Assembly (NCBI RefSeq): GCF_010537335.1
Contig: NZ_AP019711.1
Location: 186,001-250,000 of the forward strand
Reading direction: 5' to 3'
Length of the DNA stretch: 64,000 nt
From: Amedibacterium intestinale
GTDB lineage: Bacteria > Bacillota_I > Bacilli_A > Erysipelotrichales > Erysipelotrichaceae
Both the position numbers and the translations under genes were made by a program. Below are positions 1 to 64,000 of the stretch, in pieces (the stretch's first letter is position 1; every line of letters starts with the position of its first letter). The notes below the pieces were generated by a model that saw only the letters and a program-made list of their open reading frames with translations, searched no databases and had not been told where the DNA came from.

Positions 1-1
1 A

Positions 2-511
2 AAAAAATTTAACTATTATATTGGCACGATTTATACATTTGATAAAAAGCAGAAAAAGGAAATAGAAGCTGTTGAGGATGTATTGAAATATGGAATGAAA
101 ACGATAGAAGAAACTTTACAAAGAGAAAAGATGAAGTTTCTTGTTGAAAAAATTGTATTTCATCAGGTGTTAGATGCGATTGATTCCTATATGTCTTTTC
201 CATATCCTTATTTAGCAATTCTTGAATCATGTGCATTTAGTTTTCGATTTGATGATCTTAAAGTGTGGGATTTCAAACAATTTTTAACTGAACTTCTTCG
301 CTTTGCAGATGAGCACGCACATATATCTTTTAATAAGAAGATTGATTTAAAAAATGTAAAGAAAGATGGCAGCATGGAAAGTGTTTGTCTGTTGTATCAT
401 TATCTTCTTAAAGAGGATGCCAATATATCTGCTCTTGGTTTTGGAAGTGTAGTATTTAATGACTCCTTTATAAAAGCGTATGCTTTATATTTATTAAAAC
501 AACATGGATAA
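2..511 (+). CDS. Hypothetical protein, 5'-truncated by window edge
   Basis: The reading frame is open from the first bases of the window, so this is the C-terminal part of a longer protein of which about 169 residues are visible. A TTG at 83 could be read as a start, but the frame continues upstream without a stop and no good ribosome site precedes that TTG. The visible part is a mixed charged and aromatic helical sequence with no membrane segment and no motif I recognise. It ends just before a hairpin terminator shared with the convergent gene to its right. Function unknown. Confidence 0.6.
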   Translation, partial: KKFNYYIGTIYTFDKKQKKEIEAVEDVLKYGMKTIEETLQREKMKFLVEKIVFHQVLDAIDSYMSFPYPYLAILESCAFSFRFDDLKVWDFKQFLTELLRFADEHAHISFNKKIDLKNVKKDGSMESVCLLYHYLLKEDANISALGFGSVVFNDSFIKAYALYLLKQHG

Positions 512-512
512 A

Positions 513-538
513 GAAAAAAGCCACATCGTGGCTTTTTG
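513..538. terminator. Bidirectional hairpin terminator
   Basis: The stem AAAAAGCCAC / GTGGCTTTTT closes on a three-base ATC loop, with A and T runs on both sides. It lies between two convergent genes and can serve both. Confidence 0.85.
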
Positions 539-543
539 AGTGC

Positions 544-1869
544 TTATTTGAATAGTTCGTCCTGATGACTTGCGAATGTATATTCTTCAATTGTGTTGCA
601 GATACGATCTTTGATCAATGCTTCTGGATCGTTTTCTAAGACACCTTCACGTACTTTTGTATATTGAATTGGCATAAACTGTGATAAAACAGCCAAGTTG
701 ATTCCTTCTTTTCTTAAGTTGGCAATCATTTTATCTTTTGCAGCAGCTACTTTTGGATTTGGCATGTAGTAACGGCTTCTATCAGAGAAACTGAATTTAC
801 GCTTGAACCATAATTCTGCATCATTTCCATGATAGTGCTTGCTCCAGTTTTTAGGTTCTTCCAACATTGCTTCTTCCAATACATCAATGAAATGTGATGT
901 TTCTACATCTGTACCATGGAACATCATTTCTTCCATATATGCCAATGAGAATAATGCTTCACGCATTGCATAAGTCATACCTGGACCAACTTTTAAAATT
1001 CCCACACCATCTTCTACCAATTCACGCAATTTATATTTTGTCTGATAATCCGTAGAGTGCCCTTCAAATACAAGGTTAGGATACTCTTTGATGGATGCCA
1101 TTAGATCAACGGCTTTGCTTCTGTCGTATTCTGTACATCCAGCATCTTTTTCTTCTACTCCAGGCTGTACAACAACTGCAATGACATCTTTCCAAGTTTC
1201 CTCTAATCCTTCTTTTGCGAAAGCTTCTTCAAATGCTTTTACAGTAGCTTTGAAATCTTCTACTTTTGTTACCTGCATACCTGCATTTTCTTCCTGTGCT
1301 CCTCCTGGAATTGGAACTTCACTTCCAACAATGTAAACAGGACGAATTGCATCAGGGTTTGTTTTTAATAATTCCTGATATGTATCTTCACAAACACGTG
1401 CAAGTTCAGCTCCACGACGAGAAATTGTTGCATCGCTTAAACGTTCATTTGGATCGTCATCAGCTACTTTCATACTTGTATCGATATGGATTTTTGTAAA
1501 TCCAGCAGCTACATAGCAGCGAACAAGTTCACGTGCTTTTTCCATAGCTTCTTTTTCAGGAAGAGAAGCGAATGTTAATGGACCTAAGTGATCGCCGCCA
1601 AGGAAAACACGATCCATAGATAATCCAGCTTTTTCTGCTTTTTCTTTTACGAAAGCCATGAAGTCAGCAGGTGTCATTCCTGTATATCCACCATTTTGAT
1701 CGACCTGGTTTGCTGTTGCTTCGATCAATACGCAGGAATTATCGCGTTTTGCTTTTTCCAGTGCAGCTTCAATAACATAATCATTTGCACTGCAGCAGGA
1801 ATAGATTCCTACTGGTTCACCTTTTTTCTGTTTTATTACAATTTGTTTTAATGGGTTTGTATTTGGCAT
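544..1869 (-). CDS. D-tagatose-bisphosphate aldolase, class II, non-catalytic subunit (GatZ/KbaZ-like)
   Basis: A 441-residue TIM-barrel protein of the GatZ/KbaZ family. In enterobacteria this subunit stabilises the catalytic GatY/KbaY aldolase that splits tagatose-1,6-bisphosphate in galactitol or N-acetylgalactosamine breakdown. Family landmarks are the N-terminal GIYSCCSAN segment, NGGYTGMTP, the LGGDHLGP motif and HIDTSMK. The start has a strong AAGGAGG upstream. No GatY/KbaY or sugar PTS gene lies beside it, so the catalytic partner must be elsewhere, or this member may act alone; some stand-alone GatZ-like proteins are not experimentally assigned. The family call is firm and the exact substrate is inferred. 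Confidence 0.88.
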   Translation of the reverse strand: MPNTNPLKQIVIKQKKGEPVGIYSCCSANDYVIEAALEKAKRDNSCVLIEATANQVDQNGGYTGMTPADFMAFVKEKAEKAGLSMDRVFLGGDHLGPLTFASLPEKEAMEKARELVRCYVAAGFTKIHIDTSMKVADDDPNERLSDATISRRGAELARVCEDTYQELLKTNPDAIRPVYIVGSEVPIPGGAQEENAGMQVTKVEDFKATVKAFEEAFAKEGLEETWKDVIAVVVQPGVEEKDAGCTEYDRSKAVDLMASIKEYPNLVFEGHSTDYQTKYKLRELVEDGVGILKVGPGMTYAMREALFSLAYMEEMMFHGTDVETSHFIDVLEEAMLEEPKNWSKHYHGNDAELWFKRKFSFSDRSRYYMPNPKVAAAKDKMIANLRKEGINLAVLSQFMPIQYTKVREGVLENDPEALIKDRICNTIEEYTFASHQDELFK

Positions 1870-1965
1870 GATAAAAATCCTCCTTAATATCTAAGCAAAT
1901 TATAGCACTTTTGTTAAGAAAGTAAACGAATACATTAGTTTGTGCAAGTTAATGATTGAAAAATG

Positions 1966-1998
1966 CAAAACAGCAGGAATGTTAACTTCCCTGCTGTA
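1966..1998 (-). terminator. Terminator overlapping the stop codon of the RluA gene
   Basis: Stem ACAGCAGGAA / TTCCCTGCTGT (one bulged base) followed on the minus strand by a T-rich tract. The upstream arm lies in the last codons of the pseudouridine synthase gene, and the loop holds its stop codon. Confidence 0.7.
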
Positions 1999-2872
1999 TT
2001 ACTTTTGTTATATCTGCTGGCATTGTACACTCGACACATAGTTCTTTTTGAAGAATAGGATGGTAAAACTTTAACCTAAATGCGTGTAATGCCAAACGCT
2101 GTATTCTTGTATCTTTTGTCCCATATAAAGGATCACTTAACAAGGGATGCTGAATTGAAGATAAATGGACACGAATCTGATGGGTTCTACCTGTATGCAG
2201 AATGCAATGCACCATACTAAAGTTTTTATATTTTTTTATGGTCATAACATCGGTACAGGCAGGCTTTCCAGTATTTGAAATCCGCATTTTTTTAGCGTTA
2301 TGACGATCTCTTCCGATAGGTTTGTTGATTGTCATATGATTTCTAGGTAAATGTCCCTGTATGAGTGCTATATATTCTCTATGAATTTTTTTATCCTTTA
2401 ACATAGTATCTAGCATAGGCTGAAAAAAAGGGATCTTGCAAAATAATACCAGACCGCTAGTTTCAATATCTAGACGATGAAGAGGGCGTACAGGAATTTG
2501 ATATCCCTGCTGCATATAATATGCTTTTACTCGATTTGATAAGGTGTGAGCAGTATTTGTGCCATCGGAGTGAACAAGCAGAGTGCTAGGTTTATTGACT
2601 GCCAAAAAGATATCATCTTCATAACAAATATCAATAGGAGTAAAATCAGGTTCTATATCATCCTCCACTTCAGGAAGCTGTATGCATACTATATCACCTT
2701 TTTTTACAGCAGTGTTTTGTTTGATCGTTTCTTTACTTATTGAGATTTTTCCTTCCTGATATAAAAGATATCGATTCTTTTTGGATTGATATAACTGTTC
2801 TAAAATCATATCGGTTGTACAATCAGTATCTATGTTTATATACAGCTTTTTATATTTTAATGTAAGTTTCAT
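1982..2872 (-). CDS. RluA-family pseudouridine synthase
   Basis: A 296-residue RNA pseudouridine synthase of the RluA/RluC/RluD type, which isomerises specific uridines in rRNA or tRNA. The catalytic signature HRLDIETSGLVL, with the nucleophilic Asp, is near residue 135, and the later RTHQIRVHLSSIQHPLLSDPLYG block is typical of the family. The first 60 or so residues form a small S4-like RNA-binding domain. It is a single-gene unit with its own terminator. Which RluA subtype it is (RluD for 23S helix 69, or another) cannot be told from sequence alone. Confidence 0.9.
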   Translation of the reverse strand: MKLTLKYKKLYINIDTDCTTDMILEQLYQSKKNRYLLYQEGKISISKETIKQNTAVKKGDIVCIQLPEVEDDIEPDFTPIDICYEDDIFLAVNKPSTLLVHSDGTNTAHTLSNRVKAYYMQQGYQIPVRPLHRLDIETSGLVLFCKIPFFQPMLDTMLKDKKIHREYIALIQGHLPRNHMTINKPIGRDRHNAKKMRISNTGKPACTDVMTIKKYKNFSMVHCILHTGRTHQIRVHLSSIQHPLLSDPLYGTKDTRIQRLALHAFRLKFYHPILQKELCVECTMPADITKVIQQGS

Positions 2873-2955
2873 TGTTTATGTTCCTTTTCTATATGGGTAG
2901 GATAGCATATTTCATAATATTGAGCAAATAGTTTTTAATTCATATATATTGGTGC

Positions 2956-2961
2956 TATAAT
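2956..2961 (+). promoter_or_regulatory. Probable -10 box of the desulfoferrodoxin gene
   Basis: A perfect TATAAT lies about 50 bp before the start codon. The matching -35 is weak (T-rich, around 2932-2937), so the promoter may need an activator or rely on an extended context. Confidence 0.5.
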
Positions 2962-3012
2962 ATAAATGTATTCAAGGAATAAAAGAATTTTAGATTCTTA
3001 GGAGGAAAGAAT

Positions 3013-3393
3013 ATGAAATTATTAAAATGCCCAATTTGCGGTAACATTGTGGAAATGATTGAAGACAAAGGTGTTCCAGTAATGTGCTGCGGAAAACCAA
3101 TGGTTGAATTAAATGCAAACACAACAGATGGTGCTGTAGAAAAACATGTACCAGTAGTCGAAATAAATGGTGATATCTTAACAGTAAAAGTTGGTTCTGT
3201 AGAACATCCAATGTTGGAAGAACACTATATTACAATGGTTTTAGTTGAATTTGATAATCGAGTTCTACGTGTAAACTTAAAACCAAATGAAAAACCAGAA
3301 GCAGTATTTGCTTTAAACGGATATAAAGGAAATGTTAACGTTTATGAATACTGCAACTTACATGGTTTGTGGAAAACAGAAGTTGAAGCATAA
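3013..3393 (+). CDS. dfx: Desulfoferrodoxin (superoxide reductase)
   Basis: A 126-residue two-iron-centre superoxide reductase, which reduces superoxide to hydrogen peroxide in the cytoplasm of anaerobes. Center I is a desulforedoxin-like site with Cys6, Cys9, Cys25 and Cys26. The catalytic center II ligands are visible as EKHVPV (His45), HPMLEEH (His65, His71) and CNLHGLW (Cys114, His117). Length and motif order match class I enzymes. An excellent AGGAGG precedes the ATG, and a strong terminator follows, so it is monocistronic. Its presence implies an anaerobe that meets transient oxygen. Confidence 0.96.
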   Translation: MKLLKCPICGNIVEMIEDKGVPVMCCGKPMVELNANTTDGAVEKHVPVVEINGDILTVKVGSVEHPMLEEHYITMVLVEFDNRVLRVNLKPNEKPEAVFALNGYKGNVNVYEYCNLHGLWKTEVEA

Positions 3394-3394
3394 A

Positions 3395-3424
3395 TAAAAA
3401 ATGTCCAAGTACTGGACATTTTTA
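3395..3424. terminator. Bidirectional hairpin terminator
   Basis: Stem AAAAATGTCCA / TGGACATTTTT with a five-base loop, lying between the convergent dfx and dehydrogenase genes. Confidence 0.85.
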
Positions 3425-4276
3425 TTTTACATTCTCATAATAATGAAGCAAAGCCTGTGTACCTTTGTTTCCTTCACCGTTTTTTTCTAATTCTTCATAC
3501 ATGGAACAAACAGAATTTAACATCTGCAATTCGTTTTTATCTTTCATTTCCTGCTGAACGATATGCATGTCTTTTACAAAATGCTTGATATAAAATCCTG
3601 GTTCAAAATCATTGTTTAAAACTCTTGGTGCTGTATGATCCATCTGCCAGCTTCCAGCCGCACCTTTTCGTATGGCATCTAGTACAGATTCTACTTCAAG
3701 TCCCTGTGCTTTTGCATAGACAATAGCTTCACTCATAGCGGCAACAGCACCGGCTACGGCAATCTGGTTACATGCTTTGCAGTGCTGTCCATTTCCAGCT
3801 TCTCCCATATAATGCAGGGATGTCCCCATACAGCTGAAAAGAGGAACGATTTTTTCATAGGTTTCTTTATCTCCACCTGCCATAATGCTTAAGGTGGCGT
3901 TTTTAGCTCCGCTATCTCCTCCAGATACAGGTGCATCCAACATAGACAAACCTAATTCTTTTGCTTTTTGATATAATTGTTTTGCCAATTGTGGAGAACT
4001 TGTCGTCATATCAACAAGAATAGCTCCTTTTGAGACATGAGTGAATATCTCCTGATAAACTTCTTCTACATCTTTTGGATATCCCACCATTGTAAAAATA
4101 ACTTCTGCTTTCTGCACACACTCTTCTATAGTTTTACAAACATGTATTCCTTCCTTTTTTAAAGGTTCTGCTTTTTGATATGTTCGATTATATACAGATA
4201 CATCATGACCTTTTTCATGTAAATGAAGAAGCATATGTTTTCCCATTACACCAGTTCCAATCCATGCGATTTTCAT
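3422..4276 (-). CDS. NAD(P)-binding 3-hydroxyisobutyrate dehydrogenase-family oxidoreductase
   Basis: A 284-residue beta-hydroxyacid dehydrogenase (HIBADH / tartronate semialdehyde reductase / GLYR1 family). The N-terminal Rossmann motif is GTGVMGKHML, the substrate-loop signature is DAPVSGGDSGA, and the catalytic Lys lies in GNGQHCKACNQ. I place the start at the ATG at 4276, preceded by AGGAG. A longer open frame upstream encodes an unrelated hydrophobic stretch and is not supported. It follows the YlbJ-like gene by 23 bp and is probably co-transcribed with it. The exact substrate is not deducible. Confidence 0.9.
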   Translation of the reverse strand: MKIAWIGTGVMGKHMLLHLHEKGHDVSVYNRTYQKAEPLKKEGIHVCKTIEECVQKAEVIFTMVGYPKDVEEVYQEIFTHVSKGAILVDMTTSSPQLAKQLYQKAKELGLSMLDAPVSGGDSGAKNATLSIMAGGDKETYEKIVPLFSCMGTSLHYMGEAGNGQHCKACNQIAVAGAVAAMSEAIVYAKAQGLEVESVLDAIRKGAAGSWQMDHTAPRVLNNDFEPGFYIKHFVKDMHIVQQEMKDKNELQMLNSVCSMYEELEKNGEGNKGTQALLHYYENVK

Positions 4277-4299
4277 AATTATCACTCTCCTGTTTTCTA

Positions 4300-5193
4300 T
4301 TATAACGCAAAACTTAGAATTAAAAAGAAAAGAAGAGAAAACAATGCCTGCAGAATACGAAAACATAGAAAGCGAGGATAGGATAGATGCGTATAGTTAA
4401 GGAAAGAAAAAATCTGCATGTGTACACAAAGTCCACCAAAACCTAAAAGCATGGAAATAAAACATTGTTTTAAAAAAGTATGGCAGGAAAGATTGGATAT
4501 AATGTATACGCCACTGGAAAATTCCTGAATGATTTGTAGAGGAAGAGATACTGCTTCTGGCAGAAATTGAAAAAAGAGTGTACTGATACTCATAAATACC
4601 ATAAGATATCCACCTATCATAAAAAGGGTTATTCCACTTTCCTTAATTGCATCGCTAAGCAGCGAAAAGGATAATTGTGTTTTGTTTGGATGTGGAAAAG
4701 TTGCATATACTGGAGTAGAACGTGTTATAAAAAGAAGGGTGAGTCCTGATAAAAGCTGTGCAGCATATAATAGAAAACCAATTTTAAGAGAATGAAACAA
4801 TACTTCACCAATTGTTAAAACAACAAAGCCAATCGTAGGAAAACAGCAGGTATATAACAAACGTTTTCTTTGAGATTCTTCAATATGACACACATAGCAT
4901 TGTTCATCTAAAAATCCTGATGAAGCAGGAAATCCTAAAAAGATACTGCATATAAGAAAAGCGAATACATCTTTCGATACACCAAAGCATTTACACAGCC
5001 ATTTTGGAGTAAAGGCATATAAGAGATTTGTTTTATACAGCAAGCGAATAAGAACCATTGTGACAAACATAGAAGGTACTAGTTTTTCAAACCATAGAGT
5101 TAAAGCTTCTTTTGTAGAAGCGTAGGTTAAAGAACCAAATGCCAGAGATAAAAGAAAACAAAGAAATAGGCCATAAGGAATTATTTTTCGCAT
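4300..5193 (-). CDS. YlbJ-like multi-spanning membrane protein (nucleoside-recognition/Gate-type)
   Basis: A 297-residue membrane protein with about eight hydrophobic segments. The arrangement, with an N-terminal anchor, then WFEKLVPSMFVTMVLIRLL and the GFPASSGFLDE turn, resembles the YlbJ family (nucleoside recognition 'Gate' domain), known in Bacillus as a sporulation membrane protein. This match is by pattern, not alignment, so the assignment is moderate. It is the first gene of a two-gene minus-strand unit with the downstream dehydrogenase. The start has a GGTGATT ribosome site. Confidence 0.6.
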   Translation of the reverse strand: MRKIIPYGLFLCFLLSLAFGSLTYASTKEALTLWFEKLVPSMFVTMVLIRLLYKTNLLYAFTPKWLCKCFGVSKDVFAFLICSIFLGFPASSGFLDEQCYVCHIEESQRKRLLYTCCFPTIGFVVLTIGEVLFHSLKIGFLLYAAQLLSGLTLLFITRSTPVYATFPHPNKTQLSFSLLSDAIKESGITLFMIGGYLMVFMSISTLFFQFLPEAVSLPLQIIQEFSSGVYIISNLSCHTFLKQCFISMLLGFGGLCVHMQIFSFLNYTHLSYPRFLCFRILQALFSLLFFLILSFAL

Positions 5194-5262
5194 AGAATCA
5201 CCTATACACTATATGAAAGATAAATACATAACATGTACAGGGGGGATTGCATAAAAAAGAGG

Positions 5263-5290
5263 TTGTCAGTTTTATAAAATATGGTAAACT
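5263..5290 (+). promoter_or_regulatory. Promoter of the CDF transporter gene
   Basis: TTGTCA (5263-5268), 16-bp spacer, TAAACT (5285-5290), about 30 bp upstream of the start codon. Confidence 0.55.
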
Positions 5291-5320
5291 ATACATTTGT
5301 ACAGATAAGGGTGATAGAAA

Positions 5321-6490
5321 ATGATTTCGTTTTTAGCAAAAACATTTATTAAGGATTATCAAAATACAGAGGATGAAAATGTTCGCCATGCCTATGGCAA
5401 TTTAACAAGCCTTGTAGGAATCGTAAACAACATTGTTTTGTTTATATTTAAGTTTATGGCGGGGACACTTGCAGGAAGTGTTTCCATTACTGCAGATGCA
5501 GTTAACAATCTTTCGGATGCGGGAAGTTCCATCATTTCTTTGATTAGCTTTCGCTTATCCTCACGCCCTGCGGATGAGGAGCATCCATTTGGTCATGCCA
5601 GATATGAATGTATCGCAAGTATGCTGGTTGCCTGTTTGATTCTTTTGCTGGGATTTGAATTGATTAAAACTAGTGCAGGAAAAATTCTTCATCCTGAAGA
5701 AGTGCTGTTTTCATGGGTAAGTGTGATTGTTTTAGTAGTTTCTATTGGTGTAAAACTTTGGATGTATATGTACAATCATCATTATGGAAAAGTATTATCT
5801 TCCAGTATCATGGAGGCAACAGCTGCGGATAGTATTAGTGATGTCATGGCTACCGGTGCAGTATTGTTATCTACGATTTTATCTCCAATTTTACATTTTA
5901 ATTTAGATGGATATATGGGGGTTATCGTTGCCTGCCTGATTATTTATGCAGGTGGAGGAATCATTAAGTCTGCATTAGATGAACTGCTTGGAAAAGCTCC
6001 CAGCAAAGAACTTGTACAATCTTTAAAAGACAAAATTTATGAATATGATGGAGTTTTAGGGATTCATGATTTGATTATCCATGATTATGGGGTCAATCGT
6101 TTGTTTGCCAGTGTGCATGTTGAAGTGGATTATAAAGTAGATGTTATGAAATCTCATGATATGGTTGATAATATTGAAAGAGATGTAAAAAAATCTATGG
6201 GAATAGAATTGGTTATTCATATGGACCCAATTAAAAGAGATGATCCAGTTACAAATGAATTAAAAGAATTTATAAAAAAAGCATTAAAAGCAATTCATAA
6301 GGATCTAACCCTGCATGATTTCAGGGTAGTGTCAGGAGATACCCACATGAATGTTATTTTTGATGTTGTTGTACCATATCATTTAAAATTAGAAAATAAT
6401 GAAATTTTACAAGAATTAAAGAAACAGGTCGATCAGAAGTATGATGCCTGCTATTTGGTTGTTACATTTGATAAAGATTATGCAGGATAA
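5321..6490 (+). CDS. Cation diffusion facilitator (CDF) family transporter
   Basis: A 389-residue metal/proton antiporter, which exports divalent metals such as Zn2+, Fe2+ or Mn2+ across the cytoplasmic membrane. The six-helix domain carries the metal-site motif DAVNNLSDAGSS in helix 2 (Asp pair) and HPFGHARYE after it; a second Asp/Asp pair (DSISDVMAT) is in helix 5. The cytoplasmic C-terminal domain (about 210-300) is the ferredoxin-like dimerisation domain, and the protein has an extra C-terminal repeat of that type to residue 389, longer than minimal CDF proteins. Metal specificity cannot be read safely. It is monocistronic. Confidence 0.92.
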   Translation: MISFLAKTFIKDYQNTEDENVRHAYGNLTSLVGIVNNIVLFIFKFMAGTLAGSVSITADAVNNLSDAGSSIISLISFRLSSRPADEEHPFGHARYECIASMLVACLILLLGFELIKTSAGKILHPEEVLFSWVSVIVLVVSIGVKLWMYMYNHHYGKVLSSSIMEATAADSISDVMATGAVLLSTILSPILHFNLDGYMGVIVACLIIYAGGGIIKSALDELLGKAPSKELVQSLKDKIYEYDGVLGIHDLIIHDYGVNRLFASVHVEVDYKVDVMKSHDMVDNIERDVKKSMGIELVIHMDPIKRDDPVTNELKEFIKKALKAIHKDLTLHDFRVVSGDTHMNVIFDVVVPYHLKLENNEILQELKKQVDQKYDACYLVVTFDKDYAG

Positions 6491-6526
6491 AAAAAGAAGC
6501 AGAGCTTAAGTTTCTGCTTTTTTATT
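6491..6526. terminator. Bidirectional hairpin terminator
   Basis: Stem AAGCAGA / TCTGCTT with A-rich and T-rich flanks between convergent CDF and pgeF genes. Confidence 0.75.
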
Positions 6527-7283
6527 TCAACATAATGTATGTCATATGTCTTCCACAGTTATGATCTCTTCGATAAGAGAAGAAAGCATCATTTTCCTGG
6601 AAGGTATCGTTTCGATCTATATGAATGTTTTCCGCTAAAACACCAGCATTTAAAAGCATTTGCATATTTAATCCTTTATTATCCATATATGCTTTATCTT
6701 CATTTTTTCTTATAAGATAAGAAGAGGTATCAAAGCTCATCGCCTGTACTTTTTCAATTACATCCATTCCAATTTCTAAACTGTTTTTTTCAATGGCACA
6801 ACCGATGTAGGCTTGTAGATTTGCTGGATCAACGCCTTCTGTCTGTATGATATGAGATACTACTTTTGATGTGATTTCTTTCACTGTTCCCTGCCATCCA
6901 CTGTGAATTGCCGCAACTAAAGAAGTTATAGGATCATATAAAAGCACAGGAACACAGTCTGCATGAAAAACACCTAAGACAATGCCTTTTTCTGTTGTGT
7001 ACAAAGCATCACAATCCGCAATACCATCTTCATAATGTAAGCTACCTTTTCCTTTATCTTTGTTTTCCACTTTATAAAAATGATCGCTGTGTGTCTGACA
7101 GGCAAAAACACAATCGCTTAAATCTTTTCCTATTTCTTTTCCAAATGCTTTTCGATTTTCTAAAATATTGTCTTTATTTCCTGGAACGTGAAGTGCCATG
7201 TTGCCGTTTTCTTTTTCATGGGGATCACGCAATGTTGTGCCAGATAAAATATATGAATTATTCATCCATGGTTTTAATTTCAT
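6522..7283 (-). CDS. pgeF: Peptidoglycan editing factor PgeF (YfiH/laccase-domain family)
   Basis: A 253-residue YfiH-family protein. Members hydrolyse misincorporated amino acids in peptidoglycan precursors, and some act on purine nucleosides. The zinc-site residues are visible in order as His of CQTHSDH, Cys of HADCVPVLLYDP and His of AAIHSGWQGT. The IGCAIEKNSLEIGMDV block is also characteristic. I choose the ATG at 7283, which has AAGGAGG six bases upstream; the longer open frame would add a spurious hydrophobic leader. It is the last chromosomal gene before the ICE, transcribed away from it. Confidence 0.92.
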   Translation of the reverse strand: MKLKPWMNNSYILSGTTLRDPHEKENGNMALHVPGNKDNILENRKAFGKEIGKDLSDCVFACQTHSDHFYKVENKDKGKGSLHYEDGIADCDALYTTEKGIVLGVFHADCVPVLLYDPITSLVAAIHSGWQGTVKEITSKVVSHIIQTEGVDPANLQAYIGCAIEKNSLEIGMDVIEKVQAMSFDTSSYLIRKNEDKAYMDNKGLNMQMLLNAGVLAENIHIDRNDTFQENDAFFSYRRDHNCGRHMTYIMLK

Positions 7284-7322
7284 AAAGAAACCTCCTTCTG
7301 TGTATTGTATGTGTGCAGATGC

Positions 7323-7351
7323 AGTATATATGATAAAGAAAAGAAATGCAA
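7323..7351 (-). promoter_or_regulatory. Promoter of pgeF
   Basis: Read on the minus strand: TTGCAT, 17-bp spacer, TATACT, placing transcription start about 30 bp before the pgeF start codon. Confidence 0.6.
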
Positions 7352-7408
7352 ATAGAAGAAACAAAAACCTGGTAAAAGCAGGGATACATCGTAATAAATA
7401 AAAATGAT

Positions 7409-7457
7409 AGTGCTGTTTTCCTTTTGGGATATGAAAGGTAAAAACAGTACTTTTTTA
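7409..7457 (+). terminator. Orphan terminator-like hairpin between pgeF and the ICE
   Basis: Arms AGTGCTGTTTT / AAAACAGTACT (one G-U pair) followed by a run of T on the plus strand. No plus-strand gene precedes it, so it is either a leader structure or a leftover terminator. Confidence 0.4.
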
Positions 7458-7550
7458 TTAGGGAGTATTTGTATCACAAATAATAATTGTTCTTATTAAG
7501 GGGAATACTATTGAAAGTCTTTCCTTTATTATAAAAAGAAAATGTAAAAA

Positions 7551-7568
7551 AACAAAAAAATTAGCACT
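7551..7568 (+). repeat. Putative attL: left copy of 18-bp direct repeat at the ICE boundary
   Basis: AACAAAAAAATTAGCACT at 7551-7568 matches 45995-46012 at 17 of 18 positions. The right copy runs into the CIRCE operator of hrcA. The position outside all ICE genes and next to the integrase arm repeats supports an attachment-site role. The precise crossover cannot be fixed by reading alone. Confidence 0.65.
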
Positions 7569-7695
7569 ATGTACTTGTTATTACAGCGTAGCTTTTGTCT
7601 TAGTTCATAGAGTGCCGTAAAGTGCCTATTTACAGGCTTTTCACGGGTTTTATGAATTTATCACATTTCATCAAAAATCGTCAATATACAAAAAT

Positions 7696-7718
7696 TTGGT
7701 GTCAAAATTGGTGTCAAA
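7696..7718 (+). repeat. Integrase arm-type direct repeats, left end
   Basis: Two copies of TTGGTGTCAAA at 7696-7706 and 7708-7718. The same 11-mer occurs twice at the right end (45901-45922). Paired terminal repeats of this kind are the arm sites bound by the N-terminal domain of Tn916-type integrases; the role here is inferred from position. Confidence 0.65.
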
Positions 7719-7782
7719 TAACCTTGATTTGAGATTTTGATGAGTAACACATCAGTAAAAAAATTGAATATTTTATAGACTA

Positions 7783-7840
7783 TGGAACGCCTAAAATGAC
7801 GTTCCTTTTCTATTTCCAGCCGTTCTTATTGGACGGCTAT
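7783..7840 (+). promoter_or_regulatory. Two consecutive leader hairpins before the adhesin gene
   Basis: GGAACG / CGTTCC (7783-7804) followed by TTTTCTATTT, then AGCCGTTC / GGACGGCT (7818-7838) followed by TATTTTATT. Both look like short intrinsic terminators placed in the leader of the surface-protein gene, suggesting attenuation or insulation from transcripts entering from the element end. Confidence 0.45.
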
Positions 7841-7873
7841 TTTATTACCCAAAATGAAAGGAGCATTAGATTT

Positions 7874-10800
7874 ATGAAAAAGACATGGAAACGATTGTGT
7901 ACGGGCTTCTTAGCTCTTGCAACTGTCGTTACTGCTTTACCGACTACACCCGTCCATGCAGAAAGCAAGCAATACTGGACGGAAAGTGCAGAGCGTGTCG
8001 GTATCATTGAAAAAGTAATGAATGACGGTTCTATCGGTTCGACATTCAATGAGGGCTATATGAAAGTCGAGGGAGAAACGGCATATTGTATTGATATTAA
8101 CACAGATTTTAAGAATGGCTACAAGACCAGAGCTGACGCAAGCTCACGCATGAGTGCCGACCAGATTTCAGATGTGGCGTTATCCTTAGAGTATGTCAAA
8201 CAGTATGGCGAAGCTCACAAGGAACTAAACTACAAGCAAATCTATCTGTTGGAACAATGTGTAGTCTGGCAGAGATTGAGCGTACATCTTGGCTGGCAAT
8301 GTGATAACGTGCGAGCTTCTTATGATGAAATTCCAAAGGCTACGCAGGACGAAGTTTTCTCTGGTGCAAGAGCCTTTGTCAAAGAGAATAGAGGACGCTA
8401 TGAATGTGGCGGTTATATCTACTCTGGCGAGGGGCAGGAATTGGGACAATTCTGGGCGAAGCTGAATGTTGGAAATGCAAAACTACAAAAGACTTCCAGT
8501 AATACCAGCATTACAAACGGTAACGGGAATTACTCTATTTCTGGTGCAACCTATGGTGTCTTTGCTGATAAGGACTGCACGAAACAGCTTGCCACCCTTA
8601 TGACTGATGAAAACGGAAATACAGATATTGTAGAGGTAAAGGCTGGCACAGTCTATATCAAGGAATTATCCGCACCAGCAGGATATAAAGTGGATAAAAC
8701 AATCTATCCATTAACAATCAAAGCTGGCGAAACAGTGACCTTGAAAGTATCAGATACACCAAAAGTAACAGACACTTTGATTGAGCTTTTCAAGATTGAT
8801 ATGGAAACACAGAAAGACAATCCGCAAGGGAACGCTTCTTTAGCAGGTGCGGAATTTACATGGAAGTATTATGCTGGCTTCTACAATAAAGGCAATCTCC
8901 CTGCCGAAGCTACTCGTACATGGGTTACAAAGACAATCGCTGAAACAGACAGCAAGGGGACAACTCATTACATCACAAAATTAGCGGACGCATACAAGGT
9001 ATCTGGCGACAGCTTCTATATGCAGGACGGCAAAGCGGTTCTTCCACTTGGGACACTAACCGTTGAAGAAACAAAAGCTCCAAACGGCTACTTGTTAGAG
9101 GGTGCATATATGCAGGCTGGCGATAAGTCCGAACAGATAAAGGGCTTATATGTAACACAGATTACCGAGGACGGCGACCTTGCCGTACTATCTGGAGGTA
9201 ACCAGTTTTCCGTATCAGACAAGGTTATTCGTGGCGGTGTCAAAATTCAGAAACGAGATTTAGAAACGGGCGATACGAAGCCACAAGGAAGTGCCACTTT
9301 AAAAGATACTGCCTTTGACATTATTTCCTTAAATGATAATGCGGTATTGGTTGAGGGCAAGCTATATAAGAAAAATGAAGTCGTAAAAACTATTCGTACA
9401 GATATTGAGGGTATCGCTTCTACTTCTTCTGACCTCTTACCTTATGGAAAATTCCGTATCGTTGAAAATGAAGCTCCAAACGGATATTTGACAGACGGTG
9501 CAAAACCGATTGATTTTACAATCACAGAAAATGGAAAAATCGTGGACTTAACCGATGAAGCCCATTCTATCTATAATCAGATTAAGCGTGGAGATATTGA
9601 GGGTGTAAAAATCGGTGCAGGTACACACAAGCATCTTGCTGATGTTCCGTTTCGGATCACAAGCAAGACGACGGGCGAAAATCATGTAGTGGTAACTGAT
9701 GATAACGGGCAATTCTCCACTTCTGCTGAATGGGCTTCACATAAGCACAATACCAACGCAGGCAAGACCAGCGAGGACGGTGTGTGGTTTGGAACTTCTG
9801 AACCAGACGACAGCAAGGGTGCATTACCTTATGATACCTACATCATTGAAGAATTACGCTCTGATAGTAACAAAGGCTTTGAACTTATCCCACCTTTTGA
9901 AATCGTGGTATCAAGAAATAACCTTGTGATTGATTTGGGAACGCTGACTGATGAATACGAAAAAGAAATTTCTATCCATACCACAGCGACCAGCAAAGAC
10001 GGCGAAAAGACTATCCTTGCAGGAAAAGAGATTACGATTGTTGATACTGTAAAATTGGACGGACTTACAAAAGGCACAAAATATCAGTTGAAAGGCTGGC
10101 AGATATTAAAGGAAGAAAACGCCGAGCTTATCATTGACGGGAAACGTGTGGAAAACGATTATACCTTTGTCGCTGATGATGAAGAAATGAAAGTGGAAAT
10201 TTCCTATACATTCAATGCGTCTGCTTTAGGTGGCAAAAACCTTGTTACCTTTGAAGAATTGTATGATTTAAGCAATCCAGACGAACCCGTAAAAGTTGCG
10301 GAACACAAGGACATTGAGGATGACGGGCAGACGGTACTTATCACAGAGCGTATCATCAAAATTCATACGACTGCTACCGATAAGAACAGCAACAAAGAGC
10401 TTGAAGCAGGAAAAGACGTTACAATCATTGATACTGTAACCTTAGAGGGCTTAGAAATCGGTACACAGTACAAACTTGTGGGCTGGCAGATGTTGAAAGA
10501 AGAAAATGCAGAACTTCTTATCAATGAAAAACGTGTGGAAAGTGATTATACGTTTACTGCTGACAGCGAAACTATGAAAGTGGAAGTTGCCTTTACCTTT
10601 GACGCTACTTCTCTTGAGGGAAAACAGCTTGTAACTTTTGAAGAATTGTACGATTTGAGCAATCCAGACCAACCGAAGAAAGTTACCGAGCATAAGGATA
10701 TTGAGGATAAGGGACAGACAATTACCTTTAAGGAAAAGCCAGAAGAACCAGAGAAGCCAGAAACACCACCGACACCAGAAAAGCCTAACAGACCTAGCGA

Positions 10801-10918
10801 CAGTCCCAAAACGGGCGACAGTACAAATGTAATGGCATTTATTGTGATGTTGCTTGCGTCTGCTGGTGGACTGGCTGGAACATATCTTTACAAACGCCGT
10901 AAAATGAAGAAATCATAA
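7874..10918 (+). CDS. LPXTG-like surface adhesin with thioester domain, CnaB-type and VaFE repeats
   Basis: A 1014-residue secreted, wall-anchored protein. A signal peptide (about 1-29, ending PVHA) precedes a thioester domain in which Cys72 (AYCIDI) and Gln128 (LEQCVVWQ) would form the internal Cys-Gln thioester used by Gram-positive adhesins to bind host or other targets covalently. CnaB/SpaA-like Ig folds follow, each with an E-x-x-APxGY strand near residues 270, 415 and 530, then two tandem VaFE repeats (about 690-790 and 800-900), a Pro-rich spacer and the sorting signal SPKTG (977) with hydrophobic tail and KRRKMKK. I start at the ATG at 7874 (AAAGGAG upstream) because the longer frame lacks a signal peptide. 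It is the first ICE gene and is not part of the core transfer machinery. Confidence 0.9.
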   Translation: MKKTWKRLCTGFLALATVVTALPTTPVHAESKQYWTESAERVGIIEKVMNDGSIGSTFNEGYMKVEGETAYCIDINTDFKNGYKTRADASSRMSADQISDVALSLEYVKQYGEAHKELNYKQIYLLEQCVVWQRLSVHLGWQCDNVRASYDEIPKATQDEVFSGARAFVKENRGRYECGGYIYSGEGQELGQFWAKLNVGNAKLQKTSSNTSITNGNGNYSISGATYGVFADKDCTKQLATLMTDENGNTDIVEVKAGTVYIKELSAPAGYKVDKTIYPLTIKAGETVTLKVSDTPKVTDTLIELFKIDMETQKDNPQGNASLAGAEFTWKYYAGFYNKGNLPAEATRTWVTKTIAETDSKGTTHYITKLADAYKVSGDSFYMQDGKAVLPLGTLTVEETKAPNGYLLEGAYMQAGDKSEQIKGLYVTQITEDGDLAVLSGGNQFSVSDKVIRGGVKIQKRDLETGDTKPQGSATLKDTAFDIISLNDNAVLVEGKLYKKNEVVKTIRTDIEGIASTSSDLLPYGKFRIVENEAPNGYLTDGAKPIDFTITENGKIVDLTDEAHSIYNQIKRGDIEGVKIGAGTHKHLADVPFRITSKTTGENHVVVTDDNGQFSTSAEWASHKHNTNAGKTSEDGVWFGTSEPDDSKGALPYDTYIIEELRSDSNKGFELIPPFEIVVSRNNLVIDLGTLTDEYEKEISIHTTATSKDGEKTILAGKEITIVDTVKLDGLTKGTKYQLKGWQILKEENAELIIDGKRVENDYTFVADDEEMKVEISYTFNASALGGKNLVTFEELYDLSNPDEPVKVAEHKDIEDDGQTVLITERIIKIHTTATDKNSNKELEAGKDVTIIDTVTLEGLEIGTQYKLVGWQMLKEENAELLINEKRVESDYTFTADSETMKVEVAFTFDATSLEGKQLVTFEELYDLSNPDQPKKVTEHKDIEDKGQTITFKEKPEEPEKPETPPTPEKPNRPSDSPKTGDSTNVMAFIVMLLASAGGLAGTYLYKRRKMKKS

Positions 10919-10930
10919 GGCGGTAACGAT

Positions 10931-11209
10931 ATGAGGAAAGAAAAATCAAGCTCTCCGCCGAAGCTGTCAAACGGCAGACTTCCGCTTATTCTGGCTTGTC
11001 TGCCTACAACCTGCAAGAACACGGATAGTCAAGGGTGCGTAAGCATTGATTTTACCCTTTACTATCTGGGGGATTGCTGGTACTTCCCAAACCGCCAGAA
11101 TAAGAAATCACAATCAAAAAACTTATCAAATATAGAAAGAAACGAGGTAAAACAATATGGAAATGAAATATGTCGTGCCAGATATGGCACAGTCTTTTGG
11201 AACTCTTGA
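10931..11209 (+). CDS. Doubtful small ORF between the adhesin and the YdcP genes
   Basis: The only open frame in the 238-bp gap after the adhesin: 92 codons, beginning 12 bp after the adhesin stop with a GGCGG-like site and overlapping the next gene by 53 bp in another frame. The translation is Ser/Lys/Asn-rich and low in complexity at its end, with no motif. It could be a degenerate remnant of the small gene (orf24-like) that opens some Tn916 elements. The gap also holds an AAGGGT / ACCCTT hairpin near 11029-11060. I regard it as more likely non-coding than coding. Confidence 0.2.
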   Translation: MRKEKSSSPPKLSNGRLPLILACLPTTCKNTDSQGCVSIDFTLYYLGDCWYFPNRQNKKSQSKNLSNIERNEVKQYGNEICRARYGTVFWNS

Positions 11210-11483
11210 ATTTGCAGGCGAAAGCGAGCCTATCTTTGAAAGGGATAAAAACAACCGCAGGGTCATAGCCAGACGAAGCTATAACCTTTATTCTGACGTA
11301 CAGAAAGGCGAAAATGTTGTGGTGGAAATTCCCGTGCAGGCTGGCGAAAAGCATTTCAAGTATGAACAGAAAGTAAAACTTGTCAATCCGAAGTTATACG
11401 GCAGAGGTTACGCAATCGGGGATATGGGACATACCGATTATGTGTTAGTTGCTGATGATATTGTAGCAGTTGAAGAAAAGTAA
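11157..11483 (+). CDS. YdcP-family (DUF961) conjugative element protein, Tn916 Orf23-like
   Basis: A 108-residue protein of the YdcP/DUF961 family, found at the start of the transfer operon in Tn916 and ICEBs1. Members are small, mostly beta, single-domain proteins needed for element replication or transfer; the biochemical role is not settled. The N-terminal VVPDMAQSFGTLEFAG and the C-terminal YVLVADDIVAVEE are recognisable. It begins the conjugation operon proper and is followed 15 bp later by a second member of the family. Confidence 0.85.
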   Translation: MEMKYVVPDMAQSFGTLEFAGESEPIFERDKNNRRVIARRSYNLYSDVQKGENVVVEIPVQAGEKHFKYEQKVKLVNPKLYGRGYAIGDMGHTDYVLVADDIVAVEEK

Positions 11484-11498
11484 AGGAGTGAAGAATTT

Positions 11499-11882
11499 AT
11501 GAGATTATCAAACGGGTTTATTATTGACAAAGAGAAAACATTTGGAGAATTAAAATTTACAGCGATGCGTGATGTATTCTTACAGAATGAGGACGGGACA
11601 CCGAGTACCCAGCTTAAAAAGCGTATCTATGATTTGAAGTGCAGTCTGCATGGTGGAATTATCCCCGTGTCCGTACCGCCAGAAGTACCGTTAAGAGAAT
11701 TTCCGTACAATGCAGTCGTGGAACTTGTCAATCCCGTAGCCGATACGGTATCAAGAAAGACCTATACGGGTGCAGATGTGGACTGGTATGTAAAAGCAGA
11801 GGATATTGTGTTGAAGAACAAAGGCAATCAGAACGTAGGCAATCCACAGAATAATAACACACAGGGACAGCCGAAAAAATAA
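11499..11882 (+). CDS. YdcP-family (DUF961) protein, Tn916 Orf22-like
   Basis: A 127-residue second DUF961 protein, paralogous to the preceding gene: both share the E-L-K-F opening, the PVxVP core and a final W/Y-x-V-x-A-E/D-D-I-V strand. The C-terminal 20 residues are Asn/Gln-rich and probably disordered. A good GGAG site precedes the ATG. In Tn916 the coupling protein gene follows directly; here a DUF523 cassette is inserted between them. Confidence 0.85.
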   Translation: MRLSNGFIIDKEKTFGELKFTAMRDVFLQNEDGTPSTQLKKRIYDLKCSLHGGIIPVSVPPEVPLREFPYNAVVELVNPVADTVSRKTYTGADVDWYVKAEDIVLKNKGNQNVGNPQNNNTQGQPKK

Positions 11883-11902
11883 AATTAGAGATTAGATATT
11901 TA

Positions 11903-11931
11903 TTGTGAGGTAATTCGTTGAATGATATAAT
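11903..11931 (+). promoter_or_regulatory. Promoter of the DUF523 cassette
   Basis: TTGTGA (11903-11908), exactly 17 bp, TATAAT (11926-11931). The same TTATTGTG context and spacing stand before the alpha/beta hydrolase cassette at 15599-15627. Confidence 0.7.
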
Positions 11932-11957
11932 TAGGATAAATTGTGAGGTGCTTATCT

Positions 11958-12374
11958 ATGAAAGTATTAGTTAGTTCATGTATCATGGGAAAAAACTGCA
12001 AATATAACGGTGGGAATAATCTCAATCCGAAAGTTGTAGAGTTTCTAAAAGACAAAGAAGTTATCGAAATTTGTCCAGAATTATTAGCGAATATGCCTAC
12101 ACCACGTCCTAGTGCGGAAATAGTAAATGGTATTGTCATGGATATAAATGGAAATATTGTTGATGAGGAATATCGTCATGCGGTACAGTTGGCTTTAAAT
12201 GAAATAAGAAGTATGGAAATAGATTTAGTTATTCTGCAATCAAGAAGCCCAACTTGTGCAGTCAAGAATATTTATGATGGTAGTTTTACGGGGAAATTGA
12301 TAAAAGGTCAAGGTCTATTTGCACAAGCGTTAATTGAGGCTGGATATAAAGTGTTGGACTCAGAAGATTTTTAA
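11958..12374 (+). CDS. DUF523 domain-containing protein (moron-like cargo)
   Basis: A 138-residue protein of the DUF523 family, seen as VSSCIMGKNCKYNGGNN at the N terminus (two conserved Cys and a YxGG turn), then CPELLANMPTPRPSAEI and LQSRSPTCAVKNIYDGSFTGKLIKGQG. Several conserved Cys suggest a metal or Fe-S site, but the family has no proven reaction. The ATG at 11958 is chosen for its GAGGTG site. It has its own sigma-A-type promoter and a strong terminator inside the transfer operon, is much more AT-rich than the genes around it, and is absent from classical Tn916. Confidence 0.82.
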   Translation: MKVLVSSCIMGKNCKYNGGNNLNPKVVEFLKDKEVIEICPELLANMPTPRPSAEIVNGIVMDINGNIVDEEYRHAVQLALNEIRSMEIDLVILQSRSPTCAVKNIYDGSFTGKLIKGQGLFAQALIEAGYKVLDSEDF

Positions 12375-12385
12375 TGAATGGTAAT

Positions 12386-12422
12386 GAAAAAGCAGTTAGT
12401 CTTAGGATTGACTGCTTTTTTC
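12386..12422 (+). terminator. Terminator of the DUF523 cassette
   Basis: AAAGCAGTTAGTC / GATTGACTGCTTTTTT with a four-base loop, followed by C-TACCTA. Nearly identical to the terminator at 16314-16346. Confidence 0.88.
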
Positions 12423-12447
12423 GTACCTAGAAAGGAGTGATTGATTT

Positions 12448-13842
12448 ATGCAAAAGATTTGGAACAAAGGACACCGTATCAGAGCCAGCGACAAGCACCT
12501 TGTCTATCACTTTTCCATAGGGACGCTTCTGTTTGTATTCGTGGCGGTTCTTTTGCTACTGAATATCAAACAGCTCATGCGTACCGATTGGGAGCATTTC
12601 AGCTTGTTAGAGAACGGCTTGACGCTTTCTCCTTATAACTTCATAACCATACTGATAGCGACTGGTGTTTGTGCATTGGTCGCTTTTCTATATTACCGCT
12701 TCTGTTACGACAGTTTCAAGAAGCTCCTGCACCGTCAAAAGCTGGCAAGAATGATACTGGAAAACAAGTGGTATGAAGCCGATACCGTACAAGACAGCGG
12801 TTTTTTTACTGACCTGCAAAGCAGATCAAGGGAAAAAATCGTCTGGTTTCCAAAGATTTATTATCAAATGGAAAAGGGACTGCTTCATATCCGCTGTGAA
12901 ATTACACTGGGGAAATATCAAGACCAGCTTTTACGGTTAGAGGATAAATTGGAAAGTGGCTTATATTGCGAGCTGACCGACAAGACCCTGCATGACGGCT
13001 ATATCGAATATACCCTGCTTTATGATATGATAGCGAACCGCATTACCATTGATGAAGTACGGGCAGAAAAAGGCTGTCTTAGACTGATGAAAAATCTTGT
13101 CTGGGAATATGACGCACTCCCTCACGCCTTGATTGCTGGTGGTACGGGTGGTGGTAAGACCTATTTTCTGCTGACACTCATTGAAGCCTTACTGCATACC
13201 AACGCTGTCCTTTATATCTTAGACCCGAAGAACGCTGACCTTGCAGACTTAGGGACAGTTATGGAAAATGTGTATCACACCAAAGAAGAAATGATTGATT
13301 GCGTCAATGCCTTTTATGAGGGCATGGTACAGCGAAGTGAGGAAATGAAGCAACACCCGAACTATAAGACGGGCGAAAACTATGCCTATCTGGGACTGCC
13401 ACCCTGCTTTCTTATCTTTGATGAATATGTGGCATTTTTTGAAATACTGGGGACGAAAGAAAGCGTGGGCTTACTTAGCCAGTTAAAGAAAATCGTCATG
13501 TTAGGACGACAAGCAGGTTATTTCCTTATCGTTGCCTGCCAGCGTCCAGACGCAAAGTATTTCTCGGACGGTATCAGAGATAACTTCAATTTCCGTGTGG
13601 GACTTGGGCGTATCAGCGAATTAGGTTACGGTATGCTTTTTGGTTCAGATGTGAAAAAGCAGTTTTTCCAGAAACGTATCAAGGGGCGTGGCTATTGTGA
13701 TGTGGGAACAAGCGTGATAAGCGAATTTTACACGCCTTTAGTCCCGAAAGGACATGATTTTTTGCAGACTATCGGCTCTCTTGCTCAAGCAAGGCAGGAC
13801 GGGACGGCGACGTGCGAAGCGAAAGGCGACGGCACGGACTAG
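12448..13842 (+). CDS. tcpA: FtsK/SpoIIIE-type conjugative coupling ATPase (TcpA, Tn916 Orf21-like)
   Basis: A 464-residue coupling protein that links the relaxase-DNA complex to the transfer channel and pumps DNA. Two membrane helices (about 20-40 and 62-85) anchor it; the motor domain has Walker A AGGTGGGKTYF (230-240), a YILDPKNADL strand, and Walker B FLIFDEYVAFF (around 325), then the RQAGYFLIVACQRPD FtsK-type block. The start at 12448 follows AAAGGAGTG right after the DUF523 terminator, so it may need read-through or a promoter in that gap. The length matches Tn916 Orf21. Confidence 0.95.
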   Translation: MQKIWNKGHRIRASDKHLVYHFSIGTLLFVFVAVLLLLNIKQLMRTDWEHFSLLENGLTLSPYNFITILIATGVCALVAFLYYRFCYDSFKKLLHRQKLARMILENKWYEADTVQDSGFFTDLQSRSREKIVWFPKIYYQMEKGLLHIRCEITLGKYQDQLLRLEDKLESGLYCELTDKTLHDGYIEYTLLYDMIANRITIDEVRAEKGCLRLMKNLVWEYDALPHALIAGGTGGGKTYFLLTLIEALLHTNAVLYILDPKNADLADLGTVMENVYHTKEEMIDCVNAFYEGMVQRSEEMKQHPNYKTGENYAYLGLPPCFLIFDEYVAFFEILGTKESVGLLSQLKKIVMLGRQAGYFLIVACQRPDAKYFSDGIRDNFNFRVGLGRISELGYGMLFGSDVKKQFFQKRIKGRGYCDVGTSVISEFYTPLVPKGHDFLQTIGSLAQARQDGTATCEAKGDGTD

Positions 13843-13847
13843 CCGTT

Positions 13848-14007
13848 GCTGGTGTGGCGTTAGCCACGCCAGCAGGTAAAACCCCTCGGTATCTAACAGA
13901 GGGGTACGTTTGCAAATAGACAATAGACAAAAAACATAGGAAACATAAGGCTTCTGGCATGGTTTCCTAGCAAAAATCGGCTGTGAAGTCGCCTAAAAAA
14001 ACTTCAC
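13848..14007 (+). other. oriT: Origin of transfer (oriT) region
   Basis: Between tcpA and mobT, as in Tn916 and ICEBs1. A 7-bp GC stem ACCCCTC / GAGGGGT at 13881-13905 encloses a loop containing TATCTAACA, which closely follows the nic-region pattern of Tn916/ICEBs1 oriT. It is preceded by a strong 11-bp hairpin at 13848-13873 (GCTGGTGTGGC / GCCACGCCAGC) and followed by GTGAAGT / ACTTCAC (13983-14007) just before mobT. The nick position is inferred by analogy. Confidence 0.8.
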
Positions 14008-14025
14008 ACTTTACAGATTGGGGGT

Positions 14026-15222
14026 ATGGTTCTGAATGAAGAACAATGGATAAAAGAATTACGGGAGAAACGGATTGCTTACGGTATCTCACAAGGCAGG
14101 CTGGCGGTGGCTTCTGGTATCACAAGAGAATATCTCAATAAGATAGAAAGCGGAAAAATGAAGCCGTCAAAGGAGCTTTTGGAAACTCTGCATAAAGAAC
14201 TGGCAAGGTTCAATCCAGAAGCACCGCTTACCATGCTGTTTGATTATGTGAAAATTCGTTTTCCCACGCTGGATATACAGCATATCATCAAAGACATATT
14301 AAAACTGAATATCAACTATATGCTCCATGAAGATTATGGACATTACAGTTATACGGAGCATTACTCTTTAGGGGACATCTTTATCTATACGTCGGCTGAC
14401 GAAGAAAAAGGTGTCCTTTTAGAGTTAAAGGGGCGTGGTTGCAGGCAGTTTGAAAGTTACCTGCTGGCACAGCAAAGAAGCTGGTATGACTTTCTCATGG
14501 ACGCACTCGTAGACGGTGGCGTGATGAAGCGTATCGACCTTGCTATCAACGACCATACGGGCATTTTGGATATTTCAGAGCTTGCGGAAAAATGCAGAAA
14601 ACGGGAATATATCGGAAAGTCCAGAAGTTATAAGTTTTACCAGTCGGGCGAGCTTATCAAGCATAGAGAGGACGACAGAGAATATATGGGACGCACCCTT
14701 TATCTTGGTTCGCTGAAATCAGATGTGTATTTTTGTATCTATGAAAAGGACTATGAGCAGTACGTCAAGTTAGGGACACCGCTTGAAGAAGCCGACATTA
14801 TCAACCGTTTTGAGATACGGCTTAGAAATGAACGTGCCTATTATGCAGTACGAGATTTGCTGACCTATTATGACGCAGAGCAGACCGCCTTTTCTATCAT
14901 CAACCAGTATGTACGGTTTGTTGATGAAGAACCCGACAAGCGAAAAAATGAATGGAAACTCAATGACCGCTGGGCTTGGTTTATTGGCGATAACAGACAG
15001 AGCTTGAAGCTGACGACAAAGCCAGAGCCTTACACCTTAGACCGCACATTGCGTTGGGTACAAAGGCAGGTAGCACCAACCTTGAAAATGCTGAAAAAGA
15101 TTGATAAAGGAAACGGTACAGACTACATGGAAACAATCGAACAGCAGGCAAAGCTCACAGAAAAGCATAAAATGATAATCAAACAGCAGACGACCCCTGC
15201 AAAAGATTTGGTGGAAAGTTAG
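14026..15222 (+). CDS. mobT: MobT-type relaxase / replication initiator (Tn916 Orf20-like)
   Basis: A 398-residue relaxase of the MobT (Rep_trans, HUH-unrelated rolling-circle) family. It nicks oriT and also drives rolling-circle replication of the circular element. An N-terminal XRE-type helix-turn-helix (about 8-60, SQGRLAVASGITREYLNKIESG) precedes the replication-initiation domain (about 75-340), which includes the family block VMKRIDLAINDHTG and later FEIRLRNERAYYAVRDLL. The start lies unusually close to a GGGGGT ribosome site. It follows the oriT directly and is followed by small membrane-protein genes. Confidence 0.93.
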   Translation: MVLNEEQWIKELREKRIAYGISQGRLAVASGITREYLNKIESGKMKPSKELLETLHKELARFNPEAPLTMLFDYVKIRFPTLDIQHIIKDILKLNINYMLHEDYGHYSYTEHYSLGDIFIYTSADEEKGVLLELKGRGCRQFESYLLAQQRSWYDFLMDALVDGGVMKRIDLAINDHTGILDISELAEKCRKREYIGKSRSYKFYQSGELIKHREDDREYMGRTLYLGSLKSDVYFCIYEKDYEQYVKLGTPLEEADIINRFEIRLRNERAYYAVRDLLTYYDAEQTAFSIINQYVRFVDEEPDKRKNEWKLNDRWAWFIGDNRQSLKLTTKPEPYTLDRTLRWVQRQVAPTLKMLKKIDKGNGTDYMETIEQQAKLTEKHKMIIKQQTTPAKDLVES

Positions 15223-15234
15223 GAGTGATAAAAA

Positions 15235-15369
15235 ATGTGGGTATTATTAAAAGATTTCCTGCTGGTATCTATGGGAATGGGTATCGGCGTAGTCTTGATG
15301 TGTATTTTGAATGTCGGCAAAGAAGCTGACTATGAAATGAAACAATTAGAAGAAAGTGAGGACAATTAA
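15235..15369 (+). CDS. Small DUF3789-like membrane protein
   Basis: A 44-residue ORF with AGGAGTG upstream of its ATG. It has a single N-terminal hydrophobic helix (LLVSMGMGIGVVLMCIL) and an acidic tail. Its TAA abuts the next ATG (15370), so the two genes are translationally linked. Peptides of this size and design (DUF3789) sit at the same place in Tn916-family elements. Role unknown. Confidence 0.7.
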   Translation: MWVLLKDFLLVSMGMGIGVVLMCILNVGKEADYEMKQLEESEDN

Positions 15370-15591
15370 ATGAATTTCGGACAAAATTTGTATCAATGGT
15401 TTTTATCAAACGCACAGAGCTTAGTGCTTATGGCGATTGTGGTTATCGGTATCTACTTAGGGTTCAAGCGTGAGTTTTCAAAACTTATCGGCTTCTTGGT
15501 AGTTGCCTTGATTGCTGTCGGTTTGGTATTCAACGCTGGCGGTGTGAAAGATGTATTGTTAGAGCTGTTCAATAAGATTATCGGTGCATAA
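15370..15591 (+). CDS. Small conjugation membrane protein (Tn916 Orf19 / ConC-like)
   Basis: A 73-residue protein with two transmembrane helices (about 17-30 and 36-53) separated by a short basic loop, GFKREFSK. Position after mobT and size fit Tn916 Orf19 and ICEBs1 ConC, a channel accessory membrane protein. It starts immediately after the stop of the 44-residue gene. The specific equivalence rests on position and topology. Confidence 0.65.
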   Translation: MNFGQNLYQWFLSNAQSLVLMAIVVIGIYLGFKREFSKLIGFLVVALIAVGLVFNAGGVKDVLLELFNKIIGA

Positions 15592-15598
15592 AATTTTA

Positions 15599-15627
15599 TT
15601 GTGGTGCTGATATGCGAATGTTATAAT
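15599..15627 (+). promoter_or_regulatory. Promoter of the alpha/beta-hydrolase cassette
   Basis: TTGTGG (15599-15604), exactly 17 bp, TATAAT (15622-15627), in the same TTATTGTG context as the DUF523 cassette promoter. Confidence 0.68.
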
Positions 15628-15661
15628 GTGGATATGAAACACAGTATCTAGGAGTGATGGA

Positions 15662-16288
15662 ATGAAATATATAATGCTTCACGGTTTGGGACAATCTTCT
15701 GAAAGTTGGAGTGATACCGTAAAAGTATTCAATGATGATTTTGAAGTTTTATGCCCTAATTTATCAGATTGGCTTTTTGGAAAAATACCATGTTATGATA
15801 CATTGTATCGGACATTGGAAACATACTGTGAACAGTTTGAAGAACCGCTAAATATTTGTGGACTTTCTTTAGGTGGTATTCTTGCTATGCAGTATGCGAT
15901 AGAACACCCAGAAAAAATGAACTCATTAGTGTTAATAGGCACACAATATGAAATGCCAAAGTATCTGTTAAAAATGCAAAATCTGATATTCCGTATTATG
16001 CCTTGTTCAGCATTTGAAAAAATGGGTTTTCAGAAAACAGATTTTATCAATCTATGCAAATCTATGACAGAACTTAATTTTAAACATGAACTGAAAAAAA
16101 TATCATGTTCGGTACTTGTTGTCTGTGGCGATAAGGATAAGATAAATAAAAAAGCTTCTTTAGAATTGCAACAACAGATAGAAAACGCAGAAATAGCTAT
16201 TATTGAAAATGCAGGACATGAAGTAAATACAGATAACCCAACACTACTAGGGCAAAAGTTAAATGCATTTTTCAAACAATATGTCTGA
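15662..16288 (+). CDS. Alpha/beta-fold hydrolase (moron-like cargo)
   Basis: A 208-residue soluble serine hydrolase. The oxyanion segment LHGLGQSSESW is near the N terminus, the nucleophile elbow is GLSLGG (about residue 71), the acidic residue lies in VVCGDKDKINKK and the catalytic His in NAGHEVNTDNP. The short lid suggests a small esterase, lipase or carboxylesterase; the substrate is unknown. It has its own promoter and terminator inside the transfer operon, is AT-rich compared with its neighbours and is not part of the Tn916 core. Confidence 0.87.
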   Translation: MKYIMLHGLGQSSESWSDTVKVFNDDFEVLCPNLSDWLFGKIPCYDTLYRTLETYCEQFEEPLNICGLSLGGILAMQYAIEHPEKMNSLVLIGTQYEMPKYLLKMQNLIFRIMPCSAFEKMGFQKTDFINLCKSMTELNFKHELKKISCSVLVVCGDKDKINKKASLELQQQIENAEIAIIENAGHEVNTDNPTLLGQKLNAFFKQYV

Positions 16289-16313
16289 TAAACAATTTCA
16301 TGTCCATACACAC

Positions 16314-16347
16314 AAAGCAGTTAGTCTTATGATTGACTGCTTTTTTC
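16314..16347 (+). terminator. Terminator of the alpha/beta-hydrolase cassette
   Basis: AAAGCAGTTAGTC / GATTGACTGCTTTTTT with a four-base loop, then CATACCTA. It differs from the DUF523 terminator by a single base in the hairpin region. Confidence 0.88.
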
Positions 16348-16376
16348 ATACCTAAATTTCAGATTGGAGTGATGAA

Positions 16377-16673
16377 ATGAACGATATTTTTAAGGATATG
16401 CAGGCAAAGGTCGGCTGTGATTATATTTCCGACCTGTCCTCTTACAAGCGTAAGGTGTGGCAGGAAATGAAACGACTGAACCCTGCCAACTATGAAGAAA
16501 GACAGTTAGAAGATTTTTCAAAGTATGTGTTTGGTATGTCGTACCAGACCATAAAAGATGTGATGAAACAACAGAAAGGACGTGAGGAACAATGCAGGAA
16601 ACAAGGGTGCTGGTGGAAACGAAAGGAACAACTGGCGAAGAAACAATATCATACTGGTTCGACCTGCCGATAG
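16377..16673 (+). CDS. Small conserved conjugation-module protein upstream of ArdA
   Basis: A 98-codon frame with GGAGTG before its ATG. The first 70 or so residues (VGCDYISDLSSYKRKVWQEMKRL, then a KYVFGMSYQTIKDVM helix) look like a genuine small helical protein of the kind often placed before ardA in Tn916-like elements. The last 27 residues overlap the ardA frame and are Lys/Cys/Trp-rich, as expected where one frame is constrained by another. Function unknown. Confidence 0.6.
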   Translation: MNDIFKDMQAKVGCDYISDLSSYKRKVWQEMKRLNPANYEERQLEDFSKYVFGMSYQTIKDVMKQQKGREEQCRKQGCWWKRKEQLAKKQYHTGSTCR

Positions 16674-17095
16674 ATGTTGCCGAATTTGAAGAAAAGTTAG
16701 GTATCGGTGCAGAAAGTCAAGATTATTGTATTATCGAAAAGGTGTTGCCTTATGCTGATGAAGTTCACGAACATACAAGCGTGTACCAGCTCAACGAATT
16801 AGATTTTATGTACCGCCAGCTTTCAAGTGATATGCAAGAAGAATATACAGCACTTCTTACCGTGTATGAAAATTTAGAAGCACTTTATATTTGCAGAAAT
16901 GTGATTACGGTTTATCCCGACTGCAAAAGCATGATAGATGTTGCAAGGCAAAAGCTGATGAATGACCCGACGTTCAAACATTTATCCGAGGACTGTCAAG
17001 AATATTACTTTGACTTTGAAGCCTACGCTTCTCACTTGCAGGAACACGGGAAATTTTTAGTAACAGAACACGGTATCTTTGAACTGCCAGAGTAG
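16592..17095 (+). CDS. ardA: Antirestriction protein ArdA (copy 1, Tn916 Orf18-like)
   Basis: A 167-residue acidic DNA-mimic protein that blocks type I restriction enzymes so that newly transferred DNA survives. The length and the high Asp/Glu content match Tn916 ArdA (about 166 residues). Typical features are the ISYWFDLPIDVAEFEEKLGI opening and the C-terminal YFDFEAYASHLQEHGKFLVTEHGIFELPE. It overlaps the preceding small gene by 82 bp and is followed after 17 bp by a second ardA. Confidence 0.92.
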   Translation: MQETRVLVETKGTTGEETISYWFDLPIDVAEFEEKLGIGAESQDYCIIEKVLPYADEVHEHTSVYQLNELDFMYRQLSSDMQEEYTALLTVYENLEALYICRNVITVYPDCKSMIDVARQKLMNDPTFKHLSEDCQEYYFDFEAYASHLQEHGKFLVTEHGIFELPE

Positions 17096-17112
17096 GAAAT
17101 GAGGTGGTGCTT

Positions 17113-17616
17113 ATGATTGATGATATGGCGGTTTATATTGCTAATCTTGGCAAATACAATGAGGGATATTTAGTCGGTGCTTGGTTCACGTTTCCTATTG
17201 ACGAGGAAGATGTGAAAGAAAAAATCGGCTTGAATGAACAGTATGAGGAATACGCTATCCATGATACCGACAACTTCCCTATTGCGATTGGCGAGTATGT
17301 TTCCATTGAGGAACTCAATGATATGTATGAAATGATAGAGGAACTTCCCGATTATATCGTAGAGTGTCTGGACGAATTTATCAGCCACTACGGGACGCTG
17401 GAAGAAGTCGTGGAACACAAGGACGATATTTATTATTATCCCGACTGTGAAACCATGACAGACGTTGCCTACTACTATGTAGACGAATTGCAGGCACTAG
17501 GGGATATTCCACCCAGCTTACAGAACTACATTGACTATGAAGCCTACGGGCGAGATTTGGATATGGGCGGTTGCTTTATCGAAACAAGCCGAGGTATGTG
17601 CGAGATACCATACTAA
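17113..17616 (+). CDS. ardA: Antirestriction protein ArdA (copy 2)
   Basis: A 167-residue second ArdA, with the same architecture (YNEGYLVGAWFTFPIDEEDVKEKIGL at the start; YIDYEAYGRDLDMGGCFIETSRGMCEI at the end) but strongly diverged from copy 1. The ATG at 17113 is preferred over upstream GTG codons because GAGGTG lies at the right distance. It is extremely acidic, fitting a DNA mimic. The two copies probably target different restriction enzymes. Confidence 0.9.
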   Translation: MIDDMAVYIANLGKYNEGYLVGAWFTFPIDEEDVKEKIGLNEQYEEYAIHDTDNFPIAIGEYVSIEELNDMYEMIEELPDYIVECLDEFISHYGTLEEVVEHKDDIYYYPDCETMTDVAYYYVDELQALGDIPPSLQNYIDYEAYGRDLDMGGCFIETSRGMCEIPY

Positions 17617-17669
17617 CGCTGGAAGATCAGCGACAAGCATTGTTGCTACTGACAGTGTATTTCTCTTTT

Positions 17670-17706
17670 AAGGGACAGTCTGAAACATGGCTGTCCTTTT
17701 CTATTT
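17670..17706 (+). terminator. Intra-operon hairpin before tcpE
   Basis: AAGGGACAG / CTGTCCTTT with a 12-base loop, followed by TTCTATTTT and then the tcpE ribosome site. It has terminator form but lies inside the transfer operon, so it is probably an attenuator or RNA-processing site. Confidence 0.6.
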
Positions 17707-17725
17707 TGAAAGGAGCTGAAAGAAC

Positions 17726-18124
17726 TTGAAAAAGATTAAATCTTATACGGGTATCTGGAACGTGGAAAAAGTCTTGTATGCAATCAATGACTTTAACTTA
17801 CCCTTTCCCGTTACCTTTACACAGATTACATGGTTTGTGATTACGGAATTTATCATCATTCTGTTTGGGGATATTCCCCCACTTTCCATGATTGAGGGAG
17901 CATTTCTCAAATATTTTGGTATTCCCGTTGCTCTCACTTGGTTTATGTCGCAGAAAACTTTTGACGGAAAGAAGCCGTACAGCTTTTTGAAATCACAGAT
18001 AACCTATGCCCTGCGACCTAAAATCACTTATGCAGGAAAAGCCGTAAAACTGCATAAGCAGACCTTGAATGAAACAATCACGGCAGTAAGGAGTGTGAAC
18101 TATGTTCCCGATAAAATATATTGA
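17726..18124 (+). CDS. tcpE: TcpE-family conjugal transfer membrane protein (Tn916 Orf17-like)
   Basis: A 132-residue inner-membrane component of the Tn916/ICEBs1 (ConD) and pCW3 (TcpE) transfer channels. Two hydrophobic helices (about 29-47 and 62-78) are followed by a basic cytoplasmic tail. The start is a TTG with AAAGGAGCTG upstream; no in-frame ATG fits. It overlaps the VirB4-like gene by 23 bp, indicating coupled translation. Confidence 0.88.
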   Translation: MKKIKSYTGIWNVEKVLYAINDFNLPFPVTFTQITWFVITEFIIILFGDIPPLSMIEGAFLKYFGIPVALTWFMSQKTFDGKKPYSFLKSQITYALRPKITYAGKAVKLHKQTLNETITAVRSVNYVPDKIY

Positions 18125-20552
18125 CAATAACCTTGTCTGGAACAAGGACAATGAGGTGTTCGCTTACTATGAGTTGATACCGTATAACTATTCTTTCCTA
18201 TCCGCAGAGCAGAAATTTATCGTGCATGACAGCTTTCGCCAGCTTATCGCACAGTCCCGTGAGGGTAAAATTCATGCCTTGCAGATTGCCACAGAAAGCT
18301 CCATACGAAGTATGCAGGAACAGTCAAAGAAACTGGTAACTGGAAAATTAAAGGAAGTTGCCTATCAGAAGATAGACGAACAGACCGAAGCGTTAGTATC
18401 TATGATTGGGGACAATCAAGTGGACTACCGTTTTTTTCTTGGCTTTAAGCTCATGGTTACGGAAGAACAGCTCAATCTGAAGAACATCAAAAAATCGGCG
18501 TGGCTGACGTTTACGGAATTTCTCCATGAAGTGAACCACACGCTGATGAATGACTTTGTTTCCATGCCGAATGATGAAATCAACCGTTACATGAAAATGG
18601 AAAAGTTACTGGAAAATAAAATATCAAGGCGTTTTAAGGTGCGTCGCTTGGAAATCAATGATTTTGGGTATCTCATGGAACATCTTTACGGCAGGGACGG
18701 TATCGCCTATGAAGATTATGAGTACCAGCTACCAAAGAAAAAATTGAACAAAGAAACGCTGATAAAATACTACGACCTTATCCGTCCGACAAGGTGTGTG
18801 ATTGAGGAAAGCCAGCGGTATTTACGATTGGAACATGAGGACAAGGAAAGTTATGTGTCCTACTTTACTGTCAATGCGATTGTCGGGGAGCTTGATTTTC
18901 CGTCGTCTGAAATCTTCTATTTCCAGCAACAGCAATTCACATTCCCCGTTGATACTTCTATGAATGTAGAAATCGTGGAGAACCGAAAAGCATTAACGAC
19001 AGTAAGAAACAAGAAAAAGGAATTGAAAGACCTTGACAATCACGCTTATCAAGCAGGAAGTGAAACCAGCTCAAATGTGGTGGACGCCTTAGACAGCGTG
19101 GACGAGCTGGAAACAGACTTAGACCAGAGCAAAGAAAGTATGTATAAGTTAAGCTACGTGATACGGGTGTCTGCACCCGATCTTGACGAGCTGAAACGCC
19201 GTTGTGATGAAGTCAAGGACTTTTACGACGACCTCAATGTAAAGTTGGTGCGTCCTGCTGGGGATATGCTGGGGCTTCATTCTGAATTTCTTCCAGCCAG
19301 CAAGCGATATATCAATGACTATGTGCAGTATGTAAAATCAGATTTCTTGGCAGGGCTTGGTTTTGGTGCGACCCAGCAGTTAGGAGAAACTATGGGTATC
19401 TATATGGGCTATTCCGTTGATACGGGAAGAAATGTGTACCTGCAACCGTCCCTTGCCAGTCAAGGTGTGAAAGGTACAGTAACAAATGCCCTTGCTTCTG
19501 CTTTTGTCGGTTCGCTTGGCGGTGGGAAGTCGTTCTGCAACAATCTTCTGGTGTATTATGCTGTGCTGTTTGGCGGTCAAGCGGTTATCTTAGACCCTAA
19601 ATCAGAGCGTGGCAACTGGAAAGAAACGCTCCCAGAGATAGCCCGTGAAATCAATATCGTAAACCTTACCAGCGACAAGGACAATGCAGGACTTCTTGAC
19701 CCATTTGTGATTATGAAAGATAAAGAGGACGGAGCGACGCTGGCAAAAGAAATCTTAACATTTTTAACGGGTATCTCTACCCGTGACGGAGATAAATTCC
19801 CTGTGCTTATTAGTGCAATCAGCAAGGTATCTGAAAGCGAACACAGAGGACTGTTAAATGTTATCACAGAATTACGGCAAGAGAATACACCGATTGCGAA
19901 CCATATCGCAAATCATATTGCCAGTTTTACAAATTATGATTTTGCACATCTGCTGTTTTCGGACGGGACAGTAGAAAATACAATCAGTCTGGATAACCAG
20001 CTCAATATCATTCAAGTAGCTGACCTTGTACTGCCAGATAAAGATACCACTTTTAACGAATACACGACCATTGAATTATTATCGGTGGCAATGCTGATTG
20101 TGATTAGTACCTTTGCCCTTGATTTTATCCATTCAGACAGAAGTATTTTTAAGATTGTAGACCTTGACGAAGCGTGGGCGTTCTTAAATGTGGCACAAGG
20201 CGAAACGCTATCAAATAAGCTGGTTCGTGCTGGACGAGCTATGCAGGCAGGCGTTTATTTCGTTACACAATCCTCTGGCGACGTGTCAAAGGAAAGTCTG
20301 AAAAACAATATCGGCTTAAAATTCGCTTTCCGTTCTACTGACATCAACGAGATAAAGCAGACCTTAGAATTTTTCGGTATCGACAAGGACGACGAGAACA
20401 ACCAGAAACGCTTGCGTGATTTGGAGAACGGACAATGCTTATTGCAGGACTTATACGGACGTGTTGGTGTGGTGCAGATACACCCAGTCTTTGAAGAACT
20501 GCTACACGCCTTTGATACCAGACCGCCCATGCAGAGAAATGAGGTGGAGTGA
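18102..20552 (+). CDS. VirB4-type conjugation ATPase (Tn916 Orf16 / ConE-like)
   Basis: An 816-residue motor ATPase of the conjugation channel. Walker A SLGGGKSFCNN is at about 471-481, followed by AVILDPKSERGNW, and Walker B IVDLDEAWAFL is near 690, with the downstream VYFVTQSSGDVSKES motif. The length and order match Tn916 Orf16 and ICEBs1 ConE. It overlaps tcpE at its start and the VirB6-like gene at its end, so the three are one translational unit. Confidence 0.95.
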   Translation: MFPIKYIDNNLVWNKDNEVFAYYELIPYNYSFLSAEQKFIVHDSFRQLIAQSREGKIHALQIATESSIRSMQEQSKKLVTGKLKEVAYQKIDEQTEALVSMIGDNQVDYRFFLGFKLMVTEEQLNLKNIKKSAWLTFTEFLHEVNHTLMNDFVSMPNDEINRYMKMEKLLENKISRRFKVRRLEINDFGYLMEHLYGRDGIAYEDYEYQLPKKKLNKETLIKYYDLIRPTRCVIEESQRYLRLEHEDKESYVSYFTVNAIVGELDFPSSEIFYFQQQQFTFPVDTSMNVEIVENRKALTTVRNKKKELKDLDNHAYQAGSETSSNVVDALDSVDELETDLDQSKESMYKLSYVIRVSAPDLDELKRRCDEVKDFYDDLNVKLVRPAGDMLGLHSEFLPASKRYINDYVQYVKSDFLAGLGFGATQQLGETMGIYMGYSVDTGRNVYLQPSLASQGVKGTVTNALASAFVGSLGGGKSFCNNLLVYYAVLFGGQAVILDPKSERGNWKETLPEIAREINIVNLTSDKDNAGLLDPFVIMKDKEDGATLAKEILTFLTGISTRDGDKFPVLISAISKVSESEHRGLLNVITELRQENTPIANHIANHIASFTNYDFAHLLFSDGTVENTISLDNQLNIIQVADLVLPDKDTTFNEYTTIELLSVAMLIVISTFALDFIHSDRSIFKIVDLDEAWAFLNVAQGETLSNKLVRAGRAMQAGVYFVTQSSGDVSKESLKNNIGLKFAFRSTDINEIKQTLEFFGIDKDDENNQKRLRDLENGQCLLQDLYGRVGVVQIHPVFEELLHAFDTRPPMQRNEVE

Positions 20553-22711
20553 TGAAAGAAAGGATAAAAGGTGCGTTCACAAAAAAGAAGATTTTCCACT
20601 TTCTCAAAATGGCTCTGTTCGTGGTGGCACTCTCCCTTATCCTGCTTTCACTTCTGGGGACGGTAGCTCATGCGACAGGGCTTGTGGACGATACCATAAA
20701 CGCAGAAAATCTATACTCAAAATATCCCCTTTCCAACTACCAGCTTGATTTTTATGTGGATAATAGCTGGTCGTGGCTTCCGTGGAACTGGCTGGACGGT
20801 ATTGGAAAATCGGTGCAGTACGGGCTTTACTGCATTACCAACTTTGTCTGGACGATAAGCCTTTATTTAAGCAATGCAACGGGCTATGTGGTGCAGGAAG
20901 CCTATAAACTGGACTTCATCAACGATATGGCAGACAGTATCGGCAAAAGCATACAGACCCTTGCAGGTGTTACCGAGAATGGCTTCGGGAGTACGGGATT
21001 TTATGTAGGTTCTCTATTACTGATAATTTTAATCATTGGCATTTATGTTGCCTATACAGGACTGATAAAAAGAGAAACCAGCAAAGCGGTTCAAGCGGTT
21101 ATCAATTTTCTTGTGGTGTTCGTGCTGTCGGCTTCGTTTATTGCCTATGCTCCCGACTACATCAAGAAGATAAATGAGTTTTCATCAGACATCAGTACCG
21201 CTTCACTTGACTTGGGAACAAAAATCATGCTCCCCAACTCTGAAAGCGAGGGTAAGGACAGCGTGGACTTGATACGGGACAGCCTATTTTCTATTCAAGT
21301 GGAACAGCCGTGGCTACTCTTGCAATTTGGGAACAGCAACGCAGAAGAAATCGGGACAGACCGTGTGGAAGCTCTGGTATCGGCAAGCCCAGAGGACGAG
21401 GACGGGAAAACCAGAGAAGAAGTCGTAAAAACGGAAATTGAGGACAATGACAACAACAATCTGACGATACCGCAGGTCGTGAACCGTTTAGGTATGGTGT
21501 TCTTCCTATTCATTTTTAATATAGGTATCACAATCTTTGTATTCTTACTGACGGGGATAATGATGTTAAGCCAGATACTTTTTATTATCTTTGCAATGTT
21601 TTTACCTATCAGTTTTCTTCTTTCCATGATACCTAGTCAACAAAATCTGGCAAAGCAGGCAATCGTGAGGGTGTTTAATACCATAATGACACGGGCAGGA
21701 ATTACACTCATTGTAACGGTGGCGTTCAGTATTTCCAGTATGTTTTATAACATCTCCAAAGAGTACCCGTTTTTTATGGTGGCGTTCTTACAGATAGTGT
21801 GTTTTGCAGGTATCTTTATCAAGTTAGGCGACTTAATGAATATGTTCTCTTTGAACGCTGGCGACAGTCAAAACATGGGACGCAGGATATTCCGCAGACC
21901 GTATCTGTTTATGCGACATAGAGCTAGGCGTATGGAAAGACGGCTTGCTGGTGCGGTTACTGCTGGCGGTGTCGCTGGTGCGGTGGCAGGTAGCACGATT
22001 TCAAACAGAAAACCGACAAGGAACACAGCTACAAAAGACAGTCGGGGTAATACATCTTTCAGCATGGGACAACGTGCAGGTTCAAAGGTGGGTGCTGTCT
22101 TAGATACGAAAAATAAAGTAAAAGACAAGGCAAATGCTGTCAAAGAAAATATCAAGGATATGCCGACACAGACCGCTTATGCGGTGTATTCCGCAAAGGA
22201 AAAGGCAAAGTCCAGCGTGTCCGACTTCAAGCGTGGCATGGTGCAGGAACAGCAGTCCAGACAGACGGGACGATTGGAAAAGCAGGAACAGCATAGACAG
22301 AATATCGCTGACAAGCGTATGGAGCTTCAAAAGGCACAAGAAGCAAGGCAGGCACAGCGAAAGGCTGACGGATCAGCGACAACGGGAGCTACCCGTCCCC
22401 ATGAGCGACCAGCCACAGCTTCAAAGACGAGTGCTGAAAAAATGCAGGAAGTGAAACGTCCTGCCACAGCGACCACTTCAAAAGCAAGTGAGCCAGTCAA
22501 GACAAATGTTATTAAAGAGCGTCCGTTATCTTCTGGTGTTTCTGATAGGAAAGCGACCCAGCCTGCACAGACAGTACATAGGCAGAATGTAGAAAAAGTG
22601 GTATCGCAGGAAACACGCCAGAATTACACCAAAGACCGTAGGACAAAGGTTCAGCAGACCACAGAGAAAACCCGTAACCTTGTAACGAAGAAAGGACAGA
22701 AGAAAAAATGA
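20552..22711 (+). CDS. VirB6-like conjugation membrane protein (Tn916 Orf15 / ConG-like)
   Basis: A 719-residue polytopic membrane protein forming part of the channel. A signal-anchor (about 20-45) is followed by hydrophobic segments near 100, 155, 185, 310, 345 and 400, then a 270-residue basic Lys/Arg/Gln/Thr-rich cytoplasmic tail that looks disordered and may contact DNA or the ATPase. The ATG overlaps the stop of the VirB4 gene (TGATG). A GTG one codon earlier is possible. It overlaps the next gene by 4 bp. Confidence 0.9.
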   Translation: MKERIKGAFTKKKIFHFLKMALFVVALSLILLSLLGTVAHATGLVDDTINAENLYSKYPLSNYQLDFYVDNSWSWLPWNWLDGIGKSVQYGLYCITNFVWTISLYLSNATGYVVQEAYKLDFINDMADSIGKSIQTLAGVTENGFGSTGFYVGSLLLIILIIGIYVAYTGLIKRETSKAVQAVINFLVVFVLSASFIAYAPDYIKKINEFSSDISTASLDLGTKIMLPNSESEGKDSVDLIRDSLFSIQVEQPWLLLQFGNSNAEEIGTDRVEALVSASPEDEDGKTREEVVKTEIEDNDNNNLTIPQVVNRLGMVFFLFIFNIGITIFVFLLTGIMMLSQILFIIFAMFLPISFLLSMIPSQQNLAKQAIVRVFNTIMTRAGITLIVTVAFSISSMFYNISKEYPFFMVAFLQIVCFAGIFIKLGDLMNMFSLNAGDSQNMGRRIFRRPYLFMRHRARRMERRLAGAVTAGGVAGAVAGSTISNRKPTRNTATKDSRGNTSFSMGQRAGSKVGAVLDTKNKVKDKANAVKENIKDMPTQTAYAVYSAKEKAKSSVSDFKRGMVQEQQSRQTGRLEKQEQHRQNIADKRMELQKAQEARQAQRKADGSATTGATRPHERPATASKTSAEKMQEVKRPATATTSKASEPVKTNVIKERPLSSGVSDRKATQPAQTVHRQNVEKVVSQETRQNYTKDRRTKVQQTTEKTRNLVTKKGQKKK

Positions 22712-23715
22712 AACTGAAACATATCGCTCTCATTGGCAGTCTGTTTCCTATCCTCTTTTCTCTGGTGCTTTTCTTTGGGGTGTTGATTAGTGCGGACAGC
22801 GACGACGAGAACAGCAATTTTTCTTCTGGCATTACGGGTATGAACTTATCCGCAGAAGTCTTGAAACATCAGCCTATGGTAGAAAAATACGCCAGAGAAT
22901 ACGGTATCTCCGAGTATGTCAATGTGCTATTGGCTATCATTCAAGTAGAAAGTGGCGGTACGGCAGAAGATGTTATGCAGAGTTCAGAAAGTCTGGGACT
23001 ACCGCCCAACTCTTTAGATACGGAAAGCTCAATCAAGCAGGGGTGTAAATATTTTGCGTCCCTGCTTTCTTCTTGCAAAAATCAAGGTATCGACGATTTG
23101 AATGTAGCGATACAGTCTTATAACTATGGTGGTGGCTATGTGGGATATGTGGCAGGAAAAGGAAAGAAGCACACTTTTAATCTTGCAGAGAGCTTCGCCC
23201 GTGAGAAATCGGGTGGAAAGAAAGTAACCTATACCAACCCGATAGCCGTTGCAAAGAATGGGGGCTGGCGGTATGGCTATGGAAATATGTTCTATGTGGA
23301 ATTAGTCAATCAATATCTGACCGTGGCACACTTTGATAATGCGACGGCACAAGCGATTATGAATGAAGCGTTGAAATATCAAGGCTGGAAGTATGTGTAT
23401 GGTGGCAGTAACCCGAACACTTCCTTTGACTGTAGCGGACTTGTGCAATGGTGTTATGGAAAAGCTGGTATCTCCTTACCGAGAACGGCACAAGCACAGT
23501 ATGACGCTACCCAACATCTTCCACTCTCGCAGGCAAAGGCTGGGGACTTGGTGTTTTTCCATTCTACCTATAACGCTGGTTCGTATGTAACCCACGTCGG
23601 CATTTATGTAGGAAATAATCAGATGTATCATGCAGGCGACCCGATAGGATATGCAGACCTAAGTAGTAGTTACTGGCAACAGCACTTAATCGGTGCAGGA
23701 CGAGTAAAACAATAG
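22708..23715 (+). CDS. Bifunctional lysozyme / NlpC-P60 cell-wall hydrolase (Tn916 Orf14, CwlT-like)
   Basis: A 335-residue exported peptidoglycan hydrolase needed to open the wall for the mating channel. An N-terminal signal-anchor (about 8-30) is followed by a lysozyme-like muramidase domain (about 45-190; IIQVESGG with the catalytic Glu, and YNYGGGYVGYV) and a C-terminal NlpC/P60 endopeptidase (about 215-335) with Cys in FDCSGLVQW, His in THVGIYVGNN and a second His in MYHAGDP. The ATG overlaps the VirB6-like stop (ATGA). Confidence 0.95.
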   Translation: MKLKHIALIGSLFPILFSLVLFFGVLISADSDDENSNFSSGITGMNLSAEVLKHQPMVEKYAREYGISEYVNVLLAIIQVESGGTAEDVMQSSESLGLPPNSLDTESSIKQGCKYFASLLSSCKNQGIDDLNVAIQSYNYGGGYVGYVAGKGKKHTFNLAESFAREKSGGKKVTYTNPIAVAKNGGWRYGYGNMFYVELVNQYLTVAHFDNATAQAIMNEALKYQGWKYVYGGSNPNTSFDCSGLVQWCYGKAGISLPRTAQAQYDATQHLPLSQAKAGDLVFFHSTYNAGSYVTHVGIYVGNNQMYHAGDPIGYADLSSSYWQQHLIGAGRVKQ

Positions 23716-23730
23716 AAAGGACTTGAAAAT

Positions 23731-24642
23731 ATGTTTAAGAAAAATAAGAAACAGACAGAAACTGTCAAAGAACCAAAAGAAAAAAAGGTGCGTACTGTCA
23801 AGGTAGGCACACATAAGAAAACCATGATTGCGTTGTGGGTGGTGCTTATCGCAAGCGTGAGCTTTGGGGTGTATAAGAATTTTACCGCTATCGACCAGCA
23901 CACGACCCATGAAAAAGAAATCATTGAACTTCGTTTGCAGGACACCAACGGGATAGAAAATTTCGTGAAGAACTTTGCGAAGTCTTATTACACATGGAGT
24001 AACAGCAAAGAAGCGATTGAAGCAAGGACGCAGGCAATCAGCGGTTATCTGACAAAGGAATTGCAAGACTTGAATGTTGATACAATCAGAACGGATATAC
24101 CGACCAGCTCCACAGTTACAGATGTGATTGTGTGGCATATCGAGCAATCGGGAACGGACACTTTTTCTGCTACCTACGAAGTAGATCAGCAGATAAAAGA
24201 GGGAGAACAGACAAGCAATGTGAAAGCGACTTATACTGTAAAAGTCCATGTAGACGCTGACGGGGATATGGTAATCATTCAGAACCCTACTCTTGCACCA
24301 GCAATCGAAAAATCAGACTATGAGCCTAAGACACCAGAAGCAGACGCAAGCGTGGACGCTGATACGGTAAATGACGCTACCGCATTTCTGGAAACATTCT
24401 TTAAGCTCTATCCAACAGCCACAGAAAAAGAGCTTGCTTACTATGTATCTGGAAATGTGATTGAGCCTATCGGCAGGGACTACCTTTATTCTGAACTGGT
24501 AAACCCTATCTTTACAAAGGACGGGGATAATGTGAAAGTTAAAGTAGCTGTAAAATTCCTTGATAATCAGACAAAGGCGACACAAGTATCACAGTATGAG
24601 CTTGTGCTACATAAGGATAGCAACTGGAAGATTGTAGGATAA
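23731..24642 (+). CDS. tcpC: TcpC-family conjugal transfer protein (Tn916 Orf13, VirB8-like)
   Basis: A 303-residue bitopic membrane protein. A basic Lys-rich cytoplasmic start (about 1-35) precedes one transmembrane helix (TMIALWVVLIASVSFGVY) and two extracytoplasmic NTF2-like domains (about 75-185 and 205-303), the fold of TcpC and ConB that localises the channel. It is the last gene of the conjugation module and is followed by a strong terminator. Confidence 0.92.
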   Translation: MFKKNKKQTETVKEPKEKKVRTVKVGTHKKTMIALWVVLIASVSFGVYKNFTAIDQHTTHEKEIIELRLQDTNGIENFVKNFAKSYYTWSNSKEAIEARTQAISGYLTKELQDLNVDTIRTDIPTSSTVTDVIVWHIEQSGTDTFSATYEVDQQIKEGEQTSNVKATYTVKVHVDADGDMVIIQNPTLAPAIEKSDYEPKTPEADASVDADTVNDATAFLETFFKLYPTATEKELAYYVSGNVIEPIGRDYLYSELVNPIFTKDGDNVKVKVAVKFLDNQTKATQVSQYELVLHKDSNWKIVG

Positions 24643-24645
24643 AAG

Positions 24646-24688
24646 AAAAAGGCTTGCAGTTCTGTATTGATTTGCAAGCCTAAATATA
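24646..24688. terminator. Terminator ending the conjugation operon
   Basis: AGGCTTGCA (24650-24658) / TGCAAGCCT (24673-24681) with flanking A and T runs. It also faces the convergent tetR gene. The same stem sequence recurs at 26393-26431. Confidence 0.85.
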
Positions 24689-25246
24689 TTATTTATACTT
24701 CTGGAAAATCCCGACTAATAAAGTATCTATCGCTTCAGCTAATTCAAATCTAACTTTATCTGAGGCAGAAAAAGCGTTTCCTAATTGCAAAGTTGTATAA
24801 CCGTGAATTATTCCAGTAAGCATATTTAATATTTCAAGTGTTTTGTCTTTGTTAAGACTGCACGATTGGATAAGAGTAGTTAATAATGAAAGATAGTTGT
24901 TAAAAATGGTTGCTGTTTCCTCTGTTCCGTGCCACACAGCCCATTGAATTGTTTCATAAACTCCGGGGTGTTCAATCATATAGTTTAGGTATTCGATAGA
25001 AACTAACTTAATTGCTTCTTTCCCTATTTTTCCAACGGCAATTTTCATCATTCTTTCATTCATGTCACGCATACCATTATGAGCAACTTCTAAAAGAAGA
25101 TTATCTAAACTTTCTATGTGATTATATAAAGATGGTGTACGAATGTTTAATTTTTGAGCAACAGCTTTTAACGAAACGTTATTTAATCCTTTTTCATCTG
25201 CTAAGTCTGATGTTGCTTTTATTACTGCTTCTTTAGTGGTTTTCAT
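24689..25246 (-). CDS. TetR-family transcriptional regulator with WHG-type C-terminal domain
   Basis: A 185-residue repressor. The N-terminal helix-turn-helix (LADEKGLNNVSLKAVAQKLNIRTPSLYNHIESLDNLL) is typical TetR, and the C-terminal ligand domain holds a WAVWHG motif as in the TetR_C_33/WHG group. Start at 25246 with GAGGTG upstream. It is divergent from the Ntn hydrolase gene; palindromes in the shared 177-bp gap overlap its own promoter and lie downstream of the hydrolase promoter, pointing to auto-repression and control of the hydrolase. The ligand is unknown. Confidence 0.88.
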   Translation of the reverse strand: MKTTKEAVIKATSDLADEKGLNNVSLKAVAQKLNIRTPSLYNHIESLDNLLLEVAHNGMRDMNERMMKIAVGKIGKEAIKLVSIEYLNYMIEHPGVYETIQWAVWHGTEETATIFNNYLSLLTTLIQSCSLNKDKTLEILNMLTGIIHGYTTLQLGNAFSASDKVRFELAEAIDTLLVGIFQKYK

Positions 25247-25282
25247 AGTTATGCACCTCATTCAAAATATCATACAAACACA

Positions 25283-25311
25283 ATTCTAGCTAATTGAATT
25301 AGTGTAGTCAA
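25283..25311 (-). promoter_or_regulatory. tetR promoter with operator in its spacer
   Basis: Minus strand: TTGACT (25306-25311), 17 bp, TAGAAT (25283-25288). The spacer contains the perfect palindrome CTAATTGAATTAG (25290-25302), so the protein bound there would block RNA polymerase. Confidence 0.68.
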
Positions 25312-25339
25312 TAACACAATTAGAAAATTATGATTATTT

Positions 25340-25405
25340 ATTGACTTTCTTACAAAAACATTTTAAAATACTAATTAGATTAGTTAAATGACTATTTGAA
25401 ATAGT
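25340..25405 (+). promoter_or_regulatory. Ntn-hydrolase promoter and downstream palindromic operators
   Basis: TTGACT (25340-25345), 17 bp, TAAAAT (25363-25368). Directly after it lie ACTAA / TTAGT (25369-25384) and the perfect palindrome ACTATTTGAAATAGT (25391-25405), a good place for TetR-family repression. Confidence 0.62.
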
Positions 25406-25423
25406 ATTTTGAGGAGTGATTAT

Positions 25424-26119
25424 ATGTGTACAAGATTTGTTTACAATGGTATAGATAAAATTGTTGGTTTTAATTTTGATATTGACCTTTCTGTATGGGA
25501 TCATACTGTAATTACCGAAGAAAATAGATTTTATATTGGTATTAAAATGCCTGACGGTCTGTATCATTCATTTCATGGGATAAATAAAAATGGTAATGTA
25601 GGAACACTTCTTTATGTTCATGGTAATGAAAATGCAAGGTATATAGAAAGCGAGGATTGTATTACAATATCTGAATTAACAGAAAAATTCATTAAGGCAG
25701 AGATTTCTTTTGATAAAGCCTTGGACATTGTTAAAAAGAAAAAAATTATTTATGCACCAGATGCTACTATGCAAGCTATGCTTTCTGATAAAAAAGGACG
25801 AGTTTTAATTATTGAACCTGGAATTGGGTATAGATATGAACAAGAAAATTTTTCACTTATTACAAATTATTCTATTCTAAAACCAGATATAACAAAGCCG
25901 TACATTGTTTCTGGGGATACAAGATACGAAGTGGCTAAAGAGTTATTGGCAGGATATGATAAAGATTTTTCAGTAAATGACGCATTTAAAGTATTAAAAT
26001 CTGTTTCTCAAAAAGACTTGTGGGCAACTAGGGTTTCATTTGTATATTCTACAGAAAAAAATAAAGTTTATTATGTCTTGAACAATGATTTTAGTAATGT
26101 ATTTGAATTTCAGTTTTAA
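25424..26119 (+). CDS. Ntn-type linear amide C-N hydrolase (choloylglycine hydrolase/penicillin acylase-like)
   Basis: A 231-residue protein beginning Met-Cys-Thr-Arg-Phe: removal of Met would expose Cys2 as the N-terminal nucleophile, as in bile-salt hydrolases, penicillin V acylases and related amidases. The GFNFDID segment (Asp19), the LITNYSIL block (conserved Asn) and WATRVSFVYS (conserved Arg) fit the family pattern, but it is about 90 residues shorter than bile-salt hydrolases and lacks the Arg of their GRNMD motif. Start at 25424 with GAGGAGTG. Substrate candidates are N-acyl amides, penicillins or acyl-homoserine lactones; none can be preferred. Control by the divergent TetR protein is likely. 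Confidence 0.68.
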   Translation: MCTRFVYNGIDKIVGFNFDIDLSVWDHTVITEENRFYIGIKMPDGLYHSFHGINKNGNVGTLLYVHGNENARYIESEDCITISELTEKFIKAEISFDKALDIVKKKKIIYAPDATMQAMLSDKKGRVLIIEPGIGYRYEQENFSLITNYSILKPDITKPYIVSGDTRYEVAKELLAGYDKDFSVNDAFKVLKSVSQKDLWATRVSFVYSTEKNKVYYVLNNDFSNVFEFQF

Positions 26120-26164
26120 TACTAATGAATTTATAAATTTGCAATTATGATAAGAAAGGTTATT

Positions 26165-26389
26165 ATGATAGGACTAAAAAAGCGAGATATAAAAAAAGCG
26201 TTGAAAGCTGGTGCAAAAGCTGGCGGTGTATCATTGGCTGATGTTCGGGCAGATATTGAAGCGACGATTGATGAAGCTATGAATAGCACCGCCCCAGAAG
26301 TGCAGGCAAATTTCAAAAAATATTTTGGTAATAAACGCCCTACCCCAGAAGAATATATTTACAAGATTACCAAAAAGACAAAGATTTGA
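26165..26389 (+). CDS. Small protein resembling the Spo0A C-terminal DNA-binding domain (copy 1)
   Basis: A 74-residue basic protein, [18 protein letters not shown] at the start and [16 protein letters not shown] at the end. The order of a [13 protein letters not shown] helix, a short Phe-Gly turn and a P-T-P/N-x-E-F/Y-I tail follows the last third of Spo0A (recognition helix and C-terminal helix) without the receiver domain. The ATG at 26165 has AAAGG upstream; an ATG 18 bp earlier lacks a site. A copy about 88% identical in DNA lies at 42086-42310. It could bind DNA at Spo0A-like sites or bind Spo0A itself; both are inference. Confidence 0.62.
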
Positions 26390-26390
26390 A

Positions 26391-26435
26391 AAAAGGCTTG
26401 CTCCATACATAGTGTATGATCTGCAAGCCTTAATC
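26391..26435. terminator. Bidirectional terminator with nested stem
   Basis: AAGGCTTGC (26393-26401) / GCAAGCCTT (26423-26431) with an inner ATACA / TGTAT stem, between the Spo0A-like gene and the convergent kinase gene. Confidence 0.85.
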
Positions 26436-27727
26436 TATTTCAGAGGAAATTTAACAGTAAAAGTAGCACCTCCACCAGCAGTATCATTGATAATGATAAT
26501 ACCGTTCAGCATTTGAGTTAATTCTTTGGCGATACTTAGTCCCAGTCCAAAATTCGATTTGTTCGTATGGGACTTGTCGCCACTATAAAATCGGTCAAAG
26601 ATATACTGCTTATCTTCATCAGAAATGCCTTGCCCGTGGTCTACCACAGAAAAAGCAATATTTTTTTCGGTGGCGATTACTTCTATCTCTATTAAAGAAT
26701 TATTCTTGGAATGTTGAATGGCATTATCCATAAAGACACACAAGATTTGAAATAATCGGTCTTTGTCGGTAAACATAGCAGGATAACTTTCCTCGGATAA
26801 ATGCAGTTTTAGTTCTAAATTCTGCTTCATGCAGACGGGTTCGTAGGTTTCATATAACGTAATGAGCAAGGTATCTACATTGATTGTGCTTTTATGCAAT
26901 GTCCATGTTTTAGCGTCGGAAGAAGCCAAAAGCAACATATCTTTGACTAAACGGGATAACCGCATACATTCAAAATCTATGGTCTGTACGGCTTGCTTTG
27001 CCTGCTCGTTTAAGGAAACATTATCAAGAAGCATATCCGTGTTGGAAATCATAACAGCAAGTGGAGATTTTAATTCATGGGACGCTGTTGCAACAAAATC
27101 TTTTTGGCTTTGCAGTATTCGTTCCGTTGGAGCAAACGACTTTTTCAGCAGATAACGGGTCAGCACGATAACAACGATACAAGCCAAAAACCAGATAAGA
27201 AGATATATAGGCAATGTTTTTTGTAAAATATCCGTCAAACTGGCTGTCTGATAAAGAAAGGTTGCATGATACACGGTATCATTTGCTGTCCTAATTGTAG
27301 CAGGAATAACAAAATAAGTATCGTGATGTGTTCCTCTTATTTCCAGAAAACCGCCTTGTGAAGTTGTGCTGTTTTCTATTTGTGATAATGGTTGTGTAGA
27401 AATCTGCTTTTCTACATCATGCAACAGATTGTCCGCAGAAGTTGGAAATGGGAAATCACTCTGATAAATGGTATTCCCCCTTGTATCAGTAATTAAAGAA
27501 AAAATATGATAACTCTCTTCGTAGGTTTTGAGTGCTTTGTCCATATCCGAAGAAGCACTTTCCACTTGATAAATCAGCAAGGTTGTCAATCTCTGAAATA
27601 AGGTGCTTTCGTTGATTTTCTCTGTATGAACTGTGTTCGCAACGACAAAGGAAATCACAAGGGTAATAATCAGCATAACAGAACTTGCAAACAGAATATG
27701 AAGTTTTCGGTATAAGTTATTTAACAT
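26435..27727 (-). CDS. Sensor histidine kinase (module 1)
   Basis: A 430-residue membrane kinase. Helices at about 12-31 and 172-190 flank an extracellular sensor of 140 residues. The H-box is ASHELKSPLAV (His217), the N-box MDNAIQHSKNN, and the G-boxes DHGQGISD and NFGLGLSIAKEL. The gene overlaps its response regulator by 7 bp. The large extracellular sensor differs from the loop-less Bce-type kinases, so it probably detects its signal directly. Divergence from a lipoprotein/ABC operon suggests it controls that operon. Confidence 0.93.
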   Translation of the reverse strand: MLNNLYRKLHILFASSVMLIITLVISFVVANTVHTEKINESTLFQRLTTLLIYQVESASSDMDKALKTYEESYHIFSLITDTRGNTIYQSDFPFPTSADNLLHDVEKQISTQPLSQIENSTTSQGGFLEIRGTHHDTYFVIPATIRTANDTVYHATFLYQTASLTDILQKTLPIYLLIWFLACIVVIVLTRYLLKKSFAPTERILQSQKDFVATASHELKSPLAVMISNTDMLLDNVSLNEQAKQAVQTIDFECMRLSRLVKDMLLLASSDAKTWTLHKSTINVDTLLITLYETYEPVCMKQNLELKLHLSEESYPAMFTDKDRLFQILCVFMDNAIQHSKNNSLIEIEVIATEKNIAFSVVDHGQGISDEDKQYIFDRFYSGDKSHTNKSNFGLGLSIAKELTQMLNGIIIINDTAGGGATFTVKFPLK

Positions 27728-28407
27728 GTTTCTTTCTCCAGTTTGTACCCTGCACCGTAGACCGTTGTTATTTTACAGGAACTTTTTAATTCTTTTAGGC
27801 GTTTTCGCAGAAAAGAAATGTAACTGTCTACATTGCCAGTTTCTACCTCGGAAGAACTGCCCCAGATTTTAAGGATTAGCTGTTCACGGGAAAATAGTGT
27901 TTCTGGGTTCTGCATAAATACAAAAGTCAACTCGGTTTCTTTTGAAGTTAATAAAAGAGAATTGACGGGTGTAGATAAGGTTCGGCTGTCTTTATCGAAA
28001 GTTAAATCTCCATATTCTAATTTGGAAGATAACTGGATATTGGCAGGGCGTCTTGTTAATGCCCGAACTCTTGCAAGCAATTCTTTGATATGAAATGGCT
28101 TTACTAAGTAATCATCAGCACCGCCGTCTAAACCCTCCACCCGATTGTCAAGGGTACTCATGGCAGTAATGATAAGGATAGGAATAGATATTCCTTTTCT
28201 ACGCATAGATTTTATGATTGTTAAGCCGTCAATAATCGGTAGCATACGGTCTACAATGGCGAGGTCATAAGCATAGTCTGTATTTAAAGCGTACAGCATA
28301 GCGGTTTCCCCGTCATTGCAACAATCAACCATATAGTTTTCTTTTTCGAGAGAAATTTTTATATTTTTACATAACTCTAAATCATCTTCCAGAAGAAGTA
28401 TTTTCAT
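27721..28407 (-). CDS. OmpR/PhoB-family response regulator (module 1)
   Basis: A 228-residue regulator with a receiver domain (acidic pocket EDD at 7-9, phosphorylated Asp53 in VDRMLP, Lys in LVKPFH) and a C-terminal winged-helix DNA-binding domain ending in VYGAGYKLE. Translationally coupled to the kinase. An 18-bp inverted repeat in the divergent promoter region (28461-28514) is the best candidate for its binding site. Confidence 0.93.
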   Translation of the reverse strand: MKILLLEDDLELCKNIKISLEKENYMVDCCNDGETAMLYALNTDYAYDLAIVDRMLPIIDGLTIIKSMRRKGISIPILIITAMSTLDNRVEGLDGGADDYLVKPFHIKELLARVRALTRRPANIQLSSKLEYGDLTFDKDSRTLSTPVNSLLLTSKETELTFVFMQNPETLFSREQLILKIWGSSSEVETGNVDSYISFLRKRLKELKSSCKITTVYGAGYKLEKETC

Positions 28408-28460
28408 AATGTATCAATCCTTTTCTATATAAATTATAGACAGTATAACAGAAAAGTCTG

Positions 28461-28514
28461 TAAAAATCCTCTAAAAAATGATGATGATTTTCTTACTTTT
28501 TTACAGGATTTTTA
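28461..28514. promoter_or_regulatory. Divergent control region with 18-bp inverted repeat
   Basis: TAAAAATCCTCTAAAAAA (28461-28478) is repeated in inverted orientation, with one mismatch, at 28497-28514, separated by 18 bp. It lies between the response regulator and the lipoprotein/ABC operon and probably binds the module-1 response regulator. Each arm itself contains two TAAAAA-type half sites. Confidence 0.65.
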
Positions 28515-28569
28515 GAATGGTTTGCTTTTACAATAGGGGCATATCGAACAAGAAAGGTGGAATACAAAA

Positions 28570-29067
28570 ATGAAAAAAACAAACATCAGTAAATTTGTAG
28601 CAGTTGGATTATGTATCTGTGCATTGACGGGGTGTGGTGCAAGTCCAGATGAGAAACCAGATACGTCTAATCCTATTGTCAATTCTAATACGAATGAAGA
28701 AAATGCAAATGGTTCTTCAGAAAATAAAGGAAACGACATATTAGAGTCTGCTAATTTGATAGGAAGTGTTTTGGAATTTACAGACAATGGTTGTTCCGTA
28801 AGTCAAGCAAAAGAAACTGAGGGTGGAGCTAGCCTGCAAATCGAAGCGTCGGGATTGGAAAATAAAGACAATGCTGTTTCTGTAACCTATAACCCAGATT
28901 GTGAATTTGTTGTTGCGACACTAAATAAACAGTTGGGTTCTGTTACGAATATAACAACGGGGTCTATATCCGATGTAAAGAAACAATCAAATGTATATCT
29001 CTATGGAGAATTTTCAGACACACTTCATTTCAATGCAACAAAGGTTGTCATAGCCCGTTGGGAATAG
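28570..29067 (+). CDS. Lipoprotein of ABC transporter module 1
   Basis: A 165-residue exported lipoprotein. The signal peptide ends in the lipobox LTGC (Cys22). An Asn/Ser/Glu-rich linker (about 25-60) leads to a small beta-rich domain (about 65-165). No family is recognised. It begins an operon with two FtsX-like permeases and an ATPase, so it may sequester or present the peptide substrate at the membrane surface. Confidence 0.8.
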   Translation: MKKTNISKFVAVGLCICALTGCGASPDEKPDTSNPIVNSNTNEENANGSSENKGNDILESANLIGSVLEFTDNGCSVSQAKETEGGASLQIEASGLENKDNAVSVTYNPDCEFVVATLNKQLGSVTNITTGSISDVKKQSNVYLYGEFSDTLHFNATKVVIARWE

Positions 29068-29078
29068 AGGTGTGAAGT

Positions 29079-30302
29079 ATGAAGTTTTATCAACTTGGTT
29101 TTCGCTATTTACAGCGAAAAAAAGGAAAAACCATTCTTCTGTTGATTGTTTTGATACTTGTAAACAGTATGATTTTAGGTACAAGCATGATTTTAAGGAC
29201 TACAAATGAGTCCAAACAAGCCATGCAGGAAAAGACAAACTCTAAGATTGTGGCTGAAATTACAAGTAAGGACAGCAAGATAACAGAGAATGAAGTAAAC
29301 AAGATTGAAACGCTGGAAGATGTTTCGTCTATCAACCGTATCGGCAGACAAGAGGTATTTCCGAATGATTTTGCTCCCGTTACGCTCAATACTTCTACGA
29401 ATGAGGAAAATTTGAAAATAGCGTTGCTCTCCTATGATGATTTGGAAAAGGACAGCCCTTTTTCAGAAATGCAGTACCGCTTATCTTCTGGCGATTATAT
29501 CAAACACGAGAAAAAAGGTGCTGTTATCAATGCGAACCTTGCAAATCAAAATGAGCTAAAAGTTGGAGATACGATTGAATTAAGTACAGAAAACGGAACA
29601 AAAGTATCTGTTCAAATTATTGGAATTTTCATGTCCGCAGGAAATGTGGAAAAAGACCAGCCAACAGAAACTACCGCAGTCAATCGAATAGAAAATCAAG
29701 TCTTTATTGACAACAGCACTTATAAAGAATTGTTCAAAGAAGCTGAATTTGAAAAACTCTGCGTTTATTCAAAAAGACCAGAAAAATTAGATGTGCTGGA
29801 AACCAGCTTGCAAAAAATATTCGGAAATGATGTAGAACTTAGCACTTCCGATACCCTTTATCAACAGATGTCTGCTCCATTAGAGCAAATCAGTAAGGTG
29901 GCAAATCTTATGCTGGTACTTACATTGGTAACTGGTACTGTTGTTGTTTCCCTGCTGTTATGTATGTGGATGCGGACAAGGCAAAAAGAGGTGGCAATCT
30001 TTATGAGCCTCGGCAAGACAAAAAGTGAAATTTTCCTGCAAACTTTATTAGAAGCAGGCAGTGTATTTACACTTTCGGTTTTAGGAGCAACAGCCATTGG
30101 TAAATTGTTCTCGGGCGTTTTGCAAAATGTCATTACTGGTTCAGAAACAGTAACAGAAAATCTGAAAGTGGTGTTGCAGATACAAGATATTGGAATGTTG
30201 TTCCTTTTAGGTGGTGCAGTTATTCTGGTGGCATTGTGCTGTTCCATTCTTCCGATATTACGAGCAAACCCAAAAGATATATTAGCGAAAATGGAGGGAT
30301 AG
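29079..30302 (+). CDS. FtsX/MacB-type ABC transporter permease (module 1, first)
   Basis: A 407-residue type VII ABC permease: one N-terminal helix (about 18-38), a large extracytoplasmic MacB-PCD-like domain (about 40-270) and three C-terminal helices (about 275-300, 325-345, 370-392), ending in the typical RANPKDILAKMEG. Such permeases do mechanotransmission rather than classical import or export, often against antimicrobial peptides. Twelve bases separate it from the lipoprotein gene. Confidence 0.9.
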   Translation: MKFYQLGFRYLQRKKGKTILLLIVLILVNSMILGTSMILRTTNESKQAMQEKTNSKIVAEITSKDSKITENEVNKIETLEDVSSINRIGRQEVFPNDFAPVTLNTSTNEENLKIALLSYDDLEKDSPFSEMQYRLSSGDYIKHEKKGAVINANLANQNELKVGDTIELSTENGTKVSVQIIGIFMSAGNVEKDQPTETTAVNRIENQVFIDNSTYKELFKEAEFEKLCVYSKRPEKLDVLETSLQKIFGNDVELSTSDTLYQQMSAPLEQISKVANLMLVLTLVTGTVVVSLLLCMWMRTRQKEVAIFMSLGKTKSEIFLQTLLEAGSVFTLSVLGATAIGKLFSGVLQNVITGSETVTENLKVVLQIQDIGMLFLLGGAVILVALCCSILPILRANPKDILAKMEG

Positions 30303-30305
30303 TAC

Positions 30306-31751
30306 ATGAATTTTTTTGGATTGGCAAGGCGTTCTGTGTTCAGAAAGCCCATAAAAAGTATTCTCTTATTGTTGATTGTTTTTGCAATCAGTACCCTGCT
30401 TCTTGCAGGTGTGGCGAGCAAAAATGCCAGTATTGAGGTGCAGGACAAAACCAGACAAGCCATAGGTGCAGGCTTTCTTTTAGAAAGAAATGCAGAGTAC
30501 CGAACAAAACGAGTTCGTGAATACTCAGAAAAGATTGGTAATGATAAGGAAGGTAGTTTTGGTGGCTACCATCAGGAAAAAGAGATTATCAATGGTGTGG
30601 AGACTTGGTCAGGCTGGACAACAAATGAATTTGAAAGCTTAGATATAAAAGACATTGAGAAACTGGCAAAAACAAAAGGAATTGCTGATTACAATATTAC
30701 AACAGCAACAACTCCTGTAAACCCTGTAAATTTCAAAAGAATTGAAGATAAAGATGTAGACCAAAGTGTAGATGAGGGAGGTGTAAGCTTAATTGGAAAC
30801 AAAGATATGAAACTTGACAGAAATGTTTTATCTGGAAACCTGCATATCAAAGAGGGACGAATGATAACCCCAGAGGATAAAGATATGTGTGTCATTTCAG
30901 AGGAACTTGCAAAGCAAAATAATCTGAAAATCGGCGATAAGATTTCTTTTAATGATTACCACGATACTGTAAATTCAAAGGTATCAGAAGCTGAGATTGT
31001 TGGAATTTATCAAGTGGATCAAAAGATGTCCCCACTTATGCAGGGAGATACTTACCGTTCGGAAAATGTAATATTTACAGATTTGAGATTTCCAGAAAAG
31101 GCAGAGGGTGAAACAAGTCCATTATATGAAAGAGCCTATTTCAAAGTAGAAGATGTGGAAGCTTACGACGAAGTAAAAGAAAATCTGCAAAAAGTAGACA
31201 TCAACTGGGAGCAATATGATTTGATTGACAATAACGGAAATTCCGAAACCATGTCCTCAAACTTCAATGATTTAGCAAAAGTAAGCGAAATGATGATATT
31301 GGTAATCTCTGTTGCAAGTTTTGTTATCCTTGTTTTAGTATTTCTGTTCTGGCTGAAAAATCGAGTGCAGGAAGTCGGTATTTTCTTATCTCTCGGTGTT
31401 CCGAAATTTAGAATTATCGGACAAATTTGGAGCGAAGCGATTATGATTACTGTTCTTTCCCTTATGTTATCCTTTGCTGTCGCTCCTGCTGTTTCCAAAG
31501 TAACGGCAAATTATCTGGTATCACAGCAGGTTCAGCAAATGCAAGAGGAAGAAAAGAATAATGAGGGAAAAGTATCCACAGAATACGTTGCACCAAAGCA
31601 GGACGTGCAGAGTATCAGCGTAGAGGTTACACCAGAAATGTATCTGTTGGACGGTGTAAGTGTTCTTGTGTTGATAACGGCTTCTGTTCTGGTATCTGGA
31701 ATTGTAATACTAAAGAGAAACCCGAAAGATATTTTATCGGAAATGAGTTAG
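30306..31751 (+). CDS. FtsX/MacB-type ABC transporter permease (module 1, second)
   Basis: A 481-residue second permease with the same topology: helix at about 15-36, extracytoplasmic domain (about 40-335), helices near 340-362, 385-410 and 450-472, and the terminal LKRNPKDILSEMS. A charged Gln/Glu-rich insertion lies between the last two helices. It would pair with the first permease and the ATPase to form a heteromeric transporter. Only 3 bp separate it from the preceding gene. Confidence 0.9.
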   Translation: MNFFGLARRSVFRKPIKSILLLLIVFAISTLLLAGVASKNASIEVQDKTRQAIGAGFLLERNAEYRTKRVREYSEKIGNDKEGSFGGYHQEKEIINGVETWSGWTTNEFESLDIKDIEKLAKTKGIADYNITTATTPVNPVNFKRIEDKDVDQSVDEGGVSLIGNKDMKLDRNVLSGNLHIKEGRMITPEDKDMCVISEELAKQNNLKIGDKISFNDYHDTVNSKVSEAEIVGIYQVDQKMSPLMQGDTYRSENVIFTDLRFPEKAEGETSPLYERAYFKVEDVEAYDEVKENLQKVDINWEQYDLIDNNGNSETMSSNFNDLAKVSEMMILVISVASFVILVLVFLFWLKNRVQEVGIFLSLGVPKFRIIGQIWSEAIMITVLSLMLSFAVAPAVSKVTANYLVSQQVQQMQEEEKNNEGKVSTEYVAPKQDVQSISVEVTPEMYLLDGVSVLVLITASVLVSGIVILKRNPKDILSEMS

Positions 31752-31764
31752 GAGGACGACGAAA

Positions 31765-32400
31765 ATGTTAGAAGTAAAGAATGTAAGCTATGCTTACAAA
31801 ACAAAAAAAGATAAAACCATTTTGAATAATGTATCTGCTACTTTCGAGGAGGGTATCTTTTATACCATTATCGGTCCGAGTGGTGCAGGAAAAACAACAC
31901 TCTTATCGTTGTTAGCAGGCTTAGATACAGCAGTAAAAGGGACTGTCCTTTGCAATGGCGAGGATATTACAAAAAAAGGGCTGAATTACCACAGAAAGCA
32001 TAATATCTCATTGGTATTTCAAAATTATAATCTGATTGATTATTTGACAACGGTTGAAAATGTCAAATTAGGTGGTAGTGGAAATGCTGAAAAATTATTG
32101 GAAGAAGTCGGTATTGGAAAAGAATACTGGCAGAGAAATGTATTGCAACTATCTGGCGGACAGCAACAGCGTGTAGCGATTGCAAGAGCATTAGCCAGCG
32201 ACGCTCATGTACTTTTGGCAGATGAACCGACGGGAAATCTTGATGAAACTACCGCTGATGAAATCATTGCTTTGCTGAAAAAGACTGCACATGAATTAGG
32301 AAAATGTGTTGTTGTGGTTACACACAGTAAGCATTTGGCAGAAGAAGCCGACGAAATCTTAGAAATTAAAAACGGTGCAATTTCTTTTCTGTCTGAATAA
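31765..32400 (+). CDS. MacB/LolD-type ABC transporter ATP-binding protein (module 1)
   Basis: A 211-residue ATPase: Walker A GPSGAGKTTLL (about 36-46), Q-loop VFQNYNLIDY, signature LSGGQQQR, Walker B VLLADEPTGNLD and the H-loop VVTHSKH. The GNLD ending of Walker B is typical of the MacB/LolD/FtsE group that works with FtsX-like permeases. It is last in the operon and followed by a terminator. Confidence 0.94.
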   Translation: MLEVKNVSYAYKTKKDKTILNNVSATFEEGIFYTIIGPSGAGKTTLLSLLAGLDTAVKGTVLCNGEDITKKGLNYHRKHNISLVFQNYNLIDYLTTVENVKLGGSGNAEKLLEEVGIGKEYWQRNVLQLSGGQQQRVAIARALASDAHVLLADEPTGNLDETTADEIIALLKKTAHELGKCVVVVTHSKHLAEEADEILEIKNGAISFLSE

Positions 32401-32512
32401 ACAAGAATAGTGCCGTAAAGGAGCTGTCATTATGGAATATTTTAGATATACCTCGACACAATCAATTTGACCCTAACGGCATTGTTATAAGAACTAAATA
32501 CAATACAGTTTC

Positions 32513-32553
32513 AAAGGCTCGTACAGACTATATGTTTTGTGCGGGCTTTTTTG
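32513..32553 (+). terminator. Terminator of ABC module 1
   Basis: AAAGGCTCGTACA / TGTGCGGGCTTTTTT (G-U pairs included). The 257-bp gap from 32401 to 32657 otherwise holds a 12-codon ORF at 32432 with a ribosome site (probably a remnant) and the promoter of module 2. Confidence 0.78.
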
Positions 32554-32605
32554 TATCTGAAAGCTTTTTTGATTTTGAAATACTCTAAATTTATTTTCTG
32601 AACAA

Positions 32606-32639
32606 ATTTCATATTTATTCCACATTCATTTTGTATAAT
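32606..32639 (+). promoter_or_regulatory. Module 2 regulator promoter and putative operator
   Basis: The motif ATTTCATATTTATTCCACAT begins exactly 28 bp before TATAAT (32634-32639). The same motif, with the same 28-bp phasing, precedes the module-2 permease gene (34485). It is a likely binding site of the module-2 response regulator. Confidence 0.6.
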
Positions 32640-32657
32640 ATACGTTGAGGTGAGAAT

Positions 32658-33326
32658 ATGGCAAATTTATTAGTAGTTGAAGATGATTATGATACAAATG
32701 AAGCAATCAGCGAATATATGAAAATGGTCGGACATAGCACTCTATCTGCTTTTGACGGAGTGCAAGCAATAATTACGTTACAAGAAAATAATGTTGACCT
32801 AGTAATATTGGATATTATGCTACCTAAAAAAGACGGTATTAGTGTATTGAAAGAAATTCGGGAAAATAGCTCTATTCCCGTTCTTGTATTAACTGCAATC
32901 GAAAATGAACATACACAAGTTTCTTGTTTTGACGCAGAAGTAGACGACTATATTACAAAACCATTTTCTATGATTTTGCTTGAAAAAAGAGTAAAAGCGT
33001 TATTGCGTCGTAGTGGGAAAAATTGTGATGTGAAACAATTACAGATAAATGATATTGTGGTAGATTTTGCTGGATATACTGCAAAGAAAAAAGATAACGA
33101 GAAAATAGACCTTACTCCAAAAGAATTTGATTTGTTAAAATTGCTTGTAGAGCATAAAGGGCTTGTACTGACGAGAAATCAGATTATTGATGATTTATGG
33201 GGGTACGGCTATCCTATTGCAGACAGAATAATTGATACTTATATTAAGAACCTAAGAAAAAAACTTGATATAGATAATATTATTACTGTAAAGGGTGTAG
33301 GCTACAAATATGAGGAAATTATATGA
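32658..33326 (+). CDS. OmpR/PhoB-family response regulator (module 2)
   Basis: A 222-residue regulator: receiver domain with EDD (about 7-9), Asp in LVILDIMLPKKDG (about 53) and ITKPFS, then a winged helix ending GVGYKYEE. The ATG of the kinase overlaps its stop (ATGA). The operator motif before this gene and before the downstream permease suggests autoregulation. Confidence 0.93.
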   Translation: MANLLVVEDDYDTNEAISEYMKMVGHSTLSAFDGVQAIITLQENNVDLVILDIMLPKKDGISVLKEIRENSSIPVLVLTAIENEHTQVSCFDAEVDDYITKPFSMILLEKRVKALLRRSGKNCDVKQLQINDIVVDFAGYTAKKKDNEKIDLTPKEFDLLKLLVEHKGLVLTRNQIIDDLWGYGYPIADRIIDTYIKNLRKKLDIDNIITVKGVGYKYEEII

Positions 33327-34444
33327 TTATGAAAAAATTGAAATTATTCCCTAAAATTTTTCTTTATACATTTTCTGTAATGCTATTTATCATTATTATT
33401 GCACATATAATGATTTATACTTTTGCTCCGCAAATGTTATCAAGTATAAACAGCATATCAGAAAATGGAATTATGATTGAAAATGCTCTAAATACAGAGA
33501 GGTTTGTTTCTGAAGCAATTTTACGGGCATTTCCGTTTTCTTTTATACTTAGCATAATAATCGCTTTCATTTGCTCTTTTTTATTTTCAAGAGTAATTAC
33601 AACTCCGATTAAAGAAATTTCTGATACGACGGAAAAAATGGCAAAATTAAAGAAAGAGGTATCATGTCCTGTTTATTCATTTGATGAAATAGGTGTCTTG
33701 GCTACAAATGTAAATACATTATATAAAAATCTAATCACGACTATTAACAATTTAGAAGATGAAAAGATAAAGAGTAATGAAGCCGAACAATTAAAAGTTG
33801 ATTTTCTGCGTTCTGCTTCACATGAATTGAAAACTCCCGTAACTGCTTTAAATGCGATTTTAGAAAATATGATTTTGGGAGTTGGAAAATATAAAAATAA
33901 AGATGTTTATTTGTTGGAGTGTAAAGAAATCGCAGATAGACTTTCTCACATGATTAAAGAAATTTTAGATACTTCCCGATTAGACTTTTTAGCTGGAAGT
34001 GAAAAAACCGAAGAATTTAATTTAGCGGAAATTCTAAATAAAATTTGTGAACCATACCAACTAATTTCACAGTCAAAAGGAATTGATTTTCAAGTAACTG
34101 TTCAAGATACTTGCCTTGTAAATACTTCAAAAAAGCACATGGAGAAACTACTCTCAAATGTATTATCAAATGCTGTTTCTTATACGGAATTGGGACATAG
34201 TGTTTCGGTAGTTTTGCAAAAAAACAAAATTATGGTTAAAAATGAATGTACACCTATTCCAGAGAGTATAATTCCGCATTTGTTTGAACCATTTTACCGT
34301 CCAGATTTTGCCAGAAATAGAAAAGACGGTGGAAATGGTCTTGGTTTATATATCGTTGATATGATAGCAAAGTCATTAAATCTGACATATACATTTAAGC
34401 AAATGAACGCTTTACAAGGTATGTGTTTTACATTGTATTTTTAG
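33323..34444 (+). CDS. Sensor histidine kinase (module 2)
   Basis: A 373-residue kinase with helices at about 10-30 and 72-92, a short extracellular loop of about 40 residues, a HAMP-like linker (about 93-140) and catalytic motifs SASHELKTPV (His167), NVLSNAVSY (N-box), and DGGNGLGLYIVDMI. The short loop suggests signal sensing within the membrane or through the partner transporter. A terminator follows directly. Confidence 0.92.
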   Translation: MIMKKLKLFPKIFLYTFSVMLFIIIIAHIMIYTFAPQMLSSINSISENGIMIENALNTERFVSEAILRAFPFSFILSIIIAFICSFLFSRVITTPIKEISDTTEKMAKLKKEVSCPVYSFDEIGVLATNVNTLYKNLITTINNLEDEKIKSNEAEQLKVDFLRSASHELKTPVTALNAILENMILGVGKYKNKDVYLLECKEIADRLSHMIKEILDTSRLDFLAGSEKTEEFNLAEILNKICEPYQLISQSKGIDFQVTVQDTCLVNTSKKHMEKLLSNVLSNAVSYTELGHSVSVVLQKNKIMVKNECTPIPESIIPHLFEPFYRPDFARNRKDGGNGLGLYIVDMIAKSLNLTYTFKQMNALQGMCFTLYF

Positions 34445-34471
34445 AAACCTCTCATTGTGGGAGGTTTTTTT
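34445..34471 (+). terminator. Terminator of the module 2 two-component operon
   Basis: AAACCTC / GAGGTTT with a short loop and a run of seven T. Confidence 0.85.
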
Positions 34472-34484
34472 GATTTTATCTGAA

Positions 34485-34518
34485 ATTTCATATTGCTTCC
34501 ATATTGAGATGTTATTTT
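34485..34518 (+). promoter_or_regulatory. Module 2 transporter promoter and putative operator
   Basis: ATTTCATATTGCTTCCATAT starts 28 bp before a -10-like TATTTT (34513-34518), matching the layout upstream of the module-2 response regulator. Confidence 0.55.
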
Positions 34519-34560
34519 ATAGTTGTTGCAACAGATATTATGAAATTAGGAGGCATTTTT

Positions 34561-35928
34561 ATGAATTGTATAAAGCGTGGCTGGCTATATACCACCAGAA
34601 AAAAAGGAAAAAGTTTTTTGCTATTTTGTATTCTTTTTCTTATTGCAGTATTTGTTTTAAGTGCGTTGGCTATTGATAAGGCTTCGTCATTAGCACAAGA
34701 TAATTTACGCAAAAGTTTAGGGGGAGAATTTACAATCGGATATGATTATTCGGAAGCTAACCCTTATTTGAATGTAGAAGCGGTAGATGGTGGTACAATT
34801 ATGTATTCTACCCAGCAAATTACTCCAGACTTGATTGAAGAAATAAGTAAAATAAAAGGCGTACAGTATTGTAGTGCAACAACAGAAACACTTACAGCAT
34901 TTTCTACGATTGATTTCTTTAAGGGAAACATACCGATAGAAGAGGAATTTAGGAATACGACTAAGATTTTAGGTGTTTGGAAAAGCGAAGAAAATAAACA
35001 TTTTACTTCTAAACAGATAAATTTAGTTGAGGGCAGGCATATTACCCCACAAGATAAAGGCAAAGTGATATTAAGCAAAGATTTAGCTGTAAAAAATCAA
35101 ATACAAGTGAGAGATATTCTTAAAACAGATAAAGGAATTGACCTAGAAATTGTCGGTTTGTTTCAGCAAAATGAAACGGAAAGTATCAATGAACAAGTTA
35201 CTTCTTATGACAAAATTCAGAATTTAATGATTGCTGATTTAGCTACACTCATTGCTTTAGAAAACAGTCCAGCTATTCAAGGTTTTAATGAAATGACAGT
35301 TTCTATTTCTGACCCTCAAAGTATGCAGAAAATTATTTCTACCATAAAAGACATAAAGACGGTTGATTGGAAAGGCTTTTCTATTATAGAAAATAATGAA
35401 AACTATGATAAGGCAACAAGCTCATTACAACAGATTTCTAATCTTGTATCCACATTTTTAGTTATTATTTTCATTGCAAGTGTTATTATTCTTTCTCTTA
35501 TTTTAACAATGTGGTCAAGAACTCGTATTCACGAAACGGGAATTTTGCTTTCTGTCGGAATAAGGAAAACATCAATTATCAGTCAATATATTACAGAGGT
35601 ACTTCTTATTGCAGTCATTGCGTTTTTCCTTTCCTACTTCCCTGCTACTGTTGTTGCAGATCAAGTAGGAAGTTATTTACAAAATGCACCAGAGCAAATT
35701 GAAATATCAGAAGATACCGAGGGATTGGTTGCCGATAATAGAAACGGTACAAGTGATGATGTGGCGAATACAAATATAACTATGCCAGATTTAGATATTC
35801 AAGTTCAATCAGAAGAAATGGTTATGTTATTTATTTTGGGAATTGGAATTGTTGTCATTTCAGCAGGTATATCTTCAATTTCAACCATGCGATTAAAGCC
35901 CCGTGAAATATTGACAAAAATGAGTTAA
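34561..35928 (+). CDS. FtsX/MacB-type ABC transporter permease (module 2)
   Basis: A 455-residue permease: helix at about 17-38, extracytoplasmic domain (about 40-305), helices near 305-330, 350-380 and 425-445, and the terminal RLKPREILTKMS. I start at 34561 because TTAGGAGG lies immediately upstream; the longer frame is unlikely. It resembles the second permease of module 1 but stands alone, so it may work as a homodimer with the ATPase at 36134. Confidence 0.9.
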   Translation: MNCIKRGWLYTTRKKGKSFLLFCILFLIAVFVLSALAIDKASSLAQDNLRKSLGGEFTIGYDYSEANPYLNVEAVDGGTIMYSTQQITPDLIEEISKIKGVQYCSATTETLTAFSTIDFFKGNIPIEEEFRNTTKILGVWKSEENKHFTSKQINLVEGRHITPQDKGKVILSKDLAVKNQIQVRDILKTDKGIDLEIVGLFQQNETESINEQVTSYDKIQNLMIADLATLIALENSPAIQGFNEMTVSISDPQSMQKIISTIKDIKTVDWKGFSIIENNENYDKATSSLQQISNLVSTFLVIIFIASVIILSLILTMWSRTRIHETGILLSVGIRKTSIISQYITEVLLIAVIAFFLSYFPATVVADQVGSYLQNAPEQIEISEDTEGLVADNRNGTSDDVANTNITMPDLDIQVQSEEMVMLFILGIGIVVISAGISSISTMRLKPREILTKMS

Positions 35929-35944
35929 TGAAAGGTAGTTTGTG

Positions 35945-36121
35945 ATGAAGAAAATAGGAATAGTTCTATTGATATGCGTTTGTTCCGTAATGTTTTGTGG
36001 CTGTACTTTAGAAACTGAGGACACAACAAATAATACGGAAAATATAAATGAATATGATTGGGAATTAAAAGATAATGCAAATACGAATGACTTTATATTT
36101 GAATTTACACCGACAAAGTAG
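35945..36121 (+). CDS. Very small lipoprotein between permease and ATPase (module 2)
   Basis: A 58-residue ORF: signal peptide MKKIGIVLLICVCSVMFCGC with a lipobox-like Cys20, then a 38-residue acidic Asn/Thr/Glu-rich mature part ending in FIFEFTPTK. AAAGG precedes its ATG, and the ATPase gene follows after 12 bp. No family is recognised. It is the module-2 counterpart of the larger lipoprotein of module 1. Confidence 0.72.
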   Translation: MKKIGIVLLICVCSVMFCGCTLETEDTTNNTENINEYDWELKDNANTNDFIFEFTPTK

Positions 36122-36133
36122 AAAGGAGACAAT

Positions 36134-36781
36134 ATGGGTGTTTTGGAAATACAAGATTTAAAATATTCTTATGATAACAAGAAAAATGTACTAAATGGTA
36201 TCAATGCTCAAATGGAACTAGGAAAGATATATGTCATTTTGGGAACATCTGGTTGTGGGAAAACGACATTACTTTCTTTACTTGGTGGACTGGATAGTGC
36301 TTCAAAAGGTAAGATTTTATTTAATGGAAAAGATATTGCAGAAAAGGGATTGGAAAATCATCGTCGTAATCACGTTTCTTTTATCTTTCAAGCATATAAT
36401 CTGATTGATTATATGACACCATTGGAAAATGTGAAGTTGACAAGTAAATTGCCACCCGAACCGATTTTAGAAAAAATGGGATTGACAAAAGAAGAAATGA
36501 AACGAAATGTGTTACAGCTTTCTGGCGGACAACAGCAACGTGTAGCGATTGCAAGAGCATTAGCCAGCGAAGCACCTATTATTTTGGCAGATGAACCTAC
36601 TGGAAATCTTGATGAAGATACGGCAATGTCGATTATGAGAATTTTAGAAGAAAGTGTACATCATTTGAATAAATGTGCGATTATTGTTACACATTCTAAT
36701 GAAGTTGCGAAACGTGCTGATGTAGTTTTTCAATTAAAACGAGGTACATTACAAATCATAGATACATTAGAAAGAATTTGA
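36134..36781 (+). CDS. MacB/LolD-type ABC transporter ATP-binding protein (module 2)
   Basis: A 215-residue ATPase: Walker A GTSGCGKTTLL, Q-loop IFQAYNLIDY, signature LSGGQQQR, Walker B IILADEPTGNLD and H-loop IVTHSNE. It is very similar to the module-1 ATPase, including an almost identical GGQQQRVAIARALASEA segment, so the two modules probably arose by duplication or from a common pool. AAAGGAG precedes the start. Confidence 0.94.
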   Translation: MGVLEIQDLKYSYDNKKNVLNGINAQMELGKIYVILGTSGCGKTTLLSLLGGLDSASKGKILFNGKDIAEKGLENHRRNHVSFIFQAYNLIDYMTPLENVKLTSKLPPEPILEKMGLTKEEMKRNVLQLSGGQQQRVAIARALASEAPIILADEPTGNLDEDTAMSIMRILEESVHHLNKCAIIVTHSNEVAKRADVVFQLKRGTLQIIDTLERI

Positions 36782-36809
36782 TGTGAAAATTCATACGAAA
36801 TATCAAATA

Positions 36810-36855
36810 AGCCGTAGTTGTATTTTTCGTTTATTGCGAGTTATACACTACGGCT
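36810..36855 (+). terminator. Possible terminator of ABC module 2
   Basis: AGCCGTAGT / ACTACGGCT, nine perfect base pairs with a 28-base loop, without a strong T run. It lies between module 2 and the lantibiotic-immunity operon. Confidence 0.45.
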
Positions 36856-36935
36856 AGATTAAAATATTTATTTTTAAATCTTTATATAATCTTCAAATTT
36901 GTTTTTTATGCTTTAATCAAACAAAAGGAAAGGAT

Positions 36936-37646
36936 ATGAACGATATGGAAGTAATTTTAAGAACAAATAATTTATGTAAAGATTTCAAAAATCAAAGGGC
37001 TGTAAACAATGTATCTATAACCGTCCGTGAAAATTCGATATATGGACTACTCGGTCCAAATGGTGCAGGAAAGTCTACACTTTTAAAAATGATATGTGGA
37101 ATATTGAAACCTACATCTGGAAAAATTGAATTTTCTAATCACAAGTGGAGCAGAAATGATTTATCTTATATCGGTACTCTTATTGAAACACCACCATTGT
37201 ATGAAAATTTGACAGCCTATGAAAATTTGAAAGTTCGTGCTGAATTACTGAAACTTTCAGATGAACGTATAAGAGAAGTGTTGGAAATTGTAGGATTGAA
37301 AAACACAGAAAAAAAACGAGCAGGTCAATTTTCATTAGGAATGAAACAACGCTTGGGAATTGCTCTTGCAATTCTTAATAAACCACGGCTATTGATATTA
37401 GATGAACCGACAAACGGACTAGACCCTGTGGGTATTGAGGAGTTGAGAGAGCTGATTTGCTCCTTTCCAGAACAAGGAATAACTGTTATCTTGTCTAGTC
37501 ATATTTTGTCAGAGGTAGAACAAATTGCAGACGATATTGGCATTATCTCTAATGGAAAGTTGGGTTATGAGGGAAAACTTCATTCGGGAGAAAATTTGGA
37601 ACAGTTGTTTATGCGTATTGTAAAAGAACACAGAAAGGAGTTTTAA
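36936..37646 (+). CDS. Lantibiotic-protection ABC transporter ATP-binding subunit (LanF-like)
   Basis: A 236-residue ATPase of the LanF/SpaF/MutF type: Walker A GPNGAGKSTLL (about 38-48), a LIETPPLYENLTAYENL Q-loop region typical of bacteriocin-immunity transporters, signature FSLGMKQR, Walker B LLILDEPTNGLD and H-loop LSSHILSEVE. It heads an operon of LanF, LanE, LanG, a NisI-like lipoprotein and a two-component system. It works at the membrane, expelling lantibiotics that reach lipid II or the bilayer. Confidence 0.92.
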   Translation: MNDMEVILRTNNLCKDFKNQRAVNNVSITVRENSIYGLLGPNGAGKSTLLKMICGILKPTSGKIEFSNHKWSRNDLSYIGTLIETPPLYENLTAYENLKVRAELLKLSDERIREVLEIVGLKNTEKKRAGQFSLGMKQRLGIALAILNKPRLLILDEPTNGLDPVGIEELRELICSFPEQGITVILSSHILSEVEQIADDIGIISNGKLGYEGKLHSGENLEQLFMRIVKEHRKEF

Positions 37647-37648
37647 CA

Positions 37649-38374
37649 ATGAATTACTTGAAAGCTGAAATGTTGAAGTATAAACGCTCATTTGCTAATA
37701 AGATTTTAGTTATTGCTCCGATTTGCACAGGTTTATTTGCTTGGGTGGTTGGTGGTTTTACAGGTTATCAATATATGACTTTGTACTGGTGGTATGCGTT
37801 TTTGTTACCGGGAACAATCGCTATTCTCTGTTATCTTGCAAATCAGAAAGAAGAACGAGCAGGCAAATATTTTTCTGTGTTTTCCATGTCTATTCATCTT
37901 AAAAAATTCTGGTTCTATAAGAATTTGATTTTGATTGAAAAAATATTGGTTGGAGCATTGATATTATCTTTAATTATTTGCATTTCTAATGTGATTGCCC
38001 CTGCCACAACGGTTTATACAACGTTGCAAGTGTTTGTCGGTAGTATTCTGATTAGTTATGCTTCTATTTGGCAACTGCCATTATGTTTATTCCTTGCAAA
38101 AAAGATTGGAATGTTCGGTACAATTTTCATCAATACACTTTTAGGAATATTCCTACCACCATTAGCAGGAAATACAGATATATGGTTTTTGTTCCCTCAT
38201 TGCTGGTCAGCCAAATTGTCAGAGTCACTTATGGGAATTGAGATAAACGGGACGTTAATGCCACACATAAATATATCGTTAAATATTGTTTTTATTGTAT
38301 TGGTTTTAACAAGCATACTCTTTATTGTATTATCTGCTTTTAGTGCAACATGGTTTTCTAAACAGGAGGGTTAG
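37649..38374 (+). CDS. Lantibiotic-protection ABC transporter permease (LanE/MutE-like)
   Basis: A 241-residue membrane protein with six predicted helices, starting MNYLKAEMLKYKRSFANK, a start shared by LanE subunits. An LSLIICISNVIAP-type helix and the final LSAFSATWFSKQEG also fit. It follows LanF by 2 bp and is followed by LanG after 1 bp, so stoichiometric expression is expected. Confidence 0.88.
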   Translation: MNYLKAEMLKYKRSFANKILVIAPICTGLFAWVVGGFTGYQYMTLYWWYAFLLPGTIAILCYLANQKEERAGKYFSVFSMSIHLKKFWFYKNLILIEKILVGALILSLIICISNVIAPATTVYTTLQVFVGSILISYASIWQLPLCLFLAKKIGMFGTIFINTLLGIFLPPLAGNTDIWFLFPHCWSAKLSESLMGIEINGTLMPHINISLNIVFIVLVLTSILFIVLSAFSATWFSKQEG

Positions 38375-38375
38375 C

Positions 38376-39092
38376 ATGAAAAATGTAATAAACTCTGAAT
38401 TTATAAAAGTCAAACATACCTCATATTGGCAACTTCATATTATTTTGCCTGTGGTTGGTGCTTTGCTGTATATTGCATATTTTGCTATTTACTCAACTGT
38501 TCCTGCACTAAATAAAGAGAACTTTTTATTAGAATTAACAGCTACGGTTTTCCCGTTGGTCATCAGTATTGTTACTGGATTGAATAGTTCCCTAGAAGAA
38601 AGGGCTTCACACTTTCAATGTATTCTTTCATCAAAGGAACGTATTTCTATTTGGAATGGAAAACTAATATTTCTGATTTTAACAGGCTTATTTTCTATTC
38701 AACTTTTGATGATTACGTTTTGGTTGGGGGTAAAAATGCTGGCAATATCTGATATTTCATTATTTTTTTGTGTAAGTGCAGGGTTTATATTGTTTGCAGG
38801 TAATATCGTTATTTATATCTGGCATTTGTTTTTAAGTTATCGTTTTGGAATTGGTTTTTCTCTATTCTTTGGAGTATTTGAAAGTTTGCAGGTCATTTTA
38901 TACAGCAATATTACTCTTGCTGGAGTATTCAGATTTATACCTTTCTCTTGGGGAATTGAGTTGTGCCATTCATTTATAAATTCAGATATAAATATACTGA
39001 ACATTGCGATTGTAGGTTTATTAACAGGGATTACTCTATTTCTAACTTGTATATGGATAAATTGTTGGGAGGGAAGAAAAAAACATGAATAA
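38376..39092 (+). CDS. Lantibiotic-protection ABC transporter permease (LanG/MutG-like)
   Basis: A 238-residue six-helix permease. Its N-terminal MKNVINSEFIKVKHTSYWQLHIILP is typical of LanG subunits, with the TxxW motif before the first helix. The start at 38376 has AGGAGGG upstream. It overlaps the next gene by 8 bp. With LanF and LanE it would make one transporter. Confidence 0.88.
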   Translation: MKNVINSEFIKVKHTSYWQLHIILPVVGALLYIAYFAIYSTVPALNKENFLLELTATVFPLVISIVTGLNSSLEERASHFQCILSSKERISIWNGKLIFLILTGLFSIQLLMITFWLGVKMLAISDISLFFCVSAGFILFAGNIVIYIWHLFLSYRFGIGFSLFFGVFESLQVILYSNITLAGVFRFIPFSWGIELCHSFINSDINILNIAIVGLLTGITLFLTCIWINCWEGRKKHE

Positions 39093-39909
39093 GATATTTA
39101 AGCGAAGTTTCTGCTTGTTATTTCTATGTATAACTTTTCTTTGCTCTGGCTGTTCCTTGCTAGAAAATAATACAGAATATCAGAAAGAAAAAGAAAGATG
39201 TATCGTTAATAAAAACGATATTTCACGATTTAGTTATGGTGGAAATGAGTATGCTATACTTGATGATACTTATGAAAGTTCCGATATTGGCGAATGGGTC
39301 GGATATATTCGGAAATTGATTGTTATTGACGAACAAGGAAATGCTCTCGAACAGATAGATTATGATAGTGATACCCTAGAGGATATGGAAGTGATTTCAC
39401 AAAAATATACAGAACCAGTTTATACTGTACCATATCTTAATGTTTACAAAATAAAAGACAGCAACGCCCCTATGATATTGACTGTTGATGTAAACGGTAA
39501 TTTCCATAAGGCAATTTTATCTGATAAAATTTCAGAAAAAGATACACTTATTCAAATAGAGAAACCAAACGAAGATAATAACTTTACCATAAACAAGGAG
39601 AATTGTACACAGTTAATCAACGGTAATAAAATTTATCAAATTACAAATGAGATTGTGACTTCCGACCAAACAGAAAAATATTTAGGTATAATTGCCGAAA
39701 CGGTTTTATTTGATATGAATACAAAATTACCTATTTCTAAATCAGAGCAGAACCAAATTGATTGGACTGGGGAAAAGAGCCAAAATGTCCAAAGAGTGAA
39801 CTGGTTTTATCAATCCGTTTATACTATAAAAGGACAACAGACAGATACAGCTGTTGCTATCAAGATCAATAATGAATATCGTGTAGCAAAAGCTGTAACT
39901 TGTGAGTAG
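39085..39909 (+). CDS. NisI/SpaI-like lantibiotic immunity lipoprotein
   Basis: A 274-residue exported lipoprotein with lipobox LCSGC (Cys23). The mature part has two similar segments (FSYGGNEYAILDDTYESSDIGEWVGYI and NGNKIYQITNEIVTSDQTEKYLGII), like the two-domain NisI architecture in which each domain can bind the peptide. It would intercept the lantibiotic outside the membrane and cooperate with LanFEG. The family call rests on this repeat pattern and the operon context. Confidence 0.8.
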   Translation: MNKIFKRSFCLLFLCITFLCSGCSLLENNTEYQKEKERCIVNKNDISRFSYGGNEYAILDDTYESSDIGEWVGYIRKLIVIDEQGNALEQIDYDSDTLEDMEVISQKYTEPVYTVPYLNVYKIKDSNAPMILTVDVNGNFHKAILSDKISEKDTLIQIEKPNEDNNFTINKENCTQLINGNKIYQITNEIVTSDQTEKYLGIIAETVLFDMNTKLPISKSEQNQIDWTGEKSQNVQRVNWFYQSVYTIKGQQTDTAVAIKINNEYRVAKAVTCE

Positions 39910-39928
39910 TTTAGTAGCATGGTATAAT
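39900..39928 (+). promoter_or_regulatory. Promoter of the lanRK-like genes
   Basis: TTGTGA (39900-39905), 17 bp, TATAAT (39923-39928). The -35 lies inside the last codons of the lipoprotein gene, so the regulators can be expressed separately from the transporter. Confidence 0.6.
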
Positions 39929-39963
39929 TATTCACGAATTTTATACGAAAGGAGCAGATAAAT

Positions 39964-40623
39964 ATGTCGAATATATTGGTAATTGATGATGAAGAAATGA
40001 TTTTACAACTGATTAAAAATGGTTTGCAAAAAGACGGTCATACAGTATCAGTATATTCTTCAGCAATGCAGGTTTCATTAGATACATTAAGCCATTATGA
40101 TTTGATTATCTTAGATGTGATGATGCCAGATATTGACGGTTTCTCTTACTGTAAGAAAATTCGTGATTTAATAGATTGTCCATTGCTGTTCTTAACGGCT
40201 AAAATAATGGAAAATGATATTACTTACGGGTTAGGATTAGGAGCAGATGATTATTTGACAAAGCCTTTTAGAATTGCTGAACTTCGTGCCCGTGTAAATG
40301 CACATTTACGACGTGAAAATAGAGAACGTCATAATACATTAAATTTTGACCGTATTAAAATTGACTTGTCAGAAAAAGAAATAAGGATTGACAATCAAAC
40401 TGTTGTATTTACTAAAAGCGAATATTTAATTTGCGAATATCTCGCTAGAAACAAAGGACAAGTATTTTCAAAGGAGCAGATATATGAAGCTGTTTTTGGT
40501 TTTGACGGAGAAAGTGATAACTCAACAATTTCTACTCATATAAAAAATATCCGAGCCAAATTTGCAAAAGTAAATATTCAGCCGATTTTAACTGTATGGG
40601 GGATAGGATATAAATGGGATTGA
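39964..40623 (+). CDS. Lantibiotic-type response regulator (NisR/SpaR-like, module 3)
   Basis: A 219-residue OmpR-type regulator with an acidic pocket DDEE (7-10), Asp in LIILDVMMPDIDG (about 52), LTKPFR, and a winged helix ending WGIGYKWD. An AAAGGAG site precedes the start. It overlaps the kinase by 10 bp and probably controls the LanFEG operon immediately upstream, as in nisin and subtilin clusters. Confidence 0.92.
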   Translation: MSNILVIDDEEMILQLIKNGLQKDGHTVSVYSSAMQVSLDTLSHYDLIILDVMMPDIDGFSYCKKIRDLIDCPLLFLTAKIMENDITYGLGLGADDYLTKPFRIAELRARVNAHLRRENRERHNTLNFDRIKIDLSEKEIRIDNQTVVFTKSEYLICEYLARNKGQVFSKEQIYEAVFGFDGESDNSTISTHIKNIRAKFAKVNIQPILTVWGIGYKWD

Positions 40624-41975
40624 AAAAAGATATATCATTAAAAAAAGCATTTTGGAAGTTTCTTTTTTGGTTATTGACTGGATTAGGTGTATCGGTTGCA
40701 ATTCCGTTTCTTGTGTTTCTATTATTAGGAAGTTCGGGAATAGTGACGTATGCTGATAATTGTGAACAACAAACAAAAGCTCTTGTTCCTGTACTGACTG
40801 CAACACCCGATATTACAGATATTCGACTTCCATTAGGAACAAAGTATCTACTTTTAGATAAATCATATCAACTTATTGATACAAGCATGAATGATGATGA
40901 ATATGAACAGGCTATGCTATTTGCTACAACGGGACAAACAACAGACAAAAAGACACAATTTCTTCTTGTCACTCGTGATGATGAATATATTGTTTTGCAA
41001 TACTATGTGGGTTCTCAATTCATAGACCCGTGGTTAAATGAACATCTGCCCTCTCCAGAAATACTAATGATAGGTGTAATGATTTTTAACTGTTTAGTTG
41101 TATGCGTGTTTTTAACAACGCATTTTGCTAAGATATTAAGCAAAGAATTGTTCCCTATATTCAAAGCAACTAAGGAAATTGAAAATCAAAATTTAGATTT
41201 TGAAGTGGAACATTCTAAGATTAAAGAATTTGAAAATGTCTTACATTCTTTTGAGAAAATGAGAAGTAGTTTAAAAATATCTTTGGAAAAACAATGGAAA
41301 ACCGAACAAATACAACGGGAACAGATTGCTTCACTTGCTCATGATTTAAAAACACCATTAACCGTTATGCAGGGAAATATCGACCTGTTAGACGAAACAA
41401 ACCTTAATGAAGAACAAAAACTATATTTATCGTATGCAATGACCAGTTCAGAACAGATGAAACAGTATATAAAAACGCTGATTGATATATCCAGAGCGTC
41501 TGCTGGCTATCAATTACAACTAGAAGATATAAATTTTTTAGATTTTTGGAAACATATTTTATTGCAAACTGAAATTGTCTGTAAAGATAAAGGACTTGTT
41601 ATTCAGCAGACACAACGCAATTTTCCGCAAAGTATAATTGGGGATAGAATGTTACTGGAACGAGCATTTATGAATTTAGTTTCAAATTCTTTAGAGTACT
41701 CGCCCGAAAATTCCACATTATATATAGACGTAGAGAGTAAGAACAATTATTTGAATATTTGTATTACCGACTGTGGTTGTGGTTTTTCAAAAGAGGCATT
41801 GGAACACGCAAAAGAACGTTTCTATATGGCAGACCAAAGTAGAAGTTCTAAACTGCATTATGGAATGGGGTTATATATTGTTGACAGCATTATAAAACAG
41901 CATAAAGGAAAACTTTTGTTAGATAATTCGATAGAAACCAAAGGAGCTAAAGTTACTATACAGTTACCATTATGA
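40614..41975 (+). CDS. Lantibiotic-type sensor histidine kinase (NisK/SpaK-like, module 3)
   Basis: A 453-residue kinase: helices at about 18-42 and 142-165 enclose a 100-residue extracellular sensor, as in SpaK/NisK. Motifs are LAHDLKTPLTV (His243), NLVSNSLEYS (N-box), DCGCGF and HYGMGLYIVDSI. The SLAHDLKTPL H-box form is typical of the lantibiotic kinase group. With the adjacent regulator it should sense the peptide and switch on immunity. Confidence 0.92.
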   Translation: MGLKKDISLKKAFWKFLFWLLTGLGVSVAIPFLVFLLLGSSGIVTYADNCEQQTKALVPVLTATPDITDIRLPLGTKYLLLDKSYQLIDTSMNDDEYEQAMLFATTGQTTDKKTQFLLVTRDDEYIVLQYYVGSQFIDPWLNEHLPSPEILMIGVMIFNCLVVCVFLTTHFAKILSKELFPIFKATKEIENQNLDFEVEHSKIKEFENVLHSFEKMRSSLKISLEKQWKTEQIQREQIASLAHDLKTPLTVMQGNIDLLDETNLNEEQKLYLSYAMTSSEQMKQYIKTLIDISRASAGYQLQLEDINFLDFWKHILLQTEIVCKDKGLVIQQTQRNFPQSIIGDRMLLERAFMNLVSNSLEYSPENSTLYIDVESKNNYLNICITDCGCGFSKEALEHAKERFYMADQSRSSKLHYGMGLYIVDSIIKQHKGKLLLDNSIETKGAKVTIQLPL

Positions 41976-42085
41976 AATCTTCAAAATTAGGGGGGTATCC
42001 TTTAAGTGAAGATAAAGATTGTATTATAGAATTATGACATATATATCGGTAACTGACGTTAATATTAAAAAGGAGTATGAATATT

Positions 42086-42310
42086 ATGATAGGTCTTAAA
42101 AAGCGAGATATAAAAAAAGCATTGAAAGCAGGTGCAAAAGCTGGCGGTATTTCATTGGCTGATGTACGAGCTGATATTGAAGCGACGATTGATGAAGCTA
42201 TGAACAGTACCGACCCAGAGGTGCAGGCAAATTTCAGAAAGTATTTTGGGAATAAACGCCCTACACCCGAAGAATATATTTACAAGATTACAAAAAAGAC
42301 AAAAGTTTAG
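42086..42310 (+). CDS. Small protein resembling the Spo0A C-terminal DNA-binding domain (copy 2)
   Basis: A 74-residue near twin of the protein at 26165-26389, differing at only five positions (for example Ile for Val at residue 28, Asp for Ala in NSTDPEVQ). The two genes are in the same orientation and bracket the three resistance modules as a direct repeat of about 225 bp. AAAAAGGAG precedes the ATG at 42086. An ATG at 42077 is too close to that site. Function as for copy 1: Spo0A-like DNA binding is inferred from pattern only. Confidence 0.62.
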
Positions 42311-42316
42311 TAAAGT

Positions 42317-42343
42317 TATTTGCTACCTGCGGAGCAGATCAGC
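42317..42343. terminator. Possible hairpin after the second Spo0A-like gene
   Basis: TATTTGCT / AGCAAATA pairs around a GC-rich loop; no strong T run follows. Confidence 0.4.
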
Positions 42344-42380
42344 AAATAGATAATGCAAAAAAGGAAAAACAAGAAGCTGA

Positions 42381-42740
42381 TTACTTCTTGCTTTCCCTGC
42401 TATTCAAGATACCGTCAATCGTACCTTGAATGATTTTTAATTCGTTATCACTCAATAAATCAAGAGAGGTTTCTATTTGACGACGAGCTGTACTTTTTGC
42501 TACTTTCTCCGTTGGATAGAAATATTCATCAACTGATATATTGAACATGGTAACTAAATCATGGAATAATTGAAAACTAGGGTGTGAACCAACATTTTCA
42601 ATATCTGCGATATGGCGTTCTCCATAGAACACTTTATCGCCTAAATCATTACGAGAAAGCCCTGCTCTCTCACGGGCTTCTCTGATTGCCAGTCCTAAAG
42701 GTCTGAAATCAAAAGTTTGTGTTTCTTTTGCTTTTCTCAT
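42381..42740 (-). CDS. XRE-family helix-turn-helix repressor (Tn916 Orf9-like)
   Basis: A 119-residue regulator with a Cro/CI-type helix-turn-helix (about 15-72: LGLAIREARERAGLSRNDLGDKVFYGERHIADIENVG) and a helical C-terminal tail. The size, orientation and place, divergent from the sigma-factor genes, match Tn916 Orf9, thought to control entry into the excision/transfer programme. Not co-transcribed with the neighbouring Spo0A-like gene. Confidence 0.86.
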   Translation of the reverse strand: MRKAKETQTFDFRPLGLAIREARERAGLSRNDLGDKVFYGERHIADIENVGSHPSFQLFHDLVTMFNISVDEYFYPTEKVAKSTARRQIETSLDLLSDNELKIIQGTIDGILNSRESKK

Positions 42741-42834
42741 TTTAAATCACCTAGCATGAGTTTATACTTCATGCTGTATATTTAGAATGTGTTAAAATTG
42801 CATATAGTATGCAGTAATAATTCAAAAGCTGTTA

Positions 42835-42911
42835 TCGTGTGCGGTAAATAAAAAAAACCGTTCCTAGATAATATACTTTTGTGCGTCTTTAAAAATAAGA
42901 GGGCGGTTTTG
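42835..42911 (+). promoter_or_regulatory. Structured leader between the repressor and sigma-factor genes
   Basis: AAAACCGTTC / GGGCGGTTTT (about 42855-42911, with G-U pairs) forms a long hairpin with a loop containing TAATATACTT. Together with the terminator at 43092-43140 it makes the 500-bp leader from 42741 to 43256 look like an attenuation or RNA-control region, as in Tn916. Confidence 0.45.
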
Positions 42912-42977
42912 GATAACCAGAACTGTCCTTTTTTTCTTGAGATATGAGGAATAGCTCTGGTTAAAGGGGGCTATACC

Positions 42978-43157
42978 ATGACTGCATACAAAAGAACGCT
43001 TTGCCGTTCTCAACTGGATAAATATTTCAGTCCACTATTACAATCATTATACCCTTTATATGAGTTAAAAATTCATATCAATAGAATTTATAAAACAGTC
43101 CGTTTGTGTAATTACACATTATCGGGCTGTTTTTGTTTTTCAAAAAAATTTTTTTGA
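42978..43157 (+). CDS. Small ORF in the Tn916-type regulatory leader
   Basis: A 59-codon frame with AAAGGGGG ten bases before its ATG. The peptide (MTAYKRTLCRSQLDKYF at the start) is basic and Leu/Tyr-rich, and its last third is encoded by a hairpin with terminator form (43092-43140). That arrangement suits a leader peptide whose translation affects the hairpin. No homolog family is recognised, so it may also be non-functional. Confidence 0.4.
   Translation: MTAYKRTLCRSQLDKYFSPLLQSLYPLYELKIHINRIYKTVRLCNYTLSGCFCFSKKFF
43092..43141 (+). terminator. Terminator/attenuator upstream of the sigma-factor gene
   Basis: AACAGTCCG / CGGGCTGTT with an inner TGTGTAATTACACA palindrome and a run of T. Located 115 bp before the sigma-factor gene, inside the small ORF. 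Confidence 0.68.
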
Positions 43158-43256
43158 AAATCTTGGTAGCTTGCCACCTCTTTGGGTAGTTAGGGTGCGG
43201 AAAGGGGGAAATAAACAAAAGTTTATTTCAATCCAGCACGGAAAGGAGGTGAGCAA

Positions 43257-43676
43257 ATGAAAACATCTTCTTTCAAACAAGCCATTGAAGCACAGTTTGA
43301 TTGCCTTTCAAAAAAAGTAATTAAACGTGCAGTAAAGAAAGGCTACCGTGATATGAAAAGGCGTGAAAAACACGAATGTTTATTTTCGGATATTCCAGAT
43401 TATGAACAATCACGTTTTGGAGAATTGGATAAATACGAAAGCGATTATACTGTATTCAATATCTTAGGCATTGAAGTCTGGGTTGAGGACGACCAGTTAA
43501 GCGAAGCCCTTAAAACATTGACAGAGAAGAAACGCAACATTATTTTGTTGTCCTACTTTATGGATATGTCGGATAGTGAAATCAGCGAATTTATTAAAAT
43601 TCCCCGTTCTAACGTTCAGTATCACAGAACAAAAACACTTGAAGCAATGAGAAAAATTATGGAGGAACGCAAATGA
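43257..43676 (+). CDS. Sigma-70-like factor of the ICE (Tn916 Orf7-like)
   Basis: A 139-residue small sigma-factor-like protein. The C-terminal part (TEKKRNIILLSYFMDMSDSEISEFIKIPRSNVQYHRTKTLEAMRKI) is a region-4 helix-turn-helix; the N-terminal part is a degenerate region 2. A perfect AAAGGAGGTGA precedes the ATG. In Tn916 Orf7 activates the genes that run into xis/int. It overlaps the next gene by 4 bp (ATGA). Confidence 0.88.
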   Translation: MKTSSFKQAIEAQFDCLSKKVIKRAVKKGYRDMKRREKHECLFSDIPDYEQSRFGELDKYESDYTVFNILGIEVWVEDDQLSEALKTLTEKKRNIILLSYFMDMSDSEISEFIKIPRSNVQYHRTKTLEAMRKIMEERK

Positions 43677-43906
43677 AGAAATATGAACATCTGCCTTTTG
43701 AGGTTATTTTATCAGCAACAGAGGGCGACCCAGAAGCGATTGAAACTGTTATGAAATTTTATGACGGTTACATTTCTAAACTTTGCCTGCGTAAATTGTA
43801 TGATGAATACGGTAACGTCTGCATGGTAGTTGACGCTGAATTAAAAAACAGAGTTCAGATAGCGTTACTTGATATGCTGATGAATTTTGAAATTGTAGTA
43901 ATGTAG
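43673..43906 (+). CDS. Helix-turn-helix protein (Tn916 Orf8-like)
   Basis: A 77-residue protein of the HTH_16 group, seen as YEHLPFEVILSATEGDPEAIETVMKFYDGYI. It is translationally coupled to the sigma-like gene, and in Tn916 the Orf7/Orf8 pair act together on element expression. Its 3' end runs into two strong hairpins. Confidence 0.86.
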   Translation: MKKYEHLPFEVILSATEGDPEAIETVMKFYDGYISKLCLRKLYDEYGNVCMVVDAELKNRVQIALLDMLMNFEIVVM

Positions 43907-43911
43907 TACAT

Positions 43912-43996
43912 ACAAGTGAAGTCTGGCACGTCCCCCCCTTTCCTGCCACTTCACTTGTCATTCTATTAAAACCAAAATCTGAAAGTTGGTTTTAAT
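43912..43996 (+). terminator. Two tandem hairpins after the Orf8-like gene
   Basis: ACAAGTGAAGT-GGCA / TGCC-ACTTCACTTGT (43912-43958) enclosing a C-rich loop, then a perfect 11-bp hairpin ATTAAAACCAA / TTGGTTTTAAT (43965-43996). Confidence 0.6.
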
Positions 43997-44305
43997 GGGC
44001 TGGATAGCCGATAGTTCTTTGACAACTGAATAAAGCAGACAGATACGTTTGTGAGATAGCGAGCCACGGGGACTGTACGCCACGACCTTTTCAAAAGAAA
44101 GCGAGCGACCCACGCAGTGATCCGAGAGCGACTGTTGGAAAAGTCGTTTTGCCATGACCTATCTTCACAGAATAATGATACGTCCGCATGGTGCGGTTCT
44201 GCCCACAAGAATGGGAATAGTTGAGATACTAACGGAGCTTTCCAAAGCCGTCTGCCTGCTTATGTAACTTATAAAATAGACACACAGTAAAGGGGGTGTT
44301 ACATT
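43997..44305 (+). other. Structured non-coding region between regulatory genes and xis
   Basis: About 310 bp without a credible ORF. It contains TTGACAACTGAATAAAG (about 44019), several short GC-rich inverted repeats and ACGGAGCTTT / AAAGCCGT at 44232-44251. Similar non-coding DNA lies before xis in Tn916, where transcripts from the regulatory genes cross into xis/int. A small RNA is possible but not demonstrable by reading. Confidence 0.4.
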
Positions 44306-44371
44306 ATGTTAAATACTGATGTGTTAAATGATGTGATGTTCCAGCGAGGTAAGGTGTTGGAATATGAATAA
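44306..44371 (+). CDS. Leader ORF overlapping the start of xis
   Basis: A 21-codon ORF with AAAGGGGGTG ahead of its ATG, a far better ribosome site than xis has. Its stop (44369-44371) overlaps the first codons of xis (44364) in another frame. This is the classic layout for translational coupling. The peptide itself (MLNTDVLNDVMF at the start) shows no motif. Confidence 0.5.
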   Translation: MLNTDVLNDVMFQRGKVLEYE

Positions 44372-44558
44372 AACGAAGATAAGAGCAACGGAACAGCCGA
44401 TTGCTGTTGATATAGAGGGACTGTCTGCTATGTTATCTTGTGGTCGTGCTACTGCAAGAAAGATTGGTGAGCAGGCAGGAGCAAAAATTGTGATAGGTCG
44501 CAGGGTTCTTTATTCCATAGAAAAAGTCAAGAAATACTTGTTATATTTGGAAGAATAG
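44364..44558 (+). CDS. xis: Excisionase (Xis, Tn916-type)
   Basis: A 64-residue excisionase with a winged-helix MerR-like DNA-binding region (LSAMLSCGRATARKIGEQAGAKIVIGRRVLYSIEKVKKYL). Size and position match Tn916 Xis. It bends the element ends and directs the integrase toward excision. It has no strong ribosome site of its own and is probably coupled to the 21-codon ORF. Integrase follows after 104 bp. Confidence 0.92.
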   Translation: MNKTKIRATEQPIAVDIEGLSAMLSCGRATARKIGEQAGAKIVIGRRVLYSIEKVKKYLLYLEE

Positions 44559-44575
44559 AGCGATTTTCTATTTAT

Positions 44576-44627
44576 GTTCTCTGGCGTGTGTAGTATAATA
44601 AGAAAGGACAAAGCACGCTGTGAGAAC
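44576..44627 (+). promoter_or_regulatory. Integrase promoter inside a hairpin
   Basis: GTTCTC..GCGTG / CACGC..GAGAAC arms enclose TATAAT (44594-44599). The structure lies 35 bp before the integrase start and could tie integrase expression to transcript length or to protein binding. Confidence 0.5.
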
Positions 44628-44662
44628 AAGAAAAGAGGCTTTTTCAGAAAGGAATGGTTCTC

Positions 44663-45883
44663 ATGGCAATTAGTAGAAAAGACCCAAAAGGAAGAAAATT
44701 AAGAGAGGGCGAAAACTGGCGTAATGATGGAAGATACAGTTATCGTTATACAGATGTAAGAACAGGCAAGAGATTGACAGTCTATGCACAAGATTTACCA
44801 GAGCTTCGAGAAAAAGAGAAGCAGATTGCAAAGGATATGGAAGATAACATATTGACAGACGGAGCAATCAAAAAAATGACGCTCAACACGTTATTTGAGC
44901 GTTATATGGCAACTCGTGAGTTGGCTGATACTACAAGAGTTAGTTATGTTCGTGCTTGGGAAAACAGAGTAAAAGGCGAGATTGGAAATATTAAAGTTGT
45001 TCAGCTTTTACCCTCACATATTAAAGCATATTATGCGAAACTTTCCAAAGCTGGATATGCTTATTCTACAATCAAGTATATTCACAACCTGCTTTATCCT
45101 GCGTTAGAAATGGCTGTTGATGATGATATTATCCGAAAGAACCCTGCAAAAAGTTCCATTAGCGATTATGGAAAACCAGCAGAGGAAAAAGAAGCCTTAA
45201 CAGTTTCTCAACAAGAAAATTTTATGGAGTTTGTAAAACAGAGCAATGTCTATAACACATATTATCCTATGTTTACCATAATGATTGGTACAGGGTTAAG
45301 GTGTGGGGAGCTTATTGGTCTTACATGGAAAGATATAAACATCAAGGCAAAAACGGTTAATGTAGACCACCAGCTCATTTATAAGAATTTAGGCGACGGT
45401 TGCAAGTTCCATATCTCAACACCAAAAACGGAGTCGGGTATTCGTATTATACCTATGACACAAGAAGTTGCAAAAGCCTTTGAGGAACAAAGGAAAATCA
45501 ATTTCATGCTTGCAAAGGATAAGAGCATTGAGGTGGACGGGTATTCGGGGTTTGTCTTTACAGCGAAATCGGGCAGACCGCTTATGCCGAATGGCGTAAA
45601 TAGTGTTTTATATAACATTGTAGACGCATATAACAAAACCGAAGTAGAGAGAGCAAAAAAAGAGCATAGGAAAGCAGAGCTGTTACCAAAGTTTTCAGCT
45701 CATGTAATGCGTCACACAGCTTGTACCAGAATGGCAGAGTGCCGTATGGACGTAAAAGTTCTTCAATATATTATGGGACACGCTCATATAGATGTAACAA
45801 TGGAAGTGTACAACCATATTGGAGAGCTGACAAGGATTGAAAATGAGATTGCAAGACTAGATAGTATGGTGTTAAATGCTTGA
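44663..45883 (+). CDS. int: Tyrosine recombinase / integrase (Tn916-superfamily)
   Basis: A 406-residue integrase. An N-terminal arm-binding domain (about 1-65, with the RNDGRYSYRYTDVRTGKR beta motif), a core-binding domain (about 70-165) and a catalytic domain (about 185-395) with Arg in GTGLRCGEL, the HVMRHT box, His in MGHAHIDVTM and nucleophile Tyr in MEVYNH. The ATG at 44663 has AGAAAGGA at proper distance; the ATG at 44654 is too close. It lies at the right end of the element, directed toward it, next to arm-type repeats. Confidence 0.95.
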   Translation: MAISRKDPKGRKLREGENWRNDGRYSYRYTDVRTGKRLTVYAQDLPELREKEKQIAKDMEDNILTDGAIKKMTLNTLFERYMATRELADTTRVSYVRAWENRVKGEIGNIKVVQLLPSHIKAYYAKLSKAGYAYSTIKYIHNLLYPALEMAVDDDIIRKNPAKSSISDYGKPAEEKEALTVSQQENFMEFVKQSNVYNTYYPMFTIMIGTGLRCGELIGLTWKDINIKAKTVNVDHQLIYKNLGDGCKFHISTPKTESGIRIIPMTQEVAKAFEEQRKINFMLAKDKSIEVDGYSGFVFTAKSGRPLMPNGVNSVLYNIVDAYNKTEVERAKKEHRKAELLPKFSAHVMRHTACTRMAECRMDVKVLQYIMGHAHIDVTMEVYNHIGELTRIENEIARLDSMVLNA

Positions 45884-45922
45884 CACCATAAAAAGAAAAA
45901 TTGGTGTCAAATTGGTGTCAAA
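45881..45922 (+). repeat. Integrase arm-type repeats, right end
   Basis: TTGGTGTCAAA at 45901-45911 and 45912-45922, plus an inverted TGACACCA at 45881-45888 overlapping the integrase stop region. They match the pair at 7696-7718. Confidence 0.65.
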
Positions 45923-45994
45923 ACAGAAAAAATCACAATTTCAAAAGAAATAAGATACTGCAAACCATTGATTTTAAAGGGTTTGCAAAAAAAT

Positions 45995-46012
45995 AACAAA
46001 AATATTAGCACT
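45995..46012 (+). repeat. Putative attR: right copy of the 18-bp direct repeat
   Basis: AACAAAAATATTAGCACT, 17 of 18 identical to 7551-7568. Its last eight bases are the beginning of the hrcA CIRCE operator. Confidence 0.65.
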
Positions 46013-46075
46013 CAGGTGTTGACAGTGCTAACGAATTGACGTATACTATTAGCAGACATAAGGTAGGAGTGCTAG
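46005..46075 (+). promoter_or_regulatory. hrcA operon promoter with two CIRCE operators
   Basis: CIRCE 1: TTAGCACTC, 9 bp, CAGTGCTAA (46005-46031). CIRCE 2, degenerate: TTAGCAGAC, 9 bp, GAGTGCTAG (46049-46075). Between and across them: TTGACA (46019-46024), 17 bp, TATACT (46042-46047). HrcA bound to both sites would cover -35 and the transcription start. Confidence 0.92.
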
Positions 46076-46089
46076 AGGGAGTGAGAGAG

Positions 46090-47106
46090 ATGCTGTTAAC
46101 AAATAGACAGATTGCGATATTCAAAGCAATTGTGGATGAATTTACCAAAACAGCAGAGCCTGTCGGTTCCAAGCGTTTGATTGATCTCTTGGATTTCTCC
46201 TGTTCAAGTGCTACCATCCGAAATGAAATGGCAGCCTTAGAAGAAATGGGATTGTTAGAAAAAACACATACTTCCAGTGGAAGAATTCCCAGCAGCAAAG
46301 GATATCGTTTCTATGTTGAAAATCTAATGGAAAAGCAATTGGATGAAGGAATCAAAGATTCCCTGCAGGAAGTTTTTCGTCAAAGACATTTTTCCATGGA
46401 TGAAGTTGTTAAGAAAAGCTGTGAAATCTTATCGCAGATGACATCGCTAACTTCTGTTGTGCTTGGACCGGAAAGCAGATATCAGACACTGCAGCATGTA
46501 CAGCTGTTTCCATTAACAGAAAGAAGTGCTGTGGCAGTATTTATTACCGACCATGGACATACGGAGAATAAGACATTTCATTTTCAAGCGGATGTTAGCT
46601 TAGAGGATATTAAAACTTGCTGTAATATTTTAAATGATAAGCTAGTCGGAACGCCAATTTGCAATGTTGTTGAGAGAATGAAGGAAATTGAACCTTTGAT
46701 AGCTTCTCATGTTGCCCGTCATGAAGTGCTGTTTGAAGCATTCGTTAGTGCATTTATGAAATTTGCAAGTGAACATGTGTACTGCAGTGGGCAATCTAAT
46801 ATGTTATATCAGCCGGAATTTGCGGATATTGAAAAACTGAAAGAATTGATGAAAATGCTGGAGGATAGCTCTTTATTTCGACAGATTGCAAATCATGAAG
46901 GAAATGTGGCGATTGAAATTGGCGGAGAAAACAATTTGATTCAAATGGACAATGTAGCAGTTGTTTCCAGCCGATTTAAAATGAATGACAAAGAAGAAGG
47001 AGAACTGATGATTGTTGGTCCAACAAGGATGCAGTACAATCGTGTAGTTGCCTTAATGGAATATATGAGTAAAGTGTTGGAAGATATGTATCGACAGGAA
47101 GAATAA
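46090..47106 (+). CDS. hrcA: Heat-inducible transcriptional repressor HrcA
   Basis: A 338-residue repressor that binds CIRCE and is kept active by GroEL. It opens with LTNRQIAIFKAIVDEFTKTAEPVGSKRLIDLLDFSCSSATIRNEMAALEE (winged helix), followed by the SSGRIPSSKGYRFYVENLM stretch typical of HrcA and a GAF-like domain. I start at 46090, where GGGAG precedes ATG. First gene of the hrcA-grpE-dnaK-dnaJ operon and the first host gene to the right of the ICE; it controls its own operon and, through the double CIRCE there, clpB. Confidence 0.96.
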   Translation: MLLTNRQIAIFKAIVDEFTKTAEPVGSKRLIDLLDFSCSSATIRNEMAALEEMGLLEKTHTSSGRIPSSKGYRFYVENLMEKQLDEGIKDSLQEVFRQRHFSMDEVVKKSCEILSQMTSLTSVVLGPESRYQTLQHVQLFPLTERSAVAVFITDHGHTENKTFHFQADVSLEDIKTCCNILNDKLVGTPICNVVERMKEIEPLIASHVARHEVLFEAFVSAFMKFASEHVYCSGQSNMLYQPEFADIEKLKELMKMLEDSSLFRQIANHEGNVAIEIGGENNLIQMDNVAVVSSRFKMNDKEEGELMIVGPTRMQYNRVVALMEYMSKVLEDMYRQEE

Positions 47107-47116
47107 GGAGGTCAGT

Positions 47117-47749
47117 ATGCAGGAAGAAAAAAATGTACAGGAAGAAATTAAAGAAGAAGTAAAAGAAGAAACTGCACAGGCATCAAGTGAAGAAGTAGCA
47201 AAGGAAGATGCAAATGTAGAAGAAACAGAAAATGTAGAAACAAATAAAGAAGAAAAAAAATCATCCAAGCTTTTCAAGAAAAAAAGAATTGAAGAGCTGG
47301 AAGAAGAGGTTGCGAAACTGAAGGAAGAACTTGCAGCTAGTAAAAATGCCTACTTTAAGGCTTATGCCGATGCAGAAAATTTAAAGAAACGTTTACAGGC
47401 AGAGGCTGACAATGTACGAAAATATCGTATTCAGGGATTTGCGACAGAGGTGCTGCCAGTTATTGACAACTTGGAACGAGCATTGGCAACCAATGTGGAA
47501 GATCCAAATTTGAAGAATTATGTAAAAGGATTTGAAATGATTTATCAGCAGTTGATTCATATTTTGAATAACGAAGGTGTAAAAGAAATTGAAGCACAGG
47601 ATAAACCATTTGATCCAAACTTCCATCAGGCATTGATGCAGGAAGCTGTAGAAGGTGTAGAGCCTGGAATGGTTGTGGAAGTGTTACAGAAAGGTTATAT
47701 GTTAAAAGATCGTGTATTACGTGCTACCCTTGTTAAGGTAAGTGAATAA
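47117..47749 (+). CDS. grpE: Nucleotide exchange factor GrpE
   Basis: A 210-residue DnaK nucleotide-exchange factor. An unusually long, Glu/Lys/Val-rich N terminus (about 1-70, disordered or coiled coil) precedes the coiled-coil and beta domain with YADAENLKKRLQAEADNVRKYRIQGFATEVLPVIDNLERAL and the C-terminal FDPNFHQALMQEAVEGVEPGMVVEVLQKGYMLKDRVLRATLVKVS. It follows hrcA by 10 bp in the same operon. Confidence 0.97.
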   Translation: MQEEKNVQEEIKEEVKEETAQASSEEVAKEDANVEETENVETNKEEKKSSKLFKKKRIEELEEEVAKLKEELAASKNAYFKAYADAENLKKRLQAEADNVRKYRIQGFATEVLPVIDNLERALATNVEDPNLKNYVKGFEMIYQQLIHILNNEGVKEIEAQDKPFDPNFHQALMQEAVEGVEPGMVVEVLQKGYMLKDRVLRATLVKVSE

Positions 47750-49573
<1,824 letters not shown>

Positions 49574-49584
49574 ATTAGCAATTC

Positions 49585-49620
49585 ATCACATTGCCTAGTG
49601 CTTGCACTAGGTTTTGTGAT
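49585..49620 (+). terminator. Intra-operon hairpin between dnaK and dnaJ
   Basis: CCTAGTG / CACTAGG with an outer ATCACA / TGTGAT stem; the loop is four bases. It may partly terminate or stabilise the dnaK message, lowering dnaJ levels. Confidence 0.6.
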
Positions 49621-49729
49621 GTTACTGCCTCAAGTCGGGTAGTAACGTTTTATAGGAAGAAAGTGGAGAATTTATCATCTGTAATAAACGACAAGAAAGA
49701 TAAGATAACTCCATAGGAGGGTGATCCGA

Positions 49730-50839
49730 ATGAGTAGTGAAAAAAGAGATTATTATGAAGTCCTTGGGCTTAGCAAAGGTGCAAGTGATGATGAGATAAA
49801 AAGAGCCTATCGTAAGATGGCGAAAAAATACCATCCGGATATAAACAAAGAACCGGATGCAGAGGCAAAATTTAAAGAAATTAATGAGGCTTATGAAGTT
49901 TTAAGTGATCCTCAAAAGAAAGCAACATACGATCAGTTTGGTTTTGCAGGTATGGATGGTGCACAGGGCTTTGGTGGACAAGGCTTTGGAGGATTTGAAG
50001 ATTTTGGTGATATTTTTGGGTCTTTCTTTGGAGGAGGTTTTGGCGGTGGAAGTCGTCGAAGCAATACAGGACCTCGTAAAGGAAATGATCGTTTCATGCA
50101 GATGCGTATTGATTTCATGGACGCAATTTTTGGTAGAACTGAAACAATTACGCTGGAAGTTGATGAGCCTTGTGAAGAATGTTCTGGAACAGGGGCTAGA
50201 TCAAAATCAGATATTACCTCATGTTCTCGCTGTGGAGGAAGTGGTACAGTAACGACACAGCAGCGTACACCATTTGGAGTGTTCCAGTCACAGTCTGTAT
50301 GTCCTGACTGTAATGGAACCGGAAAGAAAATTTTGCATAAATGTTCAAAATGCGGTGGAAAAGGTTATGAACATAAACGTGTGAAATTGGATATCAAGAT
50401 TCCTGCAGGTATTCAGTCTGGTCAGCAGGTACGTGTTCCAAATAAAGGAGAACGTGGAATTAATGGAGGTCCTAATGGGGACTTGTATATTGAAATCTTA
50501 GTTGGACGTCATAAACAATTTGTTCGTGATGGAAATGATATTCGAATTTCTATTCCTATTAGTGCTGTTGATGCTGTGTTAGGATGTAAAATTGATGTTC
50601 CAACTGTATATGGGGATGTAGAGCTTACCATTCCTGCAGGAACGCAATATGGACAGCAGTTCCGTTTAAAAGGAAAAGGTGTAAAATCTCCACGTGGACA
50701 GCAGGGAGATCAATATGTAGAAGTACGTGTTGAAATTCCAACAAAGATTACCAGAGAAGAAAAAGATTTATATGAAAAACTTCGTAGTAAAAAAGGGCAT
50801 GAATCTCCTTTTGAGAAGTTTAAAAAAGCATTTAAGTAG
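49730..50839 (+). CDS. dnaJ: Chaperone protein DnaJ (Hsp40)
   Basis: A 369-residue type I Hsp40: J domain (about 4-70, HPD motif in YHPDINKEP), Gly/Phe region (about 78-115), a four-repeat zinc domain ([34 protein letters not shown]) and C-terminal substrate-binding domains. Start ATG at 49730 with AGGAGGG upstream; a GTG nine bases earlier is less likely. Last gene of the heat-shock operon, followed by a strong terminator. Confidence 0.97.
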
Positions 50840-50863
50840 AAAATCTTATATTTGTTTATTATT

Positions 50864-50887
50864 GGGGGATCATATCCCCCTTTTTTG
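50864..50887 (+). terminator. Terminator of the heat-shock operon
   Basis: GGGGGATCATATCCCCC (perfect five-G stem with a seven-base loop) followed by TTTTTTG. Confidence 0.9.
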
Positions 50888-51005
50888 TATAGTAAATCGT
50901 TAGTTTTGAAATCAGACAGTTAAATGTTGTTAAAACTAAGATATGTAAAATTGTATATCTGCGTCAAAAGGAATATAATAGATTTCAAAGAAAGAAGGGA
51001 ATCTT

Positions 51006-52154
51006 ATGTTAATTAAAAATGGTAAAATCTATACGATGGAAAACAGAGAAATTTTTATTGGGGATATTCGAATTTTAGATGGGCATATTAGTGAAATAGG
51101 TGCGCATTTGGAACAATTAGAAGATGAGGATGTTCTTGATGCGACTAATAAATATGTGTATCCTGGTCTTGTAGAGGCACATTGTCATTTAGGAATGGAA
51201 GAGTCGTCTATTCGCATGGAAGGAAATGATGTCAATGAAAGCAGTGATCCTGTTACACCTCATGTAAGAGCGATTGATGGCTGTAATCCAATGGATGAAA
51301 CAATACGTCATGCATGTGAAGCAGGTGTTACTACAGTTGCTGCAGGACCTGGCAGTGCCAATGTCATTGGTGGAACTTTTATGGTTTATAAAACCTATGG
51401 AAACTGTATAGATGATATGGTTATTAAAAATCCAGTTGCCATGAAGTGTGCTTTTGGTGAAAATCCAAAACGTGTATATCAGGAATCTAAAATTAAGACT
51501 AGAATGAATATTGCGGCTCTTTTAAGGGAAACTTTATATAAAACAAAAGAATATATGGAAAAGAAAGAGAGTGCACGAAGAAATGCAGGAAATACACCTG
51601 CATATGATATGAGGTTAGAAGCAATGATTCCAGTATTAAAAAAAGAAATTCCTTTGAAATGTCATGCGCATCGTGCTGATGATATATTAACAATTATACG
51701 TATTGCGAAAGAATTTGACATTGATGTTACTTTGGATCATTGTACAGATGGAGAAGTGATTAAAGAGAAGATAAAAGAAAGTGGATATCCTGCAATTGTA
51801 GGTCCTGCCTTAACACATAAAAGTAAGTTTGAATTAGCAAACAAATCATTTACAACACCAAAAACATTGATGGATGAAGGCGTATTAGTGGCTATTACAA
51901 CAGATTCTCCTGTAATTCCACAGGAATACTTATCTTTGTGTGCAGGATTAGCTATGAAAGCTGGGATGGAAGAAATAGAAGCTTTAGAGGCAATTACTAT
52001 TAATCCAGCTAAAATTTTAGGGTTAGATAATCGTTTAGGAAGTTTAAAAGCAGGAAAAGATGCAGATATTGTCATTTGTGATGGATCTATTTTAGACTCA
52101 TTAACAAAGGTAGATTATACGATCATTAATGGAAAAGTTGTATATCAAAGATAA
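51006..52154 (+). CDS. Amidohydrolase family protein (imidazolonepropionase-like)
   Basis: A 382-residue metal-dependent hydrolase of the amidohydrolase superfamily. An N-terminal beta segment (1-55) leads to the metal motif HCHLG (about 58), HAHRADD (about 222), DHCTDGE (about 243) and a catalytic Asp in TTDSPVIP (about 300), then NPAKILGLDNRLGSLKAGKDADIVI, the usual C-terminal seal. Substrates in this group include cyclic amides and dipeptides; none can be chosen. It stands alone with its own terminator. Confidence 0.87.
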   Translation: MLIKNGKIYTMENREIFIGDIRILDGHISEIGAHLEQLEDEDVLDATNKYVYPGLVEAHCHLGMEESSIRMEGNDVNESSDPVTPHVRAIDGCNPMDETIRHACEAGVTTVAAGPGSANVIGGTFMVYKTYGNCIDDMVIKNPVAMKCAFGENPKRVYQESKIKTRMNIAALLRETLYKTKEYMEKKESARRNAGNTPAYDMRLEAMIPVLKKEIPLKCHAHRADDILTIIRIAKEFDIDVTLDHCTDGEVIKEKIKESGYPAIVGPALTHKSKFELANKSFTTPKTLMDEGVLVAITTDSPVIPQEYLSLCAGLAMKAGMEEIEALEAITINPAKILGLDNRLGSLKAGKDADIVICDGSILDSLTKVDYTIINGKVVYQR

Positions 52155-52160
52155 ATAAAA

Positions 52161-52208
52161 AAGAAACATAAGTTTCCTGTATTGCTTAACGCAGGAATTA
52201 TGTTTCTT
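52161..52208. terminator. Bidirectional terminator
   Basis: GAAACATAAGTTTCCTG / CAGGAATTATGTTTC in a long imperfect stem between convergent genes, with T-rich flanks on both strands. Confidence 0.8.
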
Positions 52209-52213
52209 TTCTT

Positions 52214-53002
52214 TTACATAGATAAGAAATGATAAATATTGTATATATTGATAAATATAATAACGATCATTAAACCGATAAACAATTTATCAACCATGGC
52301 TTCATTGATTTTCTTGTTGATCTTACGTCCAAAGATACCACCCAGTATTCCACAGATAACCATTCCAGCAAGCAAGAAGATGCTTATCTGACTAAGGTTA
52401 GTTGTAAATAGACTTCTTAATGTACTTGTTCCCTGTGAAAATAAAATGATATATAAAGAATTTTGTGCAGCTTCTTTTGTACCCATCGTAAAGAAGAAGT
52501 ATAAGACAACAAGATTAATAGGACCTCCTCCAATACCCAGGAAAGAGGAAATACATCCCAGTATGAAACCTATGATTAAACATAGGAATAAATTAGTTAC
52601 TCGATGTGTATGAATAGAATCTTTTTTTATCGTATAAAGCAAAGTTCCTAATGTGATCAGCATTAAGATAAAAGCCTGTACAGCTCCTGCTGTATTTGGA
52701 GTTTCAAATAAAGAAGCTACATAAGTGAATAACTCTTTTCCTGCTAGTCCTCCGATGGCAGCACCGATTGCTAAAGGAGTTCCAAGTTTCATATTGATGG
52801 ATGAATCTTTTGCGATAAGACTTTTACAAACGGAATATGTCGTCATTGATAAAACGGTACATCCAGATAAAAAATTAATAACAGATACATCTAATACACC
52901 AAAGGCATCCATGACAGGTTTAATGATGATTCCTCCACCAATGCCACAGATTGCACCTATGATAGAAGCAGAAAAACTAATGATAAAAAACAAGATATAC
53001 AT
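52214..53002 (-). CDS. TauE/SafE-family (TSUP) anion permease
   Basis: A 262-residue membrane protein with about eight helices in two repeated halves, each carrying a Gly-rich IGGG motif (GAICGIGGGIIIKP at about 20; SFLGIGGGPINLVV at about 150). TSUP proteins transport sulfite, sulfoacetate and similar small organosulfur anions. The ATG at 53002 has GGAGG upstream. Monocistronic; substrate unknown. Confidence 0.9.
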   Translation of the reverse strand: MYILFFIISFSASIIGAICGIGGGIIIKPVMDAFGVLDVSVINFLSGCTVLSMTTYSVCKSLIAKDSSINMKLGTPLAIGAAIGGLAGKELFTYVASLFETPNTAGAVQAFILMLITLGTLLYTIKKDSIHTHRVTNLFLCLIIGFILGCISSFLGIGGGPINLVVLYFFFTMGTKEAAQNSLYIILFSQGTSTLRSLFTTNLSQISIFLLAGMVICGILGGIFGRKINKKINEAMVDKLFIGLMIVIIFINIYNIYHFLSM

Positions 53003-53054
53003 ACAAACCTCCAAAACTTCTTTTTAACAACTTTTTAAGTATAGCACTTTTTCT

Positions 53055-54413
53055 TTAGGAAATGAAGAAGTCAGAAGATTTCAAATAAGAAATTAGAATT
53101 TCTTTCTTATTTCTTGCAGGGTCTTCCATTACGTACTTATAGAGAATATCTAGTTGTTCCTGTATTTGTTTTCCACTATATCCTAAACGGATAAGATCAT
53201 TTCCATTTATGTCTAATTCTTTTTTGGTAACATAATCATGTTGCTGTTCCATTAGATGAAGCATGTTTTTGCCTTGTAGTATGATTACAATCTTTTCTTT
53301 TACTTTTTCTTGATTTTTGGCATGATCATCTGCCAGCTGTATGTCTAGTGCTTGTCTTGCAAAGGAAAAATCATAATTAAAATAGGAAAGAAATTTTCTT
53401 AAACATGCTTTATCCAGTGTGATGTAGGTATCATGATAACGAATAAGTGTACATACTTTTTGAATTGTTTTTTTATCATATTTTAAATCTTGCATATACT
53501 GTTTTGCTTTTTGTTCACTAATAAGGGCATGATGTTTATAGTGAGCAATTCCTTGTTTATCTATAATTTCGCACTCGATCTTTCCTAAATCATGAAAAAC
53601 AATAGCGAGTTTGCTTTCGAGTGGATAACCAATTGTATGATTTAAAGCAATGTCTGTATGTGTAAATATATCATAACAATGCCATGGGGTAGGCTGTGTG
53701 TGATCATAAAGTGATTCGTAACCTGGAAGAATATAAGGTAAAACATAATTCTCTTTTAACATGTTTAATGTATTGCATAATTCTCCCATCAGCATTTTAT
53801 TAAATTCATTTCGTATTCGCTCTTTTGAAATATAGGTTAACAAAGAAACGCTTTTTCGCAAAGCCTCTTCTGTCTTTTTTTCGATAGAGAAGTGCAGTGT
53901 GCAATGAAAACGTAAAGCTCTTAGAATACGTAAAGCATCTTCTTCAAAACGCTTGTGAGGATTTCCTACACATCGGATTTGTTTGTTTTTAATATCTTCT
54001 ATACCTTGAAAAGGGTCAACAAATCCTTTTTCAGGATGCCAGGCAATCGCATTCATTGTAAAATCTCTTCGCTTCAGATCTTCTTCTAAAGAAGATGTAT
54101 ACGTTATGCTGCCGGGATAGCGATGGCTTTGATAATTTTGTTCTGTTCGATATGTCGTAATTTCTACAATTTTATTATTACAAAGAACACCTATGGTGCC
54201 ATGTTTACTACCTGTTGTTATTGTTTTATATCCATGATTATGAAAAAGATATTGCATGATTTCAGGTGTTGCATTCGTTGTTAGATCATAATCATTGCAG
54301 GATTTGTTCATTAACATATCACGAACGCAGCCGCCAACCAGCCATATCTCATATTTGTTATTTTCTAAAATCTTCATTATAGAAGAAACATCATGTGGAA
54401 TCGTGTTATTCAT
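53055..54413 (-). CDS. cca: CCA-adding tRNA nucleotidyltransferase with HD domain
   Basis: A 452-residue class II nucleotidyltransferase that builds or repairs the CCA end of tRNAs. The catalytic head shows LVGGCVRDMLMNKSCNDYDLTT (with the DxD of NDYDL), GTIGVLC and RRDFTMNAIAW; the neck has EDALRILRALRFHC, and an HD-type domain (FHDLGK at about 305) suggests an added phosphohydrolase activity. The ATG at 54413 with GAGGT upstream is preferred over a longer hydrophobic extension that has no homologous look. Confidence 0.93.
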   Translation of the reverse strand: MNNTIPHDVSSIMKILENNKYEIWLVGGCVRDMLMNKSCNDYDLTTNATPEIMQYLFHNHGYKTITTGSKHGTIGVLCNNKIVEITTYRTEQNYQSHRYPGSITYTSSLEEDLKRRDFTMNAIAWHPEKGFVDPFQGIEDIKNKQIRCVGNPHKRFEEDALRILRALRFHCTLHFSIEKKTEEALRKSVSLLTYISKERIRNEFNKMLMGELCNTLNMLKENYVLPYILPGYESLYDHTQPTPWHCYDIFTHTDIALNHTIGYPLESKLAIVFHDLGKIECEIIDKQGIAHYKHHALISEQKAKQYMQDLKYDKKTIQKVCTLIRYHDTYITLDKACLRKFLSYFNYDFSFARQALDIQLADDHAKNQEKVKEKIVIILQGKNMLHLMEQQHDYVTKKELDINGNDLIRLGYSGKQIQEQLDILYKYVMEDPARNKKEILISYLKSSDFFIS

Positions 54414-54470
54414 GGTTTTTACCTCATAATTATTATATAATGATGATGATAAAAATGAAAAGGAGATTCT

Positions 54471-55031
54471 ATGAAAAAAATTGTAGAAATTACGCATGAT
54501 ATACTAAAAACGTATTTCATAGAAAATTGTGTATGTGTAGACTTTACAATGGGACAAGGATTTGATACGCTATTTTTAGCAAAACAAAAAGAAATTTCTC
54601 ATGTATATGCATTTGATATTCAGCCACAGGCAAAGAAGATTACAGAAACCCTGCTGGCACAGGAAAATTGTCTTGAAAAAGTTGATTGTATTCTTGATGG
54701 GCATGAGCATTGTGATACATATGTCACATCTTATCAGGCAGGTATTTTTAATTTTGGATATTTTCCACAGGGAGACAAAAACATTACAACATTACTAGAA
54801 ACAAGTAAAATAGCAGTAGAAAAAGCGTTAAAACTGTTGAATGTTCATGGAGCACTTGTGTTGACTTTATATCCAGGACATGAGGAAGGAAAAATGGAAA
54901 GCTGTTACTTTGATACATGGTGCAAAACTTTGCATTCTCGCTATTACAGTGTCATGAAGATATGTATGCAAAACAAAAAAGATGCACCATATGTATTAGT
55001 TATTGAAAAAATCAAGGAGGAAAGAAAATGA
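54471..55031 (+). CDS. mnmM: tRNA methyltransferase MnmM-like (YtqB family)
   Basis: A 186-residue class I SAM-dependent methyltransferase: DFTMGQGFDTLFLA (SAM motif I), VYAFDIQ (motif II), FNFGYFPQGDKNITT (family-specific stretch), VLTLYPGHEEGKMES and PYVLVIEKI. This order matches Bacillus YtqB/MnmM, which methylates nm5U34 in tRNA to mnm5U34. It overlaps the HAD gene by 4 bp (ATGA). Confidence 0.88.
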   Translation: MKKIVEITHDILKTYFIENCVCVDFTMGQGFDTLFLAKQKEISHVYAFDIQPQAKKITETLLAQENCLEKVDCILDGHEHCDTYVTSYQAGIFNFGYFPQGDKNITTLLETSKIAVEKALKLLNVHGALVLTLYPGHEEGKMESCYFDTWCKTLHSRYYSVMKICMQNKKDAPYVLVIEKIKEERK

Positions 55032-55663
55032 TAAAAGCAGTTGTTTTTGACATGGATGGGGTTTTGGTAAACAGTGAACCGGAAAATTTACGTATCTTAA
55101 AAGAATTTATGATGGAAAATGAAGTGGAGCCAAGTGATGAATTTCTTGCATCTTTAATAGGTACTTCTTATGATGTAACTTGTGAAAAAAGTGCAGAACT
55201 GATGGGAAAAGACTGGACAATGGAGGCTTTTCGAGAGGGGTATGAAGCATATGATTTGCAGCATCCATATGATTATGGAAAAGTATTGAATCCACAGGTA
55301 AAGGAAACTTTAGATTGGTTAAAGGAACATGAATATCGTATCGCATTGGCAAGCAGCAGCCCAATAAGATTAATATATAAGATGCTGGAAGAGTGTGGTT
55401 TGGAAGAATATTTTGAAGTGATTACAAGCGGAGAGAATTTTGACGAAAGCAAACCAAATCCAGAAATTTATTTACATACGATTGAAAAATTAGGATTACA
55501 GCCTTCAGAATGTATGGCAGTAGAAGATTCCGTATATGGTATTGAAGCAGCTCTTCGTGCGGGCATGGAAGTTTGTGCATATCGTGATTATGAATATGAT
55601 ATTGATCAAAGTGCTGCTGATCATATCGTTGATCATATGCTGGATATAATAAAGTATTTATAA
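55028..55663 (+). CDS. HAD-family hydrolase (beta-phosphoglucomutase-like phosphatase)
   Basis: A 211-residue HAD phosphatase with motif I FDMDGVLVNSEP (nucleophile Asp8, acid/base Asp10), a helical cap (about 15-85), motif II ALASSSP, motif III Lys in ESKPNPEIYL and motif IV VEDSVYGIEAA. The PEN and SSSP patterns are typical of the subgroup with beta-phosphoglucomutase and sugar phosphatases. Translationally coupled to mnmM. Confidence 0.92.
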   Translation: MIKAVVFDMDGVLVNSEPENLRILKEFMMENEVEPSDEFLASLIGTSYDVTCEKSAELMGKDWTMEAFREGYEAYDLQHPYDYGKVLNPQVKETLDWLKEHEYRIALASSSPIRLIYKMLEECGLEEYFEVITSGENFDESKPNPEIYLHTIEKLGLQPSECMAVEDSVYGIEAALRAGMEVCAYRDYEYDIDQSAADHIVDHMLDIIKYL

Positions 55664-55666
55664 TGT

Positions 55667-55693
55667 AAAAAGCAGAAATTCTCTGCTTTTTTT
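55667..55693 (+). terminator. Terminator of the mnmM-HAD pair
   Basis: AAAAGCAGA / TCTGCTTTT followed by TTT. The remaining gap to clpB holds only the double-CIRCE promoter. Confidence 0.88.
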
Positions 55694-55807
55694 CTGCTCA
55701 TAAGTTATTAGAATTGTTGTGTTTGCGGATTATAAAGTACATAAAAAACAGAATAAGGATGAGGCAGATTGTGAAAAATAGTAGAAGGAAATAAAAAAAT
55801 ATATTTT

Positions 55808-55880
55808 TTAGCACTCTTATATTGACAGTGCTAAAAGAAGTGTTATAATACAGTTAGCAATCAAAGTGATAGAGTGCTAA
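55808..55880 (+). promoter_or_regulatory. clpB promoter with two CIRCE operators
   Basis: CIRCE 1: TTAGCACTC, 9 bp, CAGTGCTAA (55808-55834). CIRCE 2: TTAGCAATC, 9 bp, GAGTGCTAA (55854-55880). TTGACA (55822-55827), 16 bp, TATAAT (55844-55849). The layout is nearly identical to that of hrcA. Confidence 0.95.
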
Positions 55881-55896
55881 AAAGGAGTGTGATATC

Positions 55897-58458
55897 ATGA
55901 ATTTTGAAAAAATGAGTGAAAAACTGCAGGAAGTCATTATGCATGCTGTGGAAATCTGTAAAAGTTATCAGCATGCAAGTATCGATACGATACAAATGTT
56001 GAAAGCAATTTTTGAAAATGATGTATTGGATGGCTTGTTAAAACGTTTGCAGATTGATAAAACACGTGCTTTGCAGATGATTGATGAGGAAATGGGCAGA
56101 GTGGCACGAAGTTCTAATGTAAATCCTCAATTTACTAATGAAGTAGTGTCTTCTTTTACAAAGGCACAGCAGTGGAGCGATAGTGTACAGGAGACATATT
56201 TAAGTGTTGCCAGTGTATTTATCAGTCTTATGTTTAACAAATCTTATATCTCAAAGAAATTGGTAAAAGAGTTTCATTTGAAAGAAGATGTCTGTAAGGA
56301 AGAAGAGTTAAAACGTCGTGGGGGAAAGAAAATGGATTCTCCAAATGCAGAAAGCAATGTAGAGGCTTTAAGCAAATATGGAAGAGATTTAGTTGAAGAT
56401 GTTAAAAATGGAAAAATTGATCCTATCATTGGACGTGATGATGAAATTCGAAGAGTGATTCAGATCTTATCTCGTAAAACCAAAAACAATCCGGTGCTGA
56501 TTGGAGAGCCTGGTGTTGGGAAAACAGCTGTTGTAGAAGGAATTGCATGGCGTATCATGAAAGGTGATGTGCCTGGCAGCTTGAAAGATAAGAAACTGAT
56601 GGAATTGGATATGGGTTCTTTGATTGCCGGTGCAAAATATCGAGGAGAATTTGAAGAACGTTTAAAAGCTATTTTGGAAGAAGTAAAAGCAGCACAGGGA
56701 AATATTATCTTGTTTATTGATGAAATCCATAATCTTGTTGGTGCTGGTAAAACAGAGGGCAGTATGGATGCTGGAAATATGCTGAAACCTATGCTGGCAC
56801 GAGGAGAACTTCGCTGTATTGGTGCGACAACGTTTAATGAATATCGTCAATATATTGAAAAAGATGCAGCACTGGAGCGACGTTTCCAAAAAGTAATGGT
56901 ACAGGAGCCAACGGTAGAAGATACCATTAGTATTCTTCGTGGACTAAAAGATCGCTTTGAATCTTATCATGGAGTAAAAATCTTAGATGAAGCTTTGATT
57001 GCGGCTGCGACTATGTCCAATCGCTATATAAGTGATCGTTTCTTGCCGGATAAAGCTATCGATTTAGTTGATGAAGCCTGTGCAATGCTTCGTGTAGAAA
57101 TGGAATCTATGCCGCAGGAACTGGATGAATTGCAGCGTAAGATCATGCAGCTTCAGATTGAAGAGACAGCTTTAAAGAAAGAAGAAGATAAGAAATCCAA
57201 AGAGCGTTTGGAAGATATTCGCTCTGAGTTAAATGAACTTCGTGCAAAAAAAGATGTATTATATACAAAATGGGAAGATGAAAAAGCAGAATTAGAAGAA
57301 AGCAAAGATGCGAAAGTTCGTCTTGAAAAAGCTCGTTTAGAATTGGAACAGGCACAAAATGAAGCACGTTATGAAGATGCCGCAAAATTACAGTATGCGA
57401 CAATACCGCATTTGGAACAGTTGATCAAGAAGCAGGCAGAAAAAACAAAAGATGAAAATGCTTTGATTCAGGAAACGGTTAATGAAGAATTGATTGCGAA
57501 AATTGTTTCCAGATGGACAGGAGTAGAAGTATCTCGATTGGTAGAAAGTGAACGTCAAAAACTGCTGCATCTAAAAGAAGCTTTACAAAAACGTGTCATT
57601 GGACAGGATACAGCACTAGAATTAGTCAGTGATGCGATTTTAAGAAGCAAGGCACAGATTCAAGATGAGAATCGACCTATTGGAAGTTTCTTGTTTTTAG
57701 GACCTACCGGTGTTGGTAAAACAGAGGTTGCGAAAGCTTTGGCAGAACAGCTGTTTGACAGTGAAAGTCATATCGTTCGTATTGATATGAGTGAATATAT
57801 GGAGAAACACAGTGTATCTCGTTTAATTGGTGCTCCTCCAGGATATGTAGGATATGAAGAAGGTGGACAGTTAAGTGAGGCAGTACGTAGAAATCCATAT
57901 TCTATTATCTTGTTTGATGAAGTGGAAAAAGCACATCCAGATGTCTTTAATGTATTGCTTCAGATTTTGGATGATGGACGTATTACCGACAGCAAGGGAG
58001 TTACGGTTGACTTTAAGAATACATTGCTGATCATGACAAGTAATTTAGGAAGTCAGTTTGCCTTTGATAAAGAAAACCAGCAGGAAAACTATATGAAAGA
58101 AGTAAAGAAATACTTCAAACCTGAATTTATTAACCGTATTGATGAAATCGTTGTATTTAATGCATTGAATGATGATATGCTAGGTAAGATTGCTCATAAA
58201 TTTATGAACGAATTATCTCAGCGTTTGAAAAATAAAGATATCCAGCTGCATGTAAGTGATGCTGTATATTACAACATCGCGACACAGGGGGTAGATCCAG
58301 TATTTGGAGCTCGTCCTATGAAACGATATATTCAACGTAATATTGAAACTTTGATTGCGAAAAAGATGATTGAAGGAAATGCAGGAAAAGATGATATTGT
58401 GGATGTAGATGTAGTGGATGGAGAATATGTAGTAAATATTCGTCATATGGATGCATAA
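55897..58458 (+). CDS. clpB: ATP-dependent disaggregase ClpB
   Basis: An 853-residue Hsp100 that reactivates aggregated proteins with DnaK/DnaJ/GrpE. N domain (about 1-145), AAA-1 with GEPGVGKTAVVEG (about 205) and FIDEIHNLVGAG, a coiled-coil middle domain (about 400-520, required for DnaK cooperation), AAA-2 with GPTGVGKTEVAKA (about 605) and a C-terminal domain. The middle domain distinguishes it from ClpC/ClpA. It has its own double CIRCE and is therefore in the HrcA regulon here. Confidence 0.97.
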   Translation: MNFEKMSEKLQEVIMHAVEICKSYQHASIDTIQMLKAIFENDVLDGLLKRLQIDKTRALQMIDEEMGRVARSSNVNPQFTNEVVSSFTKAQQWSDSVQETYLSVASVFISLMFNKSYISKKLVKEFHLKEDVCKEEELKRRGGKKMDSPNAESNVEALSKYGRDLVEDVKNGKIDPIIGRDDEIRRVIQILSRKTKNNPVLIGEPGVGKTAVVEGIAWRIMKGDVPGSLKDKKLMELDMGSLIAGAKYRGEFEERLKAILEEVKAAQGNIILFIDEIHNLVGAGKTEGSMDAGNMLKPMLARGELRCIGATTFNEYRQYIEKDAALERRFQKVMVQEPTVEDTISILRGLKDRFESYHGVKILDEALIAAATMSNRYISDRFLPDKAIDLVDEACAMLRVEMESMPQELDELQRKIMQLQIEETALKKEEDKKSKERLEDIRSELNELRAKKDVLYTKWEDEKAELEESKDAKVRLEKARLELEQAQNEARYEDAAKLQYATIPHLEQLIKKQAEKTKDENALIQETVNEELIAKIVSRWTGVEVSRLVESERQKLLHLKEALQKRVIGQDTALELVSDAILRSKAQIQDENRPIGSFLFLGPTGVGKTEVAKALAEQLFDSESHIVRIDMSEYMEKHSVSRLIGAPPGYVGYEEGGQLSEAVRRNPYSIILFDEVEKAHPDVFNVLLQILDDGRITDSKGVTVDFKNTLLIMTSNLGSQFAFDKENQQENYMKEVKKYFKPEFINRIDEIVVFNALNDDMLGKIAHKFMNELSQRLKNKDIQLHVSDAVYYNIATQGVDPVFGARPMKRYIQRNIETLIAKKMIEGNAGKDDIVDVDVVDGEYVVNIRHMDA

Positions 58459-58484
58459 GGGATGGGGATTTCCCATCCTTTTTA
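58457..58484 (+). terminator. Terminator of clpB
   Basis: A GGGATGGG / CCCATCC stem with a short loop, followed by TTTTT. Confidence 0.82.
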
Positions 58485-58581
58485 AATGTGTTAAAACATG
58501 TTATTTAAAAGGGATATCTTGAATTTTAAAAAGGAAAAGGGTAAACTATACTGCAGATGTGCCAGAAAGGAAAGATGGTTT

Positions 58582-59421
58582 ATGTTTGGGTATGTTGTTG
58601 TGAACAAGCCGGAATTAAAAATAAAAGATTTTGATACGTATCAGTCTTTTTACTGTGGCTTATGCCAGCAGTTAAAACAACGTTTTGGACAATTCTCACG
58701 ACTCGCATTGAATTATGATATGACATTTCTGGCTATTCTGTTAAGTGGATTATATGAACCAAAGACAAAAGAAAGAAAGATTCGCTGTATACTACATCCT
58801 GCACATAAAAAAGATGTTTTAGAAAATACTTATATTACATATGCTGCAGATATGACGGTTTTGTTGACGTATTTAAAATGTCAGGATGATTGGGAAGATG
58901 AGCATTCTTATAAGGCAAAAGCATTTCAGAAAATTCTGCATCGGCAGTATCAAAAAGTCTATGAGAAGTATCCTGAAAAATGTGATATCGTAATACAGGC
59001 TTTAAAAGAAAGTTCCTCTTTGGAAAAAGAAAACTGTGATGATTTAGATAGGATGTGTGCGTTAAGCGGGAAGTTTATGGCAGAGATTTGCTGTTATAAA
59101 GAGGATGCATGGATGCCTTATCTTAAAAAGATGGGAGATTATCTAGGCAGGTTTATTTATTTGCTGGATGCATACGATGATGTAAAAAAAGATAAAGAAA
59201 AGAATTTGTATAATCCATTAAAAAATAAAGATGAAAAACAACTGGATACATGGATACAGCCTGTTTTAGAAATGCTGATTGCGGAAAGTGCAGATGCATT
59301 TGAAATGCTTCCTATTTTGAAATATGAGGATATTTTAAGAAATATATTGTATTCCGGTGTCTGGGCAAGGTATTATACGGTAAAAAAAGCAAGGGTAGGA
59401 GAAGAGAATGGATCCTTATAG
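58582..59421 (+). CDS. DUF5685 family protein
   Basis: A 279-residue, mostly helical soluble protein of the DUF5685 family. The opening [40 protein letters not shown] has a CxxC pair and is typical; a later [17 protein letters not shown] motif resembles acidic Asp motifs of prenyl-synthase-like folds, but no activity is known. I start at 58582; a 28-codon extension upstream is unsupported. It overlaps the J-domain gene by 14 bp, an association that suggests a functional link with a chaperone. Confidence 0.82.
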
Positions 59422-60004
59422 AATATTAGGTGTTTCAAGAGATGCCAGTGAAGAAGATATTAAAAAAGCATATCGCCGTTTGGCAAAACAGTATCATCCG
59501 GATGTAAACAAGGAACCGGGTGCAGAGGAAAAATTTAAGCAGATTCAAAATGCCTATCAGCAGATCATGGATATGAAAAAACATGGTGGAAATGATTTCT
59601 GGCAGCAAAGTTATCAGCAAGGCTATGGAAATTATCAGCAGGGCTCTTATTCTAATGATTATCAAAGTGTTATCAGTTATTTGAATATGGGACAATATCA
59701 GGCTGCTTATAATATTCTTGTAAATATACAGGAAAGAGGGGCAGACTGGTATTATCTATTTGCAATTGCGAATTATGGAATGGGCAATAGCATTGCGGCC
59801 ATGGAGGCAGCAGAAAAAGCTTGTGAAATGGATCCCTCTAATCCACAGTATCGCCAGTTATATGCACAGCTGCAGCAGGGACGTGCCCGCTATCAAAATA
59901 TGCAGCAGCCATTTGGTTCTTTTAACTCTAACTGCTGCTGTCAGCTTCTTTTACTAAATATGTGCTGTGGTGGAGGATGTTATCCACTTTGCTGTTGTAT
60001 TTAA
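59408..60004 (+). CDS. J-domain protein with Cys-rich C terminus
   Basis: A 198-residue co-chaperone: J domain at 1-65 (HPD motif in [10 protein letters not shown]), a Gln/Tyr/Gly-rich linker (about 70-95), TPR-like helices (about 95-160) and a final Cys cluster ([22 protein letters not shown]). It lacks the zinc domain of DnaJ. It would stimulate DnaK on particular substrates; the Cys tail suggests metal or Fe-S chemistry or lipidation. Paired with the DUF5685 gene. Confidence 0.88.
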
Positions 60005-60058
60005 GTACAGTGTTTTTACATTGTGCTTTTTTTATGAGGTAAGTTTTTTTTAGCTTTA

Positions 60059-60099
60059 TTGACAAATGAGAAAATTCTGCTATACTTAGCCTGGGCTAA
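60059..60099 (+). promoter_or_regulatory. feo promoter with palindromic operator
   Basis: TTGACA (60059-60064), 16 bp, TATACT (60081-60086). The perfect palindrome TTAGCC-TG-GGCTAA (60086-60099) covers the end of the -10 and the transcription start, like operators of DtxR/MntR-type metal repressors. Confidence 0.7.
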
Positions 60100-60116
60100 C
60101 AGACAGAAAGAAGTTG

Positions 60117-60353
60117 ATGTATATGACATCTTTAAATACAATTCAGCCAGGAAAATCTGGTATCATTAAAACCGTTGGTGGAGAAGGGGCTTTAAGAAGA
60201 AGACTTTTAGATATGGGACTTACACCTGGAACCCATGTAAAAGTAAATAAAATTGCTCCTATGGGAGATCCGATGGAATTATATTTACGTGGCTATGTTT
60301 TGACACTTCGTTTAGATGATGCTGCAAAAATTGAAGTAGCGGAGGTGGAATGA
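60117..60353 (+). CDS. feoA: Ferrous iron transport protein FeoA
   Basis: A 78-residue SH3-like cytoplasmic protein that works with FeoB. The core GKSGIIKTVGGEGALRRRLLDMGLTPGTHVKVNKIAPMGDP is characteristic. The start could be 60117 or 60123 (both ATG); the ribosome site (AGAAAG) is weak. It overlaps feoB by 4 bp. Confidence 0.92.
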   Translation: MYMTSLNTIQPGKSGIIKTVGGEGALRRRLLDMGLTPGTHVKVNKIAPMGDPMELYLRGYVLTLRLDDAAKIEVAEVE

Positions 60354-62368
60354 TGGCAGATATTACAATCGCCTTAGCTGGTAATCAGAATTGCGGGAAA
60401 ACGACTGTATTTAATCGCTTAACAGGAAGTAATCAGCATGTAGGTAATTTTCCCGGTGTTACAGTGGAACAAAAAACAGGAAAGATTCGTAATTTTTCTT
60501 CTGCTGTACTTGTTGATTTGCCAGGGATTTATTCGCTATCTCCTTATACAAGTGAAGAAGTTGTAACGAGGGATTTTATTGTCAAGCAGCATCCGCAATT
60601 GATTGTAAATGTTGTTGATGCGACAAATATTGAACGTAACTTATATTTATCTCTTCAGTTGATGGAACTGCAATGTCCTATGGTTATTGCGTTGAATATG
60701 ATGGATGAAGTGGTAGAAAGCGGAAATAGTATTGATGTGGAAAAACTGTCTGCCTATTTAAAAGTTCCTGTGGTTCCGATTTCCGCAAGTAAAAATGAAG
60801 GAATTGATGATTTGATTTCTGTCATGAAAAAAGAAGTGCAGAAAAAAGAGATTCCAAATCCTGACTTTTGTAAAGGGGAAGTGCATCGTGCGATTCATGC
60901 GATTGCTCATATCATAGAAGATCATGCAAAGGAAGCAGGTTATCCTACTCGTTTTGCTTCTACGAAACTGGTAGAAGGGGATGAACCAATGCAGAAAGAG
61001 TTGTCTTTGCATAAAGATGATTTGGATATTATTGAAAAGATCGTTTCCAGCATGGAAGATGCCCTGCATACCGATCGAGAGGCTGCTTTAGCAGATATGC
61101 GCTATTCTTATATCGAAGAAGTCGTAGCAGTTTGTGTAAATAAAAAGAATAAAAGTTATGCACAGGAAAGAAGTGAAAAACTAGATCGTATCTTAACACA
61201 TAAATATCTGGGGATTCCTTTGTTTCTTCTTATTATGCTATGTATTTTTTATTTAACATTTGGACCAATTGGTGGAAATTTGCAGGCTTTGCTGGAGCAG
61301 GGAATTGATTGGACGATTCCCTCATTTAATGATCTTCTTGTGTCATGGAATATTAGTGAATGGCTGCGTGCTCTTTTGATTGATGGAGTTTGTCAGGGGG
61401 TAGGAAGCGTATTGTCTTTCCTTCCTGTTATCGTCGTATTATTTTTCTTTTTATCTTTACTGGAAGATAGTGGCTATATGGCACGAGTTGCGTTTGTCAT
61501 GGATAAAGCATTACGTAAAATTGGATTAAGCGGACGAAGTTTTGTGCCGATGTTAATTGGTTTTGGATGCAGTGTTCCTGCAATCATGTCCGCAAGAACG
61601 TTAAGCAGTGAAAGAGATCGTAAAATGACGATCGTTGTTACTCCATTTATGTCGTGCAGTGCAAAACTTCCTATTTATGGTATGATTACAGCTGCTTTTT
61701 TTCCAAACTATACAGCTCTTATTTTAATTAGTGTATATCTTATAGGAATTTTAGTGGCAATTCTTTCTGCCTTATTATTAAAATCTACCATATTTCAGGG
61801 AGATCCGGTTCCTTTTGTATTAGAACTTCCAGCGTATCGTATTCCACAGCCTAGAAGTGTATTCTTACATATATGGGAAAAAGCAAAAGATTTCCTTCGT
61901 AAAGCTTTTACCATTATTTTTATCGCATCCGTATTGATTTGGTTCTTACAAAGTTTTGATATGTCATTTAACTATGTTAGCGATTCATCACAAAGTATTC
62001 TGGCTACCATTGGTTCTGGGCTGGCACATATTTTTGCGCCGTTAGGTTTTGATGACTGGAGAGCATCGACTGCCTTGGTAACGGGTATTACTGCCAAAGA
62101 AAGTGTTGTATCAACGTTATCGGTATTAACCAATACAACAAGTGATGCAGGATTAAGTGCTGCGCTTCAACAAATATTTACCCCTGTATCTGCTTTTGCA
62201 TTTTTGTGTTTTACGGTTTTGTACATGCCATGTGTGGCAGCATTTGCAGCTACCAGAAGAGAACTTGGTTCTTTGAAACAGGCAATCTTTACAGCATGTT
62301 ATCAAACTGGAATCGCTTATATTACGGCATTTGTGATTTATCAGCTGGGAACACTTCTTTTGGGATGA
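60350..62368 (+). CDS. feoB: Ferrous iron transport protein FeoB
   Basis: A 672-residue Fe2+ transporter. The N-terminal G-protein domain has G1 GNQNCGKTTVFN, FPGVTVE, G3 DLPGIYS and G4 NMMD; a helical spacer (about 165-270) leads to a membrane domain with two Gate regions around conserved Cys (SFVPMLIGFGCSVPAIMSAR; FMSCSAKLPIYGM). The NxxD and Cys motifs are intact. Coupled to feoA and followed by a small Cys-rich Feo-associated gene. Confidence 0.97.
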   Translation: MMADITIALAGNQNCGKTTVFNRLTGSNQHVGNFPGVTVEQKTGKIRNFSSAVLVDLPGIYSLSPYTSEEVVTRDFIVKQHPQLIVNVVDATNIERNLYLSLQLMELQCPMVIALNMMDEVVESGNSIDVEKLSAYLKVPVVPISASKNEGIDDLISVMKKEVQKKEIPNPDFCKGEVHRAIHAIAHIIEDHAKEAGYPTRFASTKLVEGDEPMQKELSLHKDDLDIIEKIVSSMEDALHTDREAALADMRYSYIEEVVAVCVNKKNKSYAQERSEKLDRILTHKYLGIPLFLLIMLCIFYLTFGPIGGNLQALLEQGIDWTIPSFNDLLVSWNISEWLRALLIDGVCQGVGSVLSFLPVIVVLFFFLSLLEDSGYMARVAFVMDKALRKIGLSGRSFVPMLIGFGCSVPAIMSARTLSSERDRKMTIVVTPFMSCSAKLPIYGMITAAFFPNYTALILISVYLIGILVAILSALLLKSTIFQGDPVPFVLELPAYRIPQPRSVFLHIWEKAKDFLRKAFTIIFIASVLIWFLQSFDMSFNYVSDSSQSILATIGSGLAHIFAPLGFDDWRASTALVTGITAKESVVSTLSVLTNTTSDAGLSAALQQIFTPVSAFAFLCFTVLYMPCVAAFAATRRELGSLKQAIFTACYQTGIAYITAFVIYQLGTLLLG

Positions 62369-62412
62369 CAAAAGGATAAAACTTTCATATACTATAGTTA
62401 GGAAGTGATAAA

Positions 62413-62592
62413 ATGAATCCTGCAGATATTATCGTCAGTATCGTAATTATCATCGCATTGGTGATTGCGTTTAAGGCAACACGATCTAAGAAAAGTAATT
62501 GTTCAGGATGCAGTTCTAATAGCTGCAGTTCTTGCGGCAGCTATTCTGATTTATATAAAGAATATAAAAAAGATCATCCAGATAAAAAGTAA
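62413..62592 (+). CDS. FeoB-associated Cys-rich membrane protein
   Basis: A 59-residue protein with one N-terminal helix (about 4-20, IIVSIVIIIALVIAF), a basic stop-transfer and the Cys cluster NCSGCSSNSCSSCG, followed by a charged tail. Small Cys-rich proteins of this type accompany FeoB in Bacillota and are thought to help deliver or regulate Fe2+. It begins 44 bp after feoB with GGAAGTG upstream. Confidence 0.85.
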   Translation: MNPADIIVSIVIIIALVIAFKATRSKKSNCSGCSSNSCSSCGSYSDLYKEYKKDHPDKK

Positions 62593-62609
62593 TTCTTATC
62601 TGGATTTTC
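62576..62609 (+). terminator. Terminator of the feo operon
   Basis: ATCCAGATAA / TTATCTGGAT, overlapping the last codons of the Cys-rich gene, then TTTTC. Confidence 0.82.
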
Positions 62610-62688
62610 TGCTTTTTGTGTGATTGTTAGAAAGTATACATATGTGTTATACTATTAGTATAGAAATTGTTGAAAATGAGGTGATGAA

Positions 62689-63147
62689 ATGCATTCCATA
62701 TATCCGCTTGTCGTATCTTTGCTGGCAAATGTAATAGCACAGGTTTTAAAGCCGATTGTTTTGTATATGCGAACACAGAAATTTGATGTGCATCAATGTA
62801 TAGCAAGCGGCGGTTTTCCCAGCTCTCATAGTTCAACAGTAACAGCATTAAGTATTTCGATTGGCTTAAGTGAAGGATTTGATTCTGCTTTGTTTGCGAT
62901 TACCTGCGTGTTTAGTTTTATTGTTGTATATGATGCAGCCAATGTGCGCTATTATGCTGGAAAAAATATTCAGCTTACAAAGCAGCTGATTAGTGATTTG
63001 GAAGAAATGAAAGGCTTAAAATTTTCAGATCCTATTTATCAGGAAAGATTGAAAAGTGTACTTGGACATAAATATGTAGAAGTTATTGGCGGTATAGTTT
63101 TAGGGGCTATTTTGCCATTGCTTCTATATCCGTTATTTTACAGTTAG
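62689..63147 (+). CDS. Divergent PAP2 family membrane protein (YuiD-like)
   Basis: A 152-residue membrane protein of the DUF212/divergent PAP2 group, with about four hydrophobic helices. GGFPSSHSSTVTALS contains the PSxH phosphatase-like motif and YDAANVRYYAG resembles the later Arg motif. A lipid phosphatase role is possible but not proven for this group. It is followed 10 bp later by the NifU-type gene. Confidence 0.87.
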   Translation: MHSIYPLVVSLLANVIAQVLKPIVLYMRTQKFDVHQCIASGGFPSSHSSTVTALSISIGLSEGFDSALFAITCVFSFIVVYDAANVRYYAGKNIQLTKQLISDLEEMKGLKFSDPIYQERLKSVLGHKYVEVIGGIVLGAILPLLLYPLFYS

Positions 63148-63157
63148 TGAGGTTTAT

Positions 63158-63391
63158 ATGATGACAAAAGAAGAAGAAATTAAAAAAGTAATTGAAAAGA
63201 TTCGCCCTTATATCCAAAGAGATGGTGGAGATGTGGAATTTGTGTCTTTTAAAGATGGAATCGTAGAAGTACGTATGCTTGGCGCATGTGTTGGCTGTAT
63301 GTCTATTGGAGATACTTTAAAAGATGGTATTGAAGCGATTTTGATGGATGAAGTAGAGGGTATTGTTGAAGTTGTACTTGCACAGGATTGA
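63158..63391 (+). CDS. NifU C-terminal-domain Fe-S scaffold protein
   Basis: A 77-residue NifU-type (Nfu) protein that carries Fe-S clusters to apoproteins. IRPYIQRDGGDVEFVSFKDGIVEVRMLGACVGCMSIGDTLKDGIEAIL shows the CxxC cluster-binding motif (Cys-Val-Gly-Cys). Complete and co-directional with the PAP2-like gene. A short terminator follows. Confidence 0.93.
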   Translation: MMTKEEEIKKVIEKIRPYIQRDGGDVEFVSFKDGIVEVRMLGACVGCMSIGDTLKDGIEAILMDEVEGIVEVVLAQD

Positions 63392-63414
63392 AAAAGGGCG
63401 ATTGCCCTTTTTTA
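63391..63414. terminator. Bidirectional terminator
   Basis: AAAAAGGGC / GCCCTTTTTT with a four-base loop, between the convergent nfu-like gene and the LUD gene. Confidence 0.88.
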
Positions 63415-64000
63415 ATACCCTAAGTTTTCTTTTACTAAAATTACACGAAGACGATCTTCTTTATCGTAATTTATTTTTACATAACTGGAACATATACGAT
63501 CTTCACTATAACACTGTGTACAGCTGCCTGTAAAACGACATGGTGTTTTTTTATTTAAACGCATACAGTTTGCAGGAGCAGCAATCGTACGTATCCGCTG
63601 TATAGCACTTTGTTCATCTTCTACGATTTTATTATATCCGGCAACAATAATGACTTGTTTAGGTCCAAAGATCATCGCACTCACACGATTTCCATGACCA
63701 TCAACATTGATAAGTTCTCCTTTCATGGTAATCGCATTGGCACTGCATAGAAACGTATCTGCATAAAAAGCTTTTCGTGCCTCTTCATCACTTTCCTGTT
63801 TGCTCATTGCAGGATCGCTGTGAGAGTGGAAGGTTATGTTACGGTGATGTAAAGTTTCAATAATGCCACATTCCTGAAGACTCATAGAACCACCATCACA
63901 AACAAGGCTATGATCTTCAATTAAACTGTTTACCAGCTGATTGGCTTCTTCTTTGTTTTCTGTAATATATGTTTTGATATGCTGCTTTTCTAATGCTTCT
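63412..64000 (-). CDS. LUD-domain (LutC/YkgG-like) lactate-utilization protein, 5'-truncated by window edge
   Basis: The frame is open to the right edge, so the N terminus of the protein lies outside; about 196 residues are visible. The visible start (EALEKQHIKTYITENKEEANQL) is followed by GGSMSLQECGIIE, DTFLCSANAITMKGELINVDGHGNRVSAMIFGPKQVIIVAGYNKIV and a C-terminal set of four Cys (ANCMRL, PCRFTGSCTQCYSEDRICSS). This is the DUF162/LUD family linked to lactate oxidation or redox Fe-S proteins. Confidence 0.88.
   Translation of the reverse strand, partial: EALEKQHIKTYITENKEEANQLVNSLIEDHSLVCDGGSMSLQECGIIETLHHRNITFHSHSDPAMSKQESDEEARKAFYADTFLCSANAITMKGELINVDGHGNRVSAMIFGPKQVIIVAGYNKIVEDEQSAIQRIRTIAAPANCMRLNKKTPCRFTGSCTQCYSEDRICSSYVKINYDKEDRLRVILVKENLGY

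Follow-up and report, generated by a model that had tools for sequence, protein, structure and literature searches.

What an ICE recognised when it came to lie between pgeF and the hrcA heat-shock operon, and how that operon's control region fared, are the questions raised by this locus. The host genome (G000, a single contig of 2.49 Mb) belongs to a Longicatena-like member of the Erysipelotrichaceae, its HrcA being 88–89% identical to those of Longicatena caecimuris and of an uncultured relative. Within the stretch of 64,000 nucleotides analysed here (the window), an ICE of ~38.45 kb (~7569–46018) separates pgeF from hrcA-grpE-dnaK-dnaJ. At three loci of related species (L005–L007; no empty site from the same species), pgeF is directly upstream of CIRCE-hrcA, with nothing intervening. 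The framework of the locus is as follows.

6522–7283, minus strand: pgeF, the host neighbour on the left (TIGR00726)
7569–46018, plus strand: ICE of ~38.45 kb, its outer bounds being TTAGCACT at the left and the six variable bases (N6) of CIRCE at the right, from homology to the ICE of genome G569
46019–46047, plus strand: host promoter of the hrcA operon (-35 TTGACA at 46019–46024, 17 bp, -10 TATACT at 46042–46047)
46090–47106, plus strand: hrcA, followed by grpE (47117–47749), dnaK (47765–49573) and dnaJ (49721–50839)

Both the -35 and the -10 of the host have been retained after insertion. The sequence-only reading had put the -35 just beyond CIRCE; TTGACA in fact falls inside it. There is no tRNA in the window, and the attachment site is an intergenic operator, so the pattern of an ICE at a tRNA or protein-gene end is not met.

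The genes between pgeF and hrcA, which also include two-component systems, identify the type of element.

7695–7718, plus strand: probable left arm-type integrase sites, two direct repeats of TTGGTGTCAAA
7796–10918, plus strand: VaFE-repeat LPXTG surface protein
14026–15222, plus strand: MobT relaxase (NF041493, E 1.9e-204)
18102–20552, plus strand: conjugal transfer ATPase TcpF (NF052333)
20549–22711, plus strand: CD3337/EF1877 family mobilome membrane protein (NF046089)
36936–39909, plus strand: cargo for lantibiotic immunity, comprising an ABC ATPase, MutE, MutG and a NisI/SpaI lipoprotein (TIGR03740, TIGR03732, TIGR03733, NF033433)
43257–43676, plus strand: sigma-70 region 4 type regulator in a Tn916-like position (PF08281, PF04545)
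44654–45883, plus strand: tyrosine integrase with the arm-binding domain of Tn916 Int (PF02920, E 1.2e-17; PF00589, E 2.6e-29)
45901–45922, plus strand: probable right arm-type integrase sites, two direct repeats of TTGGTGTCAAA

A Tn916-type conjugation module, consisting of the MobT relaxase, the TcpF ATPase and their partners, is thus present. At the cut-off used, the only solved relatives of the integrase were PDB 6en0, 6emy and 6emz, which are structures of the Tn1549 Int (PMC5871717); the match to that protein has an E value of 2.7e-49. This gene set, the Tn916-type integrase and the paired TTGGTGTCAAA near each end together give a Tn916/Tn1549-type layout. By its sequence the element is therefore classed as a Tn916/Tn1549-type ICE, whose excision as a circle and conjugative transfer are inferred, without experiment.

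Two further features were observed inside the element. A direct repeat of 222 bp (91% identical, at 26175–26396 and 42094–42315) brackets ~15.9 kb of cargo, namely two-component systems, ABC permeases and lantibiotic immunity. Since the sister ICE in G569 has one region matching this repeat and different cargo there, a swap at the 222-bp repeat may have brought in the present cargo. Near the right end, an inverted repeat GCAAACC...GGTTTGC (45960–45986, plus strand) is followed by A-runs; of unknown role, it is conserved close to the right end in most relatives, the diverged copy in G360:C13 included.

To locate the exact ends, we compared the two boundaries of the element with each other and with those of the sister ICE. 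The relevant features are listed here.

7561–7568, plus strand: attL, the host's original first CIRCE arm TTAGCACT, an orphan half-site
7569–7574, plus strand: attL 6-bp variable segment ATGTAC, coupling-like, unlike that of attR
7575–7581, plus strand: TTGTTAT at the left tip of the element, conserved across G569, G360 (two), G298, G404 and G500
46005–46012, plus strand: attR, element-borne first CIRCE arm TTAGCACT, kept at 12/12 right ends in the order
46013–46018, plus strand: attR 6-bp variable segment CAGGTG
46005–46031, plus strand: rebuilt CIRCE operator of hrcA, one mismatch to the consensus
55808–55834, plus strand: unoccupied clpB CIRCE of this genome (in the relatives G417 and G415 the element is at such a site)

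The earlier reading had described an 18-bp repeat, and this is present, as AACAAAAAAATTAGCACT at 7551–7568 and AACAAAAATATTAGCACT at 45995–46012, with one mismatch. The complete CIRCE that it reported at 46005–46031, upstream of hrcA, likewise holds up, with one mismatch to TTAGCACTC-N9-GAGTGCTAA; the window contains four CIRCE-like sites with up to three mismatches, against 0.03 expected. Of the 18-bp repeat, however, only the 8 bp TTAGCACT at 7561–7568 and 46005–46012 are functional, not the A-rich 10 bp preceding them, which are host DNA in the left copy and element DNA in the right. These A-rich bases find no match in the sister insertion, and the full 18 bp was for this reason rejected as the functional unit. 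A weaker CIRCE-like sequence (three mismatches, 46049–46075) starts just past the -10 of hrcA, and two such sites are arranged in the same way at the clpB promoter (55808–55834 and 55854–55880).

The sister insertion is that of G569, from the same family and another genus, where a near-identical ICE (integrase 99.5–100% identical) lies in the CIRCE that precedes three hsp20 genes. This ICE and the window are homologous from precisely 7561 to precisely 46031, between unrelated flanks. Exact limits with different flanks fix both ends of the ICE, and they lie at the repeat, as had been proposed. Together with the uninterrupted pgeF-hrcA of related species, they support the proposal that the element integrated into the CIRCE of hrcA and that the operator was rebuilt. 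Because one element is here seen as two copies in two different CIRCEs, what the insertions have in common is CIRCE and not a gene.

Whether the half-site had been brought by the element or copied from the host had been left undecided. The insertion in G404 separates the two, its left end reading TTGGCACT-CAAATA-TTGTTATCGC and its right end TTAGCACT-CAAATA-TTGACAGTGCTAA; the free htpG CIRCE in G000 likewise has TTGGCACT for its first arm. Since the ends differ in the arm, it is the host arm that remains at the left end, and the TTAGCACT of the rebuilt operator comes from the element: the half-site was brought, and copying is ruled out by the TTGGCACT on the left and the TTAGCACT in the operator. 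Element ends in G298 retain TTAGCACT even though that genome's own CIRCEs read TTGGCACT...AGTGCCAA. The stranded left arm in G500 reads ATAGCACC, a change that we infer to be of the kind expected in a half-site freed from selection.

To see how general this arrangement is, we searched 316 genomes drawn from the order for right-end DNA. Twelve right ends were found, in 11 genomes, and 11 of the 12 lead directly into CIRCE.

Right end at the CIRCE of hrcA (1): G000
Right ends at the CIRCE of hsp20 (6): G569, G360 (two contigs), G057, G151, G500
Right ends at the CIRCE of clpB (2): G417, G415
Right end at the CIRCE of htpG (1): G404
Right end at CIRCE, where the contig ends: G394
Twelfth right end: G580, where CACCTC and TTG come next and then another Tn916-like element, entered at its left end

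Gene names at these sites are from Pfam and NCBIfam matches for representatives. Remnants account for several of the 12 right ends, and a shared ancestral insertion could underlie some of the hsp20 cases within one family. The sequence-only reading had suggested looking for related ICEs at other CIRCEs, for example at clpB; they occur at hsp20, clpB and htpG. Orientation is uniform in all insertions of the family, with the integrase end toward the heat-shock gene. CIRCE is scarce, with 2–5 clear sites per genome.

Beyond these cases, no CIRCE with fewer than six mismatches was found at ~20 other tyrosine recombinase loci, including Tn916/Tn1549-type ones at 33–42% identity. G000 itself has a second Tn916/Tn1549-type integrase (L095, G000:C1:2214903–2216078; 33–35% identical), with no adjoining CIRCE. 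Remnant ends were observed outside the order, in a genome of the same class (L112–L113, G298:C10:28229–28419; L116, G298:C33:596); the right end of the C10 remnant has no CIRCE after it, and the remnant left end in this genome lies downstream of a cysE-like gene. Scans of viral contigs with the left-end pattern and the integrase gave no match, and plasmid records yielded only integrases below 60% identity, the best of them (Subdoligranulum, 42%) without CIRCE. There was no match in 74 genomes of another family, a search that had no positive control, and no further close integrase in a 395-genome sample of the class.

Both ends were seen in seven elements, and the 6-bp segments between arm and TTG could be compared (left/right).

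G000: ATGTAC/CAGGTG
G569: CTACTA/CACCTC
G360:C13: TACCAC/CATCTA
G360:C44: CGCATC/CACCTC
G404: CAAATA/CAAATA
G500: GTCCTC/CTATAC
G580: TGGCTC/CACCTC

In six of the seven the two segments are unlike, and there is no target duplication. A coupling segment, about 6 bp long, heterologous and without target duplication, is what such ends would imply; we infer it from integrated copies, not from circles. The left end of Tn916 has a donor-derived coupling sequence of 6 bp (PMC12084037), and Tn1549 tolerates crossovers of 5–7 nt of varied sequence (PMC5871717). The left segment of G569 equals that of the free hsp20 CIRCE in G000, which fits a donor at an hsp20-type site; as a single six-base match this is weak evidence. 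Judged from these ends, the exchange could span 6 bp at CIRCE positions 9–14 or 7 bp at positions 11–17, centred on the dyad; both fit, and the choice is undecided.

Rebuilt operators also appear to have been used again. The left flank of the element in G360:C13 resembles that element's own right end (score 40, reached by 1 in 5000 dinucleotide shuffles and by 0 of 700 host windows) and is most plausibly the remaining tip of an older element, which would mean that a rebuilt CIRCE was struck again. In G580 two elements stand in line, a tandem insertion that points to the same reuse. At that locus (L197, G580:C67, reverse complement of 1807–2830), a remnant of ~1 kb meets, at the same core, a different Tn916-like left end; the arm repeats of this second element are GGTGTAGTAAA.

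In the Tn1549 Int, N150 makes the sole base-specific contacts and R153 opens the DNA (PMC5871717). Aligned with it, the integrases of the CIRCE clade have Y or F at the position of N150 and N at that of R153. Seven of eight control integrases have N and R, and the eighth, from Subdoligranulum, has S and T. These replacements fit an altered specificity, without proving it.

The reading that we prefer, at a probability of about 0.9, is that this is a Tn916/Tn1549-type ICE whose tyrosine integrase takes the CIRCE operator as its attachment site, a proposal made in the absence of activity data. On the sequence evidence, the element splits TTAGCACT-N6-TTGACAGTGCTAA between the first 8 bp and TTG. 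The right end always brings its own TTAGCACT and so completes a CIRCE adjoining the host -35 and -10, leaving the host's first arm stranded at the left end beside the element tip TTGTTAT. The CIRCEs of hrcA, hsp20, clpB and htpG are all hit in this way, in a single orientation, and a rebuilt CIRCE can be hit anew to give tandem arrays. We infer that the integrase reads the CIRCE DNA itself and not a gene, that the 6-bp segment is a Tn916-style coupling or crossover region whose left copy is probably donor-derived, and that insertion goes one way because TTG(ACA) is recognised, because an intact -35 is selected for, or for both reasons. HrcA presumably still binds the rebuilt operator, although binding data are lacking; if so, insertion would cost the host little. 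The junction of the excised circle would read ...AAAATATTAGCACT-N6-TTGTTATTAC..., and the chromosome would regain its CIRCE.

Might the element instead find the heat-shock neighbourhood, or be tethered by HrcA bound at CIRCE, without its integrase reading CIRCE at all? Every site is indeed an HrcA-type operator, and protein-guided targeting is known in some other mobile elements. Such guidance would leave unexplained why the exchange point is fixed at one place within CIRCE, why the element's own end holds the same 8 bp and why the residues that read the core in Tn1549 are changed; the adjoining genes, moreover, vary among sites. We regard this explanation as improbable. Inheritance of a single ancestral CIRCE insertion, or its spread by homologous recombination without any targeting, is scarcely tenable. 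It could account for the hsp20 sites of G360 and G057, from a single family, which may share a history. As the sole explanation it is excluded by the near-identical ICEs of G000 (at hrcA) and G569 (at hsp20), whose flanks are unrelated; insertions at clpB and htpG in other genomes and two different elements at two hsp20 genes of G360 also speak against it.

A third possibility is an integrase of low specificity that, like that of Tn916, takes AT-rich DNA around a 6-bp spacer, the CIRCEs having been recovered as tolerated AT-rich heat-shock promoters. T-rich and A-rich stretches around 6 bp are used by both Tn916 and Tn1549 (PMC12084037, PMC5871717), the DNA upstream of the CIRCEs is A-rich, and the G298:C10 end is not at CIRCE. 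A loosely AT-rich target does not, however, predict what is seen in the order, where 11 of the 12 right ends coincide to the base within a type of site found only a few times in each genome, and more distant integrases of the same type are without CIRCE. This alternative is strongly disfavoured and seems to us marginally less probable than guidance by neighbourhood or HrcA.

With CIRCE as the preferred attachment site, consequences for the host can be considered. The rebuilt operator agrees with the consensus as well as native CIRCEs do. No terminator-like site was found on the plus strand between int and hrcA, so transcripts of int could run into the hrcA operon; such read-through, which the sequence-only reading had raised, is possible, and there are no expression data on the chaperones. 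More speculatively, integrase and HrcA might compete for the same operator, so that CIRCE would be shielded by HrcA while the cell is unstressed and become accessible under heat or folding stress. We consider this unlikely on present evidence, if worth keeping in mind: were it true, the stress state of the host would gate integration and perhaps excision, and a conserved stress operator would give the element a portable landing site usable in different species.

ICEs mostly integrate at tRNA genes, at the ends of genes or in loosely AT-rich DNA. The data here point to a mobile-element family with a stress-response operator as its landing site, a regulatory sequence that many bacteria conserve and that occurs several times in each genome. 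Because the element repairs the operator, the operator both survives and can be reused. The family would offer a natural specificity switch inside the Tn916/Tn1549 integrases, with a solved relative at hand, and through it a connection of stress regulation with integration can be tested directly; the lantibiotic immunity in the cargo adds relevance to the gut.

Compared with known systems, the element resembles Tn916 in its right-end integrase with the Tn916 arm-binding domain, its MobT relaxase, its direct-repeat arm sites near both ends and its differing 6-bp segment without target duplication. Tn916 sites, however, are ~16 bp of AT-rich DNA (T-rich, 6 bp, A-rich; PMC12084037), where the present family uses CIRCE. 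Tn1549, the vanB conjugative transposon, has the closest solved integrase and a crossover of 5–7 nt between end repeats (PMC5871717), but its target is TTTT-n6-AAAA, and the CIRCE family has Y/F for N150 and N for R153. As with the TnGBS family, promoters of many genes adjoin the insertions; TnGBS elements, in contrast, use a DDE transposase, insert 15–16 bp upstream of a sigma A -35, not at CIRCE, and duplicate the target (PMC4701971), whereas the integrase here is a tyrosine recombinase. Site-specific ICEs and prophages with tyrosine integrases (at tRNA genes, rplL and guaA, and the dnaJ2 prophages of Bifidobacterium) likewise rebuild a conserved functional sequence from element DNA, but their targets are gene ends (PMC4701971, PMC6109161) and not a regulatory operator with several copies per genome. 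We found no published ICE at CIRCE, hrcA or hsp20 in the open-access papers searched; a single seeming match proved to be the name of a company. As judged from sequence comparison, CIRCE is a new target class for a known type of ICE.
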